From contig JAGOQX010000003.1 in NCBI GenBank assembly GCA_018063105.1, positions 1-59,730 on the forward strand: a stretch of 59,730 bases of DNA. The letters run 5' to 3'. Below the pieces are notes generated by a model that did not search any database, was not told the DNA's origin, and saw only the letters and a program-made list of their open reading frames with translations. Positions 1-59,730 of this stretch are shown here, one piece after another; the stretch's first letter is position 1; the number at the start of each line of letters is the position of its first letter. The stretch is from Patescibacteria group bacterium (GTDB lineage Bacteria; Patescibacteriota; Patescibacteriia; 2-12-FULL-60-25). The position numbers were made by a program, and so were the translations under genes.

Positions 1-84
1 TTGAAGCACTGGCCAGGAAAATCGTACGCAGAAGGGGAGCAGGAGTTGATGGCGGAAAAAATTCGCCAGGCAATCACATCGTAG
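1..84 (+). CDS. C-terminal end of an unidentified protein (partial)
   Basis: Frame 1 is open from the first base to a TAG at 82-84 and encodes 27 residues ending in EKIRQAITS. The gene enters from outside the window. The stop lies 11 nt inside the 3' end of the convergent glycosyltransferase gene, an overlap of the kind seen between other convergent pairs here. Too little is visible to name a family; it may belong to the same sugar locus. Confidence 0.45.
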   Translation: MKHWPGKSYAEGEQELMAEKIRQAITS

Positions 85-928
85 GAACGGTCGGGTGTTT
101 TTTTCCGAGCCATTTCCATTGATATTTGATCCAGCTTACAATATGTCCACGGAGCGCACGATTTTTCATAATGCCAATGATTGGATTTGAAATCGTAGCC
201 GAGGTACGCGCGAATGCATGAGCGAGAACCGTGCCTGGATAGTAGACGACGCGTTTTTGTTTTTCCCACACGCGACGACAGAGATCAACATCTTCAAAAT
301 AGAGCCAATAGCGTTCATCGAATCCGCCAACGTCATGCCAGACCTGTTCCGGCATCATAAATGCAGAGCCTTGCATCCAGTCGATGTTGCGCTCTGAAGA
401 TTGATCAAAATCTTCCATCAGAAATGATTTGGAATAGGATTTTCCCCAGGTTGTTTCCGCGAGGCGAGTTCGTTGAACGATCGGTTGGTACCAGGTAGGA
501 AAGCGACGACACGTGTCTTGACGTGATCCATCAAAGTTCGTGATTTTTGGCGATACCATCCCAACGTCTGGATGCGCGTTCAGATATTCAACGAGTATAT
601 CCAAAATCGATAATTGGATTAGTTTTGTATCTGGATTCAAAAAGAAATAGTGCGTTGCATTCACACAGGCCGCGCCAACGTTTATGGATCGTGCGAAACC
701 TGGATTTTGTTTACGTTGTACGACAAGTGCTTCAGGAAGATGTTGCAAAATGCGATCATCTGCCGTCATGTGCGTTGAGTTATTATCAACAATAACAACC
801 TGAACTGTGCGCGTTGTTGCGGCAGCTGCTTGGCCGAGTGTCGATAAACATTCATCATGAAGGTTGTTATAATTCAGGATGATGATGCCGATATCGGCTT
901 TCTTTTTTGTAACCGCAACCAATGGCAT
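74..928 (-). CDS. Family 2 glycosyltransferase (rhamnosyltransferase-like)
   Basis: 284 aa, GT-A fold glycosyltransferase. The N-terminal nucleotide-binding strand reads GIIILNYNN, followed by VVIVDNNS, the metal-binding region FFLNPDTK near residue 100, the acceptor-side motif WMQGSAFMM near 190 and the catalytic-base region YFEDVDLCRR near 210. This set is typical of WbbL-like rhamnosyltransferases that transfer a sugar from dTDP-rhamnose to a lipid-linked or surface glycan at the cytoplasmic face. There are 3 nt between it and the rmlD-rmlA fusion upstream on the same strand, so it is co-transcribed with the sugar donor genes. The exact acceptor and sugar cannot be read from sequence. Confidence 0.85.
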   Translation of the reverse strand: MPLVAVTKKKADIGIIILNYNNLHDECLSTLGQAAAATTRTVQVVIVDNNSTHMTADDRILQHLPEALVVQRKQNPGFARSINVGAACVNATHYFFLNPDTKLIQLSILDILVEYLNAHPDVGMVSPKITNFDGSRQDTCRRFPTWYQPIVQRTRLAETTWGKSYSKSFLMEDFDQSSERNIDWMQGSAFMMPEQVWHDVGGFDERYWLYFEDVDLCRRVWEKQKRVVYYPGTVLAHAFARTSATISNPIIGIMKNRALRGHIVSWIKYQWKWLGKKHPTVPTM

Positions 929-931
929 AGA

Positions 932-2557
932 TCAATAGATGCCCGCTTGTTCTGCGAAGTATTCGTTTGCGCGTTTGAGGTCGCGGAATGTACCGGCATC
1001 AAACCATCGTCCGGTAATTTCACGTGCAGTGAGCTTGTCTTGCTTCATGAATTCGCTATTCACGTCAGATATTTCAAGTTCACCTCGGCTAGATGGTTTT
1101 AGCGCATCGATAATCTCGAATACGGTTGGGTCATAGAAATAGAGTCCGAGTTGTGCAAGGTTTGATTTTGGTTGAGCTGGTTTTTCTTCGATAGAAAGTA
1201 CGTGTCCGCGATCATCGATTTCTATGACGCCGTATTGATGTGCATCTGCGACTTTTTTATAGAAAATAAGTGAGCCGTCTTTAAATGCGGCCGCATGCTG
1301 ATCAAAGGGTTCTTCAAAAATATTGTCTCCTAAATGAACGATACAGTTATCATTGCCTACGAAGTCTTTTCCGAGGTGAACCGCCTGCGCAATGCCACCA
1401 GCCATATCCTGGATGCGATAGGTTATATTGCAGTTATATTTTGTTCCAGACCCAAGGAGCTTTACGAATGCATGGGCATGCTCTGGTCCGGTGGTAATCA
1501 TGATTTGTTTAACCCCCGCACTCAATAGAGTGAGAAGTGGATACAGGATCATTGGCTTATCAAAGATGGGTAAGAGGTGTTTGTTTGATGCATTCGTCAG
1601 TGGGGCTAGACGCGTGCCACTTCCACCAGCTGTGATGATGCCTTTGAGTTCTTTTGGTTTCGTTCCATGAACGAAAAAAGATTGAGATGCTGGAGTGGGT
1701 GCACTGTGTATCTCTAAGAGCATCTGCTTGCGCGCTTCAGCATATTTTTTTATTGTGTCCTTTATTGCATCTTCGATTGGACGCATTGTGAGCCCAATCT
1801 CTGTGAGGCGTGTTGATTGAAGGATAACGGTAGATCGTTGTTTTTGAGCAAGGCCTTGTTGCACCAGATCATCATCCGCAATCCATTCACAATGGTGGAG
1901 TGGGTCGACAAATTCTTTATAGAGCTTGAGTAACTCTCTGTAGCGAAGTGGACCCGGGTTGATGGCATGGAAAATACCCGTTGCTTTTTTCTCTGCGATC
2001 CCACGAAGGACAACCAAGAGATCGTCGATGATGGTAACGCTGTTTGTAACGTCAATCACTTTTTTGTATGACGCGAGCTTGTCGATAAGGTTCTTGGGTG
2101 AAGGAATAGTGTCAACAGGAAGACGCAGTCGAACAATAGCAACATGCGACATGTTGCTCAGTAATAAATCTGCCGCTAGTTTTGTTCGAGAGTAGTATGC
2201 GAGCGGGAACGTTGCATCTTCCTCGCGCCATCCTGCTGGTTGAGGAGAGATGCCATAAAAAATACATCCAGATCCAAGATGAATCAGATGAATCGATCGC
2301 TGTTGCGTTGCTTCAGCTAGTAAGAGGGGGAGTTCAACGTTTCCTTTTGCTGTCGCAATTTGATTTGTTTCACACCAATCAACGTTGGGGTTGCCTGTGA
2401 CGCCGGCTGCATTAATAACAACGTCCGGTTGAACACGGTCGATTTCACGAAGCGCATCTTCAACAGAGTGTATTTCTCCTTGTGATGCCACAGCATCCTC
2501 CCACGCATTCAGGATGCGTGTGCCAAGATAACCGGTTCCGATGATGAGGTATTTCAT
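932..2557 (-). CDS. RmlD-like reductase fused to RmlA-like nucleotidyltransferase
   Basis: 541 aa with two enzyme domains. Residues 1 to about 285 are a short-chain dehydrogenase related to dTDP-4-dehydrorhamnose reductase, with the NAD(P) motif IIGTGYLGTR at the N terminus and the catalytic YSRTK pair. Residues about 305-541 are a sugar-phosphate nucleotidyltransferase with the signature ITAGGSGTRLAPLT, the ligand region FDKPMILYPL and the terminal WFDAGTFRDL, as in glucose-1-phosphate thymidylyltransferase. The first and last enzymes of dTDP-rhamnose synthesis are thus on one chain. It sits 6 nt downstream of rmlB and 3 nt upstream of a glycosyltransferase. No RmlC epimerase is in the window, so the product could be another dTDP-6-deoxyhexose. 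Confidence 0.88.
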   Translation of the reverse strand: MKYLIIGTGYLGTRILNAWEDAVASQGEIHSVEDALREIDRVQPDVVINAAGVTGNPNVDWCETNQIATAKGNVELPLLLAEATQQRSIHLIHLGSGCIFYGISPQPAGWREEDATFPLAYYSRTKLAADLLLSNMSHVAIVRLRLPVDTIPSPKNLIDKLASYKKVIDVTNSVTIIDDLLVVLRGIAEKKATGIFHAINPGPLRYRELLKLYKEFVDPLHHCEWIADDDLVQQGLAQKQRSTVILQSTRLTEIGLTMRPIEDAIKDTIKKYAEARKQMLLEIHSAPTPASQSFFVHGTKPKELKGIITAGGSGTRLAPLTNASNKHLLPIFDKPMILYPLLTLLSAGVKQIMITTGPEHAHAFVKLLGSGTKYNCNITYRIQDMAGGIAQAVHLGKDFVGNDNCIVHLGDNIFEEPFDQHAAAFKDGSLIFYKKVADAHQYGVIEIDDRGHVLSIEEKPAQPKSNLAQLGLYFYDPTVFEIIDALKPSSRGELEISDVNSEFMKQDKLTAREITGRWFDAGTFRDLKRANEYFAEQAGIY

Positions 2558-2563
2558 ACAAAG

Positions 2564-3604
2564 TTATTCGTTGGTTGTTTTTGTGATGTGCTGTTGAAAC
2601 GAATTTAATTCGTTTTGTTTCTTTTCCCACAGTTGTTCAACCCAGGCGTTATTTTCTCGATACCATGTGACCGTTTCTTCTAGCCCACGTTGAAATTGTT
2701 CACGTGTGTATTCGGGTTCCCAGCCTAGAGCTGTGATTTTTGCTGCATCAATTGCGTAGCGTCGATCATGTCCTGGGCGATCAGCGACATAGGTGATTTT
2801 TTCATCACCATGACCAAAAAGGGCAAGAATCATCCGAGTGATTTCAATATTGCTGCGTTCATTGTCAACGCCAATATTGTAGATTTCGCCAGGTTCGCCT
2901 TTTTCTAATAGGAGGTCGAGGGCACGAGCATGGTCGCGAACGTGAATCCAGTCACGAACATACATTCCATCGCCGTACATTGGGACGGTTGACCCTTTTA
3001 AAATATTGAAGAGGAAGTATGGAATCAATTTTTCTGGAAATTGGTAGGGTCCGTAATTGTTTGAACAGTGAGTGACGATCACGGGAACTTTGTGACAGGT
3101 GTGATAAGCGCGACACATGAGGTCGCCTCCAGCCTTTGCGGCAGCGTATGGCATGTTCGGTTGAATCGGTGTGGATTCGGTAAAACGATTTGGATCGTCA
3201 AGTTCAAGAGCCCCGTATACCTCGTCTGTAGAAACGTTCACGAATTTTGTAATTGCATTTTTTCGAACAGCGTCAAGAAGCATCTGCACGCCAAGCATGT
3301 TCGTTAATACGAAATCAGAACAACCGCCATGAATAGAACGATCGACGTGCGTTTCTGCGGCAAAATTGATAATGTGATCAAGGGTATTTTTTTCAATAAC
3401 CTCATTTAAATGTGGAAGGTCAACGATATCACCTTGAACAAAGGAGTAGCGGGGATCGTTTTCAATATCACGTAAATTTTCTAGATTTCCGGCGTAGGTC
3501 AATTTATCGTAGTTGACGATGGTGATGTCGGGGTGGTGTTCAAGCATGTGTCGGATGAAGTTTGATCCGATAAAACCTGCACCGCCGGTTACAAGAAGTC
3601 GCAT
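2564..3604 (-). CDS. rmlB: dTDP-glucose 4,6-dehydratase
   Basis: 346 aa, the usual length. It converts dTDP-glucose to dTDP-4-keto-6-deoxyglucose in the cytoplasm. Visible motifs are the NAD-binding GGAGFIGSN at the N terminus, VSTDEVYG (the catalytic Asp-Glu pair of the dehydratase subfamily) and YAAAKAGGD with the Tyr-Lys pair. The C-terminal substrate region includes MYVRDWIHVRDHARAL, typical of RmlB. It is the first gene of a minus-strand operon with the RmlD-RmlA fusion and a glycosyltransferase, and is divergent from three plus-strand glycosyltransferase genes. The ATG at 3602-3604 directly precedes the N-terminal nucleotide-binding motif. Confidence 0.95.
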   Translation of the reverse strand: MRLLVTGGAGFIGSNFIRHMLEHHPDITIVNYDKLTYAGNLENLRDIENDPRYSFVQGDIVDLPHLNEVIEKNTLDHIINFAAETHVDRSIHGGCSDFVLTNMLGVQMLLDAVRKNAITKFVNVSTDEVYGALELDDPNRFTESTPIQPNMPYAAAKAGGDLMCRAYHTCHKVPVIVTHCSNNYGPYQFPEKLIPYFLFNILKGSTVPMYGDGMYVRDWIHVRDHARALDLLLEKGEPGEIYNIGVDNERSNIEITRMILALFGHGDEKITYVADRPGHDRRYAIDAAKITALGWEPEYTREQFQRGLEETVTWYRENNAWVEQLWEKKQNELNSFQQHITKTTNE

Positions 3605-3669
3605 AAAATGGCTATTTTACTTTTAGACAGTTGATTGCTACTGTTCAGCTCGAAATACCTTACCAGGCT

Positions 3670-4563
3670 ATGTCTACTGATGCAACGAGCAAGATTCAGT
3701 TCGTTCCCCCGTCTGATATGGCGCTGGCTGACTTGGCTGTGGTGATCGTGAACTGGAATGTGAAAGCTTTGCTTGAGAAAAATATCGAATCCGTGCTTCA
3801 GAGTGGGGGAACGGCTCGGGTGAGATTGATTGTTGTTGATAATGCTTCTTCAGATGAAAGCGTTGAGATGATGCAGTCTCGTTTTCCGCAGCTGACGATA
3901 ATTGCAAATACACAGAATCTTGGGTTTGCAAAAGCCGTGAATCAGGGGATCAAGGTCGGAAATGCACGCCACGTCTTGCTCTTGAATCCGGACATGCGGG
4001 TGATGCCGGATGCGTTACAGCGAACGATTGATGAGCTGGATGCAGATGCGACGATTGGTGTTTTGGGTGGAAAATTGCTATCGGCTGATGGAAGTGTGAT
4101 GCCGTCTGTACGGCGTTTGCCTGATATTTGGTCGCAGTTGTTGATTTTACTGAAGATCAAATATTTGTTTCCAAGCGTGATGAACCGTTATCTATTTGTG
4201 GATTTTGATTATTCTGAGCGTCAAGATGTACCTCAAGTTCGTGGTTCCTATTTTGCAATGTCACACGTGGCATTGGAAAAACTTGGTGGGTTGGATGAAC
4301 GATATTTCATTTGGTTCGAAGAGGTTGATTATTGTGCACAGGCCGTGAAAGCCGGTCTTCGTGTTGTTTTTGATCCTGTGATTCAAGCGCAAGATTTAGT
4401 AGGTCGAAGTTTTGCGCAACGAAAACGATTATGGAAGCAGAAACAATTTTCAAAATCCATGCAAGAGTATTTTGAAAAATGGCATCCAGGATGGCAGGCG
4501 TGGCTGATAGGTTGTTGCCGTCCTTTCGTTATAGCAGTCGCCTGGATATTTGATCTCCTATGA
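3670..4563 (+). CDS. Family 2 glycosyltransferase
   Basis: 297 aa from the ATG at 3670; an in-frame TTG at 3631 would add 13 residues and is less likely. GT-A motifs are LAVVIVNWN, LIVVDNASSD, the metal site LLLNPDMR and the acceptor/base region FIWFEEVDYCAQA near residue 220. The C terminus ends in a hydrophobic stretch (about residues 275-297) that may be a membrane anchor. It starts a three-gene run of glycosyltransferases, overlapping the next gene by 4 nt (ATGA). It probably uses dTDP- or UDP-sugars for a surface glycan; the specificity is unknown. Confidence 0.85.
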   Translation: MSTDATSKIQFVPPSDMALADLAVVIVNWNVKALLEKNIESVLQSGGTARVRLIVVDNASSDESVEMMQSRFPQLTIIANTQNLGFAKAVNQGIKVGNARHVLLLNPDMRVMPDALQRTIDELDADATIGVLGGKLLSADGSVMPSVRRLPDIWSQLLILLKIKYLFPSVMNRYLFVDFDYSERQDVPQVRGSYFAMSHVALEKLGGLDERYFIWFEEVDYCAQAVKAGLRVVFDPVIQAQDLVGRSFAQRKRLWKQKQFSKSMQEYFEKWHPGWQAWLIGCCRPFVIAVAWIFDLL

Positions 4564-5582
4564 CAGAATTGATTGCGATTCAAATTGCTACGTATCACTC
4601 ATCAAAGGATTTTTCGCGCGTGATCAAGAGTATTAAAGACCAGACGTTTACGGATTGGAAGGTGTATGTGTATGAAAATTCGTGCGATGCAGAAGAGGCA
4701 ACACGCGTGAAAGAGTTGTTGGAACAGAGTGGAATTTCTTTTTCTTTGATTGTTAGTGAGCAGAACGCCGGATTTTCTGCCCATAATCATCTTTTTGTAA
4801 CGCAAGAGGCGAAGTACACGCTTGTACTGAACGATGATGCATATCTTGATCAAGCATTCTTGGAGCGATTGGTTACGGTGATGGATGCCGATGCAACGAT
4901 CGCAGCTGCGGCCGGAATGGTGTTTCGTTGGATTGGGGAGTCAGACGTTGTGCTGAATGCCGAAACACGTATTGACACAGCCGGTTTGCATTACGATTCG
5001 CTTGCGCATGTTGTTGATCGTTTTTCCGGTGTGAAGTGGGGAGATGTCTCTTCACAGCTGCAATCCGTGCAACAGGTGTGGGGCGTTTCCGGTGCTGTTG
5101 TGCTGTATCGCCGTTCTGCGCTGCTTGAGACCGCTCTTGGCGTGTATATCTATGACCCGACATTTTTCATGTATAAAGAGGATGTTGAGTTGGCGATTCG
5201 ATTGGCACGAAAAGGTTATTGCTCGCTGCTTGTGCCGGATGCGCAGTCGTTTCATCGTCGTGCCGCAAAGGATCCGGTGAGGGGATTACTTGCTCGAGGA
5301 ATAGAAGAACGTCGTCGTCCAGAACGATTACGGATTATGATGGTTCGTAATCAGTGGATGATCTACGTGTATCATTGTTCATGGCAACTTGGGTTGCGGG
5401 ATCTGTGCGCGTCACTGCTGTTTGAACTTGTTCATTCCGCCGGAGTCTTTGTTGTTTCGCCATTGGTTTTTTTGAAAGCATGGGGTCGGATTTTTCAAAG
5501 TCTGCCAGTGGCTCTTCGTGTTCGTCGTGAGTTAATGGCACGACGTCATCTTAAGCGCTTTTTTTATGTCAAACCTTCCTAA
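4560..5582 (+). CDS. Family 2 glycosyltransferase
   Basis: 340 aa. The N terminus has the GT2 pattern IQIATYHSS, then LIVSEQNAGFSAHNH and the metal-binding VLNDDAYLD near residue 95. A later segment, VWGVSGAVVLYRRS followed by FFMYKEDVELAIRL, fits the acceptor site and catalytic base. The C-terminal third is rich in hydrophobic residues around VFVVSPLVFL and may associate with the membrane. It overlaps its upstream neighbour by 4 nt and the next glycosyltransferase by 17 nt, so the three are translationally coupled. The three differ enough in sequence to suggest that each adds a different sugar. Confidence 0.82.
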   Translation: MTELIAIQIATYHSSKDFSRVIKSIKDQTFTDWKVYVYENSCDAEEATRVKELLEQSGISFSLIVSEQNAGFSAHNHLFVTQEAKYTLVLNDDAYLDQAFLERLVTVMDADATIAAAAGMVFRWIGESDVVLNAETRIDTAGLHYDSLAHVVDRFSGVKWGDVSSQLQSVQQVWGVSGAVVLYRRSALLETALGVYIYDPTFFMYKEDVELAIRLARKGYCSLLVPDAQSFHRRAAKDPVRGLLARGIEERRRPERLRIMMVRNQWMIYVYHCSWQLGLRDLCASLLFELVHSAGVFVVSPLVFLKAWGRIFQSLPVALRVRRELMARRHLKRFFYVKPS

Positions 5583-6690
5583 AATCGGCATTATTTTTTT
5601 AACGTACCCAACAGCAAATTGGGAGCGCGACATTAATCGCTGTTTAGCATCTATGGAAAAGTTGACGTATCCGAAAGATCGCCTTGAGTTGATTTGTGTT
5701 GAATCGAAAGGAAAGATTGCACCGGTCAAGCCATGGTTTGATCAGACCTGGATGCCAAAGTCCGGCGTTACATTGCCACGGATCACGTATATCTTGAAAG
5801 ATGAATGGATTGGATTTTCTGGTAATAACAATCTTGGATTTGAGAAAGCGAAAGAGTTGGGATGCGACTACGTTCATCTCACGAATGAGGATACGGATGT
5901 TGAGCCGGATTATATTGATCGCGCAGTAGAGCGAGCTGAAGCTGATCCGAAAATTGCGTATGTTCAGTCGTTGATTCTTCTTGGAGAAGAGCGTGATCGC
6001 GTGAACACGATCGGGAACGCTTTTCATATTCTGGGATTTGGATACTCAAACGGATATCGATGGACGAAACAACGGGCCTTAGATTTTTTTGAAGCAGAAC
6101 GAAAAACAAATCCAGATTTAGAAATCGGATACGCATCCGGCGCTGCGGTCCTCGGTCGTGTTTCTGCGATCGATGCGTGCGGTGGATTGTTCGATGAGAA
6201 GTTTTATTCCTATCACGAAGATACGGATGCATCGCTACAAGCACGCATGCGTGGATGGAAAACGGTCGTTGAGCCGTCATCGGTCATTCATCATTATTAT
6301 GAATTCGGAAAAAGCAAAATCAACTACTACTGGATGGAGCGGAATCGCTACGTATTGATGTTTAGTTTTTATCGCGGGTGGACGCTATGTCTGCTGTCGC
6401 CATTAATGATTATCATGGATGTTGCGATTACAGTTTTTTCCATCAAAAACGGTTGGTGGGACATGAAATGGAAGGTCTACAAAGATCTCTGTTCATCCGC
6501 ATTTTGGAAATGGGTGATGGAACGTCGAAAGAAGATTCAGGCGGAGCGGGTCATTTCAGATGCGGAATTTTTGAAACATGCAACACCGGTGATCGATTTT
6601 CAAGAAGAGCACGTACGAAATTCATTATTGGATCAGATCGGAAACCCGGTCATGAAGGGGTATTGGGAGATTATACGAAATGTGCTCTGA
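5566..6690 (+). CDS. Family 2 glycosyltransferase
   Basis: 374 aa. GT-A motifs are IGIIFLTYP, FSGNNNLGFEKA, the metal-binding LTNEDTDVEPDY near residue 107 and FYSYHEDTDASLQARM near 215. A hydrophobic segment near residues 275-295 (LLSPLMIIMDVAITVF) looks like a membrane helix, placing the enzyme at the inner face of the membrane. It is the last gene of the plus-strand glycosyltransferase trio and faces a convergent gene whose stop lies 5 nt away. Donor and acceptor are not evident. Confidence 0.83.
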   Translation: MSNLPKIGIIFLTYPTANWERDINRCLASMEKLTYPKDRLELICVESKGKIAPVKPWFDQTWMPKSGVTLPRITYILKDEWIGFSGNNNLGFEKAKELGCDYVHLTNEDTDVEPDYIDRAVERAEADPKIAYVQSLILLGEERDRVNTIGNAFHILGFGYSNGYRWTKQRALDFFEAERKTNPDLEIGYASGAAVLGRVSAIDACGGLFDEKFYSYHEDTDASLQARMRGWKTVVEPSSVIHHYYEFGKSKINYYWMERNRYVLMFSFYRGWTLCLLSPLMIIMDVAITVFSIKNGWWDMKWKVYKDLCSSAFWKWVMERRKKIQAERVISDAEFLKHATPVIDFQEEHVRNSLLDQIGNPVMKGYWEIIRNVL

Positions 6691-6695
6691 GAAAT

Positions 6696-8006
6696 TTATT
6701 CAACCGCTAGCGTCCAGATTCCGGTCTGGGCGTTTTTGGTTCCTGCAATCACAAGTTGATTTGAAAGCGTTGAAAATCCGGTAATCTCATCGAATGTTGC
6801 AAGCTGTGTCACAATTCGTCCATCGCGTTGATCAAGGTTGAGTGCGAAGATGCCGGTGTGTGTGGCAAAAAAGATGTTTCCATTTTCTGAATGCCAGGCC
6901 GCATCAACAATTCGTTCGCTTTGTCGATAGACGAGTTCTGGCTGCGTTGTTGGATTCCAGATCCAGAGTTCATTGTGATTCACGAGAAGGTATTGTGTGA
7001 TTCCACCGGAAGTAAATGATCTTAGTTGATCACCGACCGCTTCATAGGTTGAAGCATTTTTTTCATTGAGCTGAATCGACATCCATCGATTTCCATCTCG
7101 AATGATGTGCATTCCGTTTGTGGAGGACCAGAGATGCCATGTGCCTGCAGGAAGTTCAATTCCCTGGTTGATATTTTGCGCTTCAACAAACACTAGTCCA
7201 TTCGTTGCTTCATTGGATCGAATCGTTGCTTGCGCTGATGTGTCAACGACGTGTGATGTGAATGGAACGCGGCGGAGACTAAAATCTGAGAGTTGGATAC
7301 GCGTTTGAGAAAGCGCGTTTTGAATCACGAGCGCATCCGCATCCCATCGAAATGAACCGTCCGGAATAGTGAGAGGCGCGTTTGTGTTGCGGGTATCAAT
7401 AATCCAGCGCGTGGTACTTGTACCTTCTACTGTTTGCGCAATGACGTAGCGTCCGTTTGGTGACCAATTGAGTTGGGTCGTTGCATTGACGCGAACGGCA
7501 AGTGTTGAGCTGCTTGAAATTTGATCCGGTGTGGTTAGTAACAGCGCGAGCGAAGATGTTGCTTGGCTCATCGCAAGTGTTTGGCGACCGTCAACGGAAG
7601 AGGACAGGATGAGTGGTGCCGTTGTCGTTAATAGGGTGGGTTCGCTTTGACGCCAAAGCCAAAGATCGTTGGCAAACGTCACGCGTTCAGAAGTAATCTC
7701 AAGTGATTTTTCCCATGAATGATACCCGGCTTTATCCAACCGAAATCGATGGAGACCGGGCGCCATGTCTTGGAGCGTTATTGGTGTGACGTCTTGAATG
7801 ATTCGACCATCAATCGTAAGCGTGGCTTTGGTTGGCGTAGAATCAAGGATAATGGTTCCGTTGCGTTCTATTTGTCCTTTTGGGCTGCTCCAGCGATACC
7901 CAGATGTGTAGAAGAGTAGAACGGGCGCGATAGCGAAAAAAATGACGATAAAGATCCAAGGCAGGATTCGTCGATGAAATGGGGGTGTATAGATGCGTTG
8001 ACGCAT
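6696..8006 (-). CDS. Membrane-anchored PEGA-domain protein with propeller-like region
   Basis: 436 aa. A single N-terminal membrane helix (about residues 14-34, ILPWIFIVIFFAIAPVLLFY) is followed by a PEGA-type domain near residues 45-105, recognisable from DSTPTKATLTIDG, ITLQDMAPGLHRFRL and KAGYHSWEKSLE. The remainder has repeated beta-strand segments with spaced Trp residues, consistent with a beta-propeller outside the cell. PEGA proteins with this layout recur in CPR genomes; the function is probably envelope-associated binding but is not known. It is convergent with the glycosyltransferase run and divergent from the protease gene, with 26 nt between starts. Confidence 0.75.
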   Translation of the reverse strand: MRQRIYTPPFHRRILPWIFIVIFFAIAPVLLFYTSGYRWSSPKGQIERNGTIILDSTPTKATLTIDGRIIQDVTPITLQDMAPGLHRFRLDKAGYHSWEKSLEITSERVTFANDLWLWRQSEPTLLTTTAPLILSSSVDGRQTLAMSQATSSLALLLTTPDQISSSSTLAVRVNATTQLNWSPNGRYVIAQTVEGTSTTRWIIDTRNTNAPLTIPDGSFRWDADALVIQNALSQTRIQLSDFSLRRVPFTSHVVDTSAQATIRSNEATNGLVFVEAQNINQGIELPAGTWHLWSSTNGMHIIRDGNRWMSIQLNEKNASTYEAVGDQLRSFTSGGITQYLLVNHNELWIWNPTTQPELVYRQSERIVDAAWHSENGNIFFATHTGIFALNLDQRDGRIVTQLATFDEITGFSTLSNQLVIAGTKNAQTGIWTLAVE

Positions 8007-8020
8007 GAGGGGAAATTCCG

Positions 8021-8026
8021 TATTAT
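8021..8026 (+). promoter_or_regulatory. -10 box of the ctp-like protease gene
   Basis: TATTAT lies 6 nt before the ATG at 8033, so the transcript would begin at or next to the start codon. No Shine-Dalgarno sequence can fit. This matches the short-leader pattern of many genes in the window. Confidence 0.5.
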
Positions 8027-8032
8027 CTTACC

Positions 8033-9364
8033 ATGATTGAGAACCAACAACAGCCTATAAAGCGAGCTCCGTGGCTTGCTGCCTGGGCACTCTCGACTAC
8101 TGCAGCTTTTATCATTGGGTTTGCAATTGCGCAACCGGGGGATACACTGGCAGCAGCTCGAAAACTTGTTCCGACCTCACCAAAGGTTATTGGAATGAAT
8201 AGTGCCGCTCCGGCGGATATTGTCACGCCGGTTAATTTTAAAGAATTTTGGGATTTGTGGCGTCAGATGAAAGAGCGCTATCATCAACAACCGGTTGATG
8301 ATGCAACGCTGTTTTATGGTGCAATGTCCGGGTTAGCATCCGCTGTCGGTGATCCATATACAACGTATTTCGAGCCAAAGAGTGCGCAAGAATTTTCCTC
8401 ATCGCTTCAGGGAAAGTTTGAGGGGATCGGAGCTGAAATTGGGATCAAGAACGATCAATTGCAGGTCATTGCTCCATTGCCAGAAACGCCAGCAGAAAAA
8501 GCGGGATTGCAACCTGGTGATTTGATTTTAACGATCGACAAACAGGATGCAACGGGAATGACCGTTGAGAAGGCGGTTTCACTCATTCGCGGAAAAGGAG
8601 GAACCGTGGTCAATTTACTCATTGGCAGAACCAAGGTAGAAAAGGATTCGTTTGGAAAGGATAAAAAAACATTCGTCTCATTGGAAAAGGCGATTACGCG
8701 AGAGACGATTCTGGTGAAGAGTGTTCGAACGAGCTATCTGCGCGACGGCATTGCCTTGATTGAAATTACACACTTCAATGAAGATACGGCAGATGGTTTT
8801 TCCGCAGCCGTGAAAGAGGTGCTTGCGAAAAATGCCAAAGGATTGATCGTTGATTTGAGAAATGACCCAGGAGGATATTTGGATCGTGCTACACAGGTCA
8901 CGAGTGAGTGGGTCGGCAATCAGGTCGTTGTCATGGAGCGTCGTCAGGGGAAGATCACGGACAGCTTCCGTGGCACTGGACCGGCGCGCTTGAAAAAGAT
9001 GCCAACCGTACTGTTGGTCAATCAGGGCTCTGCATCTGCTTCTGAAATTGTGGCCGGTGCATTGCAGGACTACGGGATGGCAAAGCTCGTGGGAATGAAG
9101 ACATTTGGAAAAGGATCAGTTCAGGATGTGACAGATTTTCCAGATAAGAGTTCCGTAAAAATTACGATTGCAGAATGGCTAACTCCAAAGGGTCGTTCCA
9201 TTGATAAGGTCGGCATTCAACCCGACATTCAGGTCGACCGAACAGAAGATGATTATCATGCCAACAGAGATCCACAACTCGACCGCGCCCTCGACATCCT
9301 CACCGGAACGTCGAGCACAGCCGCAGAAACGGTTTCATCCACGAAGAACGGGCTCAAAAAATAA
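8033..9364 (+). CDS. S41 carboxyl-terminal processing protease (CtpA/Prc type)
   Basis: 443 aa. An N-terminal membrane helix (about residues 14-34, LAAWALSTTAAFIIGFAIA) anchors the protein with its body outside. A PDZ domain covers about residues 125-215 (IGAEIGIKNDQL, AGLQPGDLILTIDK). The S41 peptidase domain has Ser335 in NQGSASASE as nucleophile and Lys360 in TFGKGSVQ as general base. Such enzymes trim secreted or membrane proteins from the C terminus. The 3' end overlaps the probable start of the Nudix gene by about 107 nt in another frame. The ATG at 8033 sits just after a TATTAT -10 box. Confidence 0.92.
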   Translation: MIENQQQPIKRAPWLAAWALSTTAAFIIGFAIAQPGDTLAAARKLVPTSPKVIGMNSAAPADIVTPVNFKEFWDLWRQMKERYHQQPVDDATLFYGAMSGLASAVGDPYTTYFEPKSAQEFSSSLQGKFEGIGAEIGIKNDQLQVIAPLPETPAEKAGLQPGDLILTIDKQDATGMTVEKAVSLIRGKGGTVVNLLIGRTKVEKDSFGKDKKTFVSLEKAITRETILVKSVRTSYLRDGIALIEITHFNEDTADGFSAAVKEVLAKNAKGLIVDLRNDPGGYLDRATQVTSEWVGNQVVVMERRQGKITDSFRGTGPARLKKMPTVLLVNQGSASASEIVAGALQDYGMAKLVGMKTFGKGSVQDVTDFPDKSSVKITIAEWLTPKGRSIDKVGIQPDIQVDRTEDDYHANRDPQLDRALDILTGTSSTAAETVSSTKNGLKK

Positions 9365-9827
9365 CAGCAGCAAGCCAGCAGATGCGTACTCCGTATCTGC
9401 TGGTGGTATTGTGTTTCGCCGACGCGGAAACATCGTTGAAATCTTTTTTATCAAAGATCCGTATCAGCGTTGGACGTTCCCGAAAGGAAAACAGGAGCTC
9501 GGAGAAACGTACGCGCAAACCGCGATTCGAGAAATTAAGGAAGAAACAGGATTGGGAAATTTGAGATACGTTGCACCGCTCGGCAAAACATCATTTCGAT
9601 TTCGACGCGAGATTGGAGTGATCCATAAGGTGGTTCATTATTTTTTGTTCGAAGCACCGGCTGACGCAAAACCAACATTTAAACGTCGAGAAGACGTTCC
9701 AGAAGGGCGCGAGGTCGTATTGGAAGGTGCGTGGGTGCCGTTGCATCGCGCATTCAATGTGAGCAGTTATAAAAATTCAGATCACCTGTTAGCGCAGGCA
9801 TTTCGTCTCATTGCAGCTGCGTCGTAG
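9258..9827 (+). CDS. Nudix hydrolase (MutT-like)
   Basis: About 189 aa from the ATG at 9258; a second in-frame ATG is at 9249. The Nudix box is complete: GKQELGE, seven residues, then REIKEETGL, which binds the metal-pyrophosphate of a nucleoside diphosphate derivative. The enzyme core starts only around residue 47 (VSAGGIVFRRRG). Before it is a basic, Ser/Thr/Pro/Arg-rich tail encoded inside the protease gene. No ATG, GTG or TTG in this frame falls between the end of that gene and the core, so the overlap seems genuine. The substrate is not predictable. Confidence 0.8.
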   Translation: MPTEIHNSTAPSTSSPERRAQPQKRFHPRRTGSKNNSSKPADAYSVSAGGIVFRRRGNIVEIFFIKDPYQRWTFPKGKQELGETYAQTAIREIKEETGLGNLRYVAPLGKTSFRFRREIGVIHKVVHYFLFEAPADAKPTFKRREDVPEGREVVLEGAWVPLHRAFNVSSYKNSDHLLAQAFRLIAAAS

Positions 9828-9875
9828 AAGCGCAAGTTGCAGGGTAAGGGTGTGTACAGAACCGGAAAACCCGTG

Positions 9876-9884
9876 TGCTATACT
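9876..9884 (+). promoter_or_regulatory. Extended -10 promoter of pyrG
   Basis: TGC-TATACT (TG at 9876-9877, -10 hexamer at 9879-9884) ends 8 nt before the ATG at 9893. The expected transcription start is within 1-2 nt of the start codon, giving a leaderless mRNA. No clear -35 box is visible, as expected for an extended -10 promoter. Confidence 0.6.
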
Positions 9885-9892
9885 CTGGCCGT

Positions 9893-11554
9893 ATGCCAAA
9901 AAAAACACCTTCTCGGTCAAAGCGGCACTGTTACATTTTTGTCAGCGGGGGAGTCATGAGTGGGGTGGGAAAAGGGATTGCGACGGCTTCAATCGGCGCA
10001 TTGCTGAAGGCGCGCGGTTTGCGTGTGACAGCGGTGAAAATTGATCCGTACCTCAATGTTGATCCGGGTACACTAAATCCGGTTGAACACGGAGAGGTCT
10101 TTGTCACGAAGGACGGGTTAGAGACGGACCAGGATATCGGAAACTATGAACGCTTCATGGACGAAGACTTGCATCGCATTAACTGCATGACTTCCGGAAG
10201 CGTTTTTCAGTCCATCATTAATCGTGAGCGCGCCCTTGGATATCACGGCAAAACGGTTGAGTGGGTTCCAGATGTTCCGTTGGAAGTTATTCGTCGAATC
10301 AAGGAAGCGGCCAAGACCGCAGATGCAGATGTCACCTTAATTGAAATCGGTGGAACCGTTGGTGAGTATCAGAACATGCTCTATCTTGAGGCTTGTCGCA
10401 TGATGCGGCTCGAGGCCCCGAAGGATGTGTTGATTGCATTGGTGAGTTATCTCCCGATTCCGGGAAGCGTTGGTGAAATGAAATCAAAGCCAACGCAGTA
10501 TGCGGCACGAACATTGAACGCTGCCGGGTTGCAGCCAGATTTGATTATCTGTCGTTCAACGCATCCTATTGATGAGCCGCGAAAGCAAAAATTGAGTGTG
10601 AGTTGCAACGTGGCAACAGAAGACGTCATCGCTGCGCCAGACGTCTCGTCAATCTACGAGGTGCCTTTGAATTTTAGAAAAGAACATGTCACCGATCGTA
10701 TCGTTGAAAAATTGCGCTTGAAAAAACCGAGACCAGAAACAGATCAATGGACGGCGCTCGTGAAGCGTATCCAATCGTTGAAAAAGACGGTTCGAATCGG
10801 TATTGTTGGGAAATATTTTTCTACCGGAGATTTCGTGTTAACGGATTCCTATCTTTCCGTGTTGGAGGCCGTACGACATGCGGCATGGTCATTGGGACGA
10901 AAGCCGGAGATCGTATGGTTGAACAGTGAAGATTTTGAAAAACGTCCAACCTCCGTTGGGCCAACGCTGAAGCAGCTTGATGGCATTTTAATCCCAGGTG
11001 GTTTCGGCACCCGAGGAATTGAAGGGAAGTTAATGGCTATTCGATATGCTCGTGAACACAAGATTCCGTATCTCGGATTATGTTATGGCATGCAGCTCGC
11101 AACCGTTGAAGTCGCGCGCCATCTCTTAGGATGGGATGATGCAAACACGACAGAGATTGATCCAAAAACAACGCACCCGGTGATTCACTTGATGAACGAG
11201 CAGGAGGAAAAGATGAAGGATAAAAACTACGGCGGTTCAATGCGACTCGGAGAATATCCTTGTGAGCTGAAACAGGGGACAATCGCACGAACCCTCTATC
11301 GGTCAGACTCAATTCTCGAACGTCATCGTCATCGCTTTGAGGCAAACCCGACCTATCGCACAGAATTAGAAAAAGCTGGATTGATTGTTTCCGGTGTATC
11401 GCCAGATGGAAGACTTGCCGAGATCGTCGAGTTCAAAGGTCACCCATTTTTCGTCGCCACGCAGTTCCATCCAGAACTCATCTCCCGACCATTTAGACCG
11501 CATCCGTTGTTTGTTGGATTCATCAAGGCGGCTACAAAACGAGAAGGTGCATAG
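9893..11554 (+). CDS. pyrG: CTP synthase
   Basis: 553 aa. It makes CTP from UTP, ATP and glutamine in the cytoplasm. The N-terminal synthetase domain begins after a short basic tail with IFVSGGVMSGVGKG, continues through KIDPYLNVDPGTLNPVEHGE and GGTVGEYQ. The C-terminal class I glutamine amidotransferase domain has PGGFGTRG, the nucleophile Cys in GLCYGMQLA and the His-Glu pair in FHPE. The ATG at 9893 is preferred over a GTG 18 nt upstream because the -10 box ends at 9884. It ends at the bidirectional terminator shared with rpmA. Confidence 0.97.
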   Translation: MPKKTPSRSKRHCYIFVSGGVMSGVGKGIATASIGALLKARGLRVTAVKIDPYLNVDPGTLNPVEHGEVFVTKDGLETDQDIGNYERFMDEDLHRINCMTSGSVFQSIINRERALGYHGKTVEWVPDVPLEVIRRIKEAAKTADADVTLIEIGGTVGEYQNMLYLEACRMMRLEAPKDVLIALVSYLPIPGSVGEMKSKPTQYAARTLNAAGLQPDLIICRSTHPIDEPRKQKLSVSCNVATEDVIAAPDVSSIYEVPLNFRKEHVTDRIVEKLRLKKPRPETDQWTALVKRIQSLKKTVRIGIVGKYFSTGDFVLTDSYLSVLEAVRHAAWSLGRKPEIVWLNSEDFEKRPTSVGPTLKQLDGILIPGGFGTRGIEGKLMAIRYAREHKIPYLGLCYGMQLATVEVARHLLGWDDANTTEIDPKTTHPVIHLMNEQEEKMKDKNYGGSMRLGEYPCELKQGTIARTLYRSDSILERHRHRFEANPTYRTELEKAGLIVSGVSPDGRLAEIVEFKGHPFFVATQFHPELISRPFRPHPLFVGFIKAATKREGA

Positions 11555-11570
11555 AAGTTTGTTCAAAAAC

Positions 11571-11596
11571 ATAAAAGCCCCGTTTGGGGCTTTTAT
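11571..11596. terminator. Bidirectional terminator between pyrG and rpmA
   Basis: ATAAAAGCCCC, loop GTTT, GGGGCTTTTAT: a perfect 11-bp stem with A-run on one side and T-run on the other. It can end transcription of pyrG (plus) and rpmA (minus). Confidence 0.85.
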
Positions 11597-11613
11597 TGAT
11601 GTTGATGAAATCG

Positions 11614-11904
11614 TTATTTCGCTTCAACTGGAGGCACAATATTCGCGAACTTCACGGTTTTGAAGGCGCCGGTGTAGCGCTTGACCTTCTTGTTGGTGAA
11701 TTTGACGATACCGGCTGCGACAGCAAAAAGGGTGTCGTCATTGCCGATTTTCACGTTTGCGCCTGGTCGGATGGCGGTGCCGCGTTGGCGAACGATAATG
11801 CTACCGATTTTTGCGGTTTCACCAGCGTACAGTTTGACGCCAAGGCGTTGACCTTGGGAATCGCGACCGTAGCTTGTACTTCCACCTGCTTTTTTATGGG
11901 CCAT
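11614..11904 (-). CDS. rpmA: 50S ribosomal protein L27
   Basis: 96 aa. L27 reaches toward the peptidyl-transferase centre of the ribosome. The N terminus [20 protein letters not shown] is the family signature with no leader to be cleaved, and the core has [19 protein letters not shown]. It is monocistronic here; the usual partner rplU (L21) is not adjacent. A well-spaced promoter lies upstream and the terminator is shared with pyrG. Confidence 0.97.
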
Positions 11905-11969
11905 ATTTTATGGAGAAAATGGGACAAATTCGTGCAAAACGCGCAATTCGTCGCCTTTAATGTGCTGAA

Positions 11970-11998
11970 AGGATATACGGTTGCGCACAATTTGTCAA
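11970..11998 (-). promoter_or_regulatory. Promoter of rpmA
   Basis: Read on the minus strand: TTGACA (11998-11993), 17-bp spacer, TATCCT (11975-11970). This is one of the few near-consensus -35/-10 promoters among core genes. It leaves a leader of about 60 nt before the ATG. It is back to back with the nifU-like promoter, the two -35 boxes being only 3 nt apart. Confidence 0.7.
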
Positions 11999-12001
11999 TA
12001 A

Positions 12002-12030
12002 GTGACAGCCTGGTCGAGGTCTGGTATCCT
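12002..12030 (+). promoter_or_regulatory. Promoter of the NifU-like gene
   Basis: GTGACA (12002-12007), 17-bp spacer, TATCCT (12025-12030) with an extended TG at 12022-12023. The ATG is at 12046, so the leader is about 8-10 nt. Confidence 0.6.
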
Positions 12031-12045
12031 CGATGCACACGAAAT

Positions 12046-12294
12046 ATGGCAAAATCCAAAGAAGAATTAACCGCAGAAATCGAGAAAACCCTTGATGTGT
12101 TACGCGAAGGGATCGCTATGCATTCGGGAAATGTCGAGCTTGTAGATGTTGATATGGAGACCGGAAAAGTGTCCGTTCGGTTCCAGGGAATGTGTGTTGG
12201 TTGCCCGATGTCTGACATGACCTTGAAAGTGGGTATTGAAGAGACGTTGCGAGAGATGGTCCCAGAAGTAACAGAAGTTGTTGCTGTTGCCTAA
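12046..12294 (+). CDS. NifU-like C-terminal domain protein (Fe-S scaffold)
   Basis: 82 aa. The domain has the conserved pair of cysteines in GMCVGCPMSDMTL, which in this family carries an Fe-S cluster or assembles it for transfer to apoproteins. N-terminal residues EEIEKTLDVLR-like helix and the strand VELVDVDMETGKVSVRFQG match the small stand-alone Nfu fold. An in-frame extension upstream crosses rpmA on the opposite strand and is not part of the gene; the promoter and ATG at 12046 define the start. The cluster acceptor is not known, although radical SAM enzymes elsewhere in the genome need such clusters. Confidence 0.88.
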   Translation: MAKSKEELTAEIEKTLDVLREGIAMHSGNVELVDVDMETGKVSVRFQGMCVGCPMSDMTLKVGIEETLREMVPEVTEVVAVA

Positions 12295-12316
12295 CGAAAA
12301 CAGTACACTGCATTGC

Positions 12317-12694
12317 ATGAAGTTGGCCGATTGGCAGCTTTCCGCCCGGCGCGGATGGCATCATCCGTTCATTCGGTGGATCACCGTTGGAACGATTCTT
12401 TGTGTCCTCGGTATGACCAGCTTCATCGCGTATCGATTGGTTCCAGTTGGGATACGCAGCGGAGTGGTTATTTTGCATTACAACATCTATCTTGGCATTG
12501 ATCAGGTGCAGGCGTGGCCTTGGATGTTCGTGTCACCGGGAATCATGTTTGCGATCGTCATCGTAAATGTGTTGTTTGCGCTGGGCTGTTTCGCTCGTCA
12601 TGAGTTGGCTGCAAAAGCATGTGTCGTGATGACATTGATCATCGCTTTGCTCTGGGGAATTTCTTCATTCTTTCTCGTTCTTGTGAATATTTAA
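12317..12694 (+). CDS. Small membrane protein with three helices, unknown function
   Basis: 125 aa. Three hydrophobic segments are visible, at about residues 20-40 (WITVGTILCVLGMTSFIAYR), 69-89 (MFVSPGIMFAIVIVNVLFAL) and 100-122 (CVVMTLIIALLWGISSFFLV). The ATG at 12317 is chosen because a TACACT -10-like box ends 7 nt before it. The gene leads into mraY with 16 nt between, so it may be co-transcribed with the peptidoglycan genes. No family was recognised. Confidence 0.7.
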   Translation: MKLADWQLSARRGWHHPFIRWITVGTILCVLGMTSFIAYRLVPVGIRSGVVILHYNIYLGIDQVQAWPWMFVSPGIMFAIVIVNVLFALGCFARHELAAKACVVMTLIIALLWGISSFFLVLVNI

Positions 12695-12710
12695 TTTGAT
12701 TTATTTTTGT

Positions 12711-13748
12711 ATGCTATTTCCGATCATCCGCGTTCTCACCATCGCATTTAGTTGCTTCGTAATTGCACTTGCATGGGGGCCGTTATTGATTCGCATATTG
12801 CGTCGATTGAAAATGGGCAAGGTGATTCGTGATACAGAATCTGCGCCGATTTTCGCAAAACTTCATGCAGCAAAAGCCGGGACCCCATCCATGGGAGGGC
12901 TGTTAGTATGGGTGACCGTTGTTGCGGTCATGCTTCTATTATCTGCAGGGTGTGCGGTGCAGGGCGCTGAGTCATGTTCATGGAATTTTCTGTCTCGTGG
13001 GCAAACACTTCTTCCGCTCGGTGCGTTGCTTTTAGCTGCGCTCGTTGGATTAGTTGACGATTATTTGAACACAAAAAAAATTGGTCCACACGGCGGAGGA
13101 TTGCGTATGCGTCATCGGTTGATTTCCTATTCATTGATCGCGTTGGGTGGTGCATGGTGGTTTTATTCAAAATTAGAATGGGACGTTTTGCACATTCCGT
13201 TTGCTGGTGATGTTTATATTGGGCTATGGGCGATCGTCGTATCCGTTCTCGTGATCGTGGCCACTTCATTTTCCGTGAATGAAACGGACGGACTAGATGG
13301 GCTTGCCGGTGGTCCGCTCATGGCTGCGTTTGCTGGATATGGCGTTATCGCGTTTTCACAAGGGAAAGCGGATCTCGCCGTGTTTTGTGCTGCCATCGTT
13401 GGTGCGCTTATGGCATTCCTTTGGTACAACGTTCCACCTGCTTCATTCTTTATGGGTGATACCGGAGCGATGTCGCTCGGGACGGTCCTTGGCGTTGTGG
13501 CGCTCTTAACGAATCAACCGCTCTTGCTGCCGATTATCGGTCTCCCGTTCGTGATTGAATCGTTGTCCGTCATTTTGCAGGTCGCATCAAAAAAAATTCG
13601 AAAGAAGAAATTATTTCGCAGTGCACCGATCCATCATCATCTTGAAGCGATTGGGTGGACGGAGCCGCAGATCGTGTTGCGCGTGTGGATCATCTCGCTA
13701 TTTTCAACGGGTATTGGCGTAGTGCTTGCATTAGCTGATAAACTGTAG
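12711..13748 (+). CDS. mraY: Phospho-N-acetylmuramoyl-pentapeptide-transferase
   Basis: 345 aa. An integral membrane enzyme that moves phospho-MurNAc-pentapeptide from UDP to undecaprenyl phosphate, forming lipid I. Visible motifs are LVDDYLNTKK (catalytic Asp region), NETDGLDGLAGG, FMGDTGAMSLG and APIHHHLEAIGW, in the usual order among about ten hydrophobic helices. The ATG at 12711 is preferred to an upstream TTG at 12696. It starts the mraY-ftsW-murG run, with ftsW beginning 2 nt after its stop. Confidence 0.95.
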   Translation: MLFPIIRVLTIAFSCFVIALAWGPLLIRILRRLKMGKVIRDTESAPIFAKLHAAKAGTPSMGGLLVWVTVVAVMLLLSAGCAVQGAESCSWNFLSRGQTLLPLGALLLAALVGLVDDYLNTKKIGPHGGGLRMRHRLISYSLIALGGAWWFYSKLEWDVLHIPFAGDVYIGLWAIVVSVLVIVATSFSVNETDGLDGLAGGPLMAAFAGYGVIAFSQGKADLAVFCAAIVGALMAFLWYNVPPASFFMGDTGAMSLGTVLGVVALLTNQPLLLPIIGLPFVIESLSVILQVASKKIRKKKLFRSAPIHHHLEAIGWTEPQIVLRVWIISLFSTGIGVVLALADKL

Positions 13749-13750
13749 TC

Positions 13751-14854
13751 ATGCGAGGTTCTGAACGAATTGACCGCGGCTTTTTCTGGGCGCTTTGTGG
13801 GATCGTTTTTTTTGGGTTGTTGATGCTTCTTTCTGCGAGTGGTCCGTTGGCGTATCAACATTTTTCAGATAGCTGGTATTTCGTGAAACATCAAATGACG
13901 AGGGGGTTTATTCCGGGCATCATCATTTTTTTCATCTGTTCACGGATTGATTATCGGAAGTGGAAGCCGTTAGCCGTCGCTGGTTTGATCGTGTCTATTA
14001 TTCTGCTCGTGCTCGTGTATATTCCGGGTCTTGGATTGCACTTGGGGGGCGCAGGTCGATGGGTGCAGATTGGTCCGTTTTCCTTTCAGCCATCAGAATT
14101 CGTGAAGGTGACATTTTTGATGTACGTGGCAGCGTGGCTGGCTGCGCGGCACGAAAATAAAGCACGAACGATTGAGGAGGGGTTGATTCCGTTTGTGACC
14201 GCGCTCGGCATCATCATGTTCCTTTTGATCATGCAGCCGAACACCGGTTCAATGTCCGTGATCGTCGGGTCTGCATTGCTCATGTATTTTGTTGCCGGTG
14301 CTCCGCTTGGATGGTTTGCGGTGCTGGGTGCGGCAGGCGTGGCGCTGGTTGGAATTCTGATCAAAGTGACGCCGTATCGCGCGGCGCGTTTTATGACATT
14401 CCTGCATCCAGAATTGGATCCGCAGGGGATTGGCTATCATATTAATCAAGCGTACCTTGCGATTGGTTCGGGTGGATTGTTTGGGTTGGGGTATGGTCAG
14501 TCTCGTCAGAAGTATTTGTATCTTCCCGAAGTTTCCGGTGATTCTATTTTTGCGGTGATCGGTGAAGAGATGGGATTTTTAATGACAACGGTGTTGATTC
14601 TTGCATTTGGATATTTAGTGTATCGCTGTTACGTCATTGCTCGGAATGCGCCGGATGCATTTGGGACGTTTTTAGTGACTGGGATCGGTTCATGGGTCGC
14701 GATCCAGGCGATTTTTAATATCGCCTCCATGGTTGGACTTATGCCGATGACTGGCGTAACGTTGCCGTTTATCAGCTACGGGAGCTCTGCATTCATTGCG
14801 CTTGCCATCGGAATGGGGCTGGTTGCATCCGTCTCCCGTCAGTCACGATCATAA
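13751..14854 (+). CDS. ftsW: FtsW/RodA family lipid II polymerase
   Basis: 367 aa SEDS-family membrane protein that polymerises lipid II into glycan strands. Around ten hydrophobic helices are visible, with family motifs GGAGRWVQIGPFSFQPSE, KVTFLMYVAAWLA, MQPNTGSMSVI and the C-terminal TGVTLPFISYGSSAFIA. Position between mraY and murG favours FtsW (division) over RodA (elongation), but the sequence alone does not settle this. It is 2 nt from mraY and 5 nt from murG. Confidence 0.93.
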   Translation: MRGSERIDRGFFWALCGIVFFGLLMLLSASGPLAYQHFSDSWYFVKHQMTRGFIPGIIIFFICSRIDYRKWKPLAVAGLIVSIILLVLVYIPGLGLHLGGAGRWVQIGPFSFQPSEFVKVTFLMYVAAWLAARHENKARTIEEGLIPFVTALGIIMFLLIMQPNTGSMSVIVGSALLMYFVAGAPLGWFAVLGAAGVALVGILIKVTPYRAARFMTFLHPELDPQGIGYHINQAYLAIGSGGLFGLGYGQSRQKYLYLPEVSGDSIFAVIGEEMGFLMTTVLILAFGYLVYRCYVIARNAPDAFGTFLVTGIGSWVAIQAIFNIASMVGLMPMTGVTLPFISYGSSAFIALAIGMGLVASVSRQSRS

Positions 14855-14859
14855 TTTCT

Positions 14860-15924
14860 ATGACTATTCTTTGTTGCGGTGGTGGCACGATGGGTCCGGT
14901 GACCCCACTGTTAGCTGTGATTCGACAGATGCGAAAGGCACGTCCAGATTTGAACGTTGCATGGGCAGGGACGGACGTTGGTCCGGAACGGAGCGTTGTT
15001 GAATCAGAGGGTATTCGTTTTTTTGATATTCCAACTGTGAAGATTCCACGGTATGTGAGCTGGGAATGGATCACGTGGCCGTTTGCGTATGCTCGCGCAC
15101 GAAAGCGCTCACAACGTGTGTTGGATGAGGTTCGTCCAACGTTGATCGTGTCCGTTGGTGGTTTTACGGCTGTCCCGTTGATTCGTGAGGGTGCAAAGCG
15201 GGGGATTCCATGTGCGATTCATCAACTTGATTTTGTTGCTGGTCTTGCCAATCGAGCCGTTGCATCAGCGTGTCGTTTAGTGACCACATCGTTCACGTAT
15301 CAGACATCGCCATTTCGTGCGTCATCTTCTCGTGTGCCAACTCCATGTCGTTTTGCCGGAAACGTTGTTCCTTCACGTGAAGCAGCGATTCAATCGTTTG
15401 GGTTAGATCCGAAGCGTCCGGTGATCTTTGTTGTTGGTGGAGGGACCGGAGCGCTAGCAATTAATCGAGCGATACAGGAGATTCTGGATACGGAATTACG
15501 TGCTGCACAAATTATTCATCTCACAGGCATTGGCAAGATGCGATTGGCAAGCGGTCAGGTGATTTCACCAAGGTTCGGATATGTTGTGGCAGAATTTTTT
15601 AATGAACAGCAAATGTTGCAAGCGTATGCCGCTGCAGACGTTGTGATCTCTCGTGCAGGGATGGGTTCCATCTCTGATCTTGCAGCGCTGTCAAAGCCGA
15701 CCATTCTAGTTCCGATTCCACAGAGTCATCAGGAAGAAAATGCAAAACAATTTTCGGTTCCGATCGTGCATCAAACGGATCAGTTTTCGAAAAAATTACA
15801 CACAACGATCACAGCTGTATTGAAAGATGCTGGTGAGCGTCAGGCGATTGGAACGCGCATGCATGAAACGTTGGCAACGGATGATGGGGGCGCGTTGGCA
15901 GAGAAGTGGTTGGCGTTGCGCTAA
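14860..15924 (+). CDS. murG: UDP-GlcNAc:lipid I N-acetylglucosaminyltransferase
   Basis: 354 aa GT-B enzyme that converts lipid I to lipid II at the inner membrane face. The N-terminal glycine loop is CCGGGTMGPVTP; most family members have GGTGGH at this place, so the conserved His is Pro here. The C-terminal donor site is otherwise normal: VGGGTGALAINRA, SRAGMGSISDLAAL with its acidic partner, and IPQSHQEENA. The 3' end overlaps the convergent helicase gene by 4 nt. The genomic context (mraY-ftsW-murG) supports the assignment despite the altered loop. Confidence 0.9.
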   Translation: MTILCCGGGTMGPVTPLLAVIRQMRKARPDLNVAWAGTDVGPERSVVESEGIRFFDIPTVKIPRYVSWEWITWPFAYARARKRSQRVLDEVRPTLIVSVGGFTAVPLIREGAKRGIPCAIHQLDFVAGLANRAVASACRLVTTSFTYQTSPFRASSSRVPTPCRFAGNVVPSREAAIQSFGLDPKRPVIFVVGGGTGALAINRAIQEILDTELRAAQIIHLTGIGKMRLASGQVISPRFGYVVAEFFNEQQMLQAYAAADVVISRAGMGSISDLAALSKPTILVPIPQSHQEENAKQFSVPIVHQTDQFSKKLHTTITAVLKDAGERQAIGTRMHETLATDDGGALAEKWLALR

Positions 15925-17240
15925 AAAAGTGTGGCAGATCCTTGTTCGAGTTGAGTCATGAAATCACCAATGGATTCATCGAGCCGGATATCGTGAAGCC
16001 TCACCGGTTGCTTGAGATGGATTCCTTTGAGTGTCCGACAACGGCTAAGAGCGACGTACGTCTGGCCCGACGCAAAAGCGCCGCGCCCAAGGTCGATCGT
16101 GACTTGATCGAATGTTTTGCCTTGGCTTTTATGAATTGTGACAGCCCATGCCAGCTTGAGTGGGATTTGTGAAAAGCTTCCCATCTTTTCCTGATCCAGT
16201 GTTCGAGTGAACGAATCGTAGACGCTGCGATAGATGTTCCAGAGGTGCGCTGAGACGGAAACGATTCCGCCGGTGTCGAGTTTGACGATCACGGATGGTC
16301 CAACGTCTTCATCGACCCCAAAATCAACGACCCATCCAAGACTTCCATTCACGAATCGTCCGTGCGGATCATTCGCAACACACATCACTCGCGCATTTTT
16401 TTTGAGCGTCAGGATGGCGTCGGACGGTGTTTCACGTTCGGGAAATGCGCCGCGGAATTCACCTTCAAATGTTTGAATAGATCCGGGGAGTTGTGCGAGT
16501 CGTTCGGTGTTCAGCGTCTCTGCAGACGCATTGATTGCTGTCAGAACGATGGCGTCTTTCGGCGGTGATGTGCTGAGTCGTGTATTTAATTTTTGTAATT
16601 GTTTTTCTGTCACCGTCCGGTCTCTGACCGCATTCAGGAGTGCGACGAACGTCTTATCTTTTTGACGATAGATTTTTTCTAATTCAATACAAGAAATGCC
16701 GCCCATTGCGAAGAGTTCCTGCATGACGCGCGATGCGAAAAAATAGGGTGAGTCATACAGTTCGGCAAATGCTTCACGTTCTGTGTTTGTGATGACGGGA
16801 GGAAGTTGATAGAGATCGCCAATGGCGACGATGCGCAGTCCGCCAAATGGTGCTTTTCGTTTTCGGACAATGCGTAGAAATTGGTCCATGCAATCCAATA
16901 GATCGGCACGAACCATCGAGATCTCATCAATGATGAGTATGTCAGCATTTTGATAGATCTCGGGGTTTGGCGTTGTGTTCGCCTCGCTCCGCGCATGTTT
17001 CACCGTGACATTTGGTGGAAAGAGAAAGAATCGATGAATGGTTTCACCGCCAACGTTTAATGCGGCAACACCGGTCGGAGCGAGGACGGGTGCGATGAGC
17101 TCTGTTGTTTCTCGAAAATGTTTTAACAGGGTGCTTTTACCCGTGCCAGCTCGTCCGGTCACAAACGTGAATGGTCCACCGGCCTCCATGAGTGATAGTG
17201 CTGCGTCAAAGGCTGGTGTGTGATCAAGGAGGTTAGGCAT
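15921..17240 (-). CDS. PIF1/RecD-like DNA helicase
   Basis: 439 aa superfamily 1B helicase. Walker A is FVTGRAGTGKSTLL near residue 27, Walker B IIDEISMVRADLL, a further motif GDLYQLPPV, and the C-terminal motif VI region LAWAVTIHKSQGKTFDQV followed by YVALSRCRTL. Such helicases unwind DNA 5' to 3' and act on replication blocks, R-loops or recombination intermediates. Compact PIF1-like proteins of this size are common in CPR genomes. It is divergent from the phosphoglycerate mutase gene. Confidence 0.88.
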   Translation of the reverse strand: MPNLLDHTPAFDAALSLMEAGGPFTFVTGRAGTGKSTLLKHFRETTELIAPVLAPTGVAALNVGGETIHRFFLFPPNVTVKHARSEANTTPNPEIYQNADILIIDEISMVRADLLDCMDQFLRIVRKRKAPFGGLRIVAIGDLYQLPPVITNTEREAFAELYDSPYFFASRVMQELFAMGGISCIELEKIYRQKDKTFVALLNAVRDRTVTEKQLQKLNTRLSTSPPKDAIVLTAINASAETLNTERLAQLPGSIQTFEGEFRGAFPERETPSDAILTLKKNARVMCVANDPHGRFVNGSLGWVVDFGVDEDVGPSVIVKLDTGGIVSVSAHLWNIYRSVYDSFTRTLDQEKMGSFSQIPLKLAWAVTIHKSQGKTFDQVTIDLGRGAFASGQTYVALSRCRTLKGIHLKQPVRLHDIRLDESIGDFMTQLEQGSATLF

Positions 17241-17305
17241 GGGGGTTCAGGAGTCCAGAGATGATAATGGGAAAGGGGTCATTGGTCTACACCGTACTCA
17301 CACGG

Positions 17306-17311
17306 TATACT
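17306..17311 (+). promoter_or_regulatory. -10 box of gpmA
   Basis: TATACT ends 12 nt before the ATG at 17324. The hexamer lies within GGTATACT and predicts a leader of about 5 nt. The GTATAC core is palindromic, so it may also contribute to the divergent helicase promoter. Confidence 0.55.
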
Positions 17312-17323
17312 CTGAAAAAATGT

Positions 17324-18022
17324 ATGAGCATCCTTGTCCTTGTTCGCCATGGTGAGTCACGTTGGAATGAGTGCAATCGATTTCAGGGTTGGGTTGATGT
17401 TCCATTAAGCGAGAACGGGGTAAGGGAGGCAGAGCATTGCGCGAAGCACTGTAAAGAATTTGATTTTTCAGCGGCGTATACATCAGCGCTTGTTCGGGCT
17501 CAAGAAACGCTCTTGTTGATTTTGGCGCAGCAAGGACGAACAGGAATTTTTCAGCATGATCATGATCCGAGATATTCAAAATGGGTAAAAACATCGAATC
17601 ATTGCGGTGATGGCGATATTCCAATTTTTGAAACGCAGACAATGAACGAGAGATACTACGGCGATTTACAAGGTATGGAAAAGATAGAAGCGGAGAAAAA
17701 GTATGGCAAGTCAAAGTTGCTGGTTTGGAGAAGAGGGTATGAGGAGCGTCCCCCAAACGGGGAAAGTTTAAAAGAGGTTTTTGAAAGAGTTCATCCGTAT
17801 TTCATGAAGCACGTTCAACCAAGATTAAAACGCGGGGAAACGGTACTCCTCTCTGGTCATGGAAATACGTTACGATCAATAATCATGCATTTTGAACACA
17901 TCACGGAAGAGGACATCGCCTTTGTGGATTTGCCAGGTGCAAGGCCGCTCGTGTACGAGTTCACCCGAGGCAAATACAAACGAATTGCAGGAGAATACCA
18001 ATTCGATCGCCCACTCCGTTAA
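17324..18022 (+). CDS. gpmA: 2,3-bisphosphoglycerate-dependent phosphoglycerate mutase
   Basis: 232 aa. It interconverts 3- and 2-phosphoglycerate in glycolysis. The phosphohistidine motif is LVRHGESRWN at the N terminus, with NRFQGWVDVPLSE, the acidic TMNERYYGDLQG and the second catalytic His in LLSGHGNTLRSI. Length and order match the dPGM family. The ATG at 17324 starts right at the first beta-strand; longer in-frame starts would lie upstream of the -10 box. It is followed by a hairpin shared with the convergent tRNA gene. Confidence 0.92.
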   Translation: MSILVLVRHGESRWNECNRFQGWVDVPLSENGVREAEHCAKHCKEFDFSAAYTSALVRAQETLLLILAQQGRTGIFQHDHDPRYSKWVKTSNHCGDGDIPIFETQTMNERYYGDLQGMEKIEAEKKYGKSKLLVWRRGYEERPPNGESLKEVFERVHPYFMKHVQPRLKRGETVLLSGHGNTLRSIIMHFEHITEEDIAFVDLPGARPLVYEFTRGKYKRIAGEYQFDRPLR

Positions 18023-18031
18023 ATCGCATAC

Positions 18032-18054
18032 AAAAAACCGACGTCCAACGTCGG
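18032..18054 (-). terminator. Terminator of tRNA-Lys, also facing gpmA
   Basis: On the minus strand the sequence is CCGACGT, loop TGG, ACGTCGG followed by TTTTTT: a perfect 7-bp stem and U-run just after the tRNA. On the plus strand the following CTCTTTGTTT is weaker, so it may also slow transcription from gpmA. Confidence 0.8.
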
Positions 18055-18091
18055 CTCTTTGTTTAATCTATCTTGATCGCGTTCAACGCGA

Positions 18092-18167
18092 TGGTGATGT
18101 GGGTGGGGATTGAACCCACGACCGTTGGCTTAAAAGGCCACTGCTCTACCAACTGAGCTACCACATC
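18092..18167 (-). tRNA. tRNA-Lys (anticodon UUU)
   Basis: The minus strand gives a 76-nt cloverleaf. The acceptor stem GATGTGG pairs with CCACATC, the D arm is AGCTCAGTTGGTAGAGC, the anticodon loop CTTTTAA holds TTT, and the T arm is GTGGGTTCAATCCCCAC. The discriminator A is followed by an encoded CCA (18094-18092). A promoter lies upstream and an intrinsic terminator downstream, so it is a single-gene unit. Confidence 0.95.
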
Positions 18168-18206
18168 AGGGCTGCGACATTTCTTTTTTTTCTCAATCGC
18201 GCTAAG

Positions 18207-18235
18207 ATAGTACAGATTTTCCCTAAAGAAATCAA
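18207..18235 (-). promoter_or_regulatory. Promoter of tRNA-Lys
   Basis: On the minus strand: TTGATT (18235-18230), 17-bp spacer, TACTAT (18212-18207). Spacing is ideal and the predicted start is about 33 nt before the mature tRNA end. Confidence 0.6.
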
Positions 18236-18241
18236 GTCCCC

Positions 18242-19369
18242 ATGCATATTGCCATGATTGGTTGTAAAGGCGTCCCTGCTGCCACGGCTCAAGGTGGTGG
18301 TATTGAGACGCATGTGGAGGCCTTGGCTCTGGGGTTGGTAGAAAAAGGGCACCGGGTAACGGTGTATGTTCGAGGGTATGCAAATCCAGGCCATCGGGTC
18401 ACATGGAAGGGTATTCGATTGATTGAGTTGCCTAGTTTGCATTTCAAAAATCTTGATGCAATCACGCATTCTTTTTTGGCATCTATTCATACGCTGTGCC
18501 ATCCGTGCGATGTGATTCATTATCATGGCGTTGGTCCATCCACGGTTGCTTGGATTCCGCGACTCTTCCGTCCAGATAAAAAAGTTGTCGTCACGTTCCA
18601 TAGTCGTGATCGGTTTCATGAGAAGTGGGGTTGGCTGGCACGAACATATCTTGCGTATGGTGAATGGACGTCTGTGGCATTTCCGCATGTGACCATTACT
18701 GTCTCTCATGTCATCCAACTATTTTGTCAGCACATGTTTCACGCGAAACGGGTTAAGCATATTCCAAACGGAGTCACGATCCCATCGCTTCATCCTGGTT
18801 CAGATGTGCTTGCATCATTGGGATTGAAACCAAATCAATATTTTTTCACGTTAAGTCGTTTGGTTGCGCACAAAGCTGTTGACGACGTAATCCGTGCATT
18901 CGCAGAGGTGCAGACAACGAAGAAACTCGTTGTGATTGGATATGCAACATATGACGATGTCGCGTATGAGCAGAAACTTCAGCGACTCGCGGCAAAAGAT
19001 CCTCGAGTGATTCTTGTTGGAAAGCAACAAGGTGTCGCACTGCAGCAGTTGATTGCGAATGGATATGCGATGGTTCATGCATCTCGGAGCGAGGGGTTGT
19101 CTGTAGCAATCCTCGAAGGGATGTCGTATGCGAAAGCTGTGATTATGAGTGATATTCCGGAGAACCTTGAGGTGATTGATCACTCGGGTATCGCGTTTCA
19201 TCTCGGAGACATCGCTTCACTTCGTGAGGTGTTACAGATGGCGGTGGATGATCCGACCTTGATTGAGGAACGGGGGCTTCGAGCCCGAGAGGTGGTCAAA
19301 ACGCTCTATTCGTGGCAGTCTGTTATTGACCGGACAGAACGACTCTATAAAGAACTCCTTGCTGTATGA
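18242..19369 (+). CDS. Family 4 glycosyltransferase
   Basis: 375 aa GT-B retaining glycosyltransferase. The N terminus MHIAMIGCKGVPAATAQGGG with GIETHVEALALGL is typical of GT4 enzymes that bind the acceptor. The donor half has FFTLSRLVAHKAVDDVIRAF and the family signature SRSEGLSVAILEGMSYAKAV, in which the two Glu residues seven apart contact the nucleotide sugar. It probably builds a surface glycan, separate from the locus at 0-6.7 kb. It overlaps the translin-like gene by 4 nt, and that gene overlaps murD, so the three are translationally coupled. Confidence 0.88.
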   Translation: MHIAMIGCKGVPAATAQGGGIETHVEALALGLVEKGHRVTVYVRGYANPGHRVTWKGIRLIELPSLHFKNLDAITHSFLASIHTLCHPCDVIHYHGVGPSTVAWIPRLFRPDKKVVVTFHSRDRFHEKWGWLARTYLAYGEWTSVAFPHVTITVSHVIQLFCQHMFHAKRVKHIPNGVTIPSLHPGSDVLASLGLKPNQYFFTLSRLVAHKAVDDVIRAFAEVQTTKKLVVIGYATYDDVAYEQKLQRLAAKDPRVILVGKQQGVALQQLIANGYAMVHASRSEGLSVAILEGMSYAKAVIMSDIPENLEVIDHSGIAFHLGDIASLREVLQMAVDDPTLIEERGLRAREVVKTLYSWQSVIDRTERLYKELLAV

Positions 19370-19941
19370 ACCATGTAGCACAATTCTCCACGTTACGAAC
19401 CGCGATCGAGCACTTGGATGCAACGCGGCGAGAACTTCAAGGCCTAAGTGCAAATGCACAGCGCTTGTCAAAACAAGCGATTTTTTCACTACAACGCGGT
19501 GATGCAGCTCGCGCAACAGATCTGCTGAATGAAGCGGATGTCTTGTACAAGCAAGGTGATGTGTTGGTGAAAAAAGAACCACGACTTCACGCGGAAGGGA
19601 TTTGGCGCGCATCTCTCGAAGAGAACGCTGAGGCCCGATTTTTTGAGCGAGCGATTCAAGGGCGTTCATTGTTTGCGGGTCGTCAGTTGAAAGAGGAGCC
19701 AGATATCGTTCTGGGCGGATTGTCTGATTGTGTAGGTGAACTGGTTCGACAGGCAACATTGGCTGCAACTTCACATGACGCAAAACGTGTTGAAATGTTG
19801 TATGCGATTGGGCTAGAGATCGTAGACTTTTTGACATCACTTGATTTGACCGGCCCTCTTCGCAGCAAGGGTGATCAAGCGCGTTCCCATCTTCGTCGTT
19901 TTGAAGAAATCCGATATGACCTCTCACTCCGATCATACTGA
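19366..19941 (+). CDS. Translin-family protein
   Basis: 191 aa, almost entirely alpha-helical. The C-terminal half matches the translin fold: EPDIVLGGLSDCVGELVRQA corresponds to the family helix ending in GELxR, and DLTGPLRSKGDQARSHLRRF plus EEIRYDLSLR resembles the closing helix of translin (LRKRFDGLKYDVKKVEE-type, VYDLSIRG). Eukaryotic translin and TRAX bind RNA or single-stranded DNA, and C3PO uses them as a nuclease; archaeal members exist. Bacterial copies are uncommon outside CPR. The acidic active-site residues of TRAX are not clearly identifiable. It overlaps the GT4 gene by 4 nt and murD by 26 nt. Confidence 0.78.
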   Translation: MNHVAQFSTLRTAIEHLDATRRELQGLSANAQRLSKQAIFSLQRGDAARATDLLNEADVLYKQGDVLVKKEPRLHAEGIWRASLEENAEARFFERAIQGRSLFAGRQLKEEPDIVLGGLSDCVGELVRQATLAATSHDAKRVEMLYAIGLEIVDFLTSLDLTGPLRSKGDQARSHLRRFEEIRYDLSLRSY

Positions 19942-21322
19942 AAACTGGAAGGGGCGAAAGGTCCTGATTCTTGGGTTGGGTCAATATCCGAAAGGGAGCG
20001 GAATTTCTGCTGCTATCTTTGCGGCAAAGAAAGGTGCGGATGTTATTGTGACAGATCAAAAAACAGAAGCAGAACTCCCGGATAATGTGAAGACGCTTCG
20101 GAAATTTCCGAATGTGAAATTTCACATGGGCGGTCATTCGCTGAAAGATATTGAATGGGCAGAGATGATTTTTCGGAATCCACGCGTGCGTTCAACATCT
20201 CCCGAGATGAAGCTCGCGACTTCACGTGGAGTCCGGGTTGAGTCTGATGTGTCCTATTTTTTGCAACACTGTCCGGCACGTGTGGTTGGAATTACGGGAA
20301 CACGAGGAAAAAGTACAACGTCTGCACTCGTTGCCGAGATGTTGAAGGCGTCTGGGAAGACGGTGTGGCTTGGTGGAAATATTCTTGTTTCGCCATTGAC
20401 CTTTCTCCATCAGATTAAGCCGGATGATGTGGTTGTCTTGGAATTGTCCAGTTGGTTATTGGAAACAACGGGTCATGTTGGGATTTCGCCGTCTATCGCT
20501 TGCGTCACGAATCTGATGCGGGATCATTTAAATAGTTATGATGGCATGGAGGACTACGCAGAAGCAAAGGCACAGATATTCCGTCACCAAGCAGTTGAGG
20601 ATACGGTGATATTGAATGGAGATGATGCGTATGGAAAAGAGTGGGCGAAAGAGGCTCCGGGGAAAGTGTTGCGTTTTACATACGTCAAGAAAGCAACGAG
20701 CGACGCATGGATTGAGGACGACTGGATCATGATGCGAGAGAAGGATCGGGAGCAGAAGATGGTTGCACGAACGGCATTAAAGCTCTTTGGAGAGCATAAC
20801 GAGCGAAATGTGCTCGCAGCAATTCTTTCCGCTCGATCCGCTGGTGCAACGGTGCCTGGAATCAAAAAGGCATTACGTTCATTTTCTGGTCTTCCATATC
20901 GACAAGAGGTTGTTGTGGCCAAAAAGGGCGTGATGTACGTGAATGACTCGACGGCCACAACCCCGGATGGGGTTATTGCGGCAGTTCGGGCATTTGCTCC
21001 ACGATGTAATGTGCTTCATCTTATTTTGGGAGGGGCCGATAAGGAATTGGATTTTACAGAGCTTGCAAGAGAATTGCGGCATTTTGAAACAAATATCGCC
21101 GTTTTACCCGGTTCAGCGTTTGAAAAACTGACAAAGGCTTTGGATGAAGCATCTGTTGCATACCATCCCGTGCAGGGTCTCGCTGAGGCCTTAAATGTGT
21201 TTTCCGTGCAATTATTACGTGGAGACGCTATAGTGCTATCGCCGGGGTGTGCTAGTTTCGGTCAATTTCAGAATGAATTCGAGCGTGGCGACCTGTTCAC
21301 GAGCCTGGCAAAGAGCCGATAA
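19916..21322 (+). CDS. murD: UDP-N-acetylmuramoylalanine-D-glutamate ligase
   Basis: 468 aa. It adds D-Glu to UDP-MurNAc-L-Ala in the cytoplasm. The N-terminal Rossmann domain has VLILGLGQYPKGSG, the central ATPase domain GITGTRGKSTTSAL, and the C-terminal domain YVNDSTATTPDGVIAAV and HLILGGADKELDF, as in MurD. The ATG at 19916 is chosen because upstream in-frame starts lie deep inside the translin-like gene and precede no conserved sequence. It is separated from mraY-ftsW-murG by 4 kb. Confidence 0.94.
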   Translation: MTSHSDHTENWKGRKVLILGLGQYPKGSGISAAIFAAKKGADVIVTDQKTEAELPDNVKTLRKFPNVKFHMGGHSLKDIEWAEMIFRNPRVRSTSPEMKLATSRGVRVESDVSYFLQHCPARVVGITGTRGKSTTSALVAEMLKASGKTVWLGGNILVSPLTFLHQIKPDDVVVLELSSWLLETTGHVGISPSIACVTNLMRDHLNSYDGMEDYAEAKAQIFRHQAVEDTVILNGDDAYGKEWAKEAPGKVLRFTYVKKATSDAWIEDDWIMMREKDREQKMVARTALKLFGEHNERNVLAAILSARSAGATVPGIKKALRSFSGLPYRQEVVVAKKGVMYVNDSTATTPDGVIAAVRAFAPRCNVLHLILGGADKELDFTELARELRHFETNIAVLPGSAFEKLTKALDEASVAYHPVQGLAEALNVFSVQLLRGDAIVLSPGCASFGQFQNEFERGDLFTSLAKSR

Positions 21323-21337
21323 ACACTAACATACTGT

Positions 21338-23197
21338 ATGACATTCCCATCGTTTCTCAAACGTAAAACGACATATATCGTCCTTGTCCTCCTCCTTGCT
21401 TTTGGTGGATGGCTTTGGATGCGACAGTCTGCAAAACAGCAGTCTGTGTACGAAACAGTTCCTGTTGAAAAAGGGGATGTTGTTCAAACAGTTGAAGTGA
21501 CGGGTGGTATTCGGCCGGCATCACGCATTGATCTTTCGTTTAAAGGATCAGGAACATTGAAGAACGTATTGGTTCACGTGGGTGAAGCGGTGAAGAAGGA
21601 CCAGATCCTGGCGGAATTGAAAGATGATGACTTGGTGTTTGCTGCACGAGCAGCTAGCGCATCATTGTCCATTGCTCAGGCGAATTTAAATGCCAGACTT
21701 GCCGGTGAAACGTCACAATCCATAAAGGTTGCTGAAGCGTCTGTTGAACAGGCACAGGCGGCGTATGCAAAGGCAGTGTCAGATTTAGCTTCAACAAAAA
21801 TTTCAACTCAACAAAGTGTCGTGAGTGCTGAGATTGGGCTACAGACGGCTCGGAATAATTTGGATAATCAGTCATCAATCGTGAGTCAGAACATCCAGAA
21901 TGCCTATGATTCCGCACGCACGACATTGTTAACAGCACTTGGTCCGTTGCAATCGGGTTTGACAGATGGTGATCAAATTATCGGAGTTGATAATTCAGCG
22001 GCAAATCAAACGTATCTGAATGTGCTCGGTTTCTTGGATTCTGGATCAATGCCACAAGCAAAGTCTTCGTATCAGATCGCAAAAGCTTCGCATCGAACGG
22101 CTGAATCTGCGGTAAAAGCATTAAGTAGTGGTTCAACAAAGCAGGATATTTTAGATGCAGCAAGTAAACTCCAAAAAGCGATTAGTGATGTTCAGGCATT
22201 TTTAACTGATGTTCAAAAAGTATTATCGTCTAGCTTGACGTCGTCTTCATTCACGGCTGCCGATTTGTCAGCAAAGAAAGCAACGATTGATGCAGATCGA
22301 ACTAGTGTTTCTGCGCAGAACACCGGGGTGTTGAACGCAACACAGTCTATCAAGGGGACTGAATTAACACAGACGCAAACGGTGGCTCAATTAAACGATG
22401 CCTATTTGACCGCATCGTCAGCATATGAAACTGCAAAGGTGAATGCCCAGACGCAGGTCGCGAGTGCGCAGTCAGCGGTTACGATCCAGCAAGCCGCGCT
22501 TGATTCTGCAAAAGCAACACTTGATCTGAAAAAATCTCCACCACGGGCAGTAGATATTCAAAACCTCCGCGCCTCTGTACAGCAGGCGCAGGTCTCGGCA
22601 GACAAGGCTCAAAATGATTTGAAGAATGCTCAGGTCACGGCTCCGGTGGATGGTGTGATTTCAGATGTTATTCCTGATCTTGGTTCACAGATTATGGCCG
22701 GTAGTGCAGTGATGCGCATGGTTGGAATAGCTCAGTATGATATTGAGGCACAGGTACCCGAGGCAGATATTTCAAAGGTGAAAGTCGGACAAACCGCGAC
22801 CATTACGTTAGATGCATACGGGGACAGCGTAAAATTTTCCGGAACTGTCACACAGGAAGATCCAGATCAAACACGTGTTCAAGACGCGGTGTATTACAAT
22901 GTTCGAGTGCAAATTGATCCAGCTGGTCATGATGTGAAACCGGGTATGACAGCAAACGTCACGATTCAGACGGGGCAGCAGACCGGCGTGATGGTTATTC
23001 CGTTGCGCGCGGTCCGAACGTTGCAGGGCTCTGATCAGAAAACGGTTCGCGTCTTGGTTGGGCAGGTTCCGCAAGAAAAAAATATTACCCTCGGATTACG
23101 TGGTGATGAGGGGCGTGTAGAAGTTTTGAGTGGAATCCAGGTTGAAGATGCGGTTGTTTTGTCGGAAACAAAAGGCGGTGTGCTTGTAACCAACTAA
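21338..23197 (+). CDS. Periplasmic adaptor (HlyD/MacA family membrane fusion protein)
   Basis: 619 aa, long for the family. A single N-terminal membrane helix (about residues 10-27, TYIVLVLLLAFGGWLW) precedes the first half of a lipoyl domain (VEKGDVVQTVEVTGGIRP, VGEAVKKDQILAEL). A very long Ala/Gln/Ser-rich coiled coil spans about residues 115-430, then the second lipoyl half appears (VTAPVDGVISDVIPDLGSQI) and a beta-barrel region. With the ABC genes downstream it forms a MacAB-like exporter. There is no outer-membrane TolC partner visible, consistent with a cell lacking a Gram-negative outer membrane. Confidence 0.88.
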   Translation: MTFPSFLKRKTTYIVLVLLLAFGGWLWMRQSAKQQSVYETVPVEKGDVVQTVEVTGGIRPASRIDLSFKGSGTLKNVLVHVGEAVKKDQILAELKDDDLVFAARAASASLSIAQANLNARLAGETSQSIKVAEASVEQAQAAYAKAVSDLASTKISTQQSVVSAEIGLQTARNNLDNQSSIVSQNIQNAYDSARTTLLTALGPLQSGLTDGDQIIGVDNSAANQTYLNVLGFLDSGSMPQAKSSYQIAKASHRTAESAVKALSSGSTKQDILDAASKLQKAISDVQAFLTDVQKVLSSSLTSSSFTAADLSAKKATIDADRTSVSAQNTGVLNATQSIKGTELTQTQTVAQLNDAYLTASSAYETAKVNAQTQVASAQSAVTIQQAALDSAKATLDLKKSPPRAVDIQNLRASVQQAQVSADKAQNDLKNAQVTAPVDGVISDVIPDLGSQIMAGSAVMRMVGIAQYDIEAQVPEADISKVKVGQTATITLDAYGDSVKFSGTVTQEDPDQTRVQDAVYYNVRVQIDPAGHDVKPGMTANVTIQTGQQTGVMVIPLRAVRTLQGSDQKTVRVLVGQVPQEKNITLGLRGDEGRVEVLSGIQVEDAVVLSETKGGVLVTN

Positions 23198-23198
23198 C

Positions 23199-23924
23199 AT
23201 GGCAAATGTCATTGAAGTCATTGACCTGAAAAAGGATTACGAGAATGATGGTGTTATCACATCAGTTCTTCATGGTATTTCATTTTCGATTCAGGTTGGT
23301 GAATTTGTGGCGATCATGGGGCCATCAGGTTCGGGAAAATCAACGTTGATGCAGATTCTGGGATTTTTGGATTCCGTGACAAGTGGTACATATCTGTTTG
23401 AACAACGTGATACATCTATATTGGGGGATGATGAACTTGCTCGATTGCGGGGTGAGAAGGTCGGATTTATTTTCCAGTCATTTAACTTGCTTTCAAAAAC
23501 AACAGTGTTAGAAAATGTGAAGTTGCCGTTATTGTATTCAGATGTCCCGGTCTCAAAACGAGATAAAATGGCTATCGAGGCGATCGAGTCTGTTGGGTTA
23601 GGTCATCGTATCCATAATCTATCGAATCAACTTTCTGGAGGTGAGCGTCAGCGTGTGGCAATTGCACGCGCACTCATTCGAAAGCCGTCTGTTATTTTTG
23701 CAGATGAGCCTACTGGAAACTTGGATTCAAAATCTGGAACGCAGGTGATGGAGCTGTTACAGGAATTGAACATGAAACATGGTCACACGATTATCCTTGT
23801 CACGCACGAGACGTATACCTCTGAGCATGCACAGCGTATTTTGCGTATCCGTGATGGACTTGTGCAGTCTGATGAACAGGTGAAGAACCGACGCATCGCA
23901 AAAGATGGAACTGCACTGAAATAA
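23199..23924 (+). CDS. ABC transporter ATP-binding protein (MacB/LolD type)
   Basis: 241 aa. Walker A GPSGSGKSTLM, the Q-loop FIFQSFNLL, the signature LSGGERQRVAIARAL, Walker B VIFADEPTGNLDS and the H-loop VTHE are all intact. The sequence is of the MacB/LolD/FtsE group that powers FtsX-like permeases by mechanotransmission. It starts 1 nt after the adaptor gene and ends 3 nt before the first permease, so the four genes are one operon. Confidence 0.94.
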   Translation: MANVIEVIDLKKDYENDGVITSVLHGISFSIQVGEFVAIMGPSGSGKSTLMQILGFLDSVTSGTYLFEQRDTSILGDDELARLRGEKVGFIFQSFNLLSKTTVLENVKLPLLYSDVPVSKRDKMAIEAIESVGLGHRIHNLSNQLSGGERQRVAIARALIRKPSVIFADEPTGNLDSKSGTQVMELLQELNMKHGHTIILVTHETYTSEHAQRILRIRDGLVQSDEQVKNRRIAKDGTALK

Positions 23925-23927
23925 ACC

Positions 23928-25154
23928 ATGACCATCAATGATCTCATTCAAAGCTCTCTGCAAAGTCTCGCGCGGACAAAAGCGAGATCTGTATTAACGA
24001 TGTTGGGAATTGTGATCGGTGTGATGTCTGTTATTTTAATGTTATCCGTTGGTGAAGCAGCACAGCGATATATCTTAGCGCAAATTTCATCGTTCGGATC
24101 AGATACGATGTTTATTGCAAATGGTCCGGAAACGGATCAGGGGCAACCGTCGTTATTTGTGAAAGAGTCATTGACCATGAAGGACGTGAAGAAGCTGCAG
24201 TCGGTGGCGTGGATTAGTATGATCGCGGCAAAACTGCAACAGGATGATCAAGTGACGGCCGGAGGGTTTACAACGAACGCTCAGGTTGTGGGAACCATGC
24301 CTGATGAGATTCGGTTGAATGATATTCAGCCCCGTCTAGGTGTCTTTTTTCAGTCATCGGCCGTTGATGCAAACGCGAAAGAGGCTGTGTTGGGCAATGA
24401 CATTGCAACAACGGCGTTTGGTGCAGAAGATCCGATTGGAAAAAGTATTAAAATTTCAAACACCAATTTTCGAGTTGTAGGAGTAATGGCGAAGTCTGGA
24501 ACAAAGGGCTTTCAGAATGTTGATACGCAGGTATATGTTCCAGTGACGACAGCGATGGAAGTCTATAACAAAAAATACGTTTCCATGATTTCGCTTCGTC
24601 CAACGGTTCCGTTGGCAGATGCGAAGAATCGAATTCAAATCTTGTTACGTGAGCGTCATGGCATTGACAACCCAACGGGTGAATTAGCGAAAGACGACTT
24701 TCATTTAATGACGCAGGAAGACCTGATTCGAAGTGCGGATACGATCACGAACATCTTGCAGATTTTATTGGTTTCGATTGCAGCTATCTCCTTGATCGTC
24801 GGTGGTATCGGTATTATGAACATCATGTACGTGAGCGTGACGGAACGTACGCACGAGATCGGATTACGCAAAGCTGTTGGGGCACAGAGCCGAGATGTGT
24901 TGCGTCAATTTTTAGTTGAAGCAGTGGTACAAACGATGATTGGGGGAGTGATTGGAACGGCGCTCGGAGTCGGATTTTCTTGGTTAGGCATTCAAATTAT
25001 CAGTTCATTTCAGTCCGGTTGGGAATTCTCAATGTCATGGAATGGTGTGCTGCTCGGCATTTCAGTTTCTGCCCTTATCGGCGTGACGTTTGGATATTTT
25101 CCAGCGCGTCGTGCCGCATTTTTGCATCCGATTGATGCGTTACGTTTTGAATAA
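23928..25154 (+). CDS. MacB-type ABC permease 1
   Basis: 408 aa. A first membrane helix near residues 20-42 (VLTMLGIVIGVMSVILMLSV) is followed by a large extracytoplasmic domain (about residues 60-275) and three C-terminal helices from about 280, including SLIVGGIGIMNIMYVSVTERTH-type sequence and EIGLRKAVGA, the FtsX signature. It pairs with the ATPase upstream. It is a close relative of the next gene, and the two probably form a heterodimer. Confidence 0.92.
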   Translation: MTINDLIQSSLQSLARTKARSVLTMLGIVIGVMSVILMLSVGEAAQRYILAQISSFGSDTMFIANGPETDQGQPSLFVKESLTMKDVKKLQSVAWISMIAAKLQQDDQVTAGGFTTNAQVVGTMPDEIRLNDIQPRLGVFFQSSAVDANAKEAVLGNDIATTAFGAEDPIGKSIKISNTNFRVVGVMAKSGTKGFQNVDTQVYVPVTTAMEVYNKKYVSMISLRPTVPLADAKNRIQILLRERHGIDNPTGELAKDDFHLMTQEDLIRSADTITNILQILLVSIAAISLIVGGIGIMNIMYVSVTERTHEIGLRKAVGAQSRDVLRQFLVEAVVQTMIGGVIGTALGVGFSWLGIQIISSFQSGWEFSMSWNGVLLGISVSALIGVTFGYFPARRAAFLHPIDALRFE

Positions 25155-25156
25155 GT

Positions 25157-26392
25157 ATGCGTATTAGAGATCTTGTTCCACTATCGATTGCCGCACTTGT
25201 CGTGAACAAGAGTCGGACGGTATTAACGATGCTGGGGATTATTATCGGTATCGCCTCTGTCATGTTGATGATCGGCGTTGGTCAGGCAGCGCAGCGATAC
25301 CTCCTTTCACAAGTTGCTTCGTTCGGAAGTGATCTGGTTTTTATTTCAAATGGAAAAGGGGATACGACGCGCGGAGGACCTCCAAGTGCAACGCAGAAAC
25401 AAACATTAACGATGAAGGATTTGGAGAAGCTTCAGTCACTGAACTGGCCAATGGCTGTGAGTGGAATTATGGCAATGCGTGATTTGGTTTCGTATGGTGG
25501 CGTGGATCGTGTGACGCAAATCTCCGGTTCAACGCCAGGTGAGACTATTGTATTCGGTGAAGTTGTTGCGTCCGGTCGATATATTTCTGAGGAGGATATT
25601 CAGAGTCGGGCTCGCGTTGTCGTGCTTGGTTCAAAGATTGCGGAGGCGTTATTCGGGCAGGAGACACCAGTCGGTCATGTGATCAAAGTTGCAAAGCAAT
25701 CGTTTAAAGTGATCGGTGTTATTGCACCAGCGGGAACGAGATTTTTTTCAGACGCAGATCAGCAGGTGTACGTTCCGGTTACAGCTGCGTTTAATATCTA
25801 TAACAAAGATAAGCTGAATTTTATTGGAGTGAAGACGGGTGACACACGACCGGGGACAGCGAAGGAATTGATTCGGATCGCATTGCGAGAAACACACAAT
25901 ATTGAAAATCCAAATGGCATTTTATCAAAGGATGATTTTCGCGTTGCTTCCCAAGAGGATGCAATGAAAAATGCAGATGTGATCGGTTCGATTCTAGAAA
26001 TCCTCTTGGGATCTATTGCATCGATTTCGCTTGTGGTCGCGGGAGTTGGAATCATGAATATCATGTATGTCACCGTGACAGAGCGGACGAGAGAGATTGG
26101 GTTGCGGAAATCATTGGGTGCGCGGCGTCGAGATATTTTAGGTCAATTTTTAGCTGAAGCCGTCATGCTCACGGTGATCGCAGGATTGATCGGTGTGTTA
26201 CTTGGATTTACGTTGACCTGGCTTGGTATCTATATCATTTCTCAGTTTCAGGCCGGATGGACCTTTGAAATTCCATGGAATGGAGCTGCAATCGGGTTTG
26301 GTGTGTCTGCAGCTATTGGTGTGATCTTCGGATTTTTTCCTGCGCGTCGTGCAGCTCAACTTAGTCCCATCGAAGCGTTACGATACGAATAA
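25157..26392 (+). CDS. MacB-type ABC permease 2
   Basis: 411 aa, same topology as the upstream permease: first helix near residues 20-42 (VLTMLGIIIGIASVMLMIGV), an extracytoplasmic domain, and C-terminal helices with VVAGVGIMNIMYVTVTERTR-type sequence and EIGLRKSLGARRRDIL. The two genes are 2 nt apart and are evident tandem duplicates that have diverged most in the external domain. Such pairs suggest a heterodimeric exporter of a peptide, lipid or drug; the substrate is unknown. Confidence 0.92.
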   Translation: MRIRDLVPLSIAALVVNKSRTVLTMLGIIIGIASVMLMIGVGQAAQRYLLSQVASFGSDLVFISNGKGDTTRGGPPSATQKQTLTMKDLEKLQSLNWPMAVSGIMAMRDLVSYGGVDRVTQISGSTPGETIVFGEVVASGRYISEEDIQSRARVVVLGSKIAEALFGQETPVGHVIKVAKQSFKVIGVIAPAGTRFFSDADQQVYVPVTAAFNIYNKDKLNFIGVKTGDTRPGTAKELIRIALRETHNIENPNGILSKDDFRVASQEDAMKNADVIGSILEILLGSIASISLVVAGVGIMNIMYVTVTERTREIGLRKSLGARRRDILGQFLAEAVMLTVIAGLIGVLLGFTLTWLGIYIISQFQAGWTFEIPWNGAAIGFGVSAAIGVIFGFFPARRAAQLSPIEALRYE

Positions 26393-26395
26393 GAT

Positions 26396-26932
26396 ATGCT
26401 TCAGAGTATTGAACTGTTCGTGATGTTCCTGATGGTCTTGGCTAGTGGTGTTGGCTGTCTGTATGCTGCTTTTTTATTGTTTGGAACTTTTTCAGCTGCG
26501 CCATTTGTTGCAACAACGGATCGTGCGCGTCATTTGATGATAGAGCTTGCGCAACTTTCACCTGGCATGCACGTGCTTGAAATCGGATCAGGGGAAGGAT
26601 CAATTAGCATTGAGGCAGCACAACATGGGGCTATTGCAACGGGTATTGAAATTAATCCTGTGCTCGTATGGTACGCACGTCTCCGAGCAAGGTTTCTTCA
26701 TGTGGGGCATCGGACGACATTTGTTTGCAGAAATTTTTGGAATACGCGATTGCCAAAAGAAACACAGGTTGTGTTTTTGTATTTATTGCCAGGTTCAATT
26801 CAGAGACTCTTACCAAAGTTGCGTAAAGAGCTAAAGCCGGGAACCGTCATTATTTCTCATGCATTTTCCATTGCAGAATTGCCACTTCTCGCAAAAAAAG
26901 AGAATGTATTTTTGTATCGATTAGAGGGTTGA
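26396..26932 (+). CDS. Membrane-anchored class I methyltransferase-like protein
   Basis: 178 aa. An N-terminal hydrophobic helix (about residues 5-30) is followed by a SAM-dependent methyltransferase core: motif I VLEIGSGEGSISIEAA near residue 61, and the acidic end of the next strand GIEINPVLV. Later strands VVFLYLLPGSIQRLLPKLR and PGTVIISHAF complete the fold. The small size and membrane anchor resemble methyltransferases next to exporters in other CPR genomes. It is 3 nt from the permease and probably in its operon. Confidence 0.75.
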   Translation: MLQSIELFVMFLMVLASGVGCLYAAFLLFGTFSAAPFVATTDRARHLMIELAQLSPGMHVLEIGSGEGSISIEAAQHGAIATGIEINPVLVWYARLRARFLHVGHRTTFVCRNFWNTRLPKETQVVFLYLLPGSIQRLLPKLRKELKPGTVIISHAFSIAELPLLAKKENVFLYRLEG

Positions 26933-26937
26933 CAACG

Positions 26938-26970
26938 TGTTCTATTTTTGTTCTATTTCTGTTATGATTG
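26938..26970 (+). promoter_or_regulatory. Three phased 11-bp repeats over a promoter
   Basis: Three consecutive 11-bp units occur: TGTTCTATTTT (26938-26948), TGTTCTATTTC (26949-26959) and TGTTATGATTG (26960-26970). The third holds an extended -10 box, TGTTATGAT, with hexamer TATGAT at 26963-26968. Units repeat once per helical turn, the arrangement expected for a protein binding one face of DNA. The BRO-N gene starts at 26998. Confidence 0.5.
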
Positions 26971-26997
26971 AAGTATAAAGAATTACGTATCAATCAT

Positions 26998-27831
26998 ATG
27001 AATACTATTGTCCCGTTTGAACAACAGTCCATTCGTAAGATCTGGCACAATGATCAGTGGTATTTTTCCGTGATTGATGTCGTTGGCGTGCTTATTGAGC
27101 AGCCGGATTTTAAAAGAGCAAAAAGTTATTGGACGACGCTAAAAAATCGACTTAATAAGGAAGGAAGTCAGTTGGTCACAAAATGTGACCAACTGAAAAT
27201 GAAGTCCGCTGATGGCAAGTTTTATAATACGGATGTTGCAAATATTGAGTCTTTGTTGCGGTTGATTCAATCGATTCCATCACCAAAAGCAGAGCCTCTG
27301 AAGCTATGGTTAGCGCGTGTTGGTACTGAGCGAATCGCTGAAATTCAAGATCCATCACAGGGAATTGATCGCGCACGAGACCTTTGGAAAAAGCATGGAC
27401 GAAGTGAAAAATGGATCCAACAGCGCATGATGGGGCAGGAGGTGCGAAATAAGCTCACGGACTATTGGAAAGATCATGATGTTAAAGAAGGCGACGAATA
27501 TGCGACTCTTACCAATATCATCCACCAAGAGTGGGCTGATATAAACGTGAAAGAGCATAAAGAGTTGAAAAGCCTTGGACGGACGGATAATCTCCGTGAT
27601 CACATGAATGAGGCGGAGTTAATTTTAACTGCTCTTGCTGAAATGTCCACGCGACAAATTGCGGAGAGTGTCAAAGCAGACGGACTGAATCAAAACAAAA
27701 TTCCTGCAAAGAAAGGTGGGCAGATTGCGAAGAATGCACGGAAGGAGCTAGAGATACAGACGGGGAAGGGCGTGATTAGCGGGGAGAATTTTTTGACATC
27801 GGCAAAACGATCCAATAGTCTTCGACATTGA
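26998..27831 (+). CDS. BRO-N domain (antirepressor-like) DNA-binding protein
   Basis: 277 aa. The N-terminal third fits a BRO-N/DinD-like domain: IRKIWHNDQWYFSVIDVVGVL, KSYWTTLKNRL and YNTDVANIESLLRLIQSIPS, ending in KLWLARVGTERI. Residues after 110 are charged and helical (DRARDLWKKHGRSEKWIQQR). This layout is found in phage antirepressors and in chromosomal damage-inducible proteins. The ATG at 26998 follows a repeat-bearing promoter. It lies alone between the exporter operon and the heat-shock operon, and no other phage gene is near, so it may be a domesticated gene. Confidence 0.72.
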   Translation: MNTIVPFEQQSIRKIWHNDQWYFSVIDVVGVLIEQPDFKRAKSYWTTLKNRLNKEGSQLVTKCDQLKMKSADGKFYNTDVANIESLLRLIQSIPSPKAEPLKLWLARVGTERIAEIQDPSQGIDRARDLWKKHGRSEKWIQQRMMGQEVRNKLTDYWKDHDVKEGDEYATLTNIIHQEWADINVKEHKELKSLGRTDNLRDHMNEAELILTALAEMSTRQIAESVKADGLNQNKIPAKKGGQIAKNARKELEIQTGKGVISGENFLTSAKRSNSLRH

Positions 27832-27873
27832 TACATTTGAGAATGTCCGTATTTTAGTGAAAGAAATCTGCTC

Positions 27874-27902
27874 TTGACGCCTCTGAGCTAGCACTCTAAA
27901 GT
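27874..27902 (+). promoter_or_regulatory. Promoter of the heat-shock operon
   Basis: TTGACG (27874-27879), 17-bp spacer, TAAAGT (27897-27902). The -10 box lies inside the CIRCE element, so bound repressor would exclude RNA polymerase. The predicted start is about 8 nt before the hrcA ATG. Confidence 0.65.
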
Positions 27903-27914
27903 ATTGACTGCTAA
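27888..27914 (+). promoter_or_regulatory. CIRCE operator
   Basis: CTAGCACTC, nine bases, GACTGCTAA. The consensus is TTAGCACTC-N9-GAGTGCTAA, so each arm has 8 of 9 matches and the spacing is exact. It lies 2 nt before the hrcA start codon and overlaps the -10 box. HrcA is expected to bind it and repress the operon. Confidence 0.9.
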
Positions 27915-27916
27915 GT

Positions 27917-28603
27917 ATGGATGAGCGTTTAAAACGGCTTTTTGCCCTCGTAGTCGAAGAAGTGATAGAAACGGCCGAGCCAGTTGGTTCGCAGTCTTTG
28001 GTTGAAAAACATCGGTTAGATGTGAGTTCGGCGACGGTTCGAAATTGGTTTGCTCAGTTGGAAGAACAGGGTTTGATGATGCAGCCACATACATCGTCCG
28101 GCCGCATTCCAACGGAGCAAGGATATCGATTGTATGTTGATGAGCTTCTGGATCATCGTCCACTGGGAAAGCGTGATCGGCAGGAACTTGAACAGCTTGC
28201 AACGGATGAAGTGGATCGGATACGTCGGATAAAATTGATTGCAAAACGAATCGCGGAAATTTCAGGAAATGCGATCGTGGTCGGGATCGGAGAAGCGGAT
28301 ACATATTACACCGGTCTCTCACAACTCTTTGCTCAACCGGAATTCCGAGATTGGAATCGCATGGTGAGCCTTGGTCAAATTCTCGATCGGTTGGATGAAG
28401 TGCTTCACGCCGTGCGCCGAACGCGATTTGATCAGCCGGTTGCATTGATCGGTCAGCAGTGTCCATTCGGAAGCGCATGTAGCAGTATGATGTTTACCCT
28501 TGAAGACGGCACACTCTTCGGAGTTCTCGGTCCGATGCGAATGGACTACCGTCGTGGATTTGCTCTTCTTTCAACGATTCAAGAATTAATGTCACAACAC
28601 TAA
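27917..28603 (+). CDS. hrcA: Heat-inducible transcription repressor HrcA (short form)
   Basis: 228 aa; most HrcA proteins have about 340. The N-terminal winged helix is well conserved: EPVGSQSLVEKH, VSSATVRNWFAQLEEQGL and the wing TSSGRIPTEQGYRLYVDEL. The C-terminal part retains VVGIGEA and LFGVLGPMRMDYRRGFALL, but the dimerisation domain is much shortened. It binds CIRCE, which overlaps its own promoter, so the operon is autoregulated. The gene is followed by grpE after 4 nt. Confidence 0.9.
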   Translation: MDERLKRLFALVVEEVIETAEPVGSQSLVEKHRLDVSSATVRNWFAQLEEQGLMMQPHTSSGRIPTEQGYRLYVDELLDHRPLGKRDRQELEQLATDEVDRIRRIKLIAKRIAEISGNAIVVGIGEADTYYTGLSQLFAQPEFRDWNRMVSLGQILDRLDEVLHAVRRTRFDQPVALIGQQCPFGSACSSMMFTLEDGTLFGVLGPMRMDYRRGFALLSTIQELMSQH

Positions 28604-28607
28604 AACT

Positions 28608-29108
28608 ATGGATGAAACATTAGAACCGGTCCAAGAAACATCTGCCTGTGCGCACTGCGAGGAATATTTGGCAGGATGGAAACGAGCTCAAGCAGATTAT
28701 GCAAATTTAAAACGAGACACGGAACGGGAGCGCGGGGACTATGCAAAGTTTGCCAATCAACGACTCCTCGATGAAATGCTTCCGGTTATTGATCAGTTCG
28801 AACAAGCATTAACATTTCTTCCAGACCTTTCCAATGTGCCAGATGTTGAGCGGAAAAAAGTGGAGAACTGGATTATGGGAATGAAGGCCGTGAAGTCTCT
28901 GTGGTCAAATACATTTACGGAAATTGGTCTTGAACAGGTTTCGATTGAAGGTCATTTTGATCTCGCGATCCATGAAGTGGTTGGGCAAGAGGAGCGAGCA
29001 GACCTCGCGGACGGTCAGATTATTCGAGCCGTGATGCCTGGATGGAAATTGAACGGAAAACTTCTTCGTCCGGCGAAAGTCATCGTTGCAACAACAATAG
29101 CTGCATAA
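28608..29108 (+). CDS. grpE: GrpE nucleotide exchange factor
   Basis: 166 aa. It releases ADP from DnaK. The family pattern is seen in ADYANLKRDTERERGDYAKF (long coiled-coil helix), LLDEMLPVIDQFEQAL and the C-terminal beta domain HFDLAIHEVVG, GQIIRAVMPGWKLNGKLLRP and AKVIVA. The first 20 residues are divergent and include a CAHC pair. It is the second gene of the operon, with no Shine-Dalgarno sequence before the ATG. Confidence 0.95.
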   Translation: MDETLEPVQETSACAHCEEYLAGWKRAQADYANLKRDTERERGDYAKFANQRLLDEMLPVIDQFEQALTFLPDLSNVPDVERKKVENWIMGMKAVKSLWSNTFTEIGLEQVSIEGHFDLAIHEVVGQEERADLADGQIIRAVMPGWKLNGKLLRPAKVIVATTIAA

Positions 29109-29112
29109 CACT

Positions 29113-29493
29113 ATGGATACATTCTTTGAAACATCATTACAGCCTTCAGCTCGTGGTGGCGGATTGATTCCAGCCATTGATGTGTACGATCGAAAAGATC
29201 TCGTGGTGATTGAAACCGCACTTCCGGGAGTTGATGCAAAAAATGTTCAGATCTCGGTTGAACACGGCGTGCTCACAATCAGCGGTTCAACAGAGCGAAA
29301 AACAGAAGTTGATGAGAAGGATTATTATCGCAAAGAAATTCGGTCCGGTTCATTCACGCGACAGATCGCATTGCCGGCCGGAGTAAAAGAGGAAGAAGCA
29401 AAGGCAAGTTTTAAGGATGGTATTTTGAAGATTGAAATGCCAAAACTCGAAACACCAAAAGGAAAAACAATAACCATTAACGTTCAACAATAA
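29113..29493 (+). CDS. Hsp20/alpha-crystallin small heat-shock protein
   Basis: 126 aa. Holdase chaperone that keeps unfolded proteins soluble for DnaK. The alpha-crystallin domain covers about residues 20-115: [55 protein letters not shown] and the final GILKIEMPK. The N-terminal arm is short. It is encoded between grpE and dnaK, which is unusual in well-studied bacteria but keeps the disaggregation partners together. Confidence 0.95.
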
Positions 29494-29501
29494 AAAAATA
29501 T

Positions 29502-31424
29502 ATGGGAAAAATTCTTGGTATCGATTTAGGAACAACAAACTCTTGCGTATCCGTTATCGAAGGTGGACAGCCAAAGGTGATTGAAAATGCGGAAGGTGCA
29601 AAGACAACACCATCTGTTGTTGCGATGTCAAAGGCTGGTGAAAAGCTGGTCGGACAAATTGCAAAGCGTCAGGGTGTGGTGAATCCAGAAAACACATTGT
29701 TCAGCGTGAAGCGGTTGATCGGTCGTCGCTGGGCAGACGCAGAGGTTCAACGTGATGCAAAGTGGTTGCCATATAAGCTTGCACAAAAGGGCGATGGTCT
29801 TCGCGTTGTCATGGGTGGAAAAGAATATGCGCCAGAAGAAATTTCTGCCATGGTGTTGCAAAAGTTGAAGGCAGATGCAGAAGCTCGTCTTGGTGAAACG
29901 ATTACAGAGGCCGTGATCACCGTCCCAGCCTATTTTGATGACTCACAACGCCAAGCAACAAAAGTTGCGGGTGAAATTGCTGGCTTAAAGGTCTCGCGTA
30001 TTATCAACGAGCCAACGGCTGCGGCACTCGCGTATGGGTTCGATCGTAAGAAAGATGAAAAGATTGTTGTATACGATTTGGGTGGCGGAACATTCGATGT
30101 TTCTGTGTTGGAAATTGCATTTGATGCGGCTACAAATCAGAACACCGTTGAAGTGAAGGCGACGAATGGCGACACGCATCTTGGTGGTGATGACTTTGAT
30201 CAGGTTGTGATCAAATGGATCGTGGATGAATTCCGGAAGTCCGAAGGGATTGATTTGTCCAAAGATAATCTCGCATTGCAACGTATTAAGGAGGCTGCGG
30301 AAAAAGCAAAGATTGAACTGTCCTCTGCAATGGAAACAGAAATCAATCAGCCGTTTATCACGAGTGATGCATCCGGTCCTCGTCACCTATTGTTGAAATT
30401 ATCACGTGCCAAGTTCGAAGAATTGACCGGTGAGTTGGTGAAGAAAACATTGGAACCATGTAAGAAAGCGTTGGCCGATGCAAAGTTGTCCGCATCAGAT
30501 ATCAACGAGATCATCTTGGTTGGTGGAATGACACGCATGCCAATTGTTCAGCAGACCGTTGAAGCGTTCTTCGGCAAGAAACCAAACATTTCCGTGAACC
30601 CAGATGAGGTTGTCGCGATCGGTGCTGCGGTGCAAGCCGGAAACTTACAGGGTGATTTGAAGGGCGAGTTGTTGCTCTTGGACGTTTCCCCATTGTCCCT
30701 CGGTCTTGAAACCATGGGCGGCGTGATGACAAAAATCATTGAGCGCAACACCACGATCCCAACGGCAAAGTCACAGATCTTCTCGACAGCTGCTGATGGT
30801 CAAACCTCCGTGGAGATTCATGTCTTGCAGGGCGAACGCGATATCGCGGAACACAATCGTTCCCTCGGTCGCTTCACATTGTCCGGTCTTCCATCAGCGC
30901 CACGCGGCGTTCCACAAGTTGAGGTCACGTTTGACATTGATGCGAACGGCATCTTGTCTGTGAAGGCCGTTGATAAGGCAACGAACAAAGAGCAAAAGAT
31001 TACGATTACCGCAAGCACGAATTTGTCGAAGGATGAAATCGAACGCATGAAGAAGGATGCGGAGATGAATGCGGCGGATGACAAGAAACATCGTGAATTG
31101 GTTGAGGCTCGCAACATGGCAGAGACTATGATCTACACAACAGAAAAGATGTTGAAGGAAGCAAAGGATGTTGCAGAGATGGATCGCAAAGACGTTGAAG
31201 AAAAATTGGAAGCATTGAAAAAGTTGAAAGAATCCGAAGACGTTGAAGCGATTAAGGCGGCGGGTGATGCGCTTGCCACATCAGCACAAAAAGTTGGTGA
31301 AGCCATGTACAAGAAGCAGCAGAACGACGCAGCAACCGTGAGTGAGAATGCGACACCAGATGAGCCGGCAAAGGATGAACCAAAGAAAGAAGAACCAAAA
31401 GAAGGTGACTTCACCCAGAGCTAA
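29502..31424 (+). CDS. dnaK: Chaperone DnaK (Hsp70)
   Basis: 640 aa, full length. The ATPase domain begins [19 protein letters not shown], with [31 protein letters not shown] and [10 protein letters not shown]. The linker and substrate domain are seen in [17 protein letters not shown] and the lid is a Lys/Glu-rich helical region after about residue 500. The C terminus is an acidic tail. It folds proteins with DnaJ and GrpE, both in this operon. The ATG follows an A-rich stretch with no Shine-Dalgarno sequence. Confidence 0.98.
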
Positions 31425-31429
31425 TCGGT

Positions 31430-31690
31430 ATGCCAGAAATGAACATTAAAGCGCCGGATGAAATCCTCCAGGGTCGCTATGCCAACATGATGCAGGTGAG
31501 CCATGCGAAGGAAGAGTTCGTGCTAGACTTTATGTTCGCGCATCCGCCACAAGGTGAGCTCGTGTCGCGCTTAATTGTGTCACCAGCACACATGAAACGG
31601 ATCCTTCACGCATTGACCGATAACTTGCAACGATACGAACAGCAATTTGGAAATGTGGAAGAAGCGGGGGAGCCAAAGTTGTTGAATTAA
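31430..31690 (+). CDS. DUF3467-family protein
   Basis: 86 aa. The pattern IKAPDEILQGRYANMMQVSH, AKEEFVLDF, HPPQGELVSRLIVSPAHMKR and ALTDNLQRYEQQFG matches DUF3467, a small conserved bacterial family of unknown function. It lies 5 nt after dnaK and 14 nt before dnaJ, so it is part of the chaperone operon and may interact with those proteins. The family name is from recollection of its motifs. Confidence 0.75.
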   Translation: MPEMNIKAPDEILQGRYANMMQVSHAKEEFVLDFMFAHPPQGELVSRLIVSPAHMKRILHALTDNLQRYEQQFGNVEEAGEPKLLN

Positions 31691-31704
31691 CATCACATTA
31701 CGCA

Positions 31705-32778
31705 ATGTCTAAAGACTACTACGCCGTCCTCGGCGTCAAAAAAGAAGCGACGCAAGACGAGGTGAAAAAAGCCTTTCGACGTTTAGCGCACGAGCATCAT
31801 CCGGATAAGGGTGGTGATCAGCAGAAATTTAAAGATATTAATGAGGCGTACCAGGTTGTTGGTGATGAGGCGAAGCGAAAGAAATACGATCAATTCGGAT
31901 CCGCTGCATTTGAGCAACAAGGTGCGCCGGGCGGTCCAGGTGGCTTCGGTGGATTTGATGGTGGGTTCTCGATGAACATGGAGGATCTCGGTGACATGTT
32001 TGGCGATATGTTTGGATTTGGAGGCCAACGAAATGCGCGCGGAGGTCAGCGTCGTGGCAATGATATTCAAACAGAAGTGACGATTGATTTCTTGGAGAGC
32101 GTGAAGGGTGTGACAAAACGCGTGTCATTGTATGTGAACGATAAATGCGGTTCATGTGACGGGTCAGGCGCAAAGCAGGGAACGTCGCGGGAAACGTGTA
32201 AGACCTGTAATGGTCAGGGTGCGGTGCGTCAATCTGCACGCACGATGTTTGGAACGATTCAAACAAATGCAACCTGTCCGGAATGCGCGGGTATTGGTTC
32301 GCGTCCGAAAGAAGCGTGTGCAACGTGTAAGGGGTTGGGGATTGAACGAAAAACAAAAGAATTGGATATTCCGATCCCTGGCGGCATTGATGACGGCGAA
32401 GCTGTTCGCGTATCTGGCGGAGGAGAATATCCTGGCGCAAACGGTGTCGCCGGCGATCTGTACGTCCGTGCACGTGTGAAATCACATTCGGTCTTTACGC
32501 GTGATGGGTTGAATGTGTTGTCGACTGTGCACATTCCATTTTCGATGTTTGCCTTAGGTGGAGAAATTGAAATTGATACGGTTGATGGAAAAGGAACGTT
32601 GAAAATTCCGGAAGCAACAGATCCGGGGACCGTATTTCAGATTCGCCATAAAGGATTTCCATCCACGCGTTCCGGAAATCGTGGAGATCAGCTTGTGACG
32701 ATCGCGGCAGAAGCTCCACGCAAATTGAATAAAGACCAGCGAAAATTGTTGGAGCAGATGCGAGACGCTGGGTTATAG
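31705..32778 (+). CDS. dnaJ: Chaperone DnaJ (Hsp40)
   Basis: 357 aa. The J domain (residues 1-70) has the HPD loop in HEHHPDKGG. A Gly/Phe region follows (about 72-115, GGPGGFGGFDGG). The zinc-binding domain has four CxxCxGxG-type repeats: CGSCDGSG, CKTCNGQG, CPECAGIG and CATCKGLG. Two C-terminal beta domains bind substrate. It stimulates DnaK ATPase. The stop is 2 nt before the next gene, which encodes a sigma factor. Confidence 0.97.
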   Translation: MSKDYYAVLGVKKEATQDEVKKAFRRLAHEHHPDKGGDQQKFKDINEAYQVVGDEAKRKKYDQFGSAAFEQQGAPGGPGGFGGFDGGFSMNMEDLGDMFGDMFGFGGQRNARGGQRRGNDIQTEVTIDFLESVKGVTKRVSLYVNDKCGSCDGSGAKQGTSRETCKTCNGQGAVRQSARTMFGTIQTNATCPECAGIGSRPKEACATCKGLGIERKTKELDIPIPGGIDDGEAVRVSGGGEYPGANGVAGDLYVRARVKSHSVFTRDGLNVLSTVHIPFSMFALGGEIEIDTVDGKGTLKIPEATDPGTVFQIRHKGFPSTRSGNRGDQLVTIAAEAPRKLNKDQRKLLEQMRDAGL

Positions 32779-32780
32779 TA

Positions 32781-33275
32781 ATGGACACAAAACAGTTTTC
32801 TGCATTTTACGAAACGAACATCAAACGGGTGTATCGCTATTTGCTGTATCGCGTTCAAAGCAATCGTGAAGTTGCGGAGGATTTAACGCATGACGTTTTT
32901 TTGAAAGCGTTTGCTGCGTTTGAAAGTTACGATCCGGCCATTAGCCAGTCTTCTTGGATCTATGCCATTGCTCGAAATCATCTGATCAATTATGTTGAAA
33001 AGACGCGACAGAACGTGGACTTGGAGGCGATTGAAAACACAGATTGGGATCGTGTTGATTGGGCTGAGCGCTTGTCTCTGCGTCATGATGAACGGCGACT
33101 ATGGCATGCTATTGGGACGTTGCCCTCCGAGGACGCAGAAATTGTGCGTTTAAAATACCTGGAAGGTTGGTCCTACGACGATATCGCCGAACGTCTTGGG
33201 AAAACGGCCGGAGCCCTCAGAGTCCAGTCGCACCGCGCATTATCGGCCTTAAAACGGGTTTTGAAACAAAAGTAG
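32781..33275 (+). CDS. ECF-type sigma-70 family RNA polymerase sigma factor
   Basis: 164 aa with regions 2 and 4 only. Region 2 shows VYRYLLYRVQSNREVAEDLTH and DVFLKAFAAFESYD with WIYAIARNHLINYVEK; region 4 has LPSEDAEIVRLKYLEGWSYD and the helix-turn-helix DIAERLGKTAGALRVQSHRA. ECF factors redirect RNA polymerase to stress promoters. It begins 2 nt after dnaJ, suggesting co-expression with the chaperones, and is followed by a membrane protein that may be its anti-sigma factor. Confidence 0.9.
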   Translation: MDTKQFSAFYETNIKRVYRYLLYRVQSNREVAEDLTHDVFLKAFAAFESYDPAISQSSWIYAIARNHLINYVEKTRQNVDLEAIENTDWDRVDWAERLSLRHDERRLWHAIGTLPSEDAEIVRLKYLEGWSYDDIAERLGKTAGALRVQSHRALSALKRVLKQK

Positions 33276-33296
33276 ATTATTCTTGTATATAACAGT

Positions 33297-33887
33297 ATGA
33301 ACTGGCTTCTGAAACGATCTCTCCGGAAAATTGCAGCAACCGCTGACCCGCGGCCCGTGTTTGTGCGTGATTTGCACCGTGAGCTTGTAGGTTCGACCAT
33401 GGCTTGGTCAGATCTGCGTACCATTGGCTGGAAGGTCCCTGCAGTTGGCGTCACTATGTTTAGCATGGCTGTGAGTGCCACCGGCGTGTATGCGTATTCG
33501 TCAGATGCGGTGTTGCCAGATCATCCGTTATATTCCGTTCGACAGGAGATCGAGCGTGTTGAAGAAAAGGTTGCTGTATCTCCAACGGCAAAAGTTGCTG
33601 TACAGGTGAAGCATCTTCAGCGTCGACTACATGAGCATGAGTTGTTGACGTTGAAGATGCGCAAAACGGTTCAAGAGCCTATGCCTGAATTTGAATCTTC
33701 CGTTCAGCGCGTACTTGATGATTCGAAAGAATTGCCAGAACCGGCTCGGGCAAATATGAATGCTGCCATTACGAAAATTCAACACTCACGTAAAGTATTT
33801 AGTGAAAAAGAAAAAGAGAGATTCGAAAAAATTGATAAGCCTGAGAAGAACCGTGAACGAAAAGAAAACAAAGAAGAGAACGATTAA
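33297..33887 (+). CDS. DUF5667-like membrane protein, possible anti-sigma partner
   Basis: 196 aa. One membrane helix is seen near residues 48-68 (VPAVGVTMFSMAVSATGVYAY), followed by DAVLPDHPLYSVRQEIERVE, which is the DUF5667 pattern, then a long charged helical region and a Lys/Glu-rich tail. The cytoplasmic N-terminal 45 residues could hold the sigma factor, as in other sigma/anti-sigma pairs. It lies 21 nt after the sigma gene. The anti-sigma role is inferred from position and topology. Confidence 0.65.
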   Translation: MNWLLKRSLRKIAATADPRPVFVRDLHRELVGSTMAWSDLRTIGWKVPAVGVTMFSMAVSATGVYAYSSDAVLPDHPLYSVRQEIERVEEKVAVSPTAKVAVQVKHLQRRLHEHELLTLKMRKTVQEPMPEFESSVQRVLDDSKELPEPARANMNAAITKIQHSRKVFSEKEKERFEKIDKPEKNRERKENKEEND

Positions 33888-34438
33888 CGCACGGTAATAG
33901 TTGTTGCGGTGATAACCGGTTCAAGACGAACATCGGTTGCGCTGCTCACGGTAACGGTCTGACCAACGGTCAGATCTTTTAGTTGAAGAAGGGTGACGTT
34001 GTACGGTGTTGGAGGTGCTTTTGCTGAATCTTCCGCAGCCATTTCTGCTGGTGTCTTGTCGGTGATTTTTTGAATCTTTGTATCTGACGTCATTGTAATT
34101 TCACGATCATCGCTAATCCCGTCTACTTTTGAATCTGTATCAAGCGTTAGCGCGGTAACGGTAAAACCGTTTGAATTGATCGCTTGAATCGTTCCTGAAA
34201 AACTTGTGACGTTATCAACTGGAATCGCACACAGCGCTGCATATTTTTTTCGTGCCGCTTTGTACCCTTCAATATATCCTTGATTGGAAAGCAACGTTGG
34301 ATTGCTAATTGATACACCTGCTCGCATGCGTTGTTCGAGTGTGAGCGCGTTCAGCCCCACAAGAATAAACGTGGTGATGACGAGAATGATGGCCAAAGCC
34401 GTCAGAATATATCGGCTTGTAGAAGAGCGTTGTTCCAT
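33884..34438 (-). CDS. Membrane-anchored protein with DUF5666-like beta domain
   Basis: 184 aa. A single N-terminal helix (about residues 10-32, YILTALAIILVITTFILVGL) is followed by a short helical linker and a beta-rich region: FSGTIQAINSNGFTVTALTL, REITMTSDTKIQKI and LKDLTVGQTVTVSSATDVRL, like small OB-type DUF5666 domains of CPR bacteria. The function is unknown. The 3' end overlaps the convergent DUF5667-like gene by 4 nt. The next gene upstream is in the island with different signals. Confidence 0.6.
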   Translation of the reverse strand: MEQRSSTSRYILTALAIILVITTFILVGLNALTLEQRMRAGVSISNPTLLSNQGYIEGYKAARKKYAALCAIPVDNVTSFSGTIQAINSNGFTVTALTLDTDSKVDGISDDREITMTSDTKIQKITDKTPAEMAAEDSAKAPPTPYNVTLLQLKDLTVGQTVTVSSATDVRLEPVITATTITVR

Positions 34439-34471
34439 AGAATTGATAGAAGTATATCACAGTATTCATCT

Positions 34472-34500
34472 TGACAGGAGCGTCAGAACAATGATACGTA
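34472..34500 (+). promoter_or_regulatory. Candidate promoter of the small HTH gene
   Basis: A perfect TTGACA -35 box lies at 34472-34477. The best -10 at the right distance is ATACGT (34495-34500, 17-bp spacing), overlapping GATAC. The -10 box is weak, so this is tentative. Confidence 0.4.
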
Positions 34501-34519
34501 GAACGTGATTGGAGGAGGT

Positions 34520-34771
34520 ATGGAAGCATCTGATCGGAAGTCGGTGATTCGTGATCTGTGTGAGCGACACAAGAAGGGGGATACGAAAGTCTTTCCCGAC
34601 ATCATCCGCCAGTGCATCGAGGGTGATTTTCTCGCGGATATGGTGCTGGCGTTTCAGTTCGAGGTTGCGGTCACGACGATCCATCGCTGGAGTACGGGGA
34701 CCTCGACTCCGAATCCAATGATCCAACCCAGAATGGTGGAGTGGATCGTGAAGCAGCTCGACGTGCTCTAG
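34520..34771 (+). CDS. Small helix-turn-helix protein
   Basis: 83 aa from the ATG at 34520, which has GGAGG at 34511-34515 before it; an in-frame GTG at 34505 is less likely. The helix-turn-helix candidate is FQFEVAVTTIHRWSTGTSTP, in which TTIHRW is the recognition helix, followed by a short helical end. The upstream half is charged and helical. The codons end mostly in G or C, unlike core genes. It ends at its own terminator. It may regulate genes of the island, but no operator has been identified. Confidence 0.68.
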   Translation: MEASDRKSVIRDLCERHKKGDTKVFPDIIRQCIEGDFLADMVLAFQFEVAVTTIHRWSTGTSTPNPMIQPRMVEWIVKQLDVL

Positions 34772-34793
34772 CGTCTAGACTCGTTTGTCTCGT

Positions 34794-34824
34794 GAACCGG
34801 TGCCATCGTGGCCCCGGTTCTTTT
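34794..34824 (+). terminator. Terminator of the small HTH gene
   Basis: GAACCGGTGCCA, loop TCG, TGGCCCCGGTTC: a 12-bp stem with one G-T wobble, then TTTT. Confidence 0.8.
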
Positions 34825-34846
34825 GATATATCCAGGGGTCTGAAAG

Positions 34847-34961
34847 TTGACAAAACCCCGTTTTTATGATTTTGTATTCTTGGTACACGATCGCCGCATG
34901 GCGTGCGTGAACTGGTCGGGGATGGTCCTCGGCTAGCGCTCTTTTCAATTTTAGTAAGGAG
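34847..34961 (+). promoter_or_regulatory. Promoter and leader of the WG-repeat lipoprotein gene
   Basis: A perfect TTGACA at 34847-34852 is followed by -10 candidates TGTATT (34873-34878, long spacing) or the closer TATGAT (34865-34870, short spacing), so the -10 choice is uncertain. A leader of about 85 nt ends with the Shine-Dalgarno sequence AAGGAG at 34956-34961, six bases before the ATG. No gene is visible in this interval. Confidence 0.45.
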
Positions 34962-34967
34962 ACTTCG

Positions 34968-36524
34968 ATGAGCAAGCGAATCCTTCGGCTCTCGAGGGGC
35001 GGGGCCGTCAAGGCGTCGCTTCTCATGTTCGGCACGTCGATCGTTGTGTTCGGGTGCGGTACGTCTCCCGTCTTGGAATACGAGATCGGTGATACTGACA
35101 CGGCGCCTTGCACGGCGTTCTACTGCAGCACGACGGGGACCGGCGGCCACACGGGCGCAGCCGGCAGCGGCGGCATGGGTGGTCACGCTGGTAGCGGTGG
35201 GTCCACGACGTCGGTCGGCGGCTCGGGCGGTACGTCCACGGGGACGGGCGGTTCGGGCGGTAGCGCTGGCGCAACCCACGCGGGTGGCGCAGGCGGATTC
35301 GGCGGCAACACGACGACGAATACCGGCGGAAGCGCTGGTGCAACGAACGTCGGTGGCTCGGGTGGTTCCGGCGGAATGACGACGACGGGTACTGGCGGTC
35401 AGGGTGGCGCAACCACCACGACCACAGACGCCGGCGTCGGCGGTTCGGGCGGTGCTTCGACTACGACGACGGATGCGGGCATCCTGAACTCGTTCAGCTG
35501 CTCCGGTTGGACGCGTGATCCGCTGTTCGACGCTTTCAAGATCCCGGATCAGAACAACCAGCCGGCGGACGTTCAGCTCGTCGGTGGGATCTGGGGAACG
35601 AGCGGAGACGACTTCTACATCTCCGCCGCAACCTACGCCAAGGGCGTCGTCGCGCACTGGTACGGCGGAGCGTTTCATCTCGAGGCGCTGCCTAGCGATC
35701 CTCCGAAGGTTCGTGGTATCTGGGGTTCAGGCGCTGGCGACGTGTGGCTTGGCTCGGAGTCCGTCATGCAGGCGGTCCTGTATCACCGGGTGAACGGTAC
35801 CTGGACTGTGGAGGCTAACGCCCCCAACGCGATTTCCTTCGCAGACGTTTGGGGGAGCGATGCAAATCATGTGTTCCTCCTTGGTCAGGATGCGGGGTTC
35901 AGCAAGGTTTGGATGAAGTCCGGTGCGAACTGGATCGATACGAACCTTCCGAATCCGATGAAGGCGGGTGATCTTGCCTTCGCCGCGGTGCACATCTGGG
36001 GTACCGACGCTTCGCATGTTTTCGCAACTGGATATCGCATTGACAAGGCATCGAATGCGGTTGGCGGTGTTCTCTGGTTCTACAACGGTGTCACCTGGAA
36101 GATCGTCCAGGTGCCAGTCGAGGCGATGGAGCTGACTGGGGTTCATGGCACGTCTCCGCAGGACCTCTTCGTGACCGGCCACGGAGTTGTTGTTGGTGGC
36201 AACGCGGATTCTTATGTCTATCACGTGACCGATAACATGGCTACGTGGACGCCGTACACGAGGCCGAGTTTTGGGAGCTACGGACCAGTGCTCTCAATGA
36301 AGTTCGGCACGTTTCTTGCAGTTGGTACCCAGCCTCCCTCGATTGATGGAAGCTTGAGGGTCACGACTGTGGATCAAATCTCTCCGGCACAGTTTTATGC
36401 TTTGGATGGCAAGGCAGTTGGGCCCGTCGCTCTTTGGCCAGAATCTGGTTCCTCGAAGGTTCATCTGGTTCATATCTCGGGCGGAGTCACGATCGGTGGC
36501 CACTACATCAGTAACTGTAAGTAA
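34968..36524 (+). CDS. Gly-rich lipoprotein with WG repeats
   Basis: 518 aa. A signal peptide (basic start, hydrophobic AVKASLLMFGTSIVVF) ends in the lipobox VFGC with Cys30 as the lipidation site. Residues about 56-175 are a low-complexity Gly/Ser/Thr/Ala linker (TGGSGGSAG-type). The remainder holds at least five repeats of the form xGIWGTSGDDFYISA, with GIWGSGAGDVWLGS, DVWGSDANHVFLLG, HIWGTDASHVFATG and GVHGTSPQDLFVTG, suggesting a beta-propeller. The layout resembles lipoproteins of myxobacteria rather than CPR proteins. The 5' part is very GC-rich and the 3' half less so. It has its own promoter and terminator. Confidence 0.78.
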   Translation: MSKRILRLSRGGAVKASLLMFGTSIVVFGCGTSPVLEYEIGDTDTAPCTAFYCSTTGTGGHTGAAGSGGMGGHAGSGGSTTSVGGSGGTSTGTGGSGGSAGATHAGGAGGFGGNTTTNTGGSAGATNVGGSGGSGGMTTTGTGGQGGATTTTTDAGVGGSGGASTTTTDAGILNSFSCSGWTRDPLFDAFKIPDQNNQPADVQLVGGIWGTSGDDFYISAATYAKGVVAHWYGGAFHLEALPSDPPKVRGIWGSGAGDVWLGSESVMQAVLYHRVNGTWTVEANAPNAISFADVWGSDANHVFLLGQDAGFSKVWMKSGANWIDTNLPNPMKAGDLAFAAVHIWGTDASHVFATGYRIDKASNAVGGVLWFYNGVTWKIVQVPVEAMELTGVHGTSPQDLFVTGHGVVVGGNADSYVYHVTDNMATWTPYTRPSFGSYGPVLSMKFGTFLAVGTQPPSIDGSLRVTTVDQISPAQFYALDGKAVGPVALWPESGSSKVHLVHISGGVTIGGHYISNCK

Positions 36525-36529
36525 CTTGT

Positions 36530-36566
36530 ACGGGCGCGGTTCAAATTTGGACCGCGCCCGTTTTTT
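36530..36566 (+). terminator. Terminator of the lipoprotein gene
   Basis: ACGGGCGCGGT, loop of 10, ACCGCGCCCGT: an 11-bp perfect stem, with TTTTTT directly after (36561-36566). Confidence 0.88.
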
Positions 36567-36587
36567 AAATATTGAAATAGAATGTGG

Positions 36588-36593
36588 TATACT
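36588..36593 (+). promoter_or_regulatory. -10 box of the surface-protein gene
   Basis: TATACT preceded by GTGG ends 9 nt before the ATG at 36603. This is the host-type short-leader promoter, in contrast with the neighbouring island genes. Confidence 0.5.
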
Positions 36594-36602
36594 TTTGTTA
36601 AT

Positions 36603-37691
36603 ATGAAACGTGATTACTTAAAAGTTATTGCCTTGTTATCATTAGGCTTGTGTTTTCCCGCAGTCGCTTTCGGAGAAACGTGGAAGGGTGCGCCTGCATT
36701 TTCTCCTCCGCAAGGAAATACTGCCGGTGTAATTTGGAATACTGCAGGAGGGGGCCAGCAAACTGGAGCTGAAATTAATATTGATGGCGGGGCAACTGTG
36801 GGTTCTACTTTGACAGTGACCGGCGTTGGAACAATAGTTAACGATGCGATACTAAAATCAGATGTTAATTTAACGAGTGGAAAAGCCTTTAAAATTAATC
36901 AGCAAGGGTTGGCAACTTTCTACATGGGTAATTGGTTTGGAGGCAATGCAAGTTCGCTCATCATTAATCACAAGGGTGATTTGATGGTTGATCGTGTTCC
37001 CCCGAATTATGTTGGTCCCGGCAACGAAGGCCGCGTTCAAGCCCGAAAATTCTGCTTTTATCCAGGTGCCGAAGCCGACTGCATCACCTCTTGGCCAACC
37101 GGCGGTGGTCTCTTCGTCAACAAAACAGGTGATTCAATGACTGGTCCTCTCTCTCTTACTGTTGGTCCGGCATTTACTGCTGTGATGGCTGATGGTGGAA
37201 CAATTGGTGGTCGCTTTGCTGGAACTTCAACTGGTATTCAAGGTTTTTCAAATGCTGCTGGTGGATATGGCGGTGCATTCACAGGTGGTGTGCGTGGTGT
37301 GCAGGCGCAGGGAACGACGTATGGATTGTTTGCGCAAACGGCAAACGTCGGCTCTGGTACGGCTGTGTACGGATTTAATGGCGCGACGGGTGGAGATTTT
37401 GATGGGCTTTCGTATGGGGTAAAGGGGAATGGTGGTACGGCTGGTGGGTATTTTACGGATAAGACCAATACAACGTATACGCAGCTTGCGACGCCGTCAT
37501 ATGGCCTTTTCACAAATAACACAATCTACACTAGTGGAAGCATTCATGCGCCAAATACCGTTTTAGGCGCATGCGTTTGGACCGGCTACATAAATGACGG
37601 CCTGGCCCCAATCTGTCCAGCATCAAATCCATTCATGAACGGCATGCAACGAACCGGAACAGCAACGAGATTGTATTGCTGTAAGTTGTAG
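36603..37691 (+). CDS. Secreted surface protein with tail-fibre-like repeats
   Basis: 362 aa. A signal peptide (MKRDYLKVIALLSLGLCFPA, cleavage after AVAFG) is followed by beta-rich sequence with GADATVGSTLTVTG-type repeats, the phrase NKTGDSMTGPLSLT seen in phage tail fibres, and many Gly-rich repeats (GGYGGAFTGGVRGVQAQG, GTAVYGFNGATGG). The C-terminal segment has paired Cys residues (ACVWTGYINDGLAPICPA, LYCCKL). This is a common CPR surface-protein architecture, possibly used in attachment. The ATG at 36603 is chosen from the signal peptide and -10 box. It ends at a bidirectional terminator. Confidence 0.7.
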   Translation: MKRDYLKVIALLSLGLCFPAVAFGETWKGAPAFSPPQGNTAGVIWNTAGGGQQTGAEINIDGGATVGSTLTVTGVGTIVNDAILKSDVNLTSGKAFKINQQGLATFYMGNWFGGNASSLIINHKGDLMVDRVPPNYVGPGNEGRVQARKFCFYPGAEADCITSWPTGGGLFVNKTGDSMTGPLSLTVGPAFTAVMADGGTIGGRFAGTSTGIQGFSNAAGGYGGAFTGGVRGVQAQGTTYGLFAQTANVGSGTAVYGFNGATGGDFDGLSYGVKGNGGTAGGYFTDKTNTTYTQLATPSYGLFTNNTIYTSGSIHAPNTVLGACVWTGYINDGLAPICPASNPFMNGMQRTGTATRLYCCKL

Positions 37692-37698
37692 TCCGAGC

Positions 37699-37735
37699 AA
37701 AAAAATCAGTTGGCAAAGTGTCAGCTGATTTTTTA
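37699..37735. terminator. Bidirectional terminator
   Basis: AAAAAATCAGTTGGCA and TGTCAGCTGATTTTTT form a hairpin with A-run and T-run on the two sides. It serves the surface-protein gene and overlaps the stop codon of the convergent kinase-like gene. Confidence 0.75.
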
Positions 37736-38275
37736 ATTCATTCGTTTGATGATATTTTTTGCAGAATTCTTGGCCGATACCGTCGTCGTATCAATCGTCA
37801 AACTTTCTGCAAATGAAATTGGACGTTCGAGGTTGTATGTGTGAATAAGTTTTTTCAAGACGGAAGGCTTTGAAAGTTTGTGAAAATGTTTTCGGCTTTC
37901 GCTGGTGACGCGTTGCAGCAAAACGGATTCATCGCATGCCAGGTGAATGAATGTCGTTTTTCCACCATGTTGTTTTACGCGCTGTGAGATTGTTTTGAGA
38001 ATGGCTTCATCGTGTTTGCCCTCCTTTGTTTCCAATCCAAATGCAAATGTCATGATTAGTCCAGGGGTGCCGGCCTTGAGCGCGGCATCGATCGCCATGG
38101 TCCGCAACATTGTCGCGAATTCAACGTATTCATCCGTGCCGAATGCGAACAGAGCATTTCCAAAATCCGCAATCAAATGATTATGCAGAAGGGGAAAACC
38201 GGTTTTTTTCGAAAGCTCCTTGGCGATCGTCAATTTTCCACTCGCCGGTGGACCGTAGAGGATGATGAGATGCAT
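37733..38275 (-). CDS. P-loop kinase-like ATPase (AAA_33/shikimate kinase type)
   Basis: 180 aa from the ATG at 38275; an in-frame ATG at 38308 would add 11 residues and run into the divergent promoter. Walker A is LYGPPASGKLTIAKEL, followed by LLHNHLIADFG, a Walker B-like strand GLIMTFAFGLE, and HLACDESVLLQRVTSESRKH with a lid of Arg/Lys residues. Small kinases of this type phosphorylate nucleosides, sugars or antibiotics. The substrate is unknown. It diverges from the peptide cassette, with only a short promoter region between. Confidence 0.75.
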   Translation of the reverse strand: MHLIILYGPPASGKLTIAKELSKKTGFPLLHNHLIADFGNALFAFGTDEYVEFATMLRTMAIDAALKAGTPGLIMTFAFGLETKEGKHDEAILKTISQRVKQHGGKTTFIHLACDESVLLQRVTSESRKHFHKLSKPSVLKKLIHTYNLERPISFAESLTIDTTTVSAKNSAKNIIKRMN

Positions 38276-38286
38276 GGTATTTAGGC

Positions 38287-38316
38287 TTGACAGCTCGTTC
38301 ATGACCATGGTAATAC
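38287..38316 (+). promoter_or_regulatory. Promoter of the peptide cassette
   Basis: TTGACA (38287-38292), 18-bp spacer, TAATAC (38311-38316), with an extended TG at 38308-38309. This is one of the strongest-looking promoters in the window. The predicted start falls at about 38323, at the left arm of the inverted repeat. Confidence 0.68.
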
Positions 38317-38321
38317 ATTTT

Positions 38322-38341
38322 CAGTGCTAATCAAAGCACTG
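38322..38341 (+). promoter_or_regulatory. Inverted repeat at the transcription start of the peptide cassette
   Basis: CAGTGCT, six bases, AGCACTG: a perfect 7-bp inverted repeat. It lies just after the -10 box and could be a repressor operator or a 5' hairpin protecting the mRNA. The Shine-Dalgarno sequence GGAGG (38346-38350) follows 4 nt later. Confidence 0.6.
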
Positions 38342-38357
38342 ATACGGAGGCTGTCTC

Positions 38358-38558
38358 ATGAACGGGAAGAACGAAGGCAACAAGGGCCAGAACAGGACGG
38401 CGCGCAGCAACGTCGTGGTGCTCTGCGGCGTCGCAGGCTGTTGCCCGGAGATCGAGAAGATGCCGGACGGCACCTTCGAGATCCGAGACGACGACGACGG
38501 GAAGGTCAAGCTCACCGCGGACCAGTACCGCGCGCTCCAGGACGCGAAGTTCGCCTAG
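38358..38558 (+). CDS. Putative RiPP precursor peptide
   Basis: 66 aa. The N-terminal 18 residues are charged and Asn/Gly/Lys-rich (NGKNEGNKGQNRTARSN). Then comes VVVLCGVAGCCPEIEKMPDG with Cys23, Cys28 and Cys29, the acidic TFEIRDDDDGKVKL and a helical end TADQYRALQDAKFA. It has GGAGG at 38346-38350, seven bases before the ATG, a strong promoter and a stable hairpin after it, all fitting a highly expressed peptide feeding the radical SAM gene 90 nt downstream. Only 4 of 66 codons end in A or T, unlike every other gene of the cassette. It may be a substrate for cross-linking at Cys or Asp. No family recognised. Confidence 0.78.
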   Translation: MNGKNEGNKGQNRTARSNVVVLCGVAGCCPEIEKMPDGTFEIRDDDDGKVKLTADQYRALQDAKFA

Positions 38559-38592
38559 TAGACCGCGCGAACGACGCACATCTCCCTCACAC

Positions 38593-38622
38593 GGGGCCCC
38601 ATCTCGAACGAGGTGGGGCCCC
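38593..38622 (+). terminator. Attenuator or processing hairpin between peptide and radical SAM genes
   Basis: GGGGCCCCATCTC, loop GAAC, GAGGTGGGGCCCC: a 13-bp stem with one wobble. Only a weak TTCTC run follows, so it is more likely partial termination or mRNA stabilisation than a full stop. Such a hairpin would leave the peptide expressed above the enzyme genes. Confidence 0.65.
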
Positions 38623-38648
38623 TTCTCATAGAGAAAGGTAGTTGAACC

Positions 38649-39974
38649 ATGCTTCTCTCGAGATACTTGAAGACGCGTGAACGAGATGGTTGGGTTGTTG
38701 CATTTCATCAGCTTCATCCAGCTCCAGTGTATTGCACTATTGAAGATTGGAAGAAGTTTCTTTCGGACATGTCGCCTCTGAATCCGCTCTTCGACAAATT
38801 GCAGAAATCTCGACTCCTGGTTTCTTCGTCGAAAGAGGATGATTTAGAGTTTGAGTCTGTGAAAAACTCACTTATGGGCAAGCTTTCAGAGCCGAAGATC
38901 CTGTATCTGTTGCTTGCGCAGGGTTGCAATTTCAATTGCTCCTATTGCCCAGTGCCGGGGCTTGCAAAGAAATACGGCGAGGACTTGTTGTCTTCGACGG
39001 ATGCCGACGCTGGACTAGAGCTTTGGTCGCGACATCTTGCTGATGATGAGCAGGGCGAGAGTTACGTTATCTTCTATGGTGGTGAGCCTTTGTTGAATAA
39101 GCCAACATTCTATTCCTCGCTATCGTCGATTTCGAAGCTAAGATCAGAGAAGCGTCTTCCCGTTAAGGGTTTGAATCTAATGCTCGCAACGAATGGAACG
39201 TTGATCGACGAGGGGATTGTCGAGGCGTGTATCGCGAATGACGTGTTGATCTCTGTCGGCCTCGATGGTCCGCGTCAAGCGAACGATCGGTTCCGTGTAT
39301 ATAGCAATGGTCATGGAACGTATGATGATATCTTGTCGATGCTTCGGCATCTGCAAGATCGTGGTGTCCGCTTGGCTATTTCTGCAACGATTACCCCATA
39401 TACGGTCGTTGAGTTCAAAGAATTTAGTGAGATTCTGCGATCAATGGGGTTGATGAATGTTGGATTCAATTTCCTGAAGGGGGAAACGCTTGTGAGAATT
39501 GCACCATGGATTGATCGTACAGAATTTGTTCGACAATCGGTTCAGGCCGTTCTTGATTGGAATCGTACGCTGCAACGCCAGGGACGTGAATATCAAGTAG
39601 GAAAAAAGGTTATGGCATTCCGTTCTCAGGACTTTTTTCCGGTTGATTGTACTTGTTACGGCAACCAACTTGTCGTTCGTCCAAATGGGTTGTTGTCAAA
39701 CTGTCCGTTCTCAGGGGGTGATCTTGGTCACGTGCAATCTGTTAATGCGGATTTTCGGATCGCAAAAACAGAGGTGGTTCAGCAGTGGCGCTGTCGATTG
39801 CCGCTCCTTCATTCCGCGTTTGATGATCTCGACGCTATGGCGTTGTGCGGACCGGGTTGCGCATGGGGTGCAATGGATTCTGGTAACTTGATGGCGGTTG
39901 ATCAAGAACTCACTGCATTTTCCCAGGAGATTTTCGATGATCTCATCTGGTCGGGACTTGAACATGGAGAGTAG
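38649..39974 (+). CDS. Radical SAM/SPASM peptide maturase
   Basis: 441 aa. The SAM-cluster motif CX3CX2C is at Cys93, Cys97 and Cys100 (AQGCNFNCSYCPV), with the GGEP motif at 144-147 and the TIM-barrel strand NLMLATNGTLIDEG near 176-190. A SPASM-like C-terminal domain has Cys334, Cys336, Cys352, Cys382, Cys400 and Cys404, enough for one or two auxiliary clusters. Enzymes of this type install C-C, C-S or C-O cross-links on peptides. The first 85 residues have no barrel features and may bind the peptide. A purine-rich AAAGGTAG precedes the ATG. Its end overlaps the phosphorylase gene by 11 nt. Confidence 0.9.
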   Translation: MLLSRYLKTRERDGWVVAFHQLHPAPVYCTIEDWKKFLSDMSPLNPLFDKLQKSRLLVSSSKEDDLEFESVKNSLMGKLSEPKILYLLLAQGCNFNCSYCPVPGLAKKYGEDLLSSTDADAGLELWSRHLADDEQGESYVIFYGGEPLLNKPTFYSSLSSISKLRSEKRLPVKGLNLMLATNGTLIDEGIVEACIANDVLISVGLDGPRQANDRFRVYSNGHGTYDDILSMLRHLQDRGVRLAISATITPYTVVEFKEFSEILRSMGLMNVGFNFLKGETLVRIAPWIDRTEFVRQSVQAVLDWNRTLQRQGREYQVGKKVMAFRSQDFFPVDCTCYGNQLVVRPNGLLSNCPFSGGDLGHVQSVNADFRIAKTEVVQQWRCRLPLLHSAFDDLDAMALCGPGCAWGAMDSGNLMAVDQELTAFSQEIFDDLIWSGLEHGE

Positions 39975-40782
39975 ACGTTCGATTGGTATTATCGGAGGAA
40001 GTGGATTTGAACAGTATCCGGAACTTCTAGTTGAAAGGCGCGTCGTCGTATCAACACCGTATGGTTTTCCTTCCGATGAGCTTCTTATCGGAAAAGTAGG
40101 TGATACGGATGTGGTTTTTCTTCCGCGACACGGTGCTGACCATCGGATCGCACCACATCGGATACCATACAAGGCGAATCTGGCTGCAATGAAATCGTTT
40201 GGTGTGTCTACGGTGCTTTCGACTTGTATTGTAGGAAGTCTGAAGAAAACGATAGAGCCTGGTTTTTTCGTCGTTCCTGACCAATTTGTGAATTTCACAT
40301 CTGGACGGGATGCTGATTCCGTCGAATCCGATGGCTCGTTTGTCCATTTGCCGATGGCGCTGCCGTATTGTCAGGCGCTTCGCATTGAGATGATCCGCGC
40401 GCTTCAACGAGCCGTCGGCTCGAAATTTCAAGGTGATGGAACGGTTGTCGTGATTCAGGGGCCACGCTTCTCTACGACTGCGGAAAGTAAATTCTTTATT
40501 AGAAACGAATGGGATATCGTGAACATGACTCAGTATCCAGAGTGTCTGTTCGCGAGAGAGCTTGGTATGTGCTATGCGACGCTCGCTTCCGTGACCGACT
40601 GGGACGTCGGAGTTGGCGAATCGTTAAGCATGAAACCGGAAACGATGGATCAGGTGCTGGACATCTTTCGAAAGAATACGCAAGTTACTCGGCAGGTCAT
40701 CGGTGATGTCCTAAGCCAGCTATCTGCGTTCACCTGTGGTTGTGCGAATGCTGTTGTTACGGAATACTACAAGCGTCGCTAA
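39964..40782 (+). CDS. MTA/purine nucleoside phosphorylase family enzyme
   Basis: 272 aa from the ATG at 39964 inside the end of the radical SAM gene. The family pattern is complete: IGIIGGSGFEQYPEL, VFLPRHGADHRIAPHRIPYK, GSLKKTIEPGFFVVPDQFVN, VVIQGPRFSTTAESKFF and VNMTQYPECLFARELGMCYA, as in S-methyl-5'-thioadenosine phosphorylase. It cleaves MTA, and members also cleave 5'-deoxyadenosine, the by-product of radical SAM chemistry. A C-terminal CGC (FTCGCANAV) resembles the CXC of some archaeal members. Overlap with the maturase makes co-translation likely. It may remove product inhibition for that enzyme; this is inference. Confidence 0.88.
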   Translation: MESRRSIGIIGGSGFEQYPELLVERRVVVSTPYGFPSDELLIGKVGDTDVVFLPRHGADHRIAPHRIPYKANLAAMKSFGVSTVLSTCIVGSLKKTIEPGFFVVPDQFVNFTSGRDADSVESDGSFVHLPMALPYCQALRIEMIRALQRAVGSKFQGDGTVVVIQGPRFSTTAESKFFIRNEWDIVNMTQYPECLFARELGMCYATLASVTDWDVGVGESLSMKPETMDQVLDIFRKNTQVTRQVIGDVLSQLSAFTCGCANAVVTEYYKRR

Positions 40783-40806
40783 CGGCGGACAAACGGAAAG
40801 GGAGCT

Positions 40807-42489
40807 ATGATACAGGTACAAGGACTCGAAAAAAGATTCGGTACGGCGCCCGTTTTATCTGGTGTGGATTTTGTGCTTGGCGATAGCCAACACGGGGTTC
40901 TTGTTGGACAGAATGGGTCTGGTAAATCGACGATCCTGAAAATCCTCGCGCGATTGATTGAGCCTGATGCGGGATCATTTGATTTCGGTCCAAATGCGCG
41001 TGTTGGATACCTCCCGCAAGACACTAGTGCTATCGGTGAGGCCTCGATTATTGAGTACTTGCGTGGTGAGACACGACTCGCTTTTGCAGAGAAGGAGATG
41101 ACGGAATTAGCGGATCATCTTGATGAGCCGAGTGTGCGATTACGGTATGAACATGCATTTGGGTTGTTCGAGAGAATGCATGGTTATGAATTCGATACGC
41201 ATGCTAGGATGATGCTTTCCGGCTTTGGAATGGAGCGGATTCCGTTGGAGATGCCTATTTCTGAGCTCTCGAGCGGTCAAAAGAGCAAAATCGCATTAAT
41301 CGCGATTCTTATGCGTGAAGATGATGTGCTGTTGTTGGATGAGCCGACGAACAATCTCGACCTTTCAGCGCTGGCTTGGCTCGAGGCCTACTTGCGTAAG
41401 TCACGAGCGACGATTCTCGTCGTCTCGCATGATCGTCGATTCGTCGATCGTATTGCAGATAAGATTATCGAACTTGATTGGATGACGCATACCGTTGCTA
41501 CGACAAGCGGAACGTATACAGATTACTTGGCTGCAAAGTCAAAGCAGCGAATTCGTCAGCTTCAGGAATTCAATGCTCAGCAAGAGGAGATTGGGCGCCT
41601 TGAAGATCGTGCATTGCAAATGAAGAAACGATCAACTGAAGGTGCAAAATGGAAAGGAACGGATAATGATAAATTTTTGCGAGGATTTAAGAGAGATCGT
41701 GCAGGGAAGTCTGCAAAAGGCGCTAAGACAATTGAGAAGCGTATTCAACAAATGGATGTTGTTGAAAAGCCTTTTGAGCGTGTTCCGCTTGAGGTTGATA
41801 TAGGCGAAGATCTCGGCGAAGGAAATCGTGACATCGTCTTGACTGATGTACGGGCCGGGTATTCAGACGAATTCGTGATTGGTCCGATTTCGTTGTACAT
41901 ACCTTTCGGTACTCGGGTCGGTATTCTTGGATTGAACGGTTCTGGTAAATCTACGCTTCTGAAGACGGTATCAGGATATCTCAAGCCTCTCACAGGAACG
42001 GTACAAATCGGAAGTGGTGTGCGTATGGGCGATATGTTGCAAGAGCACGATTCTTTGCCTCGGGACATGACTCCGATTCAGTACCTCGTAGATCGTTCAC
42101 GCATTGATACGACGCAAAGCTTTGCGCTTCTTGCGCGATATGGTGTTTCAGCTGAACAGGCGAGAGAACCGATTGAAGTCCTCAGTCCTGGAATGCGGGC
42201 GCGAATCCTTATCGGATTGTTTTCTGCGCTGAAAAAAAATGTATTACTTTTAGATGAGCCGACGAATCATCTAGACCTTGAAGCAATGGATGCGCTGGAA
42301 GAGGCGATCATTGGATATCATGGGACGATGCTCGTCGTTTCTCACGATAGATTCTTCATCGAGAAGTTGAAACTCGATGAGCTCTATCAGCTGAATAATA
42401 GCCATCTTGAAAAGATCGAGAATCTCGAGGCGTATATTCGACACTCAGAAAATAAGGCCAAGCAACTCATGCGTGTACTGAAGAAATAG
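40807..42489 (+). CDS. ABC-F family ATPase
   Basis: 560 aa with two ATPase domains and no membrane segment. The first has GQNGSGKSTILK, signature ELSSGQKSKIAL and VLLLDEPTNNLDL; the second has GLNGSGKSTLLK, signature VLSPGMRARILI and VLLLDEPTNHLDL. The linker between (about residues 235-340) is basic, with many Lys and Arg. ABC-F proteins act on the ribosome; some protect it from antibiotics, others are housekeeping factors. Position as the last gene of the cassette suggests protection from the product. Its start is preceded by the purine-rich AAAGGGAG at 40797-40804. Confidence 0.9.
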   Translation: MIQVQGLEKRFGTAPVLSGVDFVLGDSQHGVLVGQNGSGKSTILKILARLIEPDAGSFDFGPNARVGYLPQDTSAIGEASIIEYLRGETRLAFAEKEMTELADHLDEPSVRLRYEHAFGLFERMHGYEFDTHARMMLSGFGMERIPLEMPISELSSGQKSKIALIAILMREDDVLLLDEPTNNLDLSALAWLEAYLRKSRATILVVSHDRRFVDRIADKIIELDWMTHTVATTSGTYTDYLAAKSKQRIRQLQEFNAQQEEIGRLEDRALQMKKRSTEGAKWKGTDNDKFLRGFKRDRAGKSAKGAKTIEKRIQQMDVVEKPFERVPLEVDIGEDLGEGNRDIVLTDVRAGYSDEFVIGPISLYIPFGTRVGILGLNGSGKSTLLKTVSGYLKPLTGTVQIGSGVRMGDMLQEHDSLPRDMTPIQYLVDRSRIDTTQSFALLARYGVSAEQAREPIEVLSPGMRARILIGLFSALKKNVLLLDEPTNHLDLEAMDALEEAIIGYHGTMLVVSHDRFFIEKLKLDELYQLNNSHLEKIENLEAYIRHSENKAKQLMRVLKK

Positions 42490-42519
42490 CCGGAATCGTT
42501 CATTTGTAACGTTAACAAC

Positions 42520-42567
42520 CCCGTAAAACATAGCATAATGTGCGCTTGTTTTACGGGGCTTTTTTTC
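42520..42567 (+). terminator. Terminator of the peptide cassette
   Basis: CCCCGTAAAACA (42520-42531) and TGTTTTACGGGG (42548-42559) form a perfect 12-bp stem around a 16-nt loop, followed by C and seven T residues. It is strong on the plus strand. It marks the right edge of the island. Confidence 0.88.
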
Positions 42568-42578
42568 CGGAAAATACG

Positions 42579-43240
42579 TCAATGCAACAAAAAATCCGTT
42601 CCGAGCTGTACGGCGTGGGCTAGACCTCTCGCGTGATTTTCGATAAACAATTTTCGCAGCGTTTCTTCGTCTGGTTTTCCGCTTTGTTCTGGGTTTGTAA
42701 AAATCGTCAGGGATTCTTTTAAGAGTTCAAACTTCGCTTTTCCAAGTTTTTGTCCAAGAGCATCACTATAGATTTGATAGAAGAAAAAGTGATTCAATTC
42801 GTGTGACAGAATCCTGAGTTGCGTTTGAATGCCGGGTGCAGCGTGGATGAAGATCTGTTTTTCTGTAATGTTATACGGACAAATTGGTAATGTAGTGAAG
42901 TCGATATGAACCGTATCAAATGGGCAATTTTGATTATATAGCGCCTCTAGCTGAAAGATGATTTGGTTCCCAAGCTTCGACCACGTCGTTTCAAGGTCCT
43001 TTGCTTTTTGTTCGAGTGCGTCTCGGTCTGTTCGTTCCGTGAATAGTATTGCAATCTCTTCAAGTGCCTTGTTCCGATCATTGTTTTTTCTAGTATTTGT
43101 TTGACCGTATCCAGCTCAACCTTTGCAAGCAGCCGCTCCTTCATGCCGGTTTGTCCGTATGTATTGTAGACATTATCAAAAATAGCACGTACATGATTTT
43201 CCGCGTCTTTTTCGGGGGTATATGAGACCGTTATGTTCAT
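42579..43240 (-). pseudogene. Frameshifted HExxH metalloprotease-like gene
   Basis: Two minus-strand reading frames join into one protein of about 220 aa if a -1 shift is made in the six-A run at 43084-43089. The first part (from 43240) starts MNITVSYTPEKDAENHVRAI and goes to KQILEK; the second continues NNDRNKALEEIAILF, QIIFQLEALYNQNC and ends LGTDFLLH. It carries RILSHELNHFFFYQIYSDAL, with HELNH as a zinc-binding HExxH motif at 42787-42801. Without the shift, the frame ends early in a Lys/Arg-rich tail. It is either a true pseudogene or an assembly error in the homopolymer. It lies 3 nt before the CorA-like gene in the same direction. Confidence 0.75.
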
Positions 43241-43243
43241 GCC

Positions 43244-44182
43244 TTAAAACCACTTCTTCTTCCAGAAATACACAATCATCCCAATACCCGCGATAACGAG
43301 GATTGTTATGATTTTATAAAAACCGAATGGGTCGCCTCTAAATGGAACGCTGCCGGTTTCCATTGCAAAGATTGAGGTGATGAGTGTGAGTGTGATTGGA
43401 AGTACGGAAAGAAATGTGAGCATTTTGATCACGTCATTGGTTCGGTTATCGATCAATGATCCGTGTGTTTGATGCAGCGCGTTGATTGTGTCGTTTTGCA
43501 ATTCGATGGAATCCCAAATTTCTTTTGTATGTTGAACGAGTTCGCTGATAAAAATTTTTGATTCCGAATCCGGTGTTCGTAGCGGAGAATGTATTAGTGC
43601 TTCGATCACCTTGACATGGGCATGCATCGCTTTTCTGAAATTTACGATGTTGATCTTAATGCGTAAGATCTCCATGATGACTCGTCGTTGGTTTGTTTCG
43701 TACAGGTCTTTTTCAATTTCATCAATATCTGCTGAAATATGAGAAACCATCGGGAAGAGAGATTCGTAGATATGTTCGAGGATCCACAATAGGAGATGCA
43801 TGATGTTTGGCCCGAACGTTTCATTGCGAGCAAATGCATCACGTTTGCAGGTATCAAAAAGCTGTTCGAGGGCTTGAAATGGGACGTTCGAAACTGTTAC
43901 GAGGACATTGTTTAGGATGAAAAAATCTACTTCCACGGTACTGATCGTTTTAAGTTTTCGATCAAATACTGGGAAAATTAAAATCATGAACGTGTATCCT
44001 AACTCCGAGCGTTCTACAAGCTTGTGACGTTGGAGCGGGGGAAGGGTATCTCGTAAATCAACGGGATGAAAATGAAAACGTCGCTTGAGATATTCAATAT
44101 CCTGCGGAAGGTTCCGAGAGACATGAATCCACTCCATTGACTCATGAACAAGGTTTTGACGAACAGCTTGGCGAACAGGCAT
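43244..44182 (-). CDS. CorA-like divalent metal ion transporter
   Basis: 312 aa. A large cytoplasmic domain with a long charged helix (YESLFPMVSHISADIDEIEK) is followed by two membrane helices at the C terminus (LTFLSVLPITLTLITSIFAM and IITILVIAGIGMIVYFWKK). CorA proteins carry Mg2+ or other metals. The loop between helices reads IFAMETGSVPF where family members have YGMN, so the GMN selectivity motif is lost. The transport specificity may be altered, as in ZntB-like proteins (GVN or related). It is 3 nt upstream of the broken protease gene. Confidence 0.82.
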   Translation of the reverse strand: MPVRQAVRQNLVHESMEWIHVSRNLPQDIEYLKRRFHFHPVDLRDTLPPLQRHKLVERSELGYTFMILIFPVFDRKLKTISTVEVDFFILNNVLVTVSNVPFQALEQLFDTCKRDAFARNETFGPNIMHLLLWILEHIYESLFPMVSHISADIDEIEKDLYETNQRRVIMEILRIKINIVNFRKAMHAHVKVIEALIHSPLRTPDSESKIFISELVQHTKEIWDSIELQNDTINALHQTHGSLIDNRTNDVIKMLTFLSVLPITLTLITSIFAMETGSVPFRGDPFGFYKIITILVIAGIGMIVYFWKKKWF

Positions 44183-44197
44183 GCAGAAAGTATACCA

Positions 44198-44410
44198 TTA
44201 TTTTTTCAAATTTTCTTCTGTAAGATTCGTCTGTCGAAGAATCGAGCGAAACGTTCCATGTGGAATCTCTTTTCCGTGCATTGGGACGATCGTTGTGAAC
44301 TGACCTTTCGCAAATTTTGCGTGACTGCCTTTTTGTGAGATAAAAACAAATCCGTACCGTTGAAGATTTTTCAATAGACTTCGGAGAAGTATCGGCTTAG
44401 GCATACGCAA
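44198..44410 (-). CDS. hicA: HicA-like mRNA interferase toxin
   Basis: 70 aa. The double-stranded-RNA-binding-like fold of HicA is visible in LLKNLQRYGFVFISQKGSHA, where the His after GS is the catalytic residue, and FTTIVPMHGKEIPHGTFRSI. It cleaves mRNA when free of antitoxin. It overlaps the end of hicB by 14 nt. The order here is antitoxin first, the reverse of most hicAB loci. The pair lies between a CorA-like gene and the conjugation-type ATPase operon. Confidence 0.85.
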   Translation of the reverse strand: MRMPKPILLRSLLKNLQRYGFVFISQKGSHAKFAKGQFTTIVPMHGKEIPHGTFRSILRQTNLTEENLKK

Positions 44411-44615
44411 GCTTCATTGAAGCTAAGCGTGGTTTTTTGACCTCAGTTGGTTTGTGGGTTTTGTTGTCGTCAAGATACAACTCGACCGCCTCTTTTAAAT
44501 TGGCGAGAGCTTTTGCTTCGGTGGGTCCGAAGCTCGCGATATCGATATTTAAACACTGGGAAACATAGTGTTTGCCCTCTTTCCATGTCACTGAATGAAT
44601 ATCGATTTTTCGCAT
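44397..44615 (-). CDS. hicB: HicB-like antitoxin
   Basis: 72 aa. The HicB pattern is clear in WKEGKHYVSQCLNIDIASFG and TEAKALANLKEAVELYLDDN. Short HicB proteins of this kind have the partial RNase H-like fold that covers the toxin. No ribbon-helix-helix or HTH tail is seen in the last residues (KKPRLASMKLAYA), so autoregulation may need the toxin. The promoter upstream has good spacing. It is translationally linked to hicA. Confidence 0.82.
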   Translation of the reverse strand: MRKIDIHSVTWKEGKHYVSQCLNIDIASFGPTEAKALANLKEAVELYLDDNKTHKPTEVKKPRLASMKLAYA

Positions 44616-44626
44616 ACTTCAATTTT

Positions 44627-44655
44627 AGTATGACGGATAGCTGATTTTTCGTCAA
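44627..44655 (-). promoter_or_regulatory. Promoter of hicBA
   Basis: On the minus strand: TTGACG (44655-44650), 17-bp spacer, CATACT (44632-44627). The ATG at 44615 follows 11 nt after the -10 box, so the leader is short. Confidence 0.6.
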
Positions 44656-44670
44656 AAGATATGGCTACCA

Positions 44671-44679
44671 TGCTATACT
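44671..44679 (+). promoter_or_regulatory. Extended -10 promoter of the ATPase operon
   Basis: TGC-TATACT ends 6 nt before the ATG at 44686. The predicted start coincides with the A of the start codon. It is a clear example of the leaderless pattern. Confidence 0.6.
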
Positions 44680-44685
44680 ACGCAC

Positions 44686-45204
44686 ATGGCCGACCTTCAT
44701 CCTGAGATTCTTGAGACACCTGTGATGCCCGAAGCGCAGGTTGAAAATGCGCAGTCACCTTTTGAAAAGGAAGAGGCTGCAGAGGCCGTTGAGGCTGCGA
44801 AGGCGGAGTTTTTGGAAGAGGCGCCAACAGAGGTTCCTCCTGTTGCCGTTGTGGAGCGATCTCCTGCATCTGTAGCACCTGCTCCTGTTGTCGTGCAAAA
44901 AGATCAGGTGTTGTTGGAGGTGGAGAAGATTTTAGAAGAAGAGCTAGGTGAAATATATGGGAAGCTACCGGTTGAGGTGCAACCTGTTTTTAAGCAAAAA
45001 GGTGAAGAGGCGTCCGCTGAAATTGCTGTGATGGTTCGAAACCTCTCGTTAAAGGTGAAGCGTGCACTGGAATTGATTCGAAAATGGTTATTAACGATTC
45101 CTCATGTGAATAAATTTTTCTTAGAACAGCAGGCAAAGATTAAGGTTGATAAGATTCAGTTTTTGATTGATGCTCGAAAAGAAGATTCTTCAAAACGACC
45201 ATGA
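44686..45204 (+). CDS. Acidic protein upstream of the conjugation-type ATPase, unknown function
   Basis: 172 aa. The first 75 residues are Glu/Ala/Pro/Val-rich and probably disordered (EEAAEAVEAAKAEFLEEAP). The rest is helical: LLEVEKILEEELGEIYGKLP, FKQKGEEASAEIAVMVRN and a hydrophobic-basic helix VKRALELIRKWLLTIPHVNKF. No membrane helix is certain. It overlaps the ATPase gene by 4 nt; in CPR genomes such a small gene often precedes this ATPase, so the two may form a complex. The statement on other genomes is from memory. Confidence 0.7.
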   Translation: MADLHPEILETPVMPEAQVENAQSPFEKEEAAEAVEAAKAEFLEEAPTEVPPVAVVERSPASVAPAPVVVQKDQVLLEVEKILEEELGEIYGKLPVEVQPVFKQKGEEASAEIAVMVRNLSLKVKRALELIRKWLLTIPHVNKFFLEQQAKIKVDKIQFLIDARKEDSSKRP

Positions 45205-47786
45205 ATACCGCCTACGCCCAAGGATTTGATCCAGTATCACAGCCGTCGTCGTTTGGAGATTTCTCCATCGGCGCGATTCTGACCAATCCGATTGTTCTTC
45301 TTGTCTTAACGCTCCTCGGTTTCGTTGTTTTCGTGACGGTCCTGCTGTATGCCGTCCGAGCATTATATAACCGACGAGGCCGCACCTCCACAGCATTTGC
45401 AATGAAGGTGTTGTTGGTGCGTGTTCCAAAGGAGACAAGAAAAGAAGATGTTGAACAGGGTAAAAGCACACAACAGATTCAAGAGCTGATTTCTGTGATG
45501 GAAACGATTTTTGCAACGCTCGGCTCTTTGTCTTCAGAAAAGGGGTTTGGTGCGTGGTTGTTTGGGCGCGAAGATCATTTTTCATTTGAAATCATTTCGC
45601 ATAATAACAAAATTTCGTTTTATATCGCTGTGCCCGAGCTGCGTAGACAGTTTGTTGAGGAACAGATTCATGCGCAATATCCGCACGCGAGCATTGATGA
45701 GGTTCCGGACTACAACATGTTTTCTCCGACTGGTGTTGTTGTTGGGAGCTATTTGAAATTTCGCCGTCAGTCCGCATTTCCGATCAAGACCTATCGAAAG
45801 CTAGAATCAGATCCGTTAAATTCCCTGACAAACGCATTGTCGAAGATTGAGGATGGTGATGGCGCCGCTGTTCAATTCGTTGTTCGGAGTGCGCATAAAA
45901 GCTGGAGAAGTGAAGGCGTTCGCATTGCAAAAGCCATGCAACAGGGGAAGAAGTTGAAGGATGTTGAGGGGAGTCAGGTCTTCAAGACGTTTAAGAAAGA
46001 AGTTGGAAAAATGGCGAGTAGTTCAAAGCCGGGGGAGCACAAGCCTGATGAGCCATATCGGTTGTCTCCACTTGAAGAAGAGATGGTGAAGGGGCTTGAG
46101 GAAAAGGCTTCAAAGGCTGGATTAGATGTGAATGTCCGCATCGTTGTTTCATCAGAAAAGCCGGAAAATGCAAAGCGCTATTTGAATGATATTTTAGGTT
46201 CCTTTGGTCAGTACAACGTGTATGAATACGGCAACTCATTTGCAACGGCTGTTCCAACGTTCAAGTCTGCGATGATCCGTCATTTTATTTATCGCCACTT
46301 TGATCATCGCTATCAACTCACGATGTCATCTGAGGAGCTGGCGTCCGTATTCCATCTCCCACTTCCATCAACAGAAACGCCAAAGATCAATTGGTTGCTT
46401 TCACGAACAGCTCTGCCTCCAACAAACTTGCCGACAGAAGGTATCATTCTTGGCGTTTCAGAATATCGTGGTCATCGATTTGATATTCGCATGAAGCAGG
46501 AGGATCGAAGGCGCCACATGTACATTATTGGAGGATCTGGTGTTGGAAAATCTGCGTATCAGGCGTCGCTCATTCGTCAGGATATTATGAATGGGAACGG
46601 CGTGTGTGTGATTGATCCGCACGGCGATCTTGTTGAAGAATGTTTAACCTACGTACCAAAAGAGCGTGCAGATGATGTGATTTATTTCAATCCATCAGAT
46701 GTGGACCGTCCGATGGGGTTGAATTTGTTGGAATATGATCCAGCGTATCCAGAGCAACGCACATTCGTGATCAATGAAGTGTTGAAGATTTTTGATAAGT
46801 TGTATGACCTGAAGGCGACCGGTGGTCCGATGTTTGAACAGTATATGCGTAATGCCATGATTTTGATTATGGATGATCCGGAATCTGGTTCAACGCTCAT
46901 GGAAATTCCGAAGGTGTTATCCGACGAAGATTTCCGTGCCTACAAACTGACAAAATGTAAAACACAAGTCGTGAAAGATTTCTGGCAAAAAGAAGCTCAA
47001 AAAGCTGGTGGTGAAGCATCGCTGGCAAACATGGTTCCGTATATCACTTCAAAGCTCACGCCGTTCATTACGAATGATATTATGCGACCGATTATCGGTC
47101 AGCAGAAGAGCGCATTCAATGTGCGTGAAGCGATGGATAGCGGAAAGATTTTGCTTCTGAACCTCAGCAAGGGAAAGCTTGGTGATTTGAACGCGTATCT
47201 GATCGGTATGGTGCTCGTTGGAAAAATCTTGATGGCCGCACTATCGCGTACGGACATGAACTCGGCAGACCGAAAAGATTTCTATCTGTATATCGATGAG
47301 TTTCAAAACTTTTTAACGGATTCCATTTCAGCTATTTTGTCTGAAGCGCGAAAATACGGTCTTGATCTTATCATCGCGCATCAATATATTGGTCAGCTCG
47401 TGAAGAATAACGATACACAAATCCGTGATGCTATTTTCGGAAATGTGGGAACGAAAGTTGCATTCCGTGTCGGTACAGATGATGCAGAGTTTTTGGCAAA
47501 AGAATACGCGCCCGTGTTTGGTCAGTTTGATCTGGTGAACGTTGAGGGGTTGACTGCGCTCGTTCGTCTCTTGATTGATAATACAGCATCACGTCCATTT
47601 AACATGCGAGTTCAGTTTGCGCCACGGCCTGGGCCAAAAGAAAAAGAGCTTGCGAAAATGATCTGTGAATTGTCCCGATACAAGTACGGTCGTAAGCGTG
47701 AATTAATTGAAGCAGAAATCCTGGAACGACAGCGAGCGCAGGAGGATAGGGCGTTATTTGGAGACGAAGAATCGGTGGCATTGTGA
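45201..47786 (+). CDS. Conjugation-type (VirD4/TraG-like) membrane ATPase
   Basis: 861 aa. An N-terminal membrane helix (about residues 26-52, AILTNPIVLLVLTLLGFVVF) precedes a long domain without clear family and a C-terminal hexameric ATPase. Walker A is YIIGGSGVGKSAYQ near residue 447, followed by VCVIDPHGDLVEECL; Walker B is FYLYIDEFQNFL and the sensor region LIIAHQYIGQL. Coupling proteins of this type pump DNA or protein across the membrane. No other type IV secretion gene is near, so it may drive DNA uptake or pilus-linked transport. It is coupled to the 172-aa gene upstream. Confidence 0.85.
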   Translation: MNTAYAQGFDPVSQPSSFGDFSIGAILTNPIVLLVLTLLGFVVFVTVLLYAVRALYNRRGRTSTAFAMKVLLVRVPKETRKEDVEQGKSTQQIQELISVMETIFATLGSLSSEKGFGAWLFGREDHFSFEIISHNNKISFYIAVPELRRQFVEEQIHAQYPHASIDEVPDYNMFSPTGVVVGSYLKFRRQSAFPIKTYRKLESDPLNSLTNALSKIEDGDGAAVQFVVRSAHKSWRSEGVRIAKAMQQGKKLKDVEGSQVFKTFKKEVGKMASSSKPGEHKPDEPYRLSPLEEEMVKGLEEKASKAGLDVNVRIVVSSEKPENAKRYLNDILGSFGQYNVYEYGNSFATAVPTFKSAMIRHFIYRHFDHRYQLTMSSEELASVFHLPLPSTETPKINWLLSRTALPPTNLPTEGIILGVSEYRGHRFDIRMKQEDRRRHMYIIGGSGVGKSAYQASLIRQDIMNGNGVCVIDPHGDLVEECLTYVPKERADDVIYFNPSDVDRPMGLNLLEYDPAYPEQRTFVINEVLKIFDKLYDLKATGGPMFEQYMRNAMILIMDDPESGSTLMEIPKVLSDEDFRAYKLTKCKTQVVKDFWQKEAQKAGGEASLANMVPYITSKLTPFITNDIMRPIIGQQKSAFNVREAMDSGKILLLNLSKGKLGDLNAYLIGMVLVGKILMAALSRTDMNSADRKDFYLYIDEFQNFLTDSISAILSEARKYGLDLIIAHQYIGQLVKNNDTQIRDAIFGNVGTKVAFRVGTDDAEFLAKEYAPVFGQFDLVNVEGLTALVRLLIDNTASRPFNMRVQFAPRPGPKEKELAKMICELSRYKYGRKRELIEAEILERQRAQEDRALFGDEESVAL

Positions 47787-47792
47787 TATACT
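47784..47792 (+). promoter_or_regulatory. Extended -10 promoter inside the ATPase stop codon
   Basis: TGA-TATACT: the TG of the extended -10 is the TGA stop of the ATPase gene. The next start is at 47828, leaving a leader of about 28 nt that contains GAGAGGA. Confidence 0.5.
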
Positions 47793-47827
47793 CCTGAGTG
47801 AGATTGAGAGGAAAAAATACAAATACA

Positions 47828-48418
47828 ATGAAACATAAACTAGAAGAACAGCTAGAAGAAACAACGTCATTAACCGGAACAGAAACGAAGACTGCGATGA
47901 TGAAGCGGTTGATTCAGAATATCCGTCAGGGTTTAGATTGTTTGGATCGACTGATTACGGATGAGGTGGACGGTTCTGATGTGGAATCGTTGATTGAGCG
48001 ACTTCAAACCTCACAAGGAGAGATCCTTGGACCAACGGCCGGTGGTCGTGTGATCGAGGGGGTGTTTGATGGTGAGCACATGATCGGTTCTGATGGTAAA
48101 CAATACGCCGTCGCACCAAACTACGCGTCAAAGTCAAAACTCGTTGAAGGCGATATCATGAAGTTATCGATTCAACCAAATGGATCATTCCTCTATAAAC
48201 AGATCGGGCCAATCGAGCGTACGCGAGCCGTTGGAACGCTGGTGAAAGATGAATTGACGAATGATTGGAAGGTCCTGGCGCTCGGAAGAAAGTTTGCTGT
48301 TCTATCCGCAGCCGTATCCTATTACAAAGGGGACGTTGGAGATGAAATCGTCATTTTGATCCCAGAATCTGAACCATCCAAGTGGGCAGCGGTTGAAAAT
48401 ATCATCCACTCAGAATAG
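47828..48418 (+). CDS. Conserved CPR protein with OB-like domains, unknown function
   Basis: 196 aa. After a helical start (about residues 1-55) come two beta-rich parts: EGVFDGEHMIGSDGKQYAVA with GDIMKLSIQPNGSFLYKQIG, and RAVGTLVKDELTNDWKVLAL with GDEIVILIPESEPSKWAAVE. The layout recalls the OB domains of proteasomal ATPases, without an ATPase part. Homologues with the phrase GSDGKQY are, from memory, common in Patescibacteria. The ATG at 47828 is chosen over an in-frame upstream start close to the promoter. No function can be stated. Confidence 0.68.
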   Translation: MKHKLEEQLEETTSLTGTETKTAMMKRLIQNIRQGLDCLDRLITDEVDGSDVESLIERLQTSQGEILGPTAGGRVIEGVFDGEHMIGSDGKQYAVAPNYASKSKLVEGDIMKLSIQPNGSFLYKQIGPIERTRAVGTLVKDELTNDWKVLALGRKFAVLSAAVSYYKGDVGDEIVILIPESEPSKWAAVENIIHSE

Positions 48419-48444
48419 CCTTTGCCAGGCCGGTTTTCGTCCGT

Positions 48445-48450
48445 TATACT
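48445..48450 (+). promoter_or_regulatory. -10 box of dnaX
   Basis: TATACT ends 9 nt before the ATG at 48460, predicting a leader of about 2 nt. Confidence 0.58.
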
Positions 48451-48459
48451 CGGTTGACT

Positions 48460-50103
48460 ATGGCAACATTGAGCCGCGTCTATCGACCCCAGACATTTGC
48501 AGAGGTAACGGGGCAAAACCCCATTAAAGAGACGCTTCGGCTTGAAGTGCAGACCGGAAAACTAGGTCATGCCTATTTTTTTGCTGGTCCGCGCGGGGTC
48601 GGAAAGACGACAACGGCACGTATTTTTGCGAAGGCGCTGAACTGTTTGAATGGAACAGATGGTGAGCCATGTAACACCTGCGAAGCATGCGTTGAGATGA
48701 ATGCGGGCCGTGCACTCGATGTGATTGAGATGGATGCGGCATCGAACACGGGCGTCGATAACGTCCGAGAGGCGATTGTGGAGCATGTTCGATTCACCCC
48801 AACCTCACGAAAATATAAAGTCTACATTTTAGATGAAGCACACATGCTTTCGACGAGTGCGTGGAATGCGTTGTTAAAGACGATTGAAGAGCCGCCGGCG
48901 TACGCAATTTTTATCCTTGTGACAACAGAAGTTCACAAAGTCCCGGCAACGATTTTAAGTCGTTGTCAGCGGTTCGATTTTAAACGTATTTCAGAATCAG
49001 ATTTAACCGCACGTCTGAATACACTTATCCAGCACGAGCAGATTCAAGTAGCTCCAGAAGTTGTTTCTTTGATCGTCTCTAAGTCCGACGGTTGTGCACG
49101 CGACGCAGAAAGTATTTTAGGTCAGCTTATTTCGTTGGGTGAAAAAAACATCACCGCGGATATCGCCAGCATTGTGTTGCCGCTTTCCCGTCTCCCTCTT
49201 GCTGCGAACGTGCTCGCCGCCTGTTCTCGTCGTGAGCTAGGTCCGGCATTGCAACTGGTCCGTGAATTCGAGGAGCAGGGTATTGCGCTGTTACCATTGT
49301 TTGATGACGTGATTTATGCCATTCGTCGGTTGTTGCTCGCGGCAGAATCTGTTGAAGAACGCCAAAAGCTGACACGTGGTGATGAAGGCGAGCGCGCGTT
49401 GGCGGCATTGGTGCATACCTTTGAACCCGCAGAACTGAGCGAAATGGCATTGTTGTGCATGGAACGCCGAAAGGACGCGAAGCAGGGCGCGGATGTTCGA
49501 TTTTGTCTCGAGCTTGCAGTGACGGCAATTTCATTGAGCCTACTCCCACATGCGCCATCATCGGCAAAACCAGTTGATCGGGTGCAGCCTCCGATTATTC
49601 AGCGCGTTGAGCCTGTTCCTGTTTCACCTCCAATAGCACCGCCCGCTGCGCCAGTGAAGCCGATCATCGAGGAGGTTCGAGTTCCAGAGCAGACGGCGCC
49701 CGTTGCAACGGATGAAAAACCAGTGGTTCGCTTGATTGAGGTTCAGCAAAAATGGCAAGCACTTATCCGACTCGTTGATGAACGAAGTCCGTCATTAACA
49801 TTTATATTAAAAATCAGTAAACCGGTTGAGGTACGCGGTTCACTTGTGGTGATTCGGTTTCAGTATGCATTTCATCGTGACAAAGTTGCGGAAGATATGA
49901 AGTCACGACGCATTGTGGAAGAGTGTTTGTCAGAGGTTCACAACGTTCCTGGATTGCGAATTGAAGGGGTTGTTGGACTAGAAACAGAACTGCCGGTGGA
50001 AGGTCAATCGCGTGACATGGTGACAAACATTTTGAAGGCCTTTGAAGGACAGTTTGTTGATGGCGCTGTAGACGGAACTGCGCCGGGGCCTGCAACGGTT
50101 TAA
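48460..50103 (+). CDS. dnaX: DNA polymerase III subunit gamma/tau
   Basis: 547 aa. Clamp-loader ATPase that joins the polymerase to the sliding clamp. The AAA+ domain has AYFFAGPRGVGKTTTARIFA, the zinc-binding Cys group (CLNGTDGEPCNTCEAC), the Walker B VYILDEAHMLS and the sensor RCQRFDFKR. After about residue 370 a Pro-rich linker (PVSPPIAPPAAPVKP) leads to a C-terminal domain, so this is a tau-like long form. No slippery A-run that would create gamma was noticed. The 3' end overlaps the convergent dnaB by 4 nt. Confidence 0.95.
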   Translation: MATLSRVYRPQTFAEVTGQNPIKETLRLEVQTGKLGHAYFFAGPRGVGKTTTARIFAKALNCLNGTDGEPCNTCEACVEMNAGRALDVIEMDAASNTGVDNVREAIVEHVRFTPTSRKYKVYILDEAHMLSTSAWNALLKTIEEPPAYAIFILVTTEVHKVPATILSRCQRFDFKRISESDLTARLNTLIQHEQIQVAPEVVSLIVSKSDGCARDAESILGQLISLGEKNITADIASIVLPLSRLPLAANVLAACSRRELGPALQLVREFEEQGIALLPLFDDVIYAIRRLLLAAESVEERQKLTRGDEGERALAALVHTFEPAELSEMALLCMERRKDAKQGADVRFCLELAVTAISLSLLPHAPSSAKPVDRVQPPIIQRVEPVPVSPPIAPPAAPVKPIIEEVRVPEQTAPVATDEKPVVRLIEVQQKWQALIRLVDERSPSLTFILKISKPVEVRGSLVVIRFQYAFHRDKVAEDMKSRRIVEECLSEVHNVPGLRIEGVVGLETELPVEGQSRDMVTNILKAFEGQFVDGAVDGTAPGPATV

Positions 50104-51581
50104 AATGGGGCGTTCGGCGGCGGGGTGAATGCAATTGGCGTTGATGGATCAAATGCCGGTGCGCTTTGTGCCAGCTGTCCAATCTGCGCCATGGAGTCTG
50201 GTGGCGGTGTCCCAAATTGTGATTTCTTTGTGAGATTTTTAAATGAAGCTCGTGAATCATCAAAGAAGAGATTCACAACGCCGGTTGGGCCGTTACGATG
50301 TTTTGCGATATGGATTTCAGCCGTGTTGCGTTCGTCCGGTGATAGATCTTCCGTTCGATAGTTTTTGTCCGCGGCTTTTCGGTAGATAAACAATACGATA
50401 TCAGCATCCTGCTCAATGGAACCAGATTCACGTAAGTGAGCAAGTTTCGGGATGGCTGGTTTTTGTAATTCAACGGCGCGTGCCAACTGCGAGAGGGCGA
50501 TGACCGGGATATTCAATTCACGAGCAATGGATTTTAGACCACGCGTAATTTCGGCAACCTCCTGTGTGCGATTGTCTGAGTTGCCTCCACCTCGCGATTC
50601 CATGAGCTGCAAGTAGTCGATGACGACCATGCCGAGTCCCTTTTCCATCTGTAAGCGTCGCGCTTTTGTTCGAATCTCCATGATATTTGCAGAGGCAGAA
50701 TCATCAATATAGATCGGGGCTTCTGAGAGCACGCCGAGTGCGTGACCGATGCGGGAAAAATCATCATTGGCACCAGAATCTGTGAGTCGGCCTGTGCGCA
50801 TACTCCACAGATTCACGTTGGCTTCTGCGCACAACATACGATCAACGAGCTGCTCTTTACTCATTTCCAATGAGAACACACCAACCGGGACTTTGCTTCT
50901 GACCGCGGCATTACGTGCGATGTCGAGAGCGAATGATGTTTTTCCGCATGCTGGACGTGCAGCCAGAATGATCAAATCGCTTTTCTGTAATCCACCCAGC
51001 AGATTGTCGAGATCTGTATAGCCGGTCGCAACTCCACGGAGTTTTCCTTTTTCTTTATGCAATTCATCAATACGCTCAAACGCTGTATCAAGAATGTCCT
51101 GAATGGGCGTGAAGCTTGCTTTGAGAAATTTTTGGGAGACGTTAAACAATTTCTGTTCCGCATCATCCAACAGCTGTTCAATATCTTCTGCTTGATCGTA
51201 TCCAAGTGCGGTGATGTCAGCCGCGGCATTAATTAATCGTCGAAGCGTTGCTTTCTTTTGGACGATTTGCGCGTAGTGCAAGACATGGCTGGATGTTGGG
51301 ACGCAGTTGGAAAGTTGGATGAGATACGCGCGTCCGCCGATGCGTTCTAGTTCACCTTTTTCTTGCAGGCGATTGGAAAGCGACAGAAGGTCGATCGGTT
51401 CATGTTTGCGAAAAAGATCAACGATGGACTCATAAATTTGGCGATGTTTCTCGGAATAGAAATCGGCCGTGTCTACCTGGTCACCAACGCGAATAATCGC
51501 ATCTTTATCCAGAAGAAGTGACCCAATCAGGGATTGTTCAGCTTCAAGGTTTTGCGGGGTGATTTTTTCGCCGATAGCCAT
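50100..51581 (-). CDS. dnaB: Replicative DNA helicase DnaB
   Basis: 493 aa, full length. The N-terminal domain starts PQNLEAEQSLIGSLLLDKDA, which binds primase. The RecA-like C-terminal domain has the Walker A LAARPACGKTSFALDIA, FSLEMSKEQLVDRM, the Walker B MVVIDYLQLM and LRESGSIEQDADIVLFIYR. A disordered C-terminal tail is Pro/Ala-rich. It unwinds DNA ahead of the replisome, whose clamp loader gene dnaX is convergent. It is divergent from the amino acid permease. Confidence 0.97.
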   Translation of the reverse strand: MAIGEKITPQNLEAEQSLIGSLLLDKDAIIRVGDQVDTADFYSEKHRQIYESIVDLFRKHEPIDLLSLSNRLQEKGELERIGGRAYLIQLSNCVPTSSHVLHYAQIVQKKATLRRLINAAADITALGYDQAEDIEQLLDDAEQKLFNVSQKFLKASFTPIQDILDTAFERIDELHKEKGKLRGVATGYTDLDNLLGGLQKSDLIILAARPACGKTSFALDIARNAAVRSKVPVGVFSLEMSKEQLVDRMLCAEANVNLWSMRTGRLTDSGANDDFSRIGHALGVLSEAPIYIDDSASANIMEIRTKARRLQMEKGLGMVVIDYLQLMESRGGGNSDNRTQEVAEITRGLKSIARELNIPVIALSQLARAVELQKPAIPKLAHLRESGSIEQDADIVLFIYRKAADKNYRTEDLSPDERNTAEIHIAKHRNGPTGVVNLFFDDSRASFKNLTKKSQFGTPPPDSMAQIGQLAQSAPAFDPSTPIAFTPPPNAPF

Positions 51582-51645
51582 ACAGCCGCAAGTTAGCGCG
51601 AGCGGGGGAGATCGGCAAGGTGATAAGATGTGTGTGATTCTGCCG

Positions 51646-51654
51646 TGCTATACT
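51646..51654 (+). promoter_or_regulatory. Extended -10 promoter of the permease gene
   Basis: TGC-TATACT ends 7 nt before the ATG at 51662, so the mRNA is predicted to be leaderless. Confidence 0.58.
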
Positions 51655-51661
51655 GATGCAA

Positions 51662-52801
51662 ATGAAGACGGGAACTCGGAACTTGATACAGGGGAGTTTG
51701 GCGCTCATGGGCACCATTGTGGGTGCCGGGGTATTTGCCGTACCGTTGGCATTTCAGAAAACCGGTATCTTCGCCGGATCGATCGTGTATTGGTTGGTTG
51801 CATTGGCGATACTCACGATTCATCTGCTGTACGCTGATTTAATCGTTGCCTTTCCAGAGTTGGTTCGAAAACGGTTGCCGGGTCAAGCGCAGTTTTTTTT
51901 GGGATCTTGGGCAAGATGGGTTGCATTTCTCTCTCATCCAACGCAGGTGATCGGCGCATGTTTAGCCTATATTATTTTAGGTGGTCAGTTTTTGAATGGA
52001 CTCGCTCGTATCGTTGGAGCTGATGATCATCTATTTCTGTGGCAGCTTGTGTTTTGGGCTGGTGGCGCGATCGTATTGTTTTGGGGGTTGCGTGTTGTGG
52101 CAAAAATTGAGGCTTGGATGTCATGGGGATTGGTTGCCTTGTTGTTGGTATCGTCCGCTTTGTTTGCATCGCAGGCAGATGGCATGCTTTTAGGGCTGAG
52201 CCATTGGTCCGGAATATTTGCGCCGATTGGGGTGTTCGTTTTTGCCGTGTTTGGTCTGCCCGTCATCACGGAGGTTGTTTCTATTTGTGGTCGCGATCTG
52301 ATGCGCTCTCGTATTGCGGTCGCGATTGGTTCATTGAGTGCCGCGCTATTCACTTGGTTGTTTGGTATTTTTTCTGTGGCAGCAGCAGGCTCATCTGACC
52401 TATCTTCGCCGGCTGATTTGGCGGGAATATTGCATCCGTCATTTGCCTGGCTGATTCCGGCTGTTGGATTTTTTGCCGTTGCAACGTCGTTCATTACGAT
52501 GACCCAAGACGTCAAAGAGACGTTTCATTTAGACGCTGGAGTCTCGAAGTTCTTGTCTTGGGTATTAGCACTGGGAATTCCGCTTGCCCTGTTTTTATTT
52601 GTAACAAAGGATTTTTTGCAGACAGTCAGTCTTGTTGGTCTTGTCTTTGGAACAACGAACGCGGTTCTAGTGTTACTCATGTCGCGTGAGGCAACACGTC
52701 GATTGCTAGGCAAGAAACGTCGTTGGATTCATGCGATGATACCTCTTATTCTTTCCATCCTCTTTATCGGCGTCGCCATTTGGAGTATTCTACATTCATA
52801 A
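51662..52801 (+). CDS. Aromatic amino acid permease family transporter
   Basis: 379 aa with about eleven hydrophobic helices. The N terminus IQGSLALMGTIVGAGVFAVP is the first broken helix of the amino acid transporter fold, with the Gly-rich substrate loop. VTEVVSICGRDLMRSR-like sequence and TSFITMTQDVKETFHL follow. It resembles the tryptophan/tyrosine permease group. CPR cells rely on imported amino acids, so this fits. An ATG at 51656 is in frame but would sit inside the short leader. Confidence 0.75.
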   Translation: MKTGTRNLIQGSLALMGTIVGAGVFAVPLAFQKTGIFAGSIVYWLVALAILTIHLLYADLIVAFPELVRKRLPGQAQFFLGSWARWVAFLSHPTQVIGACLAYIILGGQFLNGLARIVGADDHLFLWQLVFWAGGAIVLFWGLRVVAKIEAWMSWGLVALLLVSSALFASQADGMLLGLSHWSGIFAPIGVFVFAVFGLPVITEVVSICGRDLMRSRIAVAIGSLSAALFTWLFGIFSVAAAGSSDLSSPADLAGILHPSFAWLIPAVGFFAVATSFITMTQDVKETFHLDAGVSKFLSWVLALGIPLALFLFVTKDFLQTVSLVGLVFGTTNAVLVLLMSREATRRLLGKKRRWIHAMIPLILSILFIGVAIWSILHS

Positions 52802-52805
52802 CATT

Positions 52806-53213
52806 ATGTGGCTTCGAACAATCGGTGTTTCATTTCTCAACTGGATCGCGAATTACATACTCGTGATTTTCGTGATCGTGTACCTTCTTCCAAATGATTG
52901 GTCTGGATATGCAAATACAATACCGATGTGGATTGTTTCAGCTTTTGTTGCATTTGGATTTGCGTATTGGTTGTTCTCCTCACGTCTTCCATCATCTCGA
53001 GATACAGCGGCGGTGATCGGCATTTGGATGGTTGTGAATGCAACGATGCAGGTGTTTCACGCATTTTACTATCTCGGTTCGCTCGCACCGTTATTGTACG
53101 GTCCAGACATCTATGTTCAGTATGTGTTGGAAATTATCGCGATCATGTCAGCCAGCTATTACGTGAGACGCAAAAAGATGCAATCTACGTTTGGAGAAGG
53201 ACTTGTTGACTAA
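52806..53213 (+). CDS. Small membrane protein, unknown function
   Basis: 135 aa with four hydrophobic segments: about residues 5-28 (VSFLNWIANYILVIFVIVYL), 36-56, 64-88 (TAAVIGIWMVVNATMQVFHA) and 94-115. The C terminus is basic. It starts 4 nt after the permease and overlaps folD by 4 nt at its end. Nothing beyond a membrane location can be supported. Confidence 0.7.
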   Translation: MWLRTIGVSFLNWIANYILVIFVIVYLLPNDWSGYANTIPMWIVSAFVAFGFAYWLFSSRLPSSRDTAAVIGIWMVVNATMQVFHAFYYLGSLAPLLYGPDIYVQYVLEIIAIMSASYYVRRKKMQSTFGEGLVD

Positions 53214-54037
53214 CGTTGTTCGGAGAGTTGCACGACGTTTTTGAGAAGCATTGCAATCGTCATTGGACCAACGCCTCCAGGAACCGGCGTGAGCCAACCC
53301 TCCAGAGGTTCAAGAGATGCCGCATCAACATCCCCAACAACATGGCCATTGGCCAATGTTGACGTACCAACATCAATGACACAGGTGCCACTCGCAACAA
53401 CATGTTGTGAGACAAGATTTGGTTTACCAACGGCTGTAATAATGATTTGTGATGTTAAGAGCTCGCGACGTTGTAGATCGTCCGGTTGCATGGTTGTGAC
53501 GATGGCTCCGGCTTTTGTCAGAAGGTAGGCAAGTGGACGAATAAAGATATCGCCATTGCCAATAATTGAAACATGAGAGGCGTTGACCCGAATGTCTGTT
53601 GCAGCAATTAATCTGAGGATGCCTTCGTGAAGGGGAGAGATGATCGTTCCGGTTCCGGACAGAAGAGCCTCGATGTTTGATGGGTGAAAGCCATCCGCAT
53701 CTTTTTTCGGGTCAATCCGTTCGATGATGAGATTCGTATCATGACCTTCTGGAAGCGGAAGCTGGACCAGTATTCCATGGATGGCTGGGTCCGCATTCCA
53801 TGCATCAATACAGCGAATCAGATCTTCGTCTGAAGTTGTTGCGGGGAGCCGCTGAATGTCTGTAGCGATTCCGACCTCAGCCGCAGCTTTTTCTTTGAGC
53901 TGAACATAGAGCCGTGAAGCAGGGTCTTCGCCTACGAGCAACACCCCCAATCGTGGTTGGAGGTTCTTTGCTGCAATAGCGGCAGCGACGTCAGCCCGAA
54001 TGCTGGCTGCTAGGGTTCGTCCATCAACGCGTTTCAT
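53210..54037 (-). CDS. folD: Methylenetetrahydrofolate dehydrogenase/cyclohydrolase
   Basis: 275 aa, usual length. It oxidises methylene-THF to methenyl-THF and hydrolyses this to formyl-THF in the cytoplasm. Family motifs are LGVLLVGEDPASRLYVQLKE, GILVQLPLPEGHD, DPKKDADGFHPSN, SIIGNGDIFIRPLA and TPVPGGVGPMTIAML. Compared with the usual SxxVGRP, the NADP loop reads GNGDIFIRP. It works with GlyA, encoded 0.5 kb away on the same strand. On the minus strand TACCAT ends 8 nt before the ATG and may be its -10 box. Confidence 0.95.
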   Translation of the reverse strand: MKRVDGRTLAASIRADVAAAIAAKNLQPRLGVLLVGEDPASRLYVQLKEKAAAEVGIATDIQRLPATTSDEDLIRCIDAWNADPAIHGILVQLPLPEGHDTNLIIERIDPKKDADGFHPSNIEALLSGTGTIISPLHEGILRLIAATDIRVNASHVSIIGNGDIFIRPLAYLLTKAGAIVTTMQPDDLQRRELLTSQIIITAVGKPNLVSQHVVASGTCVIDVGTSTLANGHVVGDVDAASLEPLEGWLTPVPGGVGPMTIAMLLKNVVQLSEQR

Positions 54038-54064
54038 TGTGCAGCATGGTAGCTGATCCTAGTA

Positions 54065-54093
54065 TTGACGTCTACTACAGGCTCTGGTAGTGT
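54065..54093 (+). promoter_or_regulatory. Promoter of the 54.1-kb RNA unit
   Basis: TTGACG (54065-54070), 17-bp spacer, TAGTGT (54088-54093), with an extended TG at 54085-54086. The predicted start is about 54100. Confidence 0.5.
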
Positions 54094-54099
54094 GTTTTT

Positions 54100-54576
54100 G
54101 GAAGCTCGTCGCAGTGTAATACCTCCCAGTTCGTTTCGAGGCACCGTTTAGCCGGTATCTCCCGTGCTTTCCCAGACGGGGGTACCCTAAGCTAGCGGTA
54201 TCGAGGGGCTGTTCCAGGAGTGTGGAAGACGAGCTAAGTGAGCGAATTGGGGCTTCAGGACCCGATCGCTCTGCAGGGCAGGTGACGTCCGCGTCACAGG
54301 ATCCTTGGACCGTTCTGTTTCGGCCGTTGCGGCGCCGGGGCGTTAACCCCTTCGATGGCGTGGGCTGATTCGATCGGTTCAGCATGGTACGGATGGCGAG
54401 TTCAGAGCTCGATTCCGAGCCAGTCTGACTCGACGATGAGTGCAGGATCCCTCATTGTGACGGCTCGATGCAGTTGCGTCTCACGCAAATGCGCCGTCCC
54501 TCCGATACCCTGTTTTTCTCCTTTTTCTCCTTTCTCTTCGCCACCCGCGAGCTTCCCCCGAAGCTCGCCTTTTTTT
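54100..54576 (+). ncRNA. Unidentified structured RNA of about 475 nt
   Basis: The 537-base gap between folD and glyA has no convincing gene but is visibly more GC-rich than its surroundings and full of hairpins, such as GTGACG/CGTCAC near 54281-54296 and AGCGA/TCGCT near 54241-54271. A promoter ends at 54093 and a strong terminator closes at 54576. The 5' end GGAAGCTCG (54100-54108) is the exact complement of CGAGCTTCC (54549-54557), which is also the left arm of the terminator, so the ends can form a closing helix or compete with the terminator. I looked for RNase P, tmRNA and SRP signatures on both strands and did not find them. Strand is assigned from the terminator. Confidence 0.6.
54547..54576 (+). 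terminator. Terminator of the RNA unit
   Basis: GCGAGCTTC, loop CCCC, GAAGCTCGC: a perfect 9-bp stem, then C and seven T residues. The T-run overlaps the stop codon of glyA on the other strand. There is no T-run on the minus strand, so it works only on plus-strand transcripts. Confidence 0.9.
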
Positions 54577-55909
54577 ATCCTGATGTTGCAGGAAGGGGAA
54601 ACGTCAGACACATTGCCCGAACCTCTTCAGCAATTTTTTCATACAGCGGATCGTTCGCCAGTGTTGTATTCAGTGCTTTGAGCACTTCTGCGCGCTGTTC
54701 TTTTTCCGCAGGTAGTTGAATGTCTTTGATGGACGCTTCAACCTCTGCCATCCAGTGTGCGAGGCGTTTCATTTCATCGACCCCCATTCCGCGTGTCGTT
54801 GCTGCCGGTGTCCCAATCCGAAGTCCGCTTGGGTACAGCGGACTGCTCGTATCACCCGGGATCGTATTCATGTTTGCGTAGATCCCAACGCGTTCTAATG
54901 CGAGGGCAAAATATTTTCCACGGCCGATTCCGGTCTTTGAGAGATCGATCACCAGAAGGTGATTATCCGTTCCTCCGCTGACAAGTTGGAATCCTTCATG
55001 AATCAGCGCATCAGCAAATGCTTTTGCATTTTCAACGATCCGTTTCGCGTAGTCTTGAAAGTCTGGTTGTGATGCTTCCTTCAGTGCGACTGCAATTCCG
55101 GCGATCGTGTTCATGTGTGGTCCGCCCTGTGTTCCCGGAATAATTGCTTTGTCGATTTTTTCACCCAGTGTTGGATCTTTCGCAAGTCCTTTTTCCGTCA
55201 CCATAATCAAAGCGCCACGAGGTCCGCGAAGTGTTTTATGCGTCGTCGTCATGACGATGTGTGCATGAGCAACTGGGCTCTCGTGTTGTCCGCCAACGAT
55301 TAACCCGGCGATATGTGAAACGTCTGCGATTAGCAATGCGCCAACCTCATCTGCGATCTTGGCGAATTCAGCAAATGGAATGGCGCGCGGAATAGCCGTT
55401 CCACCACACCAGATGATTTTTGGTTTGTGTTCTTGGGCCAGTTTGCGAATTTCATCAACATCAAATTCTCCAGATGGTTTGAGATGATAGGGAACGCTGT
55501 TCCAGAACTTTGCGGTCGCGCTAAATTTCCATCCATGCGTCAAATGTCCGCCGTCCGGTAAGTTCAATCCCATGATCGTATCGTGCGGTTCACACGTCGC
55601 AACGTAGATGGCAAGATTTGCCGTGCTGCCGGAATATGGCTGAACGTTCACGTACGGAACGCCGAATAATTTCTTCGCGCGTTCTTGGGCGAGGATCTCG
55701 ATTTGGTCAACAACGACGTTGCCAGAATAATAGCGACGGCCTGGATATCCTTCTGCATACTTGTCAGAAAGGGTTGTGGCAAGCGCTTCTAACACGTCTC
55801 GTGATGTATGATTCTCCGAAGGAATTAATGAGACGCCGTTCAATTGTCGGGCATCTTCGTCAAGGATGAGCTTGGCGATTTCTGGGTCGTGGAGAGGAAG
55901 AGTAGACAT
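54575..55909 (-). CDS. glyA: Serine hydroxymethyltransferase
   Basis: 444 aa from the ATG at 55909. It interconverts serine and glycine while loading one-carbon units on THF. Motifs are SLIPSENHTSRDVLEAL, YAEGYPGRRYYSGN, the PLP-lysine region VMTTTHKTLRGPRGAL and GTQGGPHMNTIAGIA. The start is set by the -10 box TACTAT 7 nt upstream; a longer frame begins before that box. It shares one-carbon metabolism with folD on the other side of the RNA unit. Confidence 0.96.
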   Translation of the reverse strand: MSTLPLHDPEIAKLILDEDARQLNGVSLIPSENHTSRDVLEALATTLSDKYAEGYPGRRYYSGNVVVDQIEILAQERAKKLFGVPYVNVQPYSGSTANLAIYVATCEPHDTIMGLNLPDGGHLTHGWKFSATAKFWNSVPYHLKPSGEFDVDEIRKLAQEHKPKIIWCGGTAIPRAIPFAEFAKIADEVGALLIADVSHIAGLIVGGQHESPVAHAHIVMTTTHKTLRGPRGALIMVTEKGLAKDPTLGEKIDKAIIPGTQGGPHMNTIAGIAVALKEASQPDFQDYAKRIVENAKAFADALIHEGFQLVSGGTDNHLLVIDLSKTGIGRGKYFALALERVGIYANMNTIPGDTSSPLYPSGLRIGTPAATTRGMGVDEMKRLAHWMAEVEASIKDIQLPAEKEQRAEVLKALNTTLANDPLYEKIAEEVRAMCLTFPLPATSG

Positions 55910-55916
55910 GGTCGTT

Positions 55917-55922
55917 ATAGTA
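55917..55922 (-). promoter_or_regulatory. -10 box of glyA
   Basis: On the minus strand TACTAT ends 7 nt before the ATG. The mRNA should be leaderless. Confidence 0.5.
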
Positions 55923-55974
55923 CGGTCGCGCCACGCATTTGCCAAGCGATGCCCGACGATTGTAGTCTATCGCT

Positions 55975-57432
55975 ATGAATGCCCGAGATTTCAAGAAGGT
56001 TCATCTGATCGGCGTCGGCGGAATTAATATTTCCGCTGTTGCCAAATTATTGCTGGCTTCCGGCATCTCCGTGAGCGGTTCAGATGTTGCAGAAAATGAA
56101 CAGACGAAGATTTTGATAGAGCGGGGAGCGGCGATTGCTCATGGACACGGGGCAGAGCATGTTCCGGCAGATGCAGAACTTGTCATCTATTCGTCCGCTG
56201 TTCCGGAATCAAATCCAGAGCGCGTAGAAGCAAAGCGGCGGAATATTCCTGAGCTCACGAATTTTCAATTTCTCGCAGAATGGTTTGGTGAGGCGAAAAC
56301 AATTCTGGTCACCGGAACGCATGGGAAGAGCACGACGACGGCGATGCTTGGGTTGATGTTGGAACGCGCAAAACTTGATCCAACGTTTGTGGTGGGAAGC
56401 AAGGTTCCGTCTTTTCCAGAAGGAAATCTGAGAATCGGTTCTCCGGATCTGTTCGTGATTGAGGGCGATGAATACGCCCGACATTTTCTTGAATTTTCTC
56501 CGTGGGGCGTCGTCATCAATAATATTGAATTGGATCATACAGATGTGTTTGCAACGTTGGATGAGATGGTCGATGCATTCCGTCAGTTATTGCATCAGAT
56601 GAAATCGGGAGGCGTGATTGTTGCGAACATAGGTGACGTGAACGTTGCGAAGTTGTTGAAAGAAGAAACAGCATGGATCTCACAGCAATCAATTCGTGTC
56701 ATCGGATTTGGCGAACATGAAGCACAAGGATGGAACGTCAAACATGAAATGAAGGAAGGATGGAATCATATTGAGCTGGCTGGTTCAGGTGTGTCGTATC
56801 GATTCGTCACTCACGCAATTGGTTCCTTTAACGCGTTCAACGCGTCGGGTGCAGCGTTGATGGCGATCGCGTGTGGTGCTGACTATGCAAGCATCGCAAC
56901 GTCGTTAGAGCTCTTCCCCGGCATCTGGCGCCGCTTCGAACGTCTCGGTGAATTGAATGGTGCAACGGTCTATTCAGATTACGGTCATCACCCAACAGCC
57001 GTCGCGCAAACGCTGATAGCCGCGCATGACGCATTTCCGGAGCAACGGATTATCCTTTGTTTTCAACCGCATCATCGGAATCGCACAAAACACCTGTTCT
57101 TTGATTTTGTCCCATCATTCGACACAGCAGATCTTCTCGTCCTTTGCGAGATCTATGATGTTGCCGGACGCGACGCAAAAGAGGATGAGATGATTTCATC
57201 GCAAGACTTGGTGGATGCAATCATTCCGCATGATGCGGACCGGGGAGTGACGCGAACGGTGGAGTATGCGAAGAGCCCGCAAGAAGCCATCACTGCAACG
57301 ATGAAGTTGATACAACCTGGCGACATCGTGATCGTGATGGGTGCAGGGGATGTTGATGGAACTATTCGTTCTGTCATGTTGCCCATGTCATCCCGAGCGA
57401 AGTCTGACGAAGCCGAGGGATCCCTTAGTTGA
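55975..57432 (+). CDS. murC: UDP-N-acetylmuramate-L-alanine ligase
   Basis: 485 aa. It adds L-Ala to UDP-MurNAc, the first step of the peptide stem. The N-terminal domain has VHLIGVGGINISAVAKLLLA, the ATP site LVTGTHGKSTTTAML, the central VIEGDEYARHFLEF and the C-terminal VYSDYGHHPTAVAQTL with CFQPHHRNRT. The last 16 or so residues (SSRAKSDEAEGSLS) are encoded by an inverted-repeat element, so they are probably a recent extension of a tail that normally ends near SVMLP. The TAGTCT box ends 6 nt before the ATG. murB follows at 75 nt. Confidence 0.95.
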   Translation: MNARDFKKVHLIGVGGINISAVAKLLLASGISVSGSDVAENEQTKILIERGAAIAHGHGAEHVPADAELVIYSSAVPESNPERVEAKRRNIPELTNFQFLAEWFGEAKTILVTGTHGKSTTTAMLGLMLERAKLDPTFVVGSKVPSFPEGNLRIGSPDLFVIEGDEYARHFLEFSPWGVVINNIELDHTDVFATLDEMVDAFRQLLHQMKSGGVIVANIGDVNVAKLLKEETAWISQQSIRVIGFGEHEAQGWNVKHEMKEGWNHIELAGSGVSYRFVTHAIGSFNAFNASGAALMAIACGADYASIATSLELFPGIWRRFERLGELNGATVYSDYGHHPTAVAQTLIAAHDAFPEQRIILCFQPHHRNRTKHLFFDFVPSFDTADLLVLCEIYDVAGRDAKEDEMISSQDLVDAIIPHDADRGVTRTVEYAKSPQEAITATMKLIQPGDIVIVMGAGDVDGTIRSVMLPMSSRAKSDEAEGSLS

Positions 57433-57498
57433 GCGGCTGGCCGAAGCCCCGCTGCTCGCGAACGGCGGGGTCGGCTCGCGGACTCGCTCGGAATGACA
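57386..57498. repeat. Inverted-repeat (MITE-like) element at the end of murC
   Basis: TGTCATCCCGAGCGA at 57386-57400 is complementary, with one mismatch, to TCGCTCGGAATGACA at 57484-57498. Between them are further pairings, including GCCCCGC/GCGGGG around 57446-57467. The 113-bp unit begins inside murC, encodes its last residues and stop, and ends 9 nt before murB. This is the form of small palindromic elements dispersed in many bacterial genomes; no second copy is in this window. Confidence 0.75.
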
Positions 57499-57506
57499 AA
57501 TAAATT

Positions 57507-58484
57507 ATGATATCCGAACAACAACATACAGACTTCATCACCGCATATCCATCGGTTCTTCAGAACGAGTCCATGGCTGCGCACACCTATCTCAAAATCG
57601 GCGGTCCAGCTCGTCTCTTTTTCGTCGCGTCAACAAGTGATGAACTTGTAGGTGCTGTAGAGTTTGCCGTCGCACATCAGATTCCGTGGTACGTCATCGG
57701 TGGTGGTTCGAATCTCCTCGTCTCTGATGATGGGTTTGATGGTGTGGTCATTCAAGCGGCAGATCGTCAATTTTCTATCGAAGGTCAGCGTGTTACATCT
57801 GCGCCGGGTATCTTCACCGGTTTGCTTGCGAATGCAACGGTGACAGCCGGTCTCACGGGTTTTGAATGGGGAGCGGGTGTTCCTGGAACCATTGGTGGCG
57901 CAACGTATGGGAATGCTGGATGCTTTGGTGGGGAGATGAAGGATGCGGTTGTCAGCGTTAAAGCGTATGACGTTCGTCAGGCAAAACGTGTGACGTACAC
58001 GAGCGAGGAATGTCGATTCGGATATCGCGATAGCCGATTCAAGCACGAATCACATTTGATCTTGAAAATCATCATGGAGTTGAAACCGGATGTGAGTGGC
58101 GAAGGACGAAAGAAAATCGATGAGATCATCGCAAAACGAAAAGACACGCAGCCGCAAGGAGCATTTAGCGCGGGATGTCTGTTCAAGAATTTTGAATATG
58201 GAGATGAGTCGGCGTTAGAGAAATTGAAACGTGAGGTTGATGAAATTCCGGCAGCAATGCTTCAGAATAAAACAATCGCCGCAGGGTGGCTCATCGACAA
58301 AGTTGGATTGAAAGGGAAAACCATCGGAAAAGCGCAGGTGAGTCCGGTTCATGGGAATTTCCTCGTGAATTTGGGAGGAGCGCGAGCCCAGGATGTGATC
58401 ATGCTTTCAAGCCTCGTGAAGATGAAAGTCCGGGATGAGCTGGGGGTCTTGCTAGAAGACGAAGTTCAGTATTTGGGATTTTAA
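57507..58484 (+). CDS. murB: UDP-N-acetylenolpyruvoylglucosamine reductase
   Basis: 325 aa. FAD enzyme that makes UDP-MurNAc. The FAD domain shows YVIGGGSNLLVSDDGFDGVV and GAGVPGTIGGATYGNAGCFG; the substrate domain has CRFGYRDSRFKHE and GAFSAGCLFKNFEYG. In the last motif most family members have SAGSxFKN, with Ser as proton donor; here the position is Cys, a substitution reported to retain function in some MurB proteins to my knowledge. It ends with LLEDEVQYLGF. It lies after murC, giving a murC-murB pair. Confidence 0.94.
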   Translation: MISEQQHTDFITAYPSVLQNESMAAHTYLKIGGPARLFFVASTSDELVGAVEFAVAHQIPWYVIGGGSNLLVSDDGFDGVVIQAADRQFSIEGQRVTSAPGIFTGLLANATVTAGLTGFEWGAGVPGTIGGATYGNAGCFGGEMKDAVVSVKAYDVRQAKRVTYTSEECRFGYRDSRFKHESHLILKIIMELKPDVSGEGRKKIDEIIAKRKDTQPQGAFSAGCLFKNFEYGDESALEKLKREVDEIPAAMLQNKTIAAGWLIDKVGLKGKTIGKAQVSPVHGNFLVNLGGARAQDVIMLSSLVKMKVRDELGVLLEDEVQYLGF

Positions 58485-58509
58485 CGCCCGTGGGCTACTA
58501 TAGAATTGT

Positions 58510-58860
58510 ATGACTATAAACATTCACGCCTCAGGCATGGAGCTTACTCCTGCTATTCGTCAGTACGTGGAAGAGAAGTTTGGGATGTTAGAGAAATACG
58601 CGAGTAATATTCTCATGATCGATGTTGATCTTGGGATGGATACGCATCATCATCAAAAAGGCGATATCTTTTTCTGCTCTGCGAAAATTGATATCCCGAA
58701 CGATATGTTGACCGTGGAAAAGACTGAGGAGGATTTATATAAAGCCATTGATAAGGTGAAAGATCATTTGCAAGAATCATTAATTGAACGAAAAGAACGC
58801 GCTCGTGATTTACGCCGAAAAGGGGGCGAGGATAGTAACGTGGAAGAGCCTATTGTCTAA
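58510..58860 (+). CDS. hpf: Ribosome hibernation promoting factor (short form)
   Basis: 116 aa. It binds the 30S subunit and stops translation under stress. The pattern is INIHASGMELTPAIRQYVEE, KFGMLEKYASNILMIDVDLG, FFCSAKIDIPNDMLTVEKTE and EDLYKAIDKVKDHLQESLIE, then a basic tail. It lacks the C-terminal extension of long HPF. A TATAGA box ends 5 nt before the ATG. A hairpin (ACGTT...AACGT near 58868-58890) follows but has no T-run. Confidence 0.92.
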   Translation: MTINIHASGMELTPAIRQYVEEKFGMLEKYASNILMIDVDLGMDTHHHQKGDIFFCSAKIDIPNDMLTVEKTEEDLYKAIDKVKDHLQESLIERKERARDLRRKGGEDSNVEEPIV

Positions 58861-58937
58861 GTTTGTAACGTTTTCTCTGCGAGAACGTATTATTGAGTAT
58901 TACTCATTTTTCTTCAGCCCGTTTGGGCTCATACTCT

Positions 58938-59477
58938 ATGCACTATTCTCGTTTGTTTGTTGTTGGTTCGGTTATGGCATCGTTAATCGCAACTCCAGTA
59001 TTCGCATCAGAATTAGGTAATGGGGAGTCTGGAAAAGAGATGAATAAGGCAAAGCAAGAACGAGAGGTGAAAAACCATCGCGCTGTATGTCAAAAAACGG
59101 CACAAGAAAAGTTTGTCCATTTTCAAACTGACTTATGGAAAACGCGTGTTACTTCATCCACAGAAGCGATGAAGGCATGGGCCACGGCAGAAAAAAATGC
59201 AGCAACGACATTTGCAGCGGCAGAAAAGGCTGCCCGCACAACATTTGTGGCTGCTCGAAAGGCTGCATTGGAAGCAAAGGATACGGTTGCATTGAAGGCC
59301 GCAAAAGAAACGTATAACGCAGCTCGCAAGACAGCTCGTGAAACGTATAATGCGGCACGAAAGGCTGCGATGGCAGCACGCAAAGCAGCGCTGGTAGCAC
59401 GACAAGAGTCGTACAAGGCTGCGCACAAAAACGCTCAAGACGCATTCAAGGCAGACAAGGACGATTGTAAGCAATAA
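58938..59477 (+). CDS. Secreted Ala/Lys-rich coiled-coil protein
   Basis: 179 aa from the ATG at 58938. A signal peptide (MHYSRLFVVGSVMASLIATP, cleavage after VFAS) is followed by a charged segment, one Cys in HRAVCQKTAQ and a long run of Ala, Lys, Arg and Glu. From about residue 110 it has 11-residue repeats: KETYNAARKTA, RETYNAARKAA, MAARKAALVAR, QESYKAAHKNA and QDAFKADKDDC. Eleven-residue periodicity gives a right-handed coiled coil. A second Cys is near the C terminus. The function is unknown; it may be a surface or periplasmic rod. It ends at an intrinsic terminator. Confidence 0.7.
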   Translation: MHYSRLFVVGSVMASLIATPVFASELGNGESGKEMNKAKQEREVKNHRAVCQKTAQEKFVHFQTDLWKTRVTSSTEAMKAWATAEKNAATTFAAAEKAARTTFVAARKAALEAKDTVALKAAKETYNAARKTARETYNAARKAAMAARKAALVARQESYKAAHKNAQDAFKADKDDCKQ

Positions 59478-59497
59478 TTGATTCAATCATTAGCCAG

Positions 59498-59526
59498 CCC
59501 TCGGAGCTTTACGCTTCGGGGGTTTT
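59498..59526 (+). terminator. Terminator before secA
   Basis: CCCTCGGAGC, loop TTTAC, GCTTCGGGGG: a 10-bp stem with two wobbles, then TTTT and further T residues. Confidence 0.75.
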
Positions 59527-59547
59527 GCTTTAGACTTCAGGCAAACT

Positions 59548-59730
59548 ATGAGTATATTCAATGGCCTCTTCGGAGATCCGAATGCAAAGGAAATCAAGAA
59601 AATTCAGCCAATTATTGATCAGATCAATGGACTTGAGCCGAGTATTCAGACGCTGTCTGATGAAGGGTTAAAGGCAAAAACCGCAGAGTTTAAGCAACGC
59701 CTCTCGCAAGGTGAGGCGTTGGATCTGATG
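59548..59730 (+). CDS. secA: SecA translocase ATPase (N-terminal part)
   Basis: The first 61 codons are present and the gene runs off the window. [20 protein letters not shown] followed by [20 protein letters not shown] and [20 protein letters not shown] is the N-terminal helix and start of nucleotide-binding domain 1 of SecA, which drives secretion through SecYEG. The ATG at 59548 follows the terminator by 21 nt, so this begins a new unit. Confidence 0.92.

Follow-up and report, generated by a model that had tools for sequence, protein, structure and literature searches.

A conserved patescibacterial gene cassette joining a small cysteine peptide, a radical SAM enzyme, an MtnP-like phosphorylase and an ABC-F ATPase

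Introduction

Several described systems resemble parts of the locus analyzed here. The FibroRumin maturase (TIGR04136) and its Patescibacteria relatives combine an N-terminal domain, a radical SAM domain and a C-terminal cluster domain, with a small cysteine peptide encoded ahead of them. The ranthipeptide/SCIFF maturases PapB and CteB likewise act on cysteine peptides, through thioether chemistry; six-cysteine or CX3D repeats are features of their substrates. QhpD, in turn, is a radical SAM enzyme that cross-links a folded small protein, the small subunit of quinohemoprotein amine dehydrogenase. The ABC-F proteins TlrC, CarA, OleB and SrmB serve self-protection and are encoded beside biosynthetic genes in producers that make macrolides. 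In the cyanobacterium Synechococcus elongatus, the phosphorylase MtnP is required for cleavage of 5'-deoxyadenosine, an inhibitor of radical SAM enzymes, and so clears a radical SAM by-product (PMC8102628). Finally, graspetide clusters, whose RiPPs are made by an ATP-grasp ligase and not by a radical SAM enzyme, have been published for CPR bacteria, the same bacterial radiation (PMC8939145); because of these, the statement in a preliminary description of this DNA that RiPP systems are little described in CPR bacteria stands only when qualified.

The locus lies in a 59,730-nucleotide stretch of patescibacterial DNA (hereafter the window) from a host genome of 0.96 Mb in 56 contigs. Its maturase finds its best family match in FibroRumin TIGR04136, at 122.7 against a cut-off of 400 bits, and has lost several SPASM cysteines; PapB (NF047865) comes second, at 103.9 against 340, and QhpD scores 80.5 against 453. 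In contrast to the FibroRumin system, the window's peptide is unrelated in sequence, and a phosphorylase and an ABC-F gene are added. Neither six-cysteine nor CX3D repeats occur in the peptide, unlike in ranthipeptides, and the unit holds no amine dehydrogenase genes of the kind that accompany QhpD. The phosphorylase is of the S. elongatus type, which there is tied to no one maturase; in the cassette, its gene adjoins that of the maturase or overlaps with it. The match of the ABC-F protein to the macrolide-producer proteins is full-length, at 262.7 against a cut-off of 800 bits. Among the open-licence papers searched, no title or opening part of an abstract describes a gene set of a radical SAM RiPP with an MTA phosphorylase, ABC-F or nucleosidase. 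We describe here a cassette that is real, conserved and, within reach of the searches made, unnamed.

Results

On the forward strand of the window, the peptide, radical SAM maturase, phosphorylase and ABC-F genes follow one another in this order, with the following features:

37733..38275, - strand: divergent P-loop kinase-like gene, an optional neighbour (likely start 38275; mechanical start 38308)
38288..38293, + strand: TTGACA hexamer, a possible -35 element 5' of the peptide gene (from the sequence; absent from the consensus scan list)
38358..38558, + strand: precursor-like peptide gene, 66 aa, with ATG start and GGAGG Shine-Dalgarno sequence (gene call, homologues)
38596..38631, + strand: GC-rich stem-loop between the peptide and maturase genes, shared by all ten loci at this position
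38649..39974, + strand: radical SAM peptide maturase, 441 aa, with a predicted PqqD-like domain (residues 7-78), radical SAM cysteines 93/97/100 and auxiliary-cluster cysteines 334, 336, 352 and 404 (family scans, alignment, predicted model)
39964..40782, + strand: MTA/5'-deoxyadenosine phosphorylase (MtnP-like), 272 aa (family scans, motifs)
40807..42489, + strand: ABC-F ATPase, 560 aa, with linker motif DNDKFLRGFKRDR (scores above the NCBIfam threshold of the ribosomal protection-like ABC-F family)
about 42517..42567, + strand: terminator-like hairpin CCCCGTAAAACA...TGTTTTACGGGG with T run, 3' of the ABC-F gene, at the operon end (from the sequence; 12-bp stem)

Most of this layout had been read correctly in the preliminary description: the 66-aa peptide gene has its Shine-Dalgarno sequence and a strong hairpin before the maturase gene, the phosphorylase and maturase genes share 11 nt, the ABC-F gene is present, and the unit closes with a 12-bp stem followed by a T run. 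Pfam and NCBIfam agreed on the enzyme families of the maturase, phosphorylase and ABC-F protein. The strong promoter claimed for the peptide gene was borne out in part: the TTGACA at 38288 is perfect, but no good -10 element stands at the distance required, nor did the consensus scan find a partner hexamer. No transporter or peptidase genes were found within the cassette unit, which leaves export and maturation of the peptide unexplained.

Whole-genome searches and neighbourhood comparison recovered the gene order of the cassette in at least eight further genomes, among them Ca. Zambryskibacteria and members of other families in the class; orthologues may also occur outside Patescibacteria. 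The full order was found in three genomes of the window's family (G016, G020 and G012), two from other families of the class (G377 and G175), one of Zambryskibacteria (L026) and in L027. A further genome, G006, carries the peptide, maturase and phosphorylase genes in order without the ABC-F gene, and is the exception to the four genes standing together (8/9 loci). The phosphorylase and ABC-F genes of L026 are separated by a 2OG-oxygenase-like gene on the opposite strand, so that the latter is not always directly adjacent to the former. Between the window and the other cassette loci, maturase identity was 37-50%. When we checked for the peptide type that the preliminary description had set out, a small peptide with a CCP...D core stood beside the maturase in 9/9 loci, together with the phosphorylase in 9/9 and the ABC-F protein in 8/9. 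When 381 genomes from the class were sampled, the peptide profile matched all seven with an orthologous maturase (score better than 1e-120) and none of the 374 others.

The cassette is patchily distributed, occurring in 5 of 41 genomes of the window's family and in 1 of 36 from the order to which G377 belongs. Its gene trees are broadly congruent, and gene distances were correlated for rSAM/MTAP (r=0.87), rSAM/ABC-F (r=0.87) and rSAM/peptide (r=0.51; Mantel p<=0.014 throughout). Together, the patchy distribution and congruent trees suggest that the cassette was transferred, or repeatedly lost, as a unit. A plasmid search gave no match, and in viral contigs the matches to the maturase were only short and weak. 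Between the peptide and maturase genes, a stable stem-loop is present in 9/9 loci and in the tenth locus described below, with a T run behind most of them. Such a hairpin is usually read as a partial terminator, which would give much peptide and little enzyme.

The peptide family has the consensus CGVxGCCP...DDxGGxVxLTxxQxxxL, with a QWxxL form in the family pattern, and ten positions (L22, C23, G24, C28, C29, P30, D45, V50, L52 and Q56) are invariant across the nine aligned orthologues. A conserved acidic pair or near-pair occurs in every peptide, near residue 45 in that of the window. Across the peptide core, pairwise pS was 0.57-0.78 and pN 0.16-0.52, the L020/L146 pair being offset by one residue with pN inflated; with synonymous sites near saturation, the protein sequence is thus conserved. 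A chance reading frame is ruled out by the diverged homologues, the synonymous excess and the perfect co-occurrence with the maturase. The family had no significant match in Pfam, NCBIfam, PHROGs, or PDB sequence or fold searches, which agrees with the preliminary description, where the gene set was not recognised from any described RiPP class. A resemblance to Pfam DUF397 received no support from the Pfam scan. There was a single viral match to the peptide (L160); the full profile gave it E 0.12, no plausible homologous gene contains it, and viral origin was rejected. The high GC of the peptide gene might suggest that it alone was gained recently, but this was also rejected: the GC excess recurs at other loci, very small in one, so that it is a property of the peptide gene itself.

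From an alignment of ten sequences, residues 31-60 of the peptide were predicted to form three strands and a helix (pLDDT about 90). The predicted fold had no match among solved structures at E below 0.1. A small folded domain is unusual for a RiPP core.

A 380-genome sample of the phylum yielded one more peptide, in a genome of another class (G425). This peptide, of 60 aa (CHIDQNCCPEV...ITDDDGGRVEL...W), is homologous to the window family. At its locus, an ABC-F gene (33% identical) directly precedes the peptide gene, which is followed by a perfect hairpin and then by the gene for a different radical SAM protein. The nearest family of that protein is the geopeptide maturase TIGR04280 (165.7 bits; cut-off 400), which is not the type of the window's maturase, and no phosphorylase gene was found at the locus. 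From this gene set, which is one locus only, the core may be the peptide, the ABC-F protein and some radical SAM enzyme, with the phosphorylase an addition in the window-type unit.

The maturase matches PF04055 at 59.6 bits (cut-off 29.5), and C93, C97 and C100 of its CxxxCxxC motif are invariant in 18 aligned sequences. The preliminary description had called it a radical SAM/SPASM enzyme. The radical SAM part of that assignment stands; the full SPASM cysteine set is not present and the Pfam SPASM model was unmatched, with only four auxiliary-cluster cysteines left (C334, C336, C352 and C404, kept in 9/9 cassette maturases) compared to more in sister enzymes. Relative to those sisters, the cassette clade has retained C334, C352 and C404, gained C336 and lost a CxxC pair and the last cysteine. 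The enzyme would thus hold one auxiliary cluster with four cysteine ligands.

An AlphaFold2 model of the maturase built from the 18-sequence alignment (pLDDT 89.5) places strands at residues 7-12, 15-20 and 27-30 and helices at 31-39, 46-53 and 61-78 in the N-terminus, all with pLDDT above 90; this is a PqqD-like order, and no family model matched it. Foldseek ranked CteB first (5why, 5wgg), followed by TigE and a sulfatase maturase, and the sequence profile was concordant. Sister maturases at 26-29% identity are likewise encoded behind small cysteine-rich peptides. The maturase probably modifies the peptide. The bond formed would most likely be a thioether, which is the obvious guess.

The phosphorylase matches PF01048 over its cut-off, at 119.7 bits, and misses two NCBIfam equivalog cut-offs (TIGR01694, 243.9 against 274.85; PRK07823, 268.2 against 306). 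Set against solved MTAPs, the MtnP motifs RHG, TC..GSL, QGPRF and NMTQYPE are present in 9/9 cassette proteins and TDxD in 8/9 (TDYA in L020); the residues of these motifs bind phosphate and base. A PNP-family gene of any kind occurs in ten of 39 sampled relatives. These ten include the five cassette genomes of the family, and in three of the five the cassette copy is the sole PNP-family gene. Housekeeping methionine salvage is therefore disfavoured as the reason for the phosphorylase, since most related genomes lack such a gene. Clearance of the 5'-deoxyadenosine by-product, proposed in the preliminary description, is well supported by the conserved motifs, by the hosts with no other PNP-family gene and by analogy with the published activity of MtnP, from which we infer the substrate in vivo.

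At 390.4 bits, the ABC-F protein exceeds the threshold of 380 that NCBIfam sets for its ribosomal protection-like ABC-F family (NF000355). Its linker motif DNDKFLRGFKRDR is invariant in 8/8 cassette ABC-F proteins; the inter-domain linker of ABC-F proteins is the part that reaches into the ribosome. Close homologues were found only in cassette genomes among the 39 relatives, with none in G006, and the nearest solved ABC-F proteins are E. coli YheS and YbiT. Self-protection of ribosomes is a plausible role for this protein. That role is weakened by G006, where the cassette is otherwise complete without an ABC-F gene.

Discussion

We read the locus as a self-contained radical SAM RiPP cassette, inherited or transferred as a unit, with a probability of roughly 0.6. 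The basis is the gene set, its conservation, the co-occurrence of peptide and maturase, the congruent gene trees, the predicted folds and the intact catalytic motifs. The good ribosome site and the hairpin behind the peptide gene would yield peptide in excess over the enzymes, and the predicted PqqD-like domain fused to the maturase would bind it. After reductive cleavage of SAM, the maturase may then cross-link the conserved CGVxGCCP region, most likely through thioethers and possibly to residues near the conserved Asp in the peptide's small folded domain. With every turnover, 5'-deoxyadenosine, which inhibits radical SAM enzymes, would be left for the co-encoded phosphorylase to remove. The ABC-F protein would act on the ribosome, most likely shielding it against the mature peptide, whether the cell's own or that of a rival. 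A radical SAM RiPP is the best reading of what the preliminary description had proposed as a peptide natural-product or signalling system; antibiotic or signalling as a proven label is not justified. Several points run against a RiPP: the unit has no export or peptidase gene, the peptide is predicted to be folded, G006 lacks the ABC-F gene, G425 lacks the phosphorylase, and no modified product is known.

The confident fold prediction makes it a serious, if unlikely, alternative that the peptide works as a small protein with a structural or redox role, cross-linked internally by the radical SAM enzyme (cf. QhpC/QhpD) and kept in the cell with no secreted product. The compact fold of residues 31-60, conservation that spans the C-terminal domain as well as the cysteine motif, the lack of export genes in the unit and the match of the maturase to the QhpD model all fit such a protein. 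However, no gene for a partner enzyme or subunit is conserved in the unit, the patchy distribution fits a dispensable trait, and the linkage to the ABC-F gene is left unexplained.

That linkage could also mean that the ABC-F protein is a translation helper, freeing ribosomes that stall where the very short frame encodes acidic and Cys-Cys-Pro stretches, which is compatible with a RiPP and which we consider improbable. In E. coli, EttA resolves pauses at acidic residues close to the start of a protein, many of them preceded by a proline (PMC11282234), every peptide has the acidic pair or near-pair, and YheS and YbiT are the nearest solved proteins. Yet the pair near residue 45 in the window is past the first 30 residues that are critical for EttA (PMC11282234), G006 retains its peptide without the cassette ABC-F, and NCBIfam groups the protein with ribosomal protection-like proteins. 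Finally, the four genes could be co-located and independent: the radical SAM enzyme would then have a different substrate, the phosphorylase would serve methionine salvage, the ABC-F gene would confer resistance and the peptide would have some role of its own; no biochemical link between them is known, and accessory neighbours vary. This is very improbable, since gene order is kept in nine diverged loci, with congruent trees and perfect peptide/maturase co-occurrence, and the phosphorylase family is missing from most related genomes.

Going beyond the RiPP cassette as such, we tentatively suggest, at less than even odds, a new RiPP class of Patescibacteria. Its product would be a radical SAM cross-linked folded mini-protein acting on ribosomes, and its operon would include an ABC-F immunity factor and a dedicated 5'-deoxyadenosine phosphorylase. 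The operon would have passed whole between lineages and come together on at least two occasions around one peptide family, with different maturases. If the cassette is read correctly, ultra-small bacteria with genomes of about 1 Mb would maintain a unit devoted to peptide modification, with consequences for how they affect hosts or rivals, and a radical SAM peptide maturase would be tied at operon level to its own 5'-deoxyadenosine-clearing enzyme. The peptide, maturase and by-product enzyme would form a ready-made set for work in vitro, and the ABC-F protein would point to the ribosome as the target.

Around the cassette, accessory neighbour genes differ between loci; homologues of the window's P-loop kinase-like gene stand beside it in two of the eight other loci.

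Base composition of the peptide gene

The 66-aa peptide gene of the window (38358-38558, + strand) has a third-position GC of 0.94, compared to 0.48 in the neighboring cassette genes and 0.49 in the window's dnaK gene. At loci L017-L020, L026, L027, L145, and L146, the third-position GC of the peptide gene likewise exceeded that of the neighboring cassette genes, L027 being an exception in degree, with peptide gene and neighbors almost alike.

Flanking genes and related systems

Most cassette loci were flanked by kinase-like or nucleotidyltransferase-like genes, whose identity differs between loci.

Kinase-like or nucleotidyltransferase-like genes flanking the cassettes
Window, 37733-38275
L018, 8233-8784
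L146, 2819-3415
L147, 2760-3320
L145, 2760-3422
L026, 11202-11840
L017, 7920-8786
L020, 5244-6008

In the Zambryskibacteria record (L026), a 2OG-Fe(II) oxygenase-like gene (8500-9297, minus strand) separates the phosphorylase from the ABC-F gene. Also in the window is a lipoprotein-like gene (34968-36524; 518 aa) that contains Gly/Ser/Thr repeats, has a GC of 0.61 against 0.48 for the contig, and looks to be of foreign origin.

Elsewhere in the bacterial class of the window, small peptides also precede FibroRumin-like maturases, sister enzymes of the cassette maturase, at L021, L022, L023, and L150 (genomes G067, G077, G036, and G383, respectively). These peptides have Cys-rich tails, with CYTSCTRC in three of the four, and together with their maturases they apparently represent a second family of radical-SAM peptides in Patescibacteria. 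Genome G006, the sole cassette genome without ABC-F, encodes a thiazole/oxazole-type peptide maturase ∼6 kb from its cassette—i.e., a 754-aa protein in which SagB-type dehydrogenase and YcaO domains are fused (L162, 3890-6154). In genome G245, a 96-aa protein that, judged by eye, looks PqqD-like lies between two radical SAM genes (L163, 4901-7193), on a contig that also carries a maturase of 31% identity together with an ABC-F fragment and a kinase.
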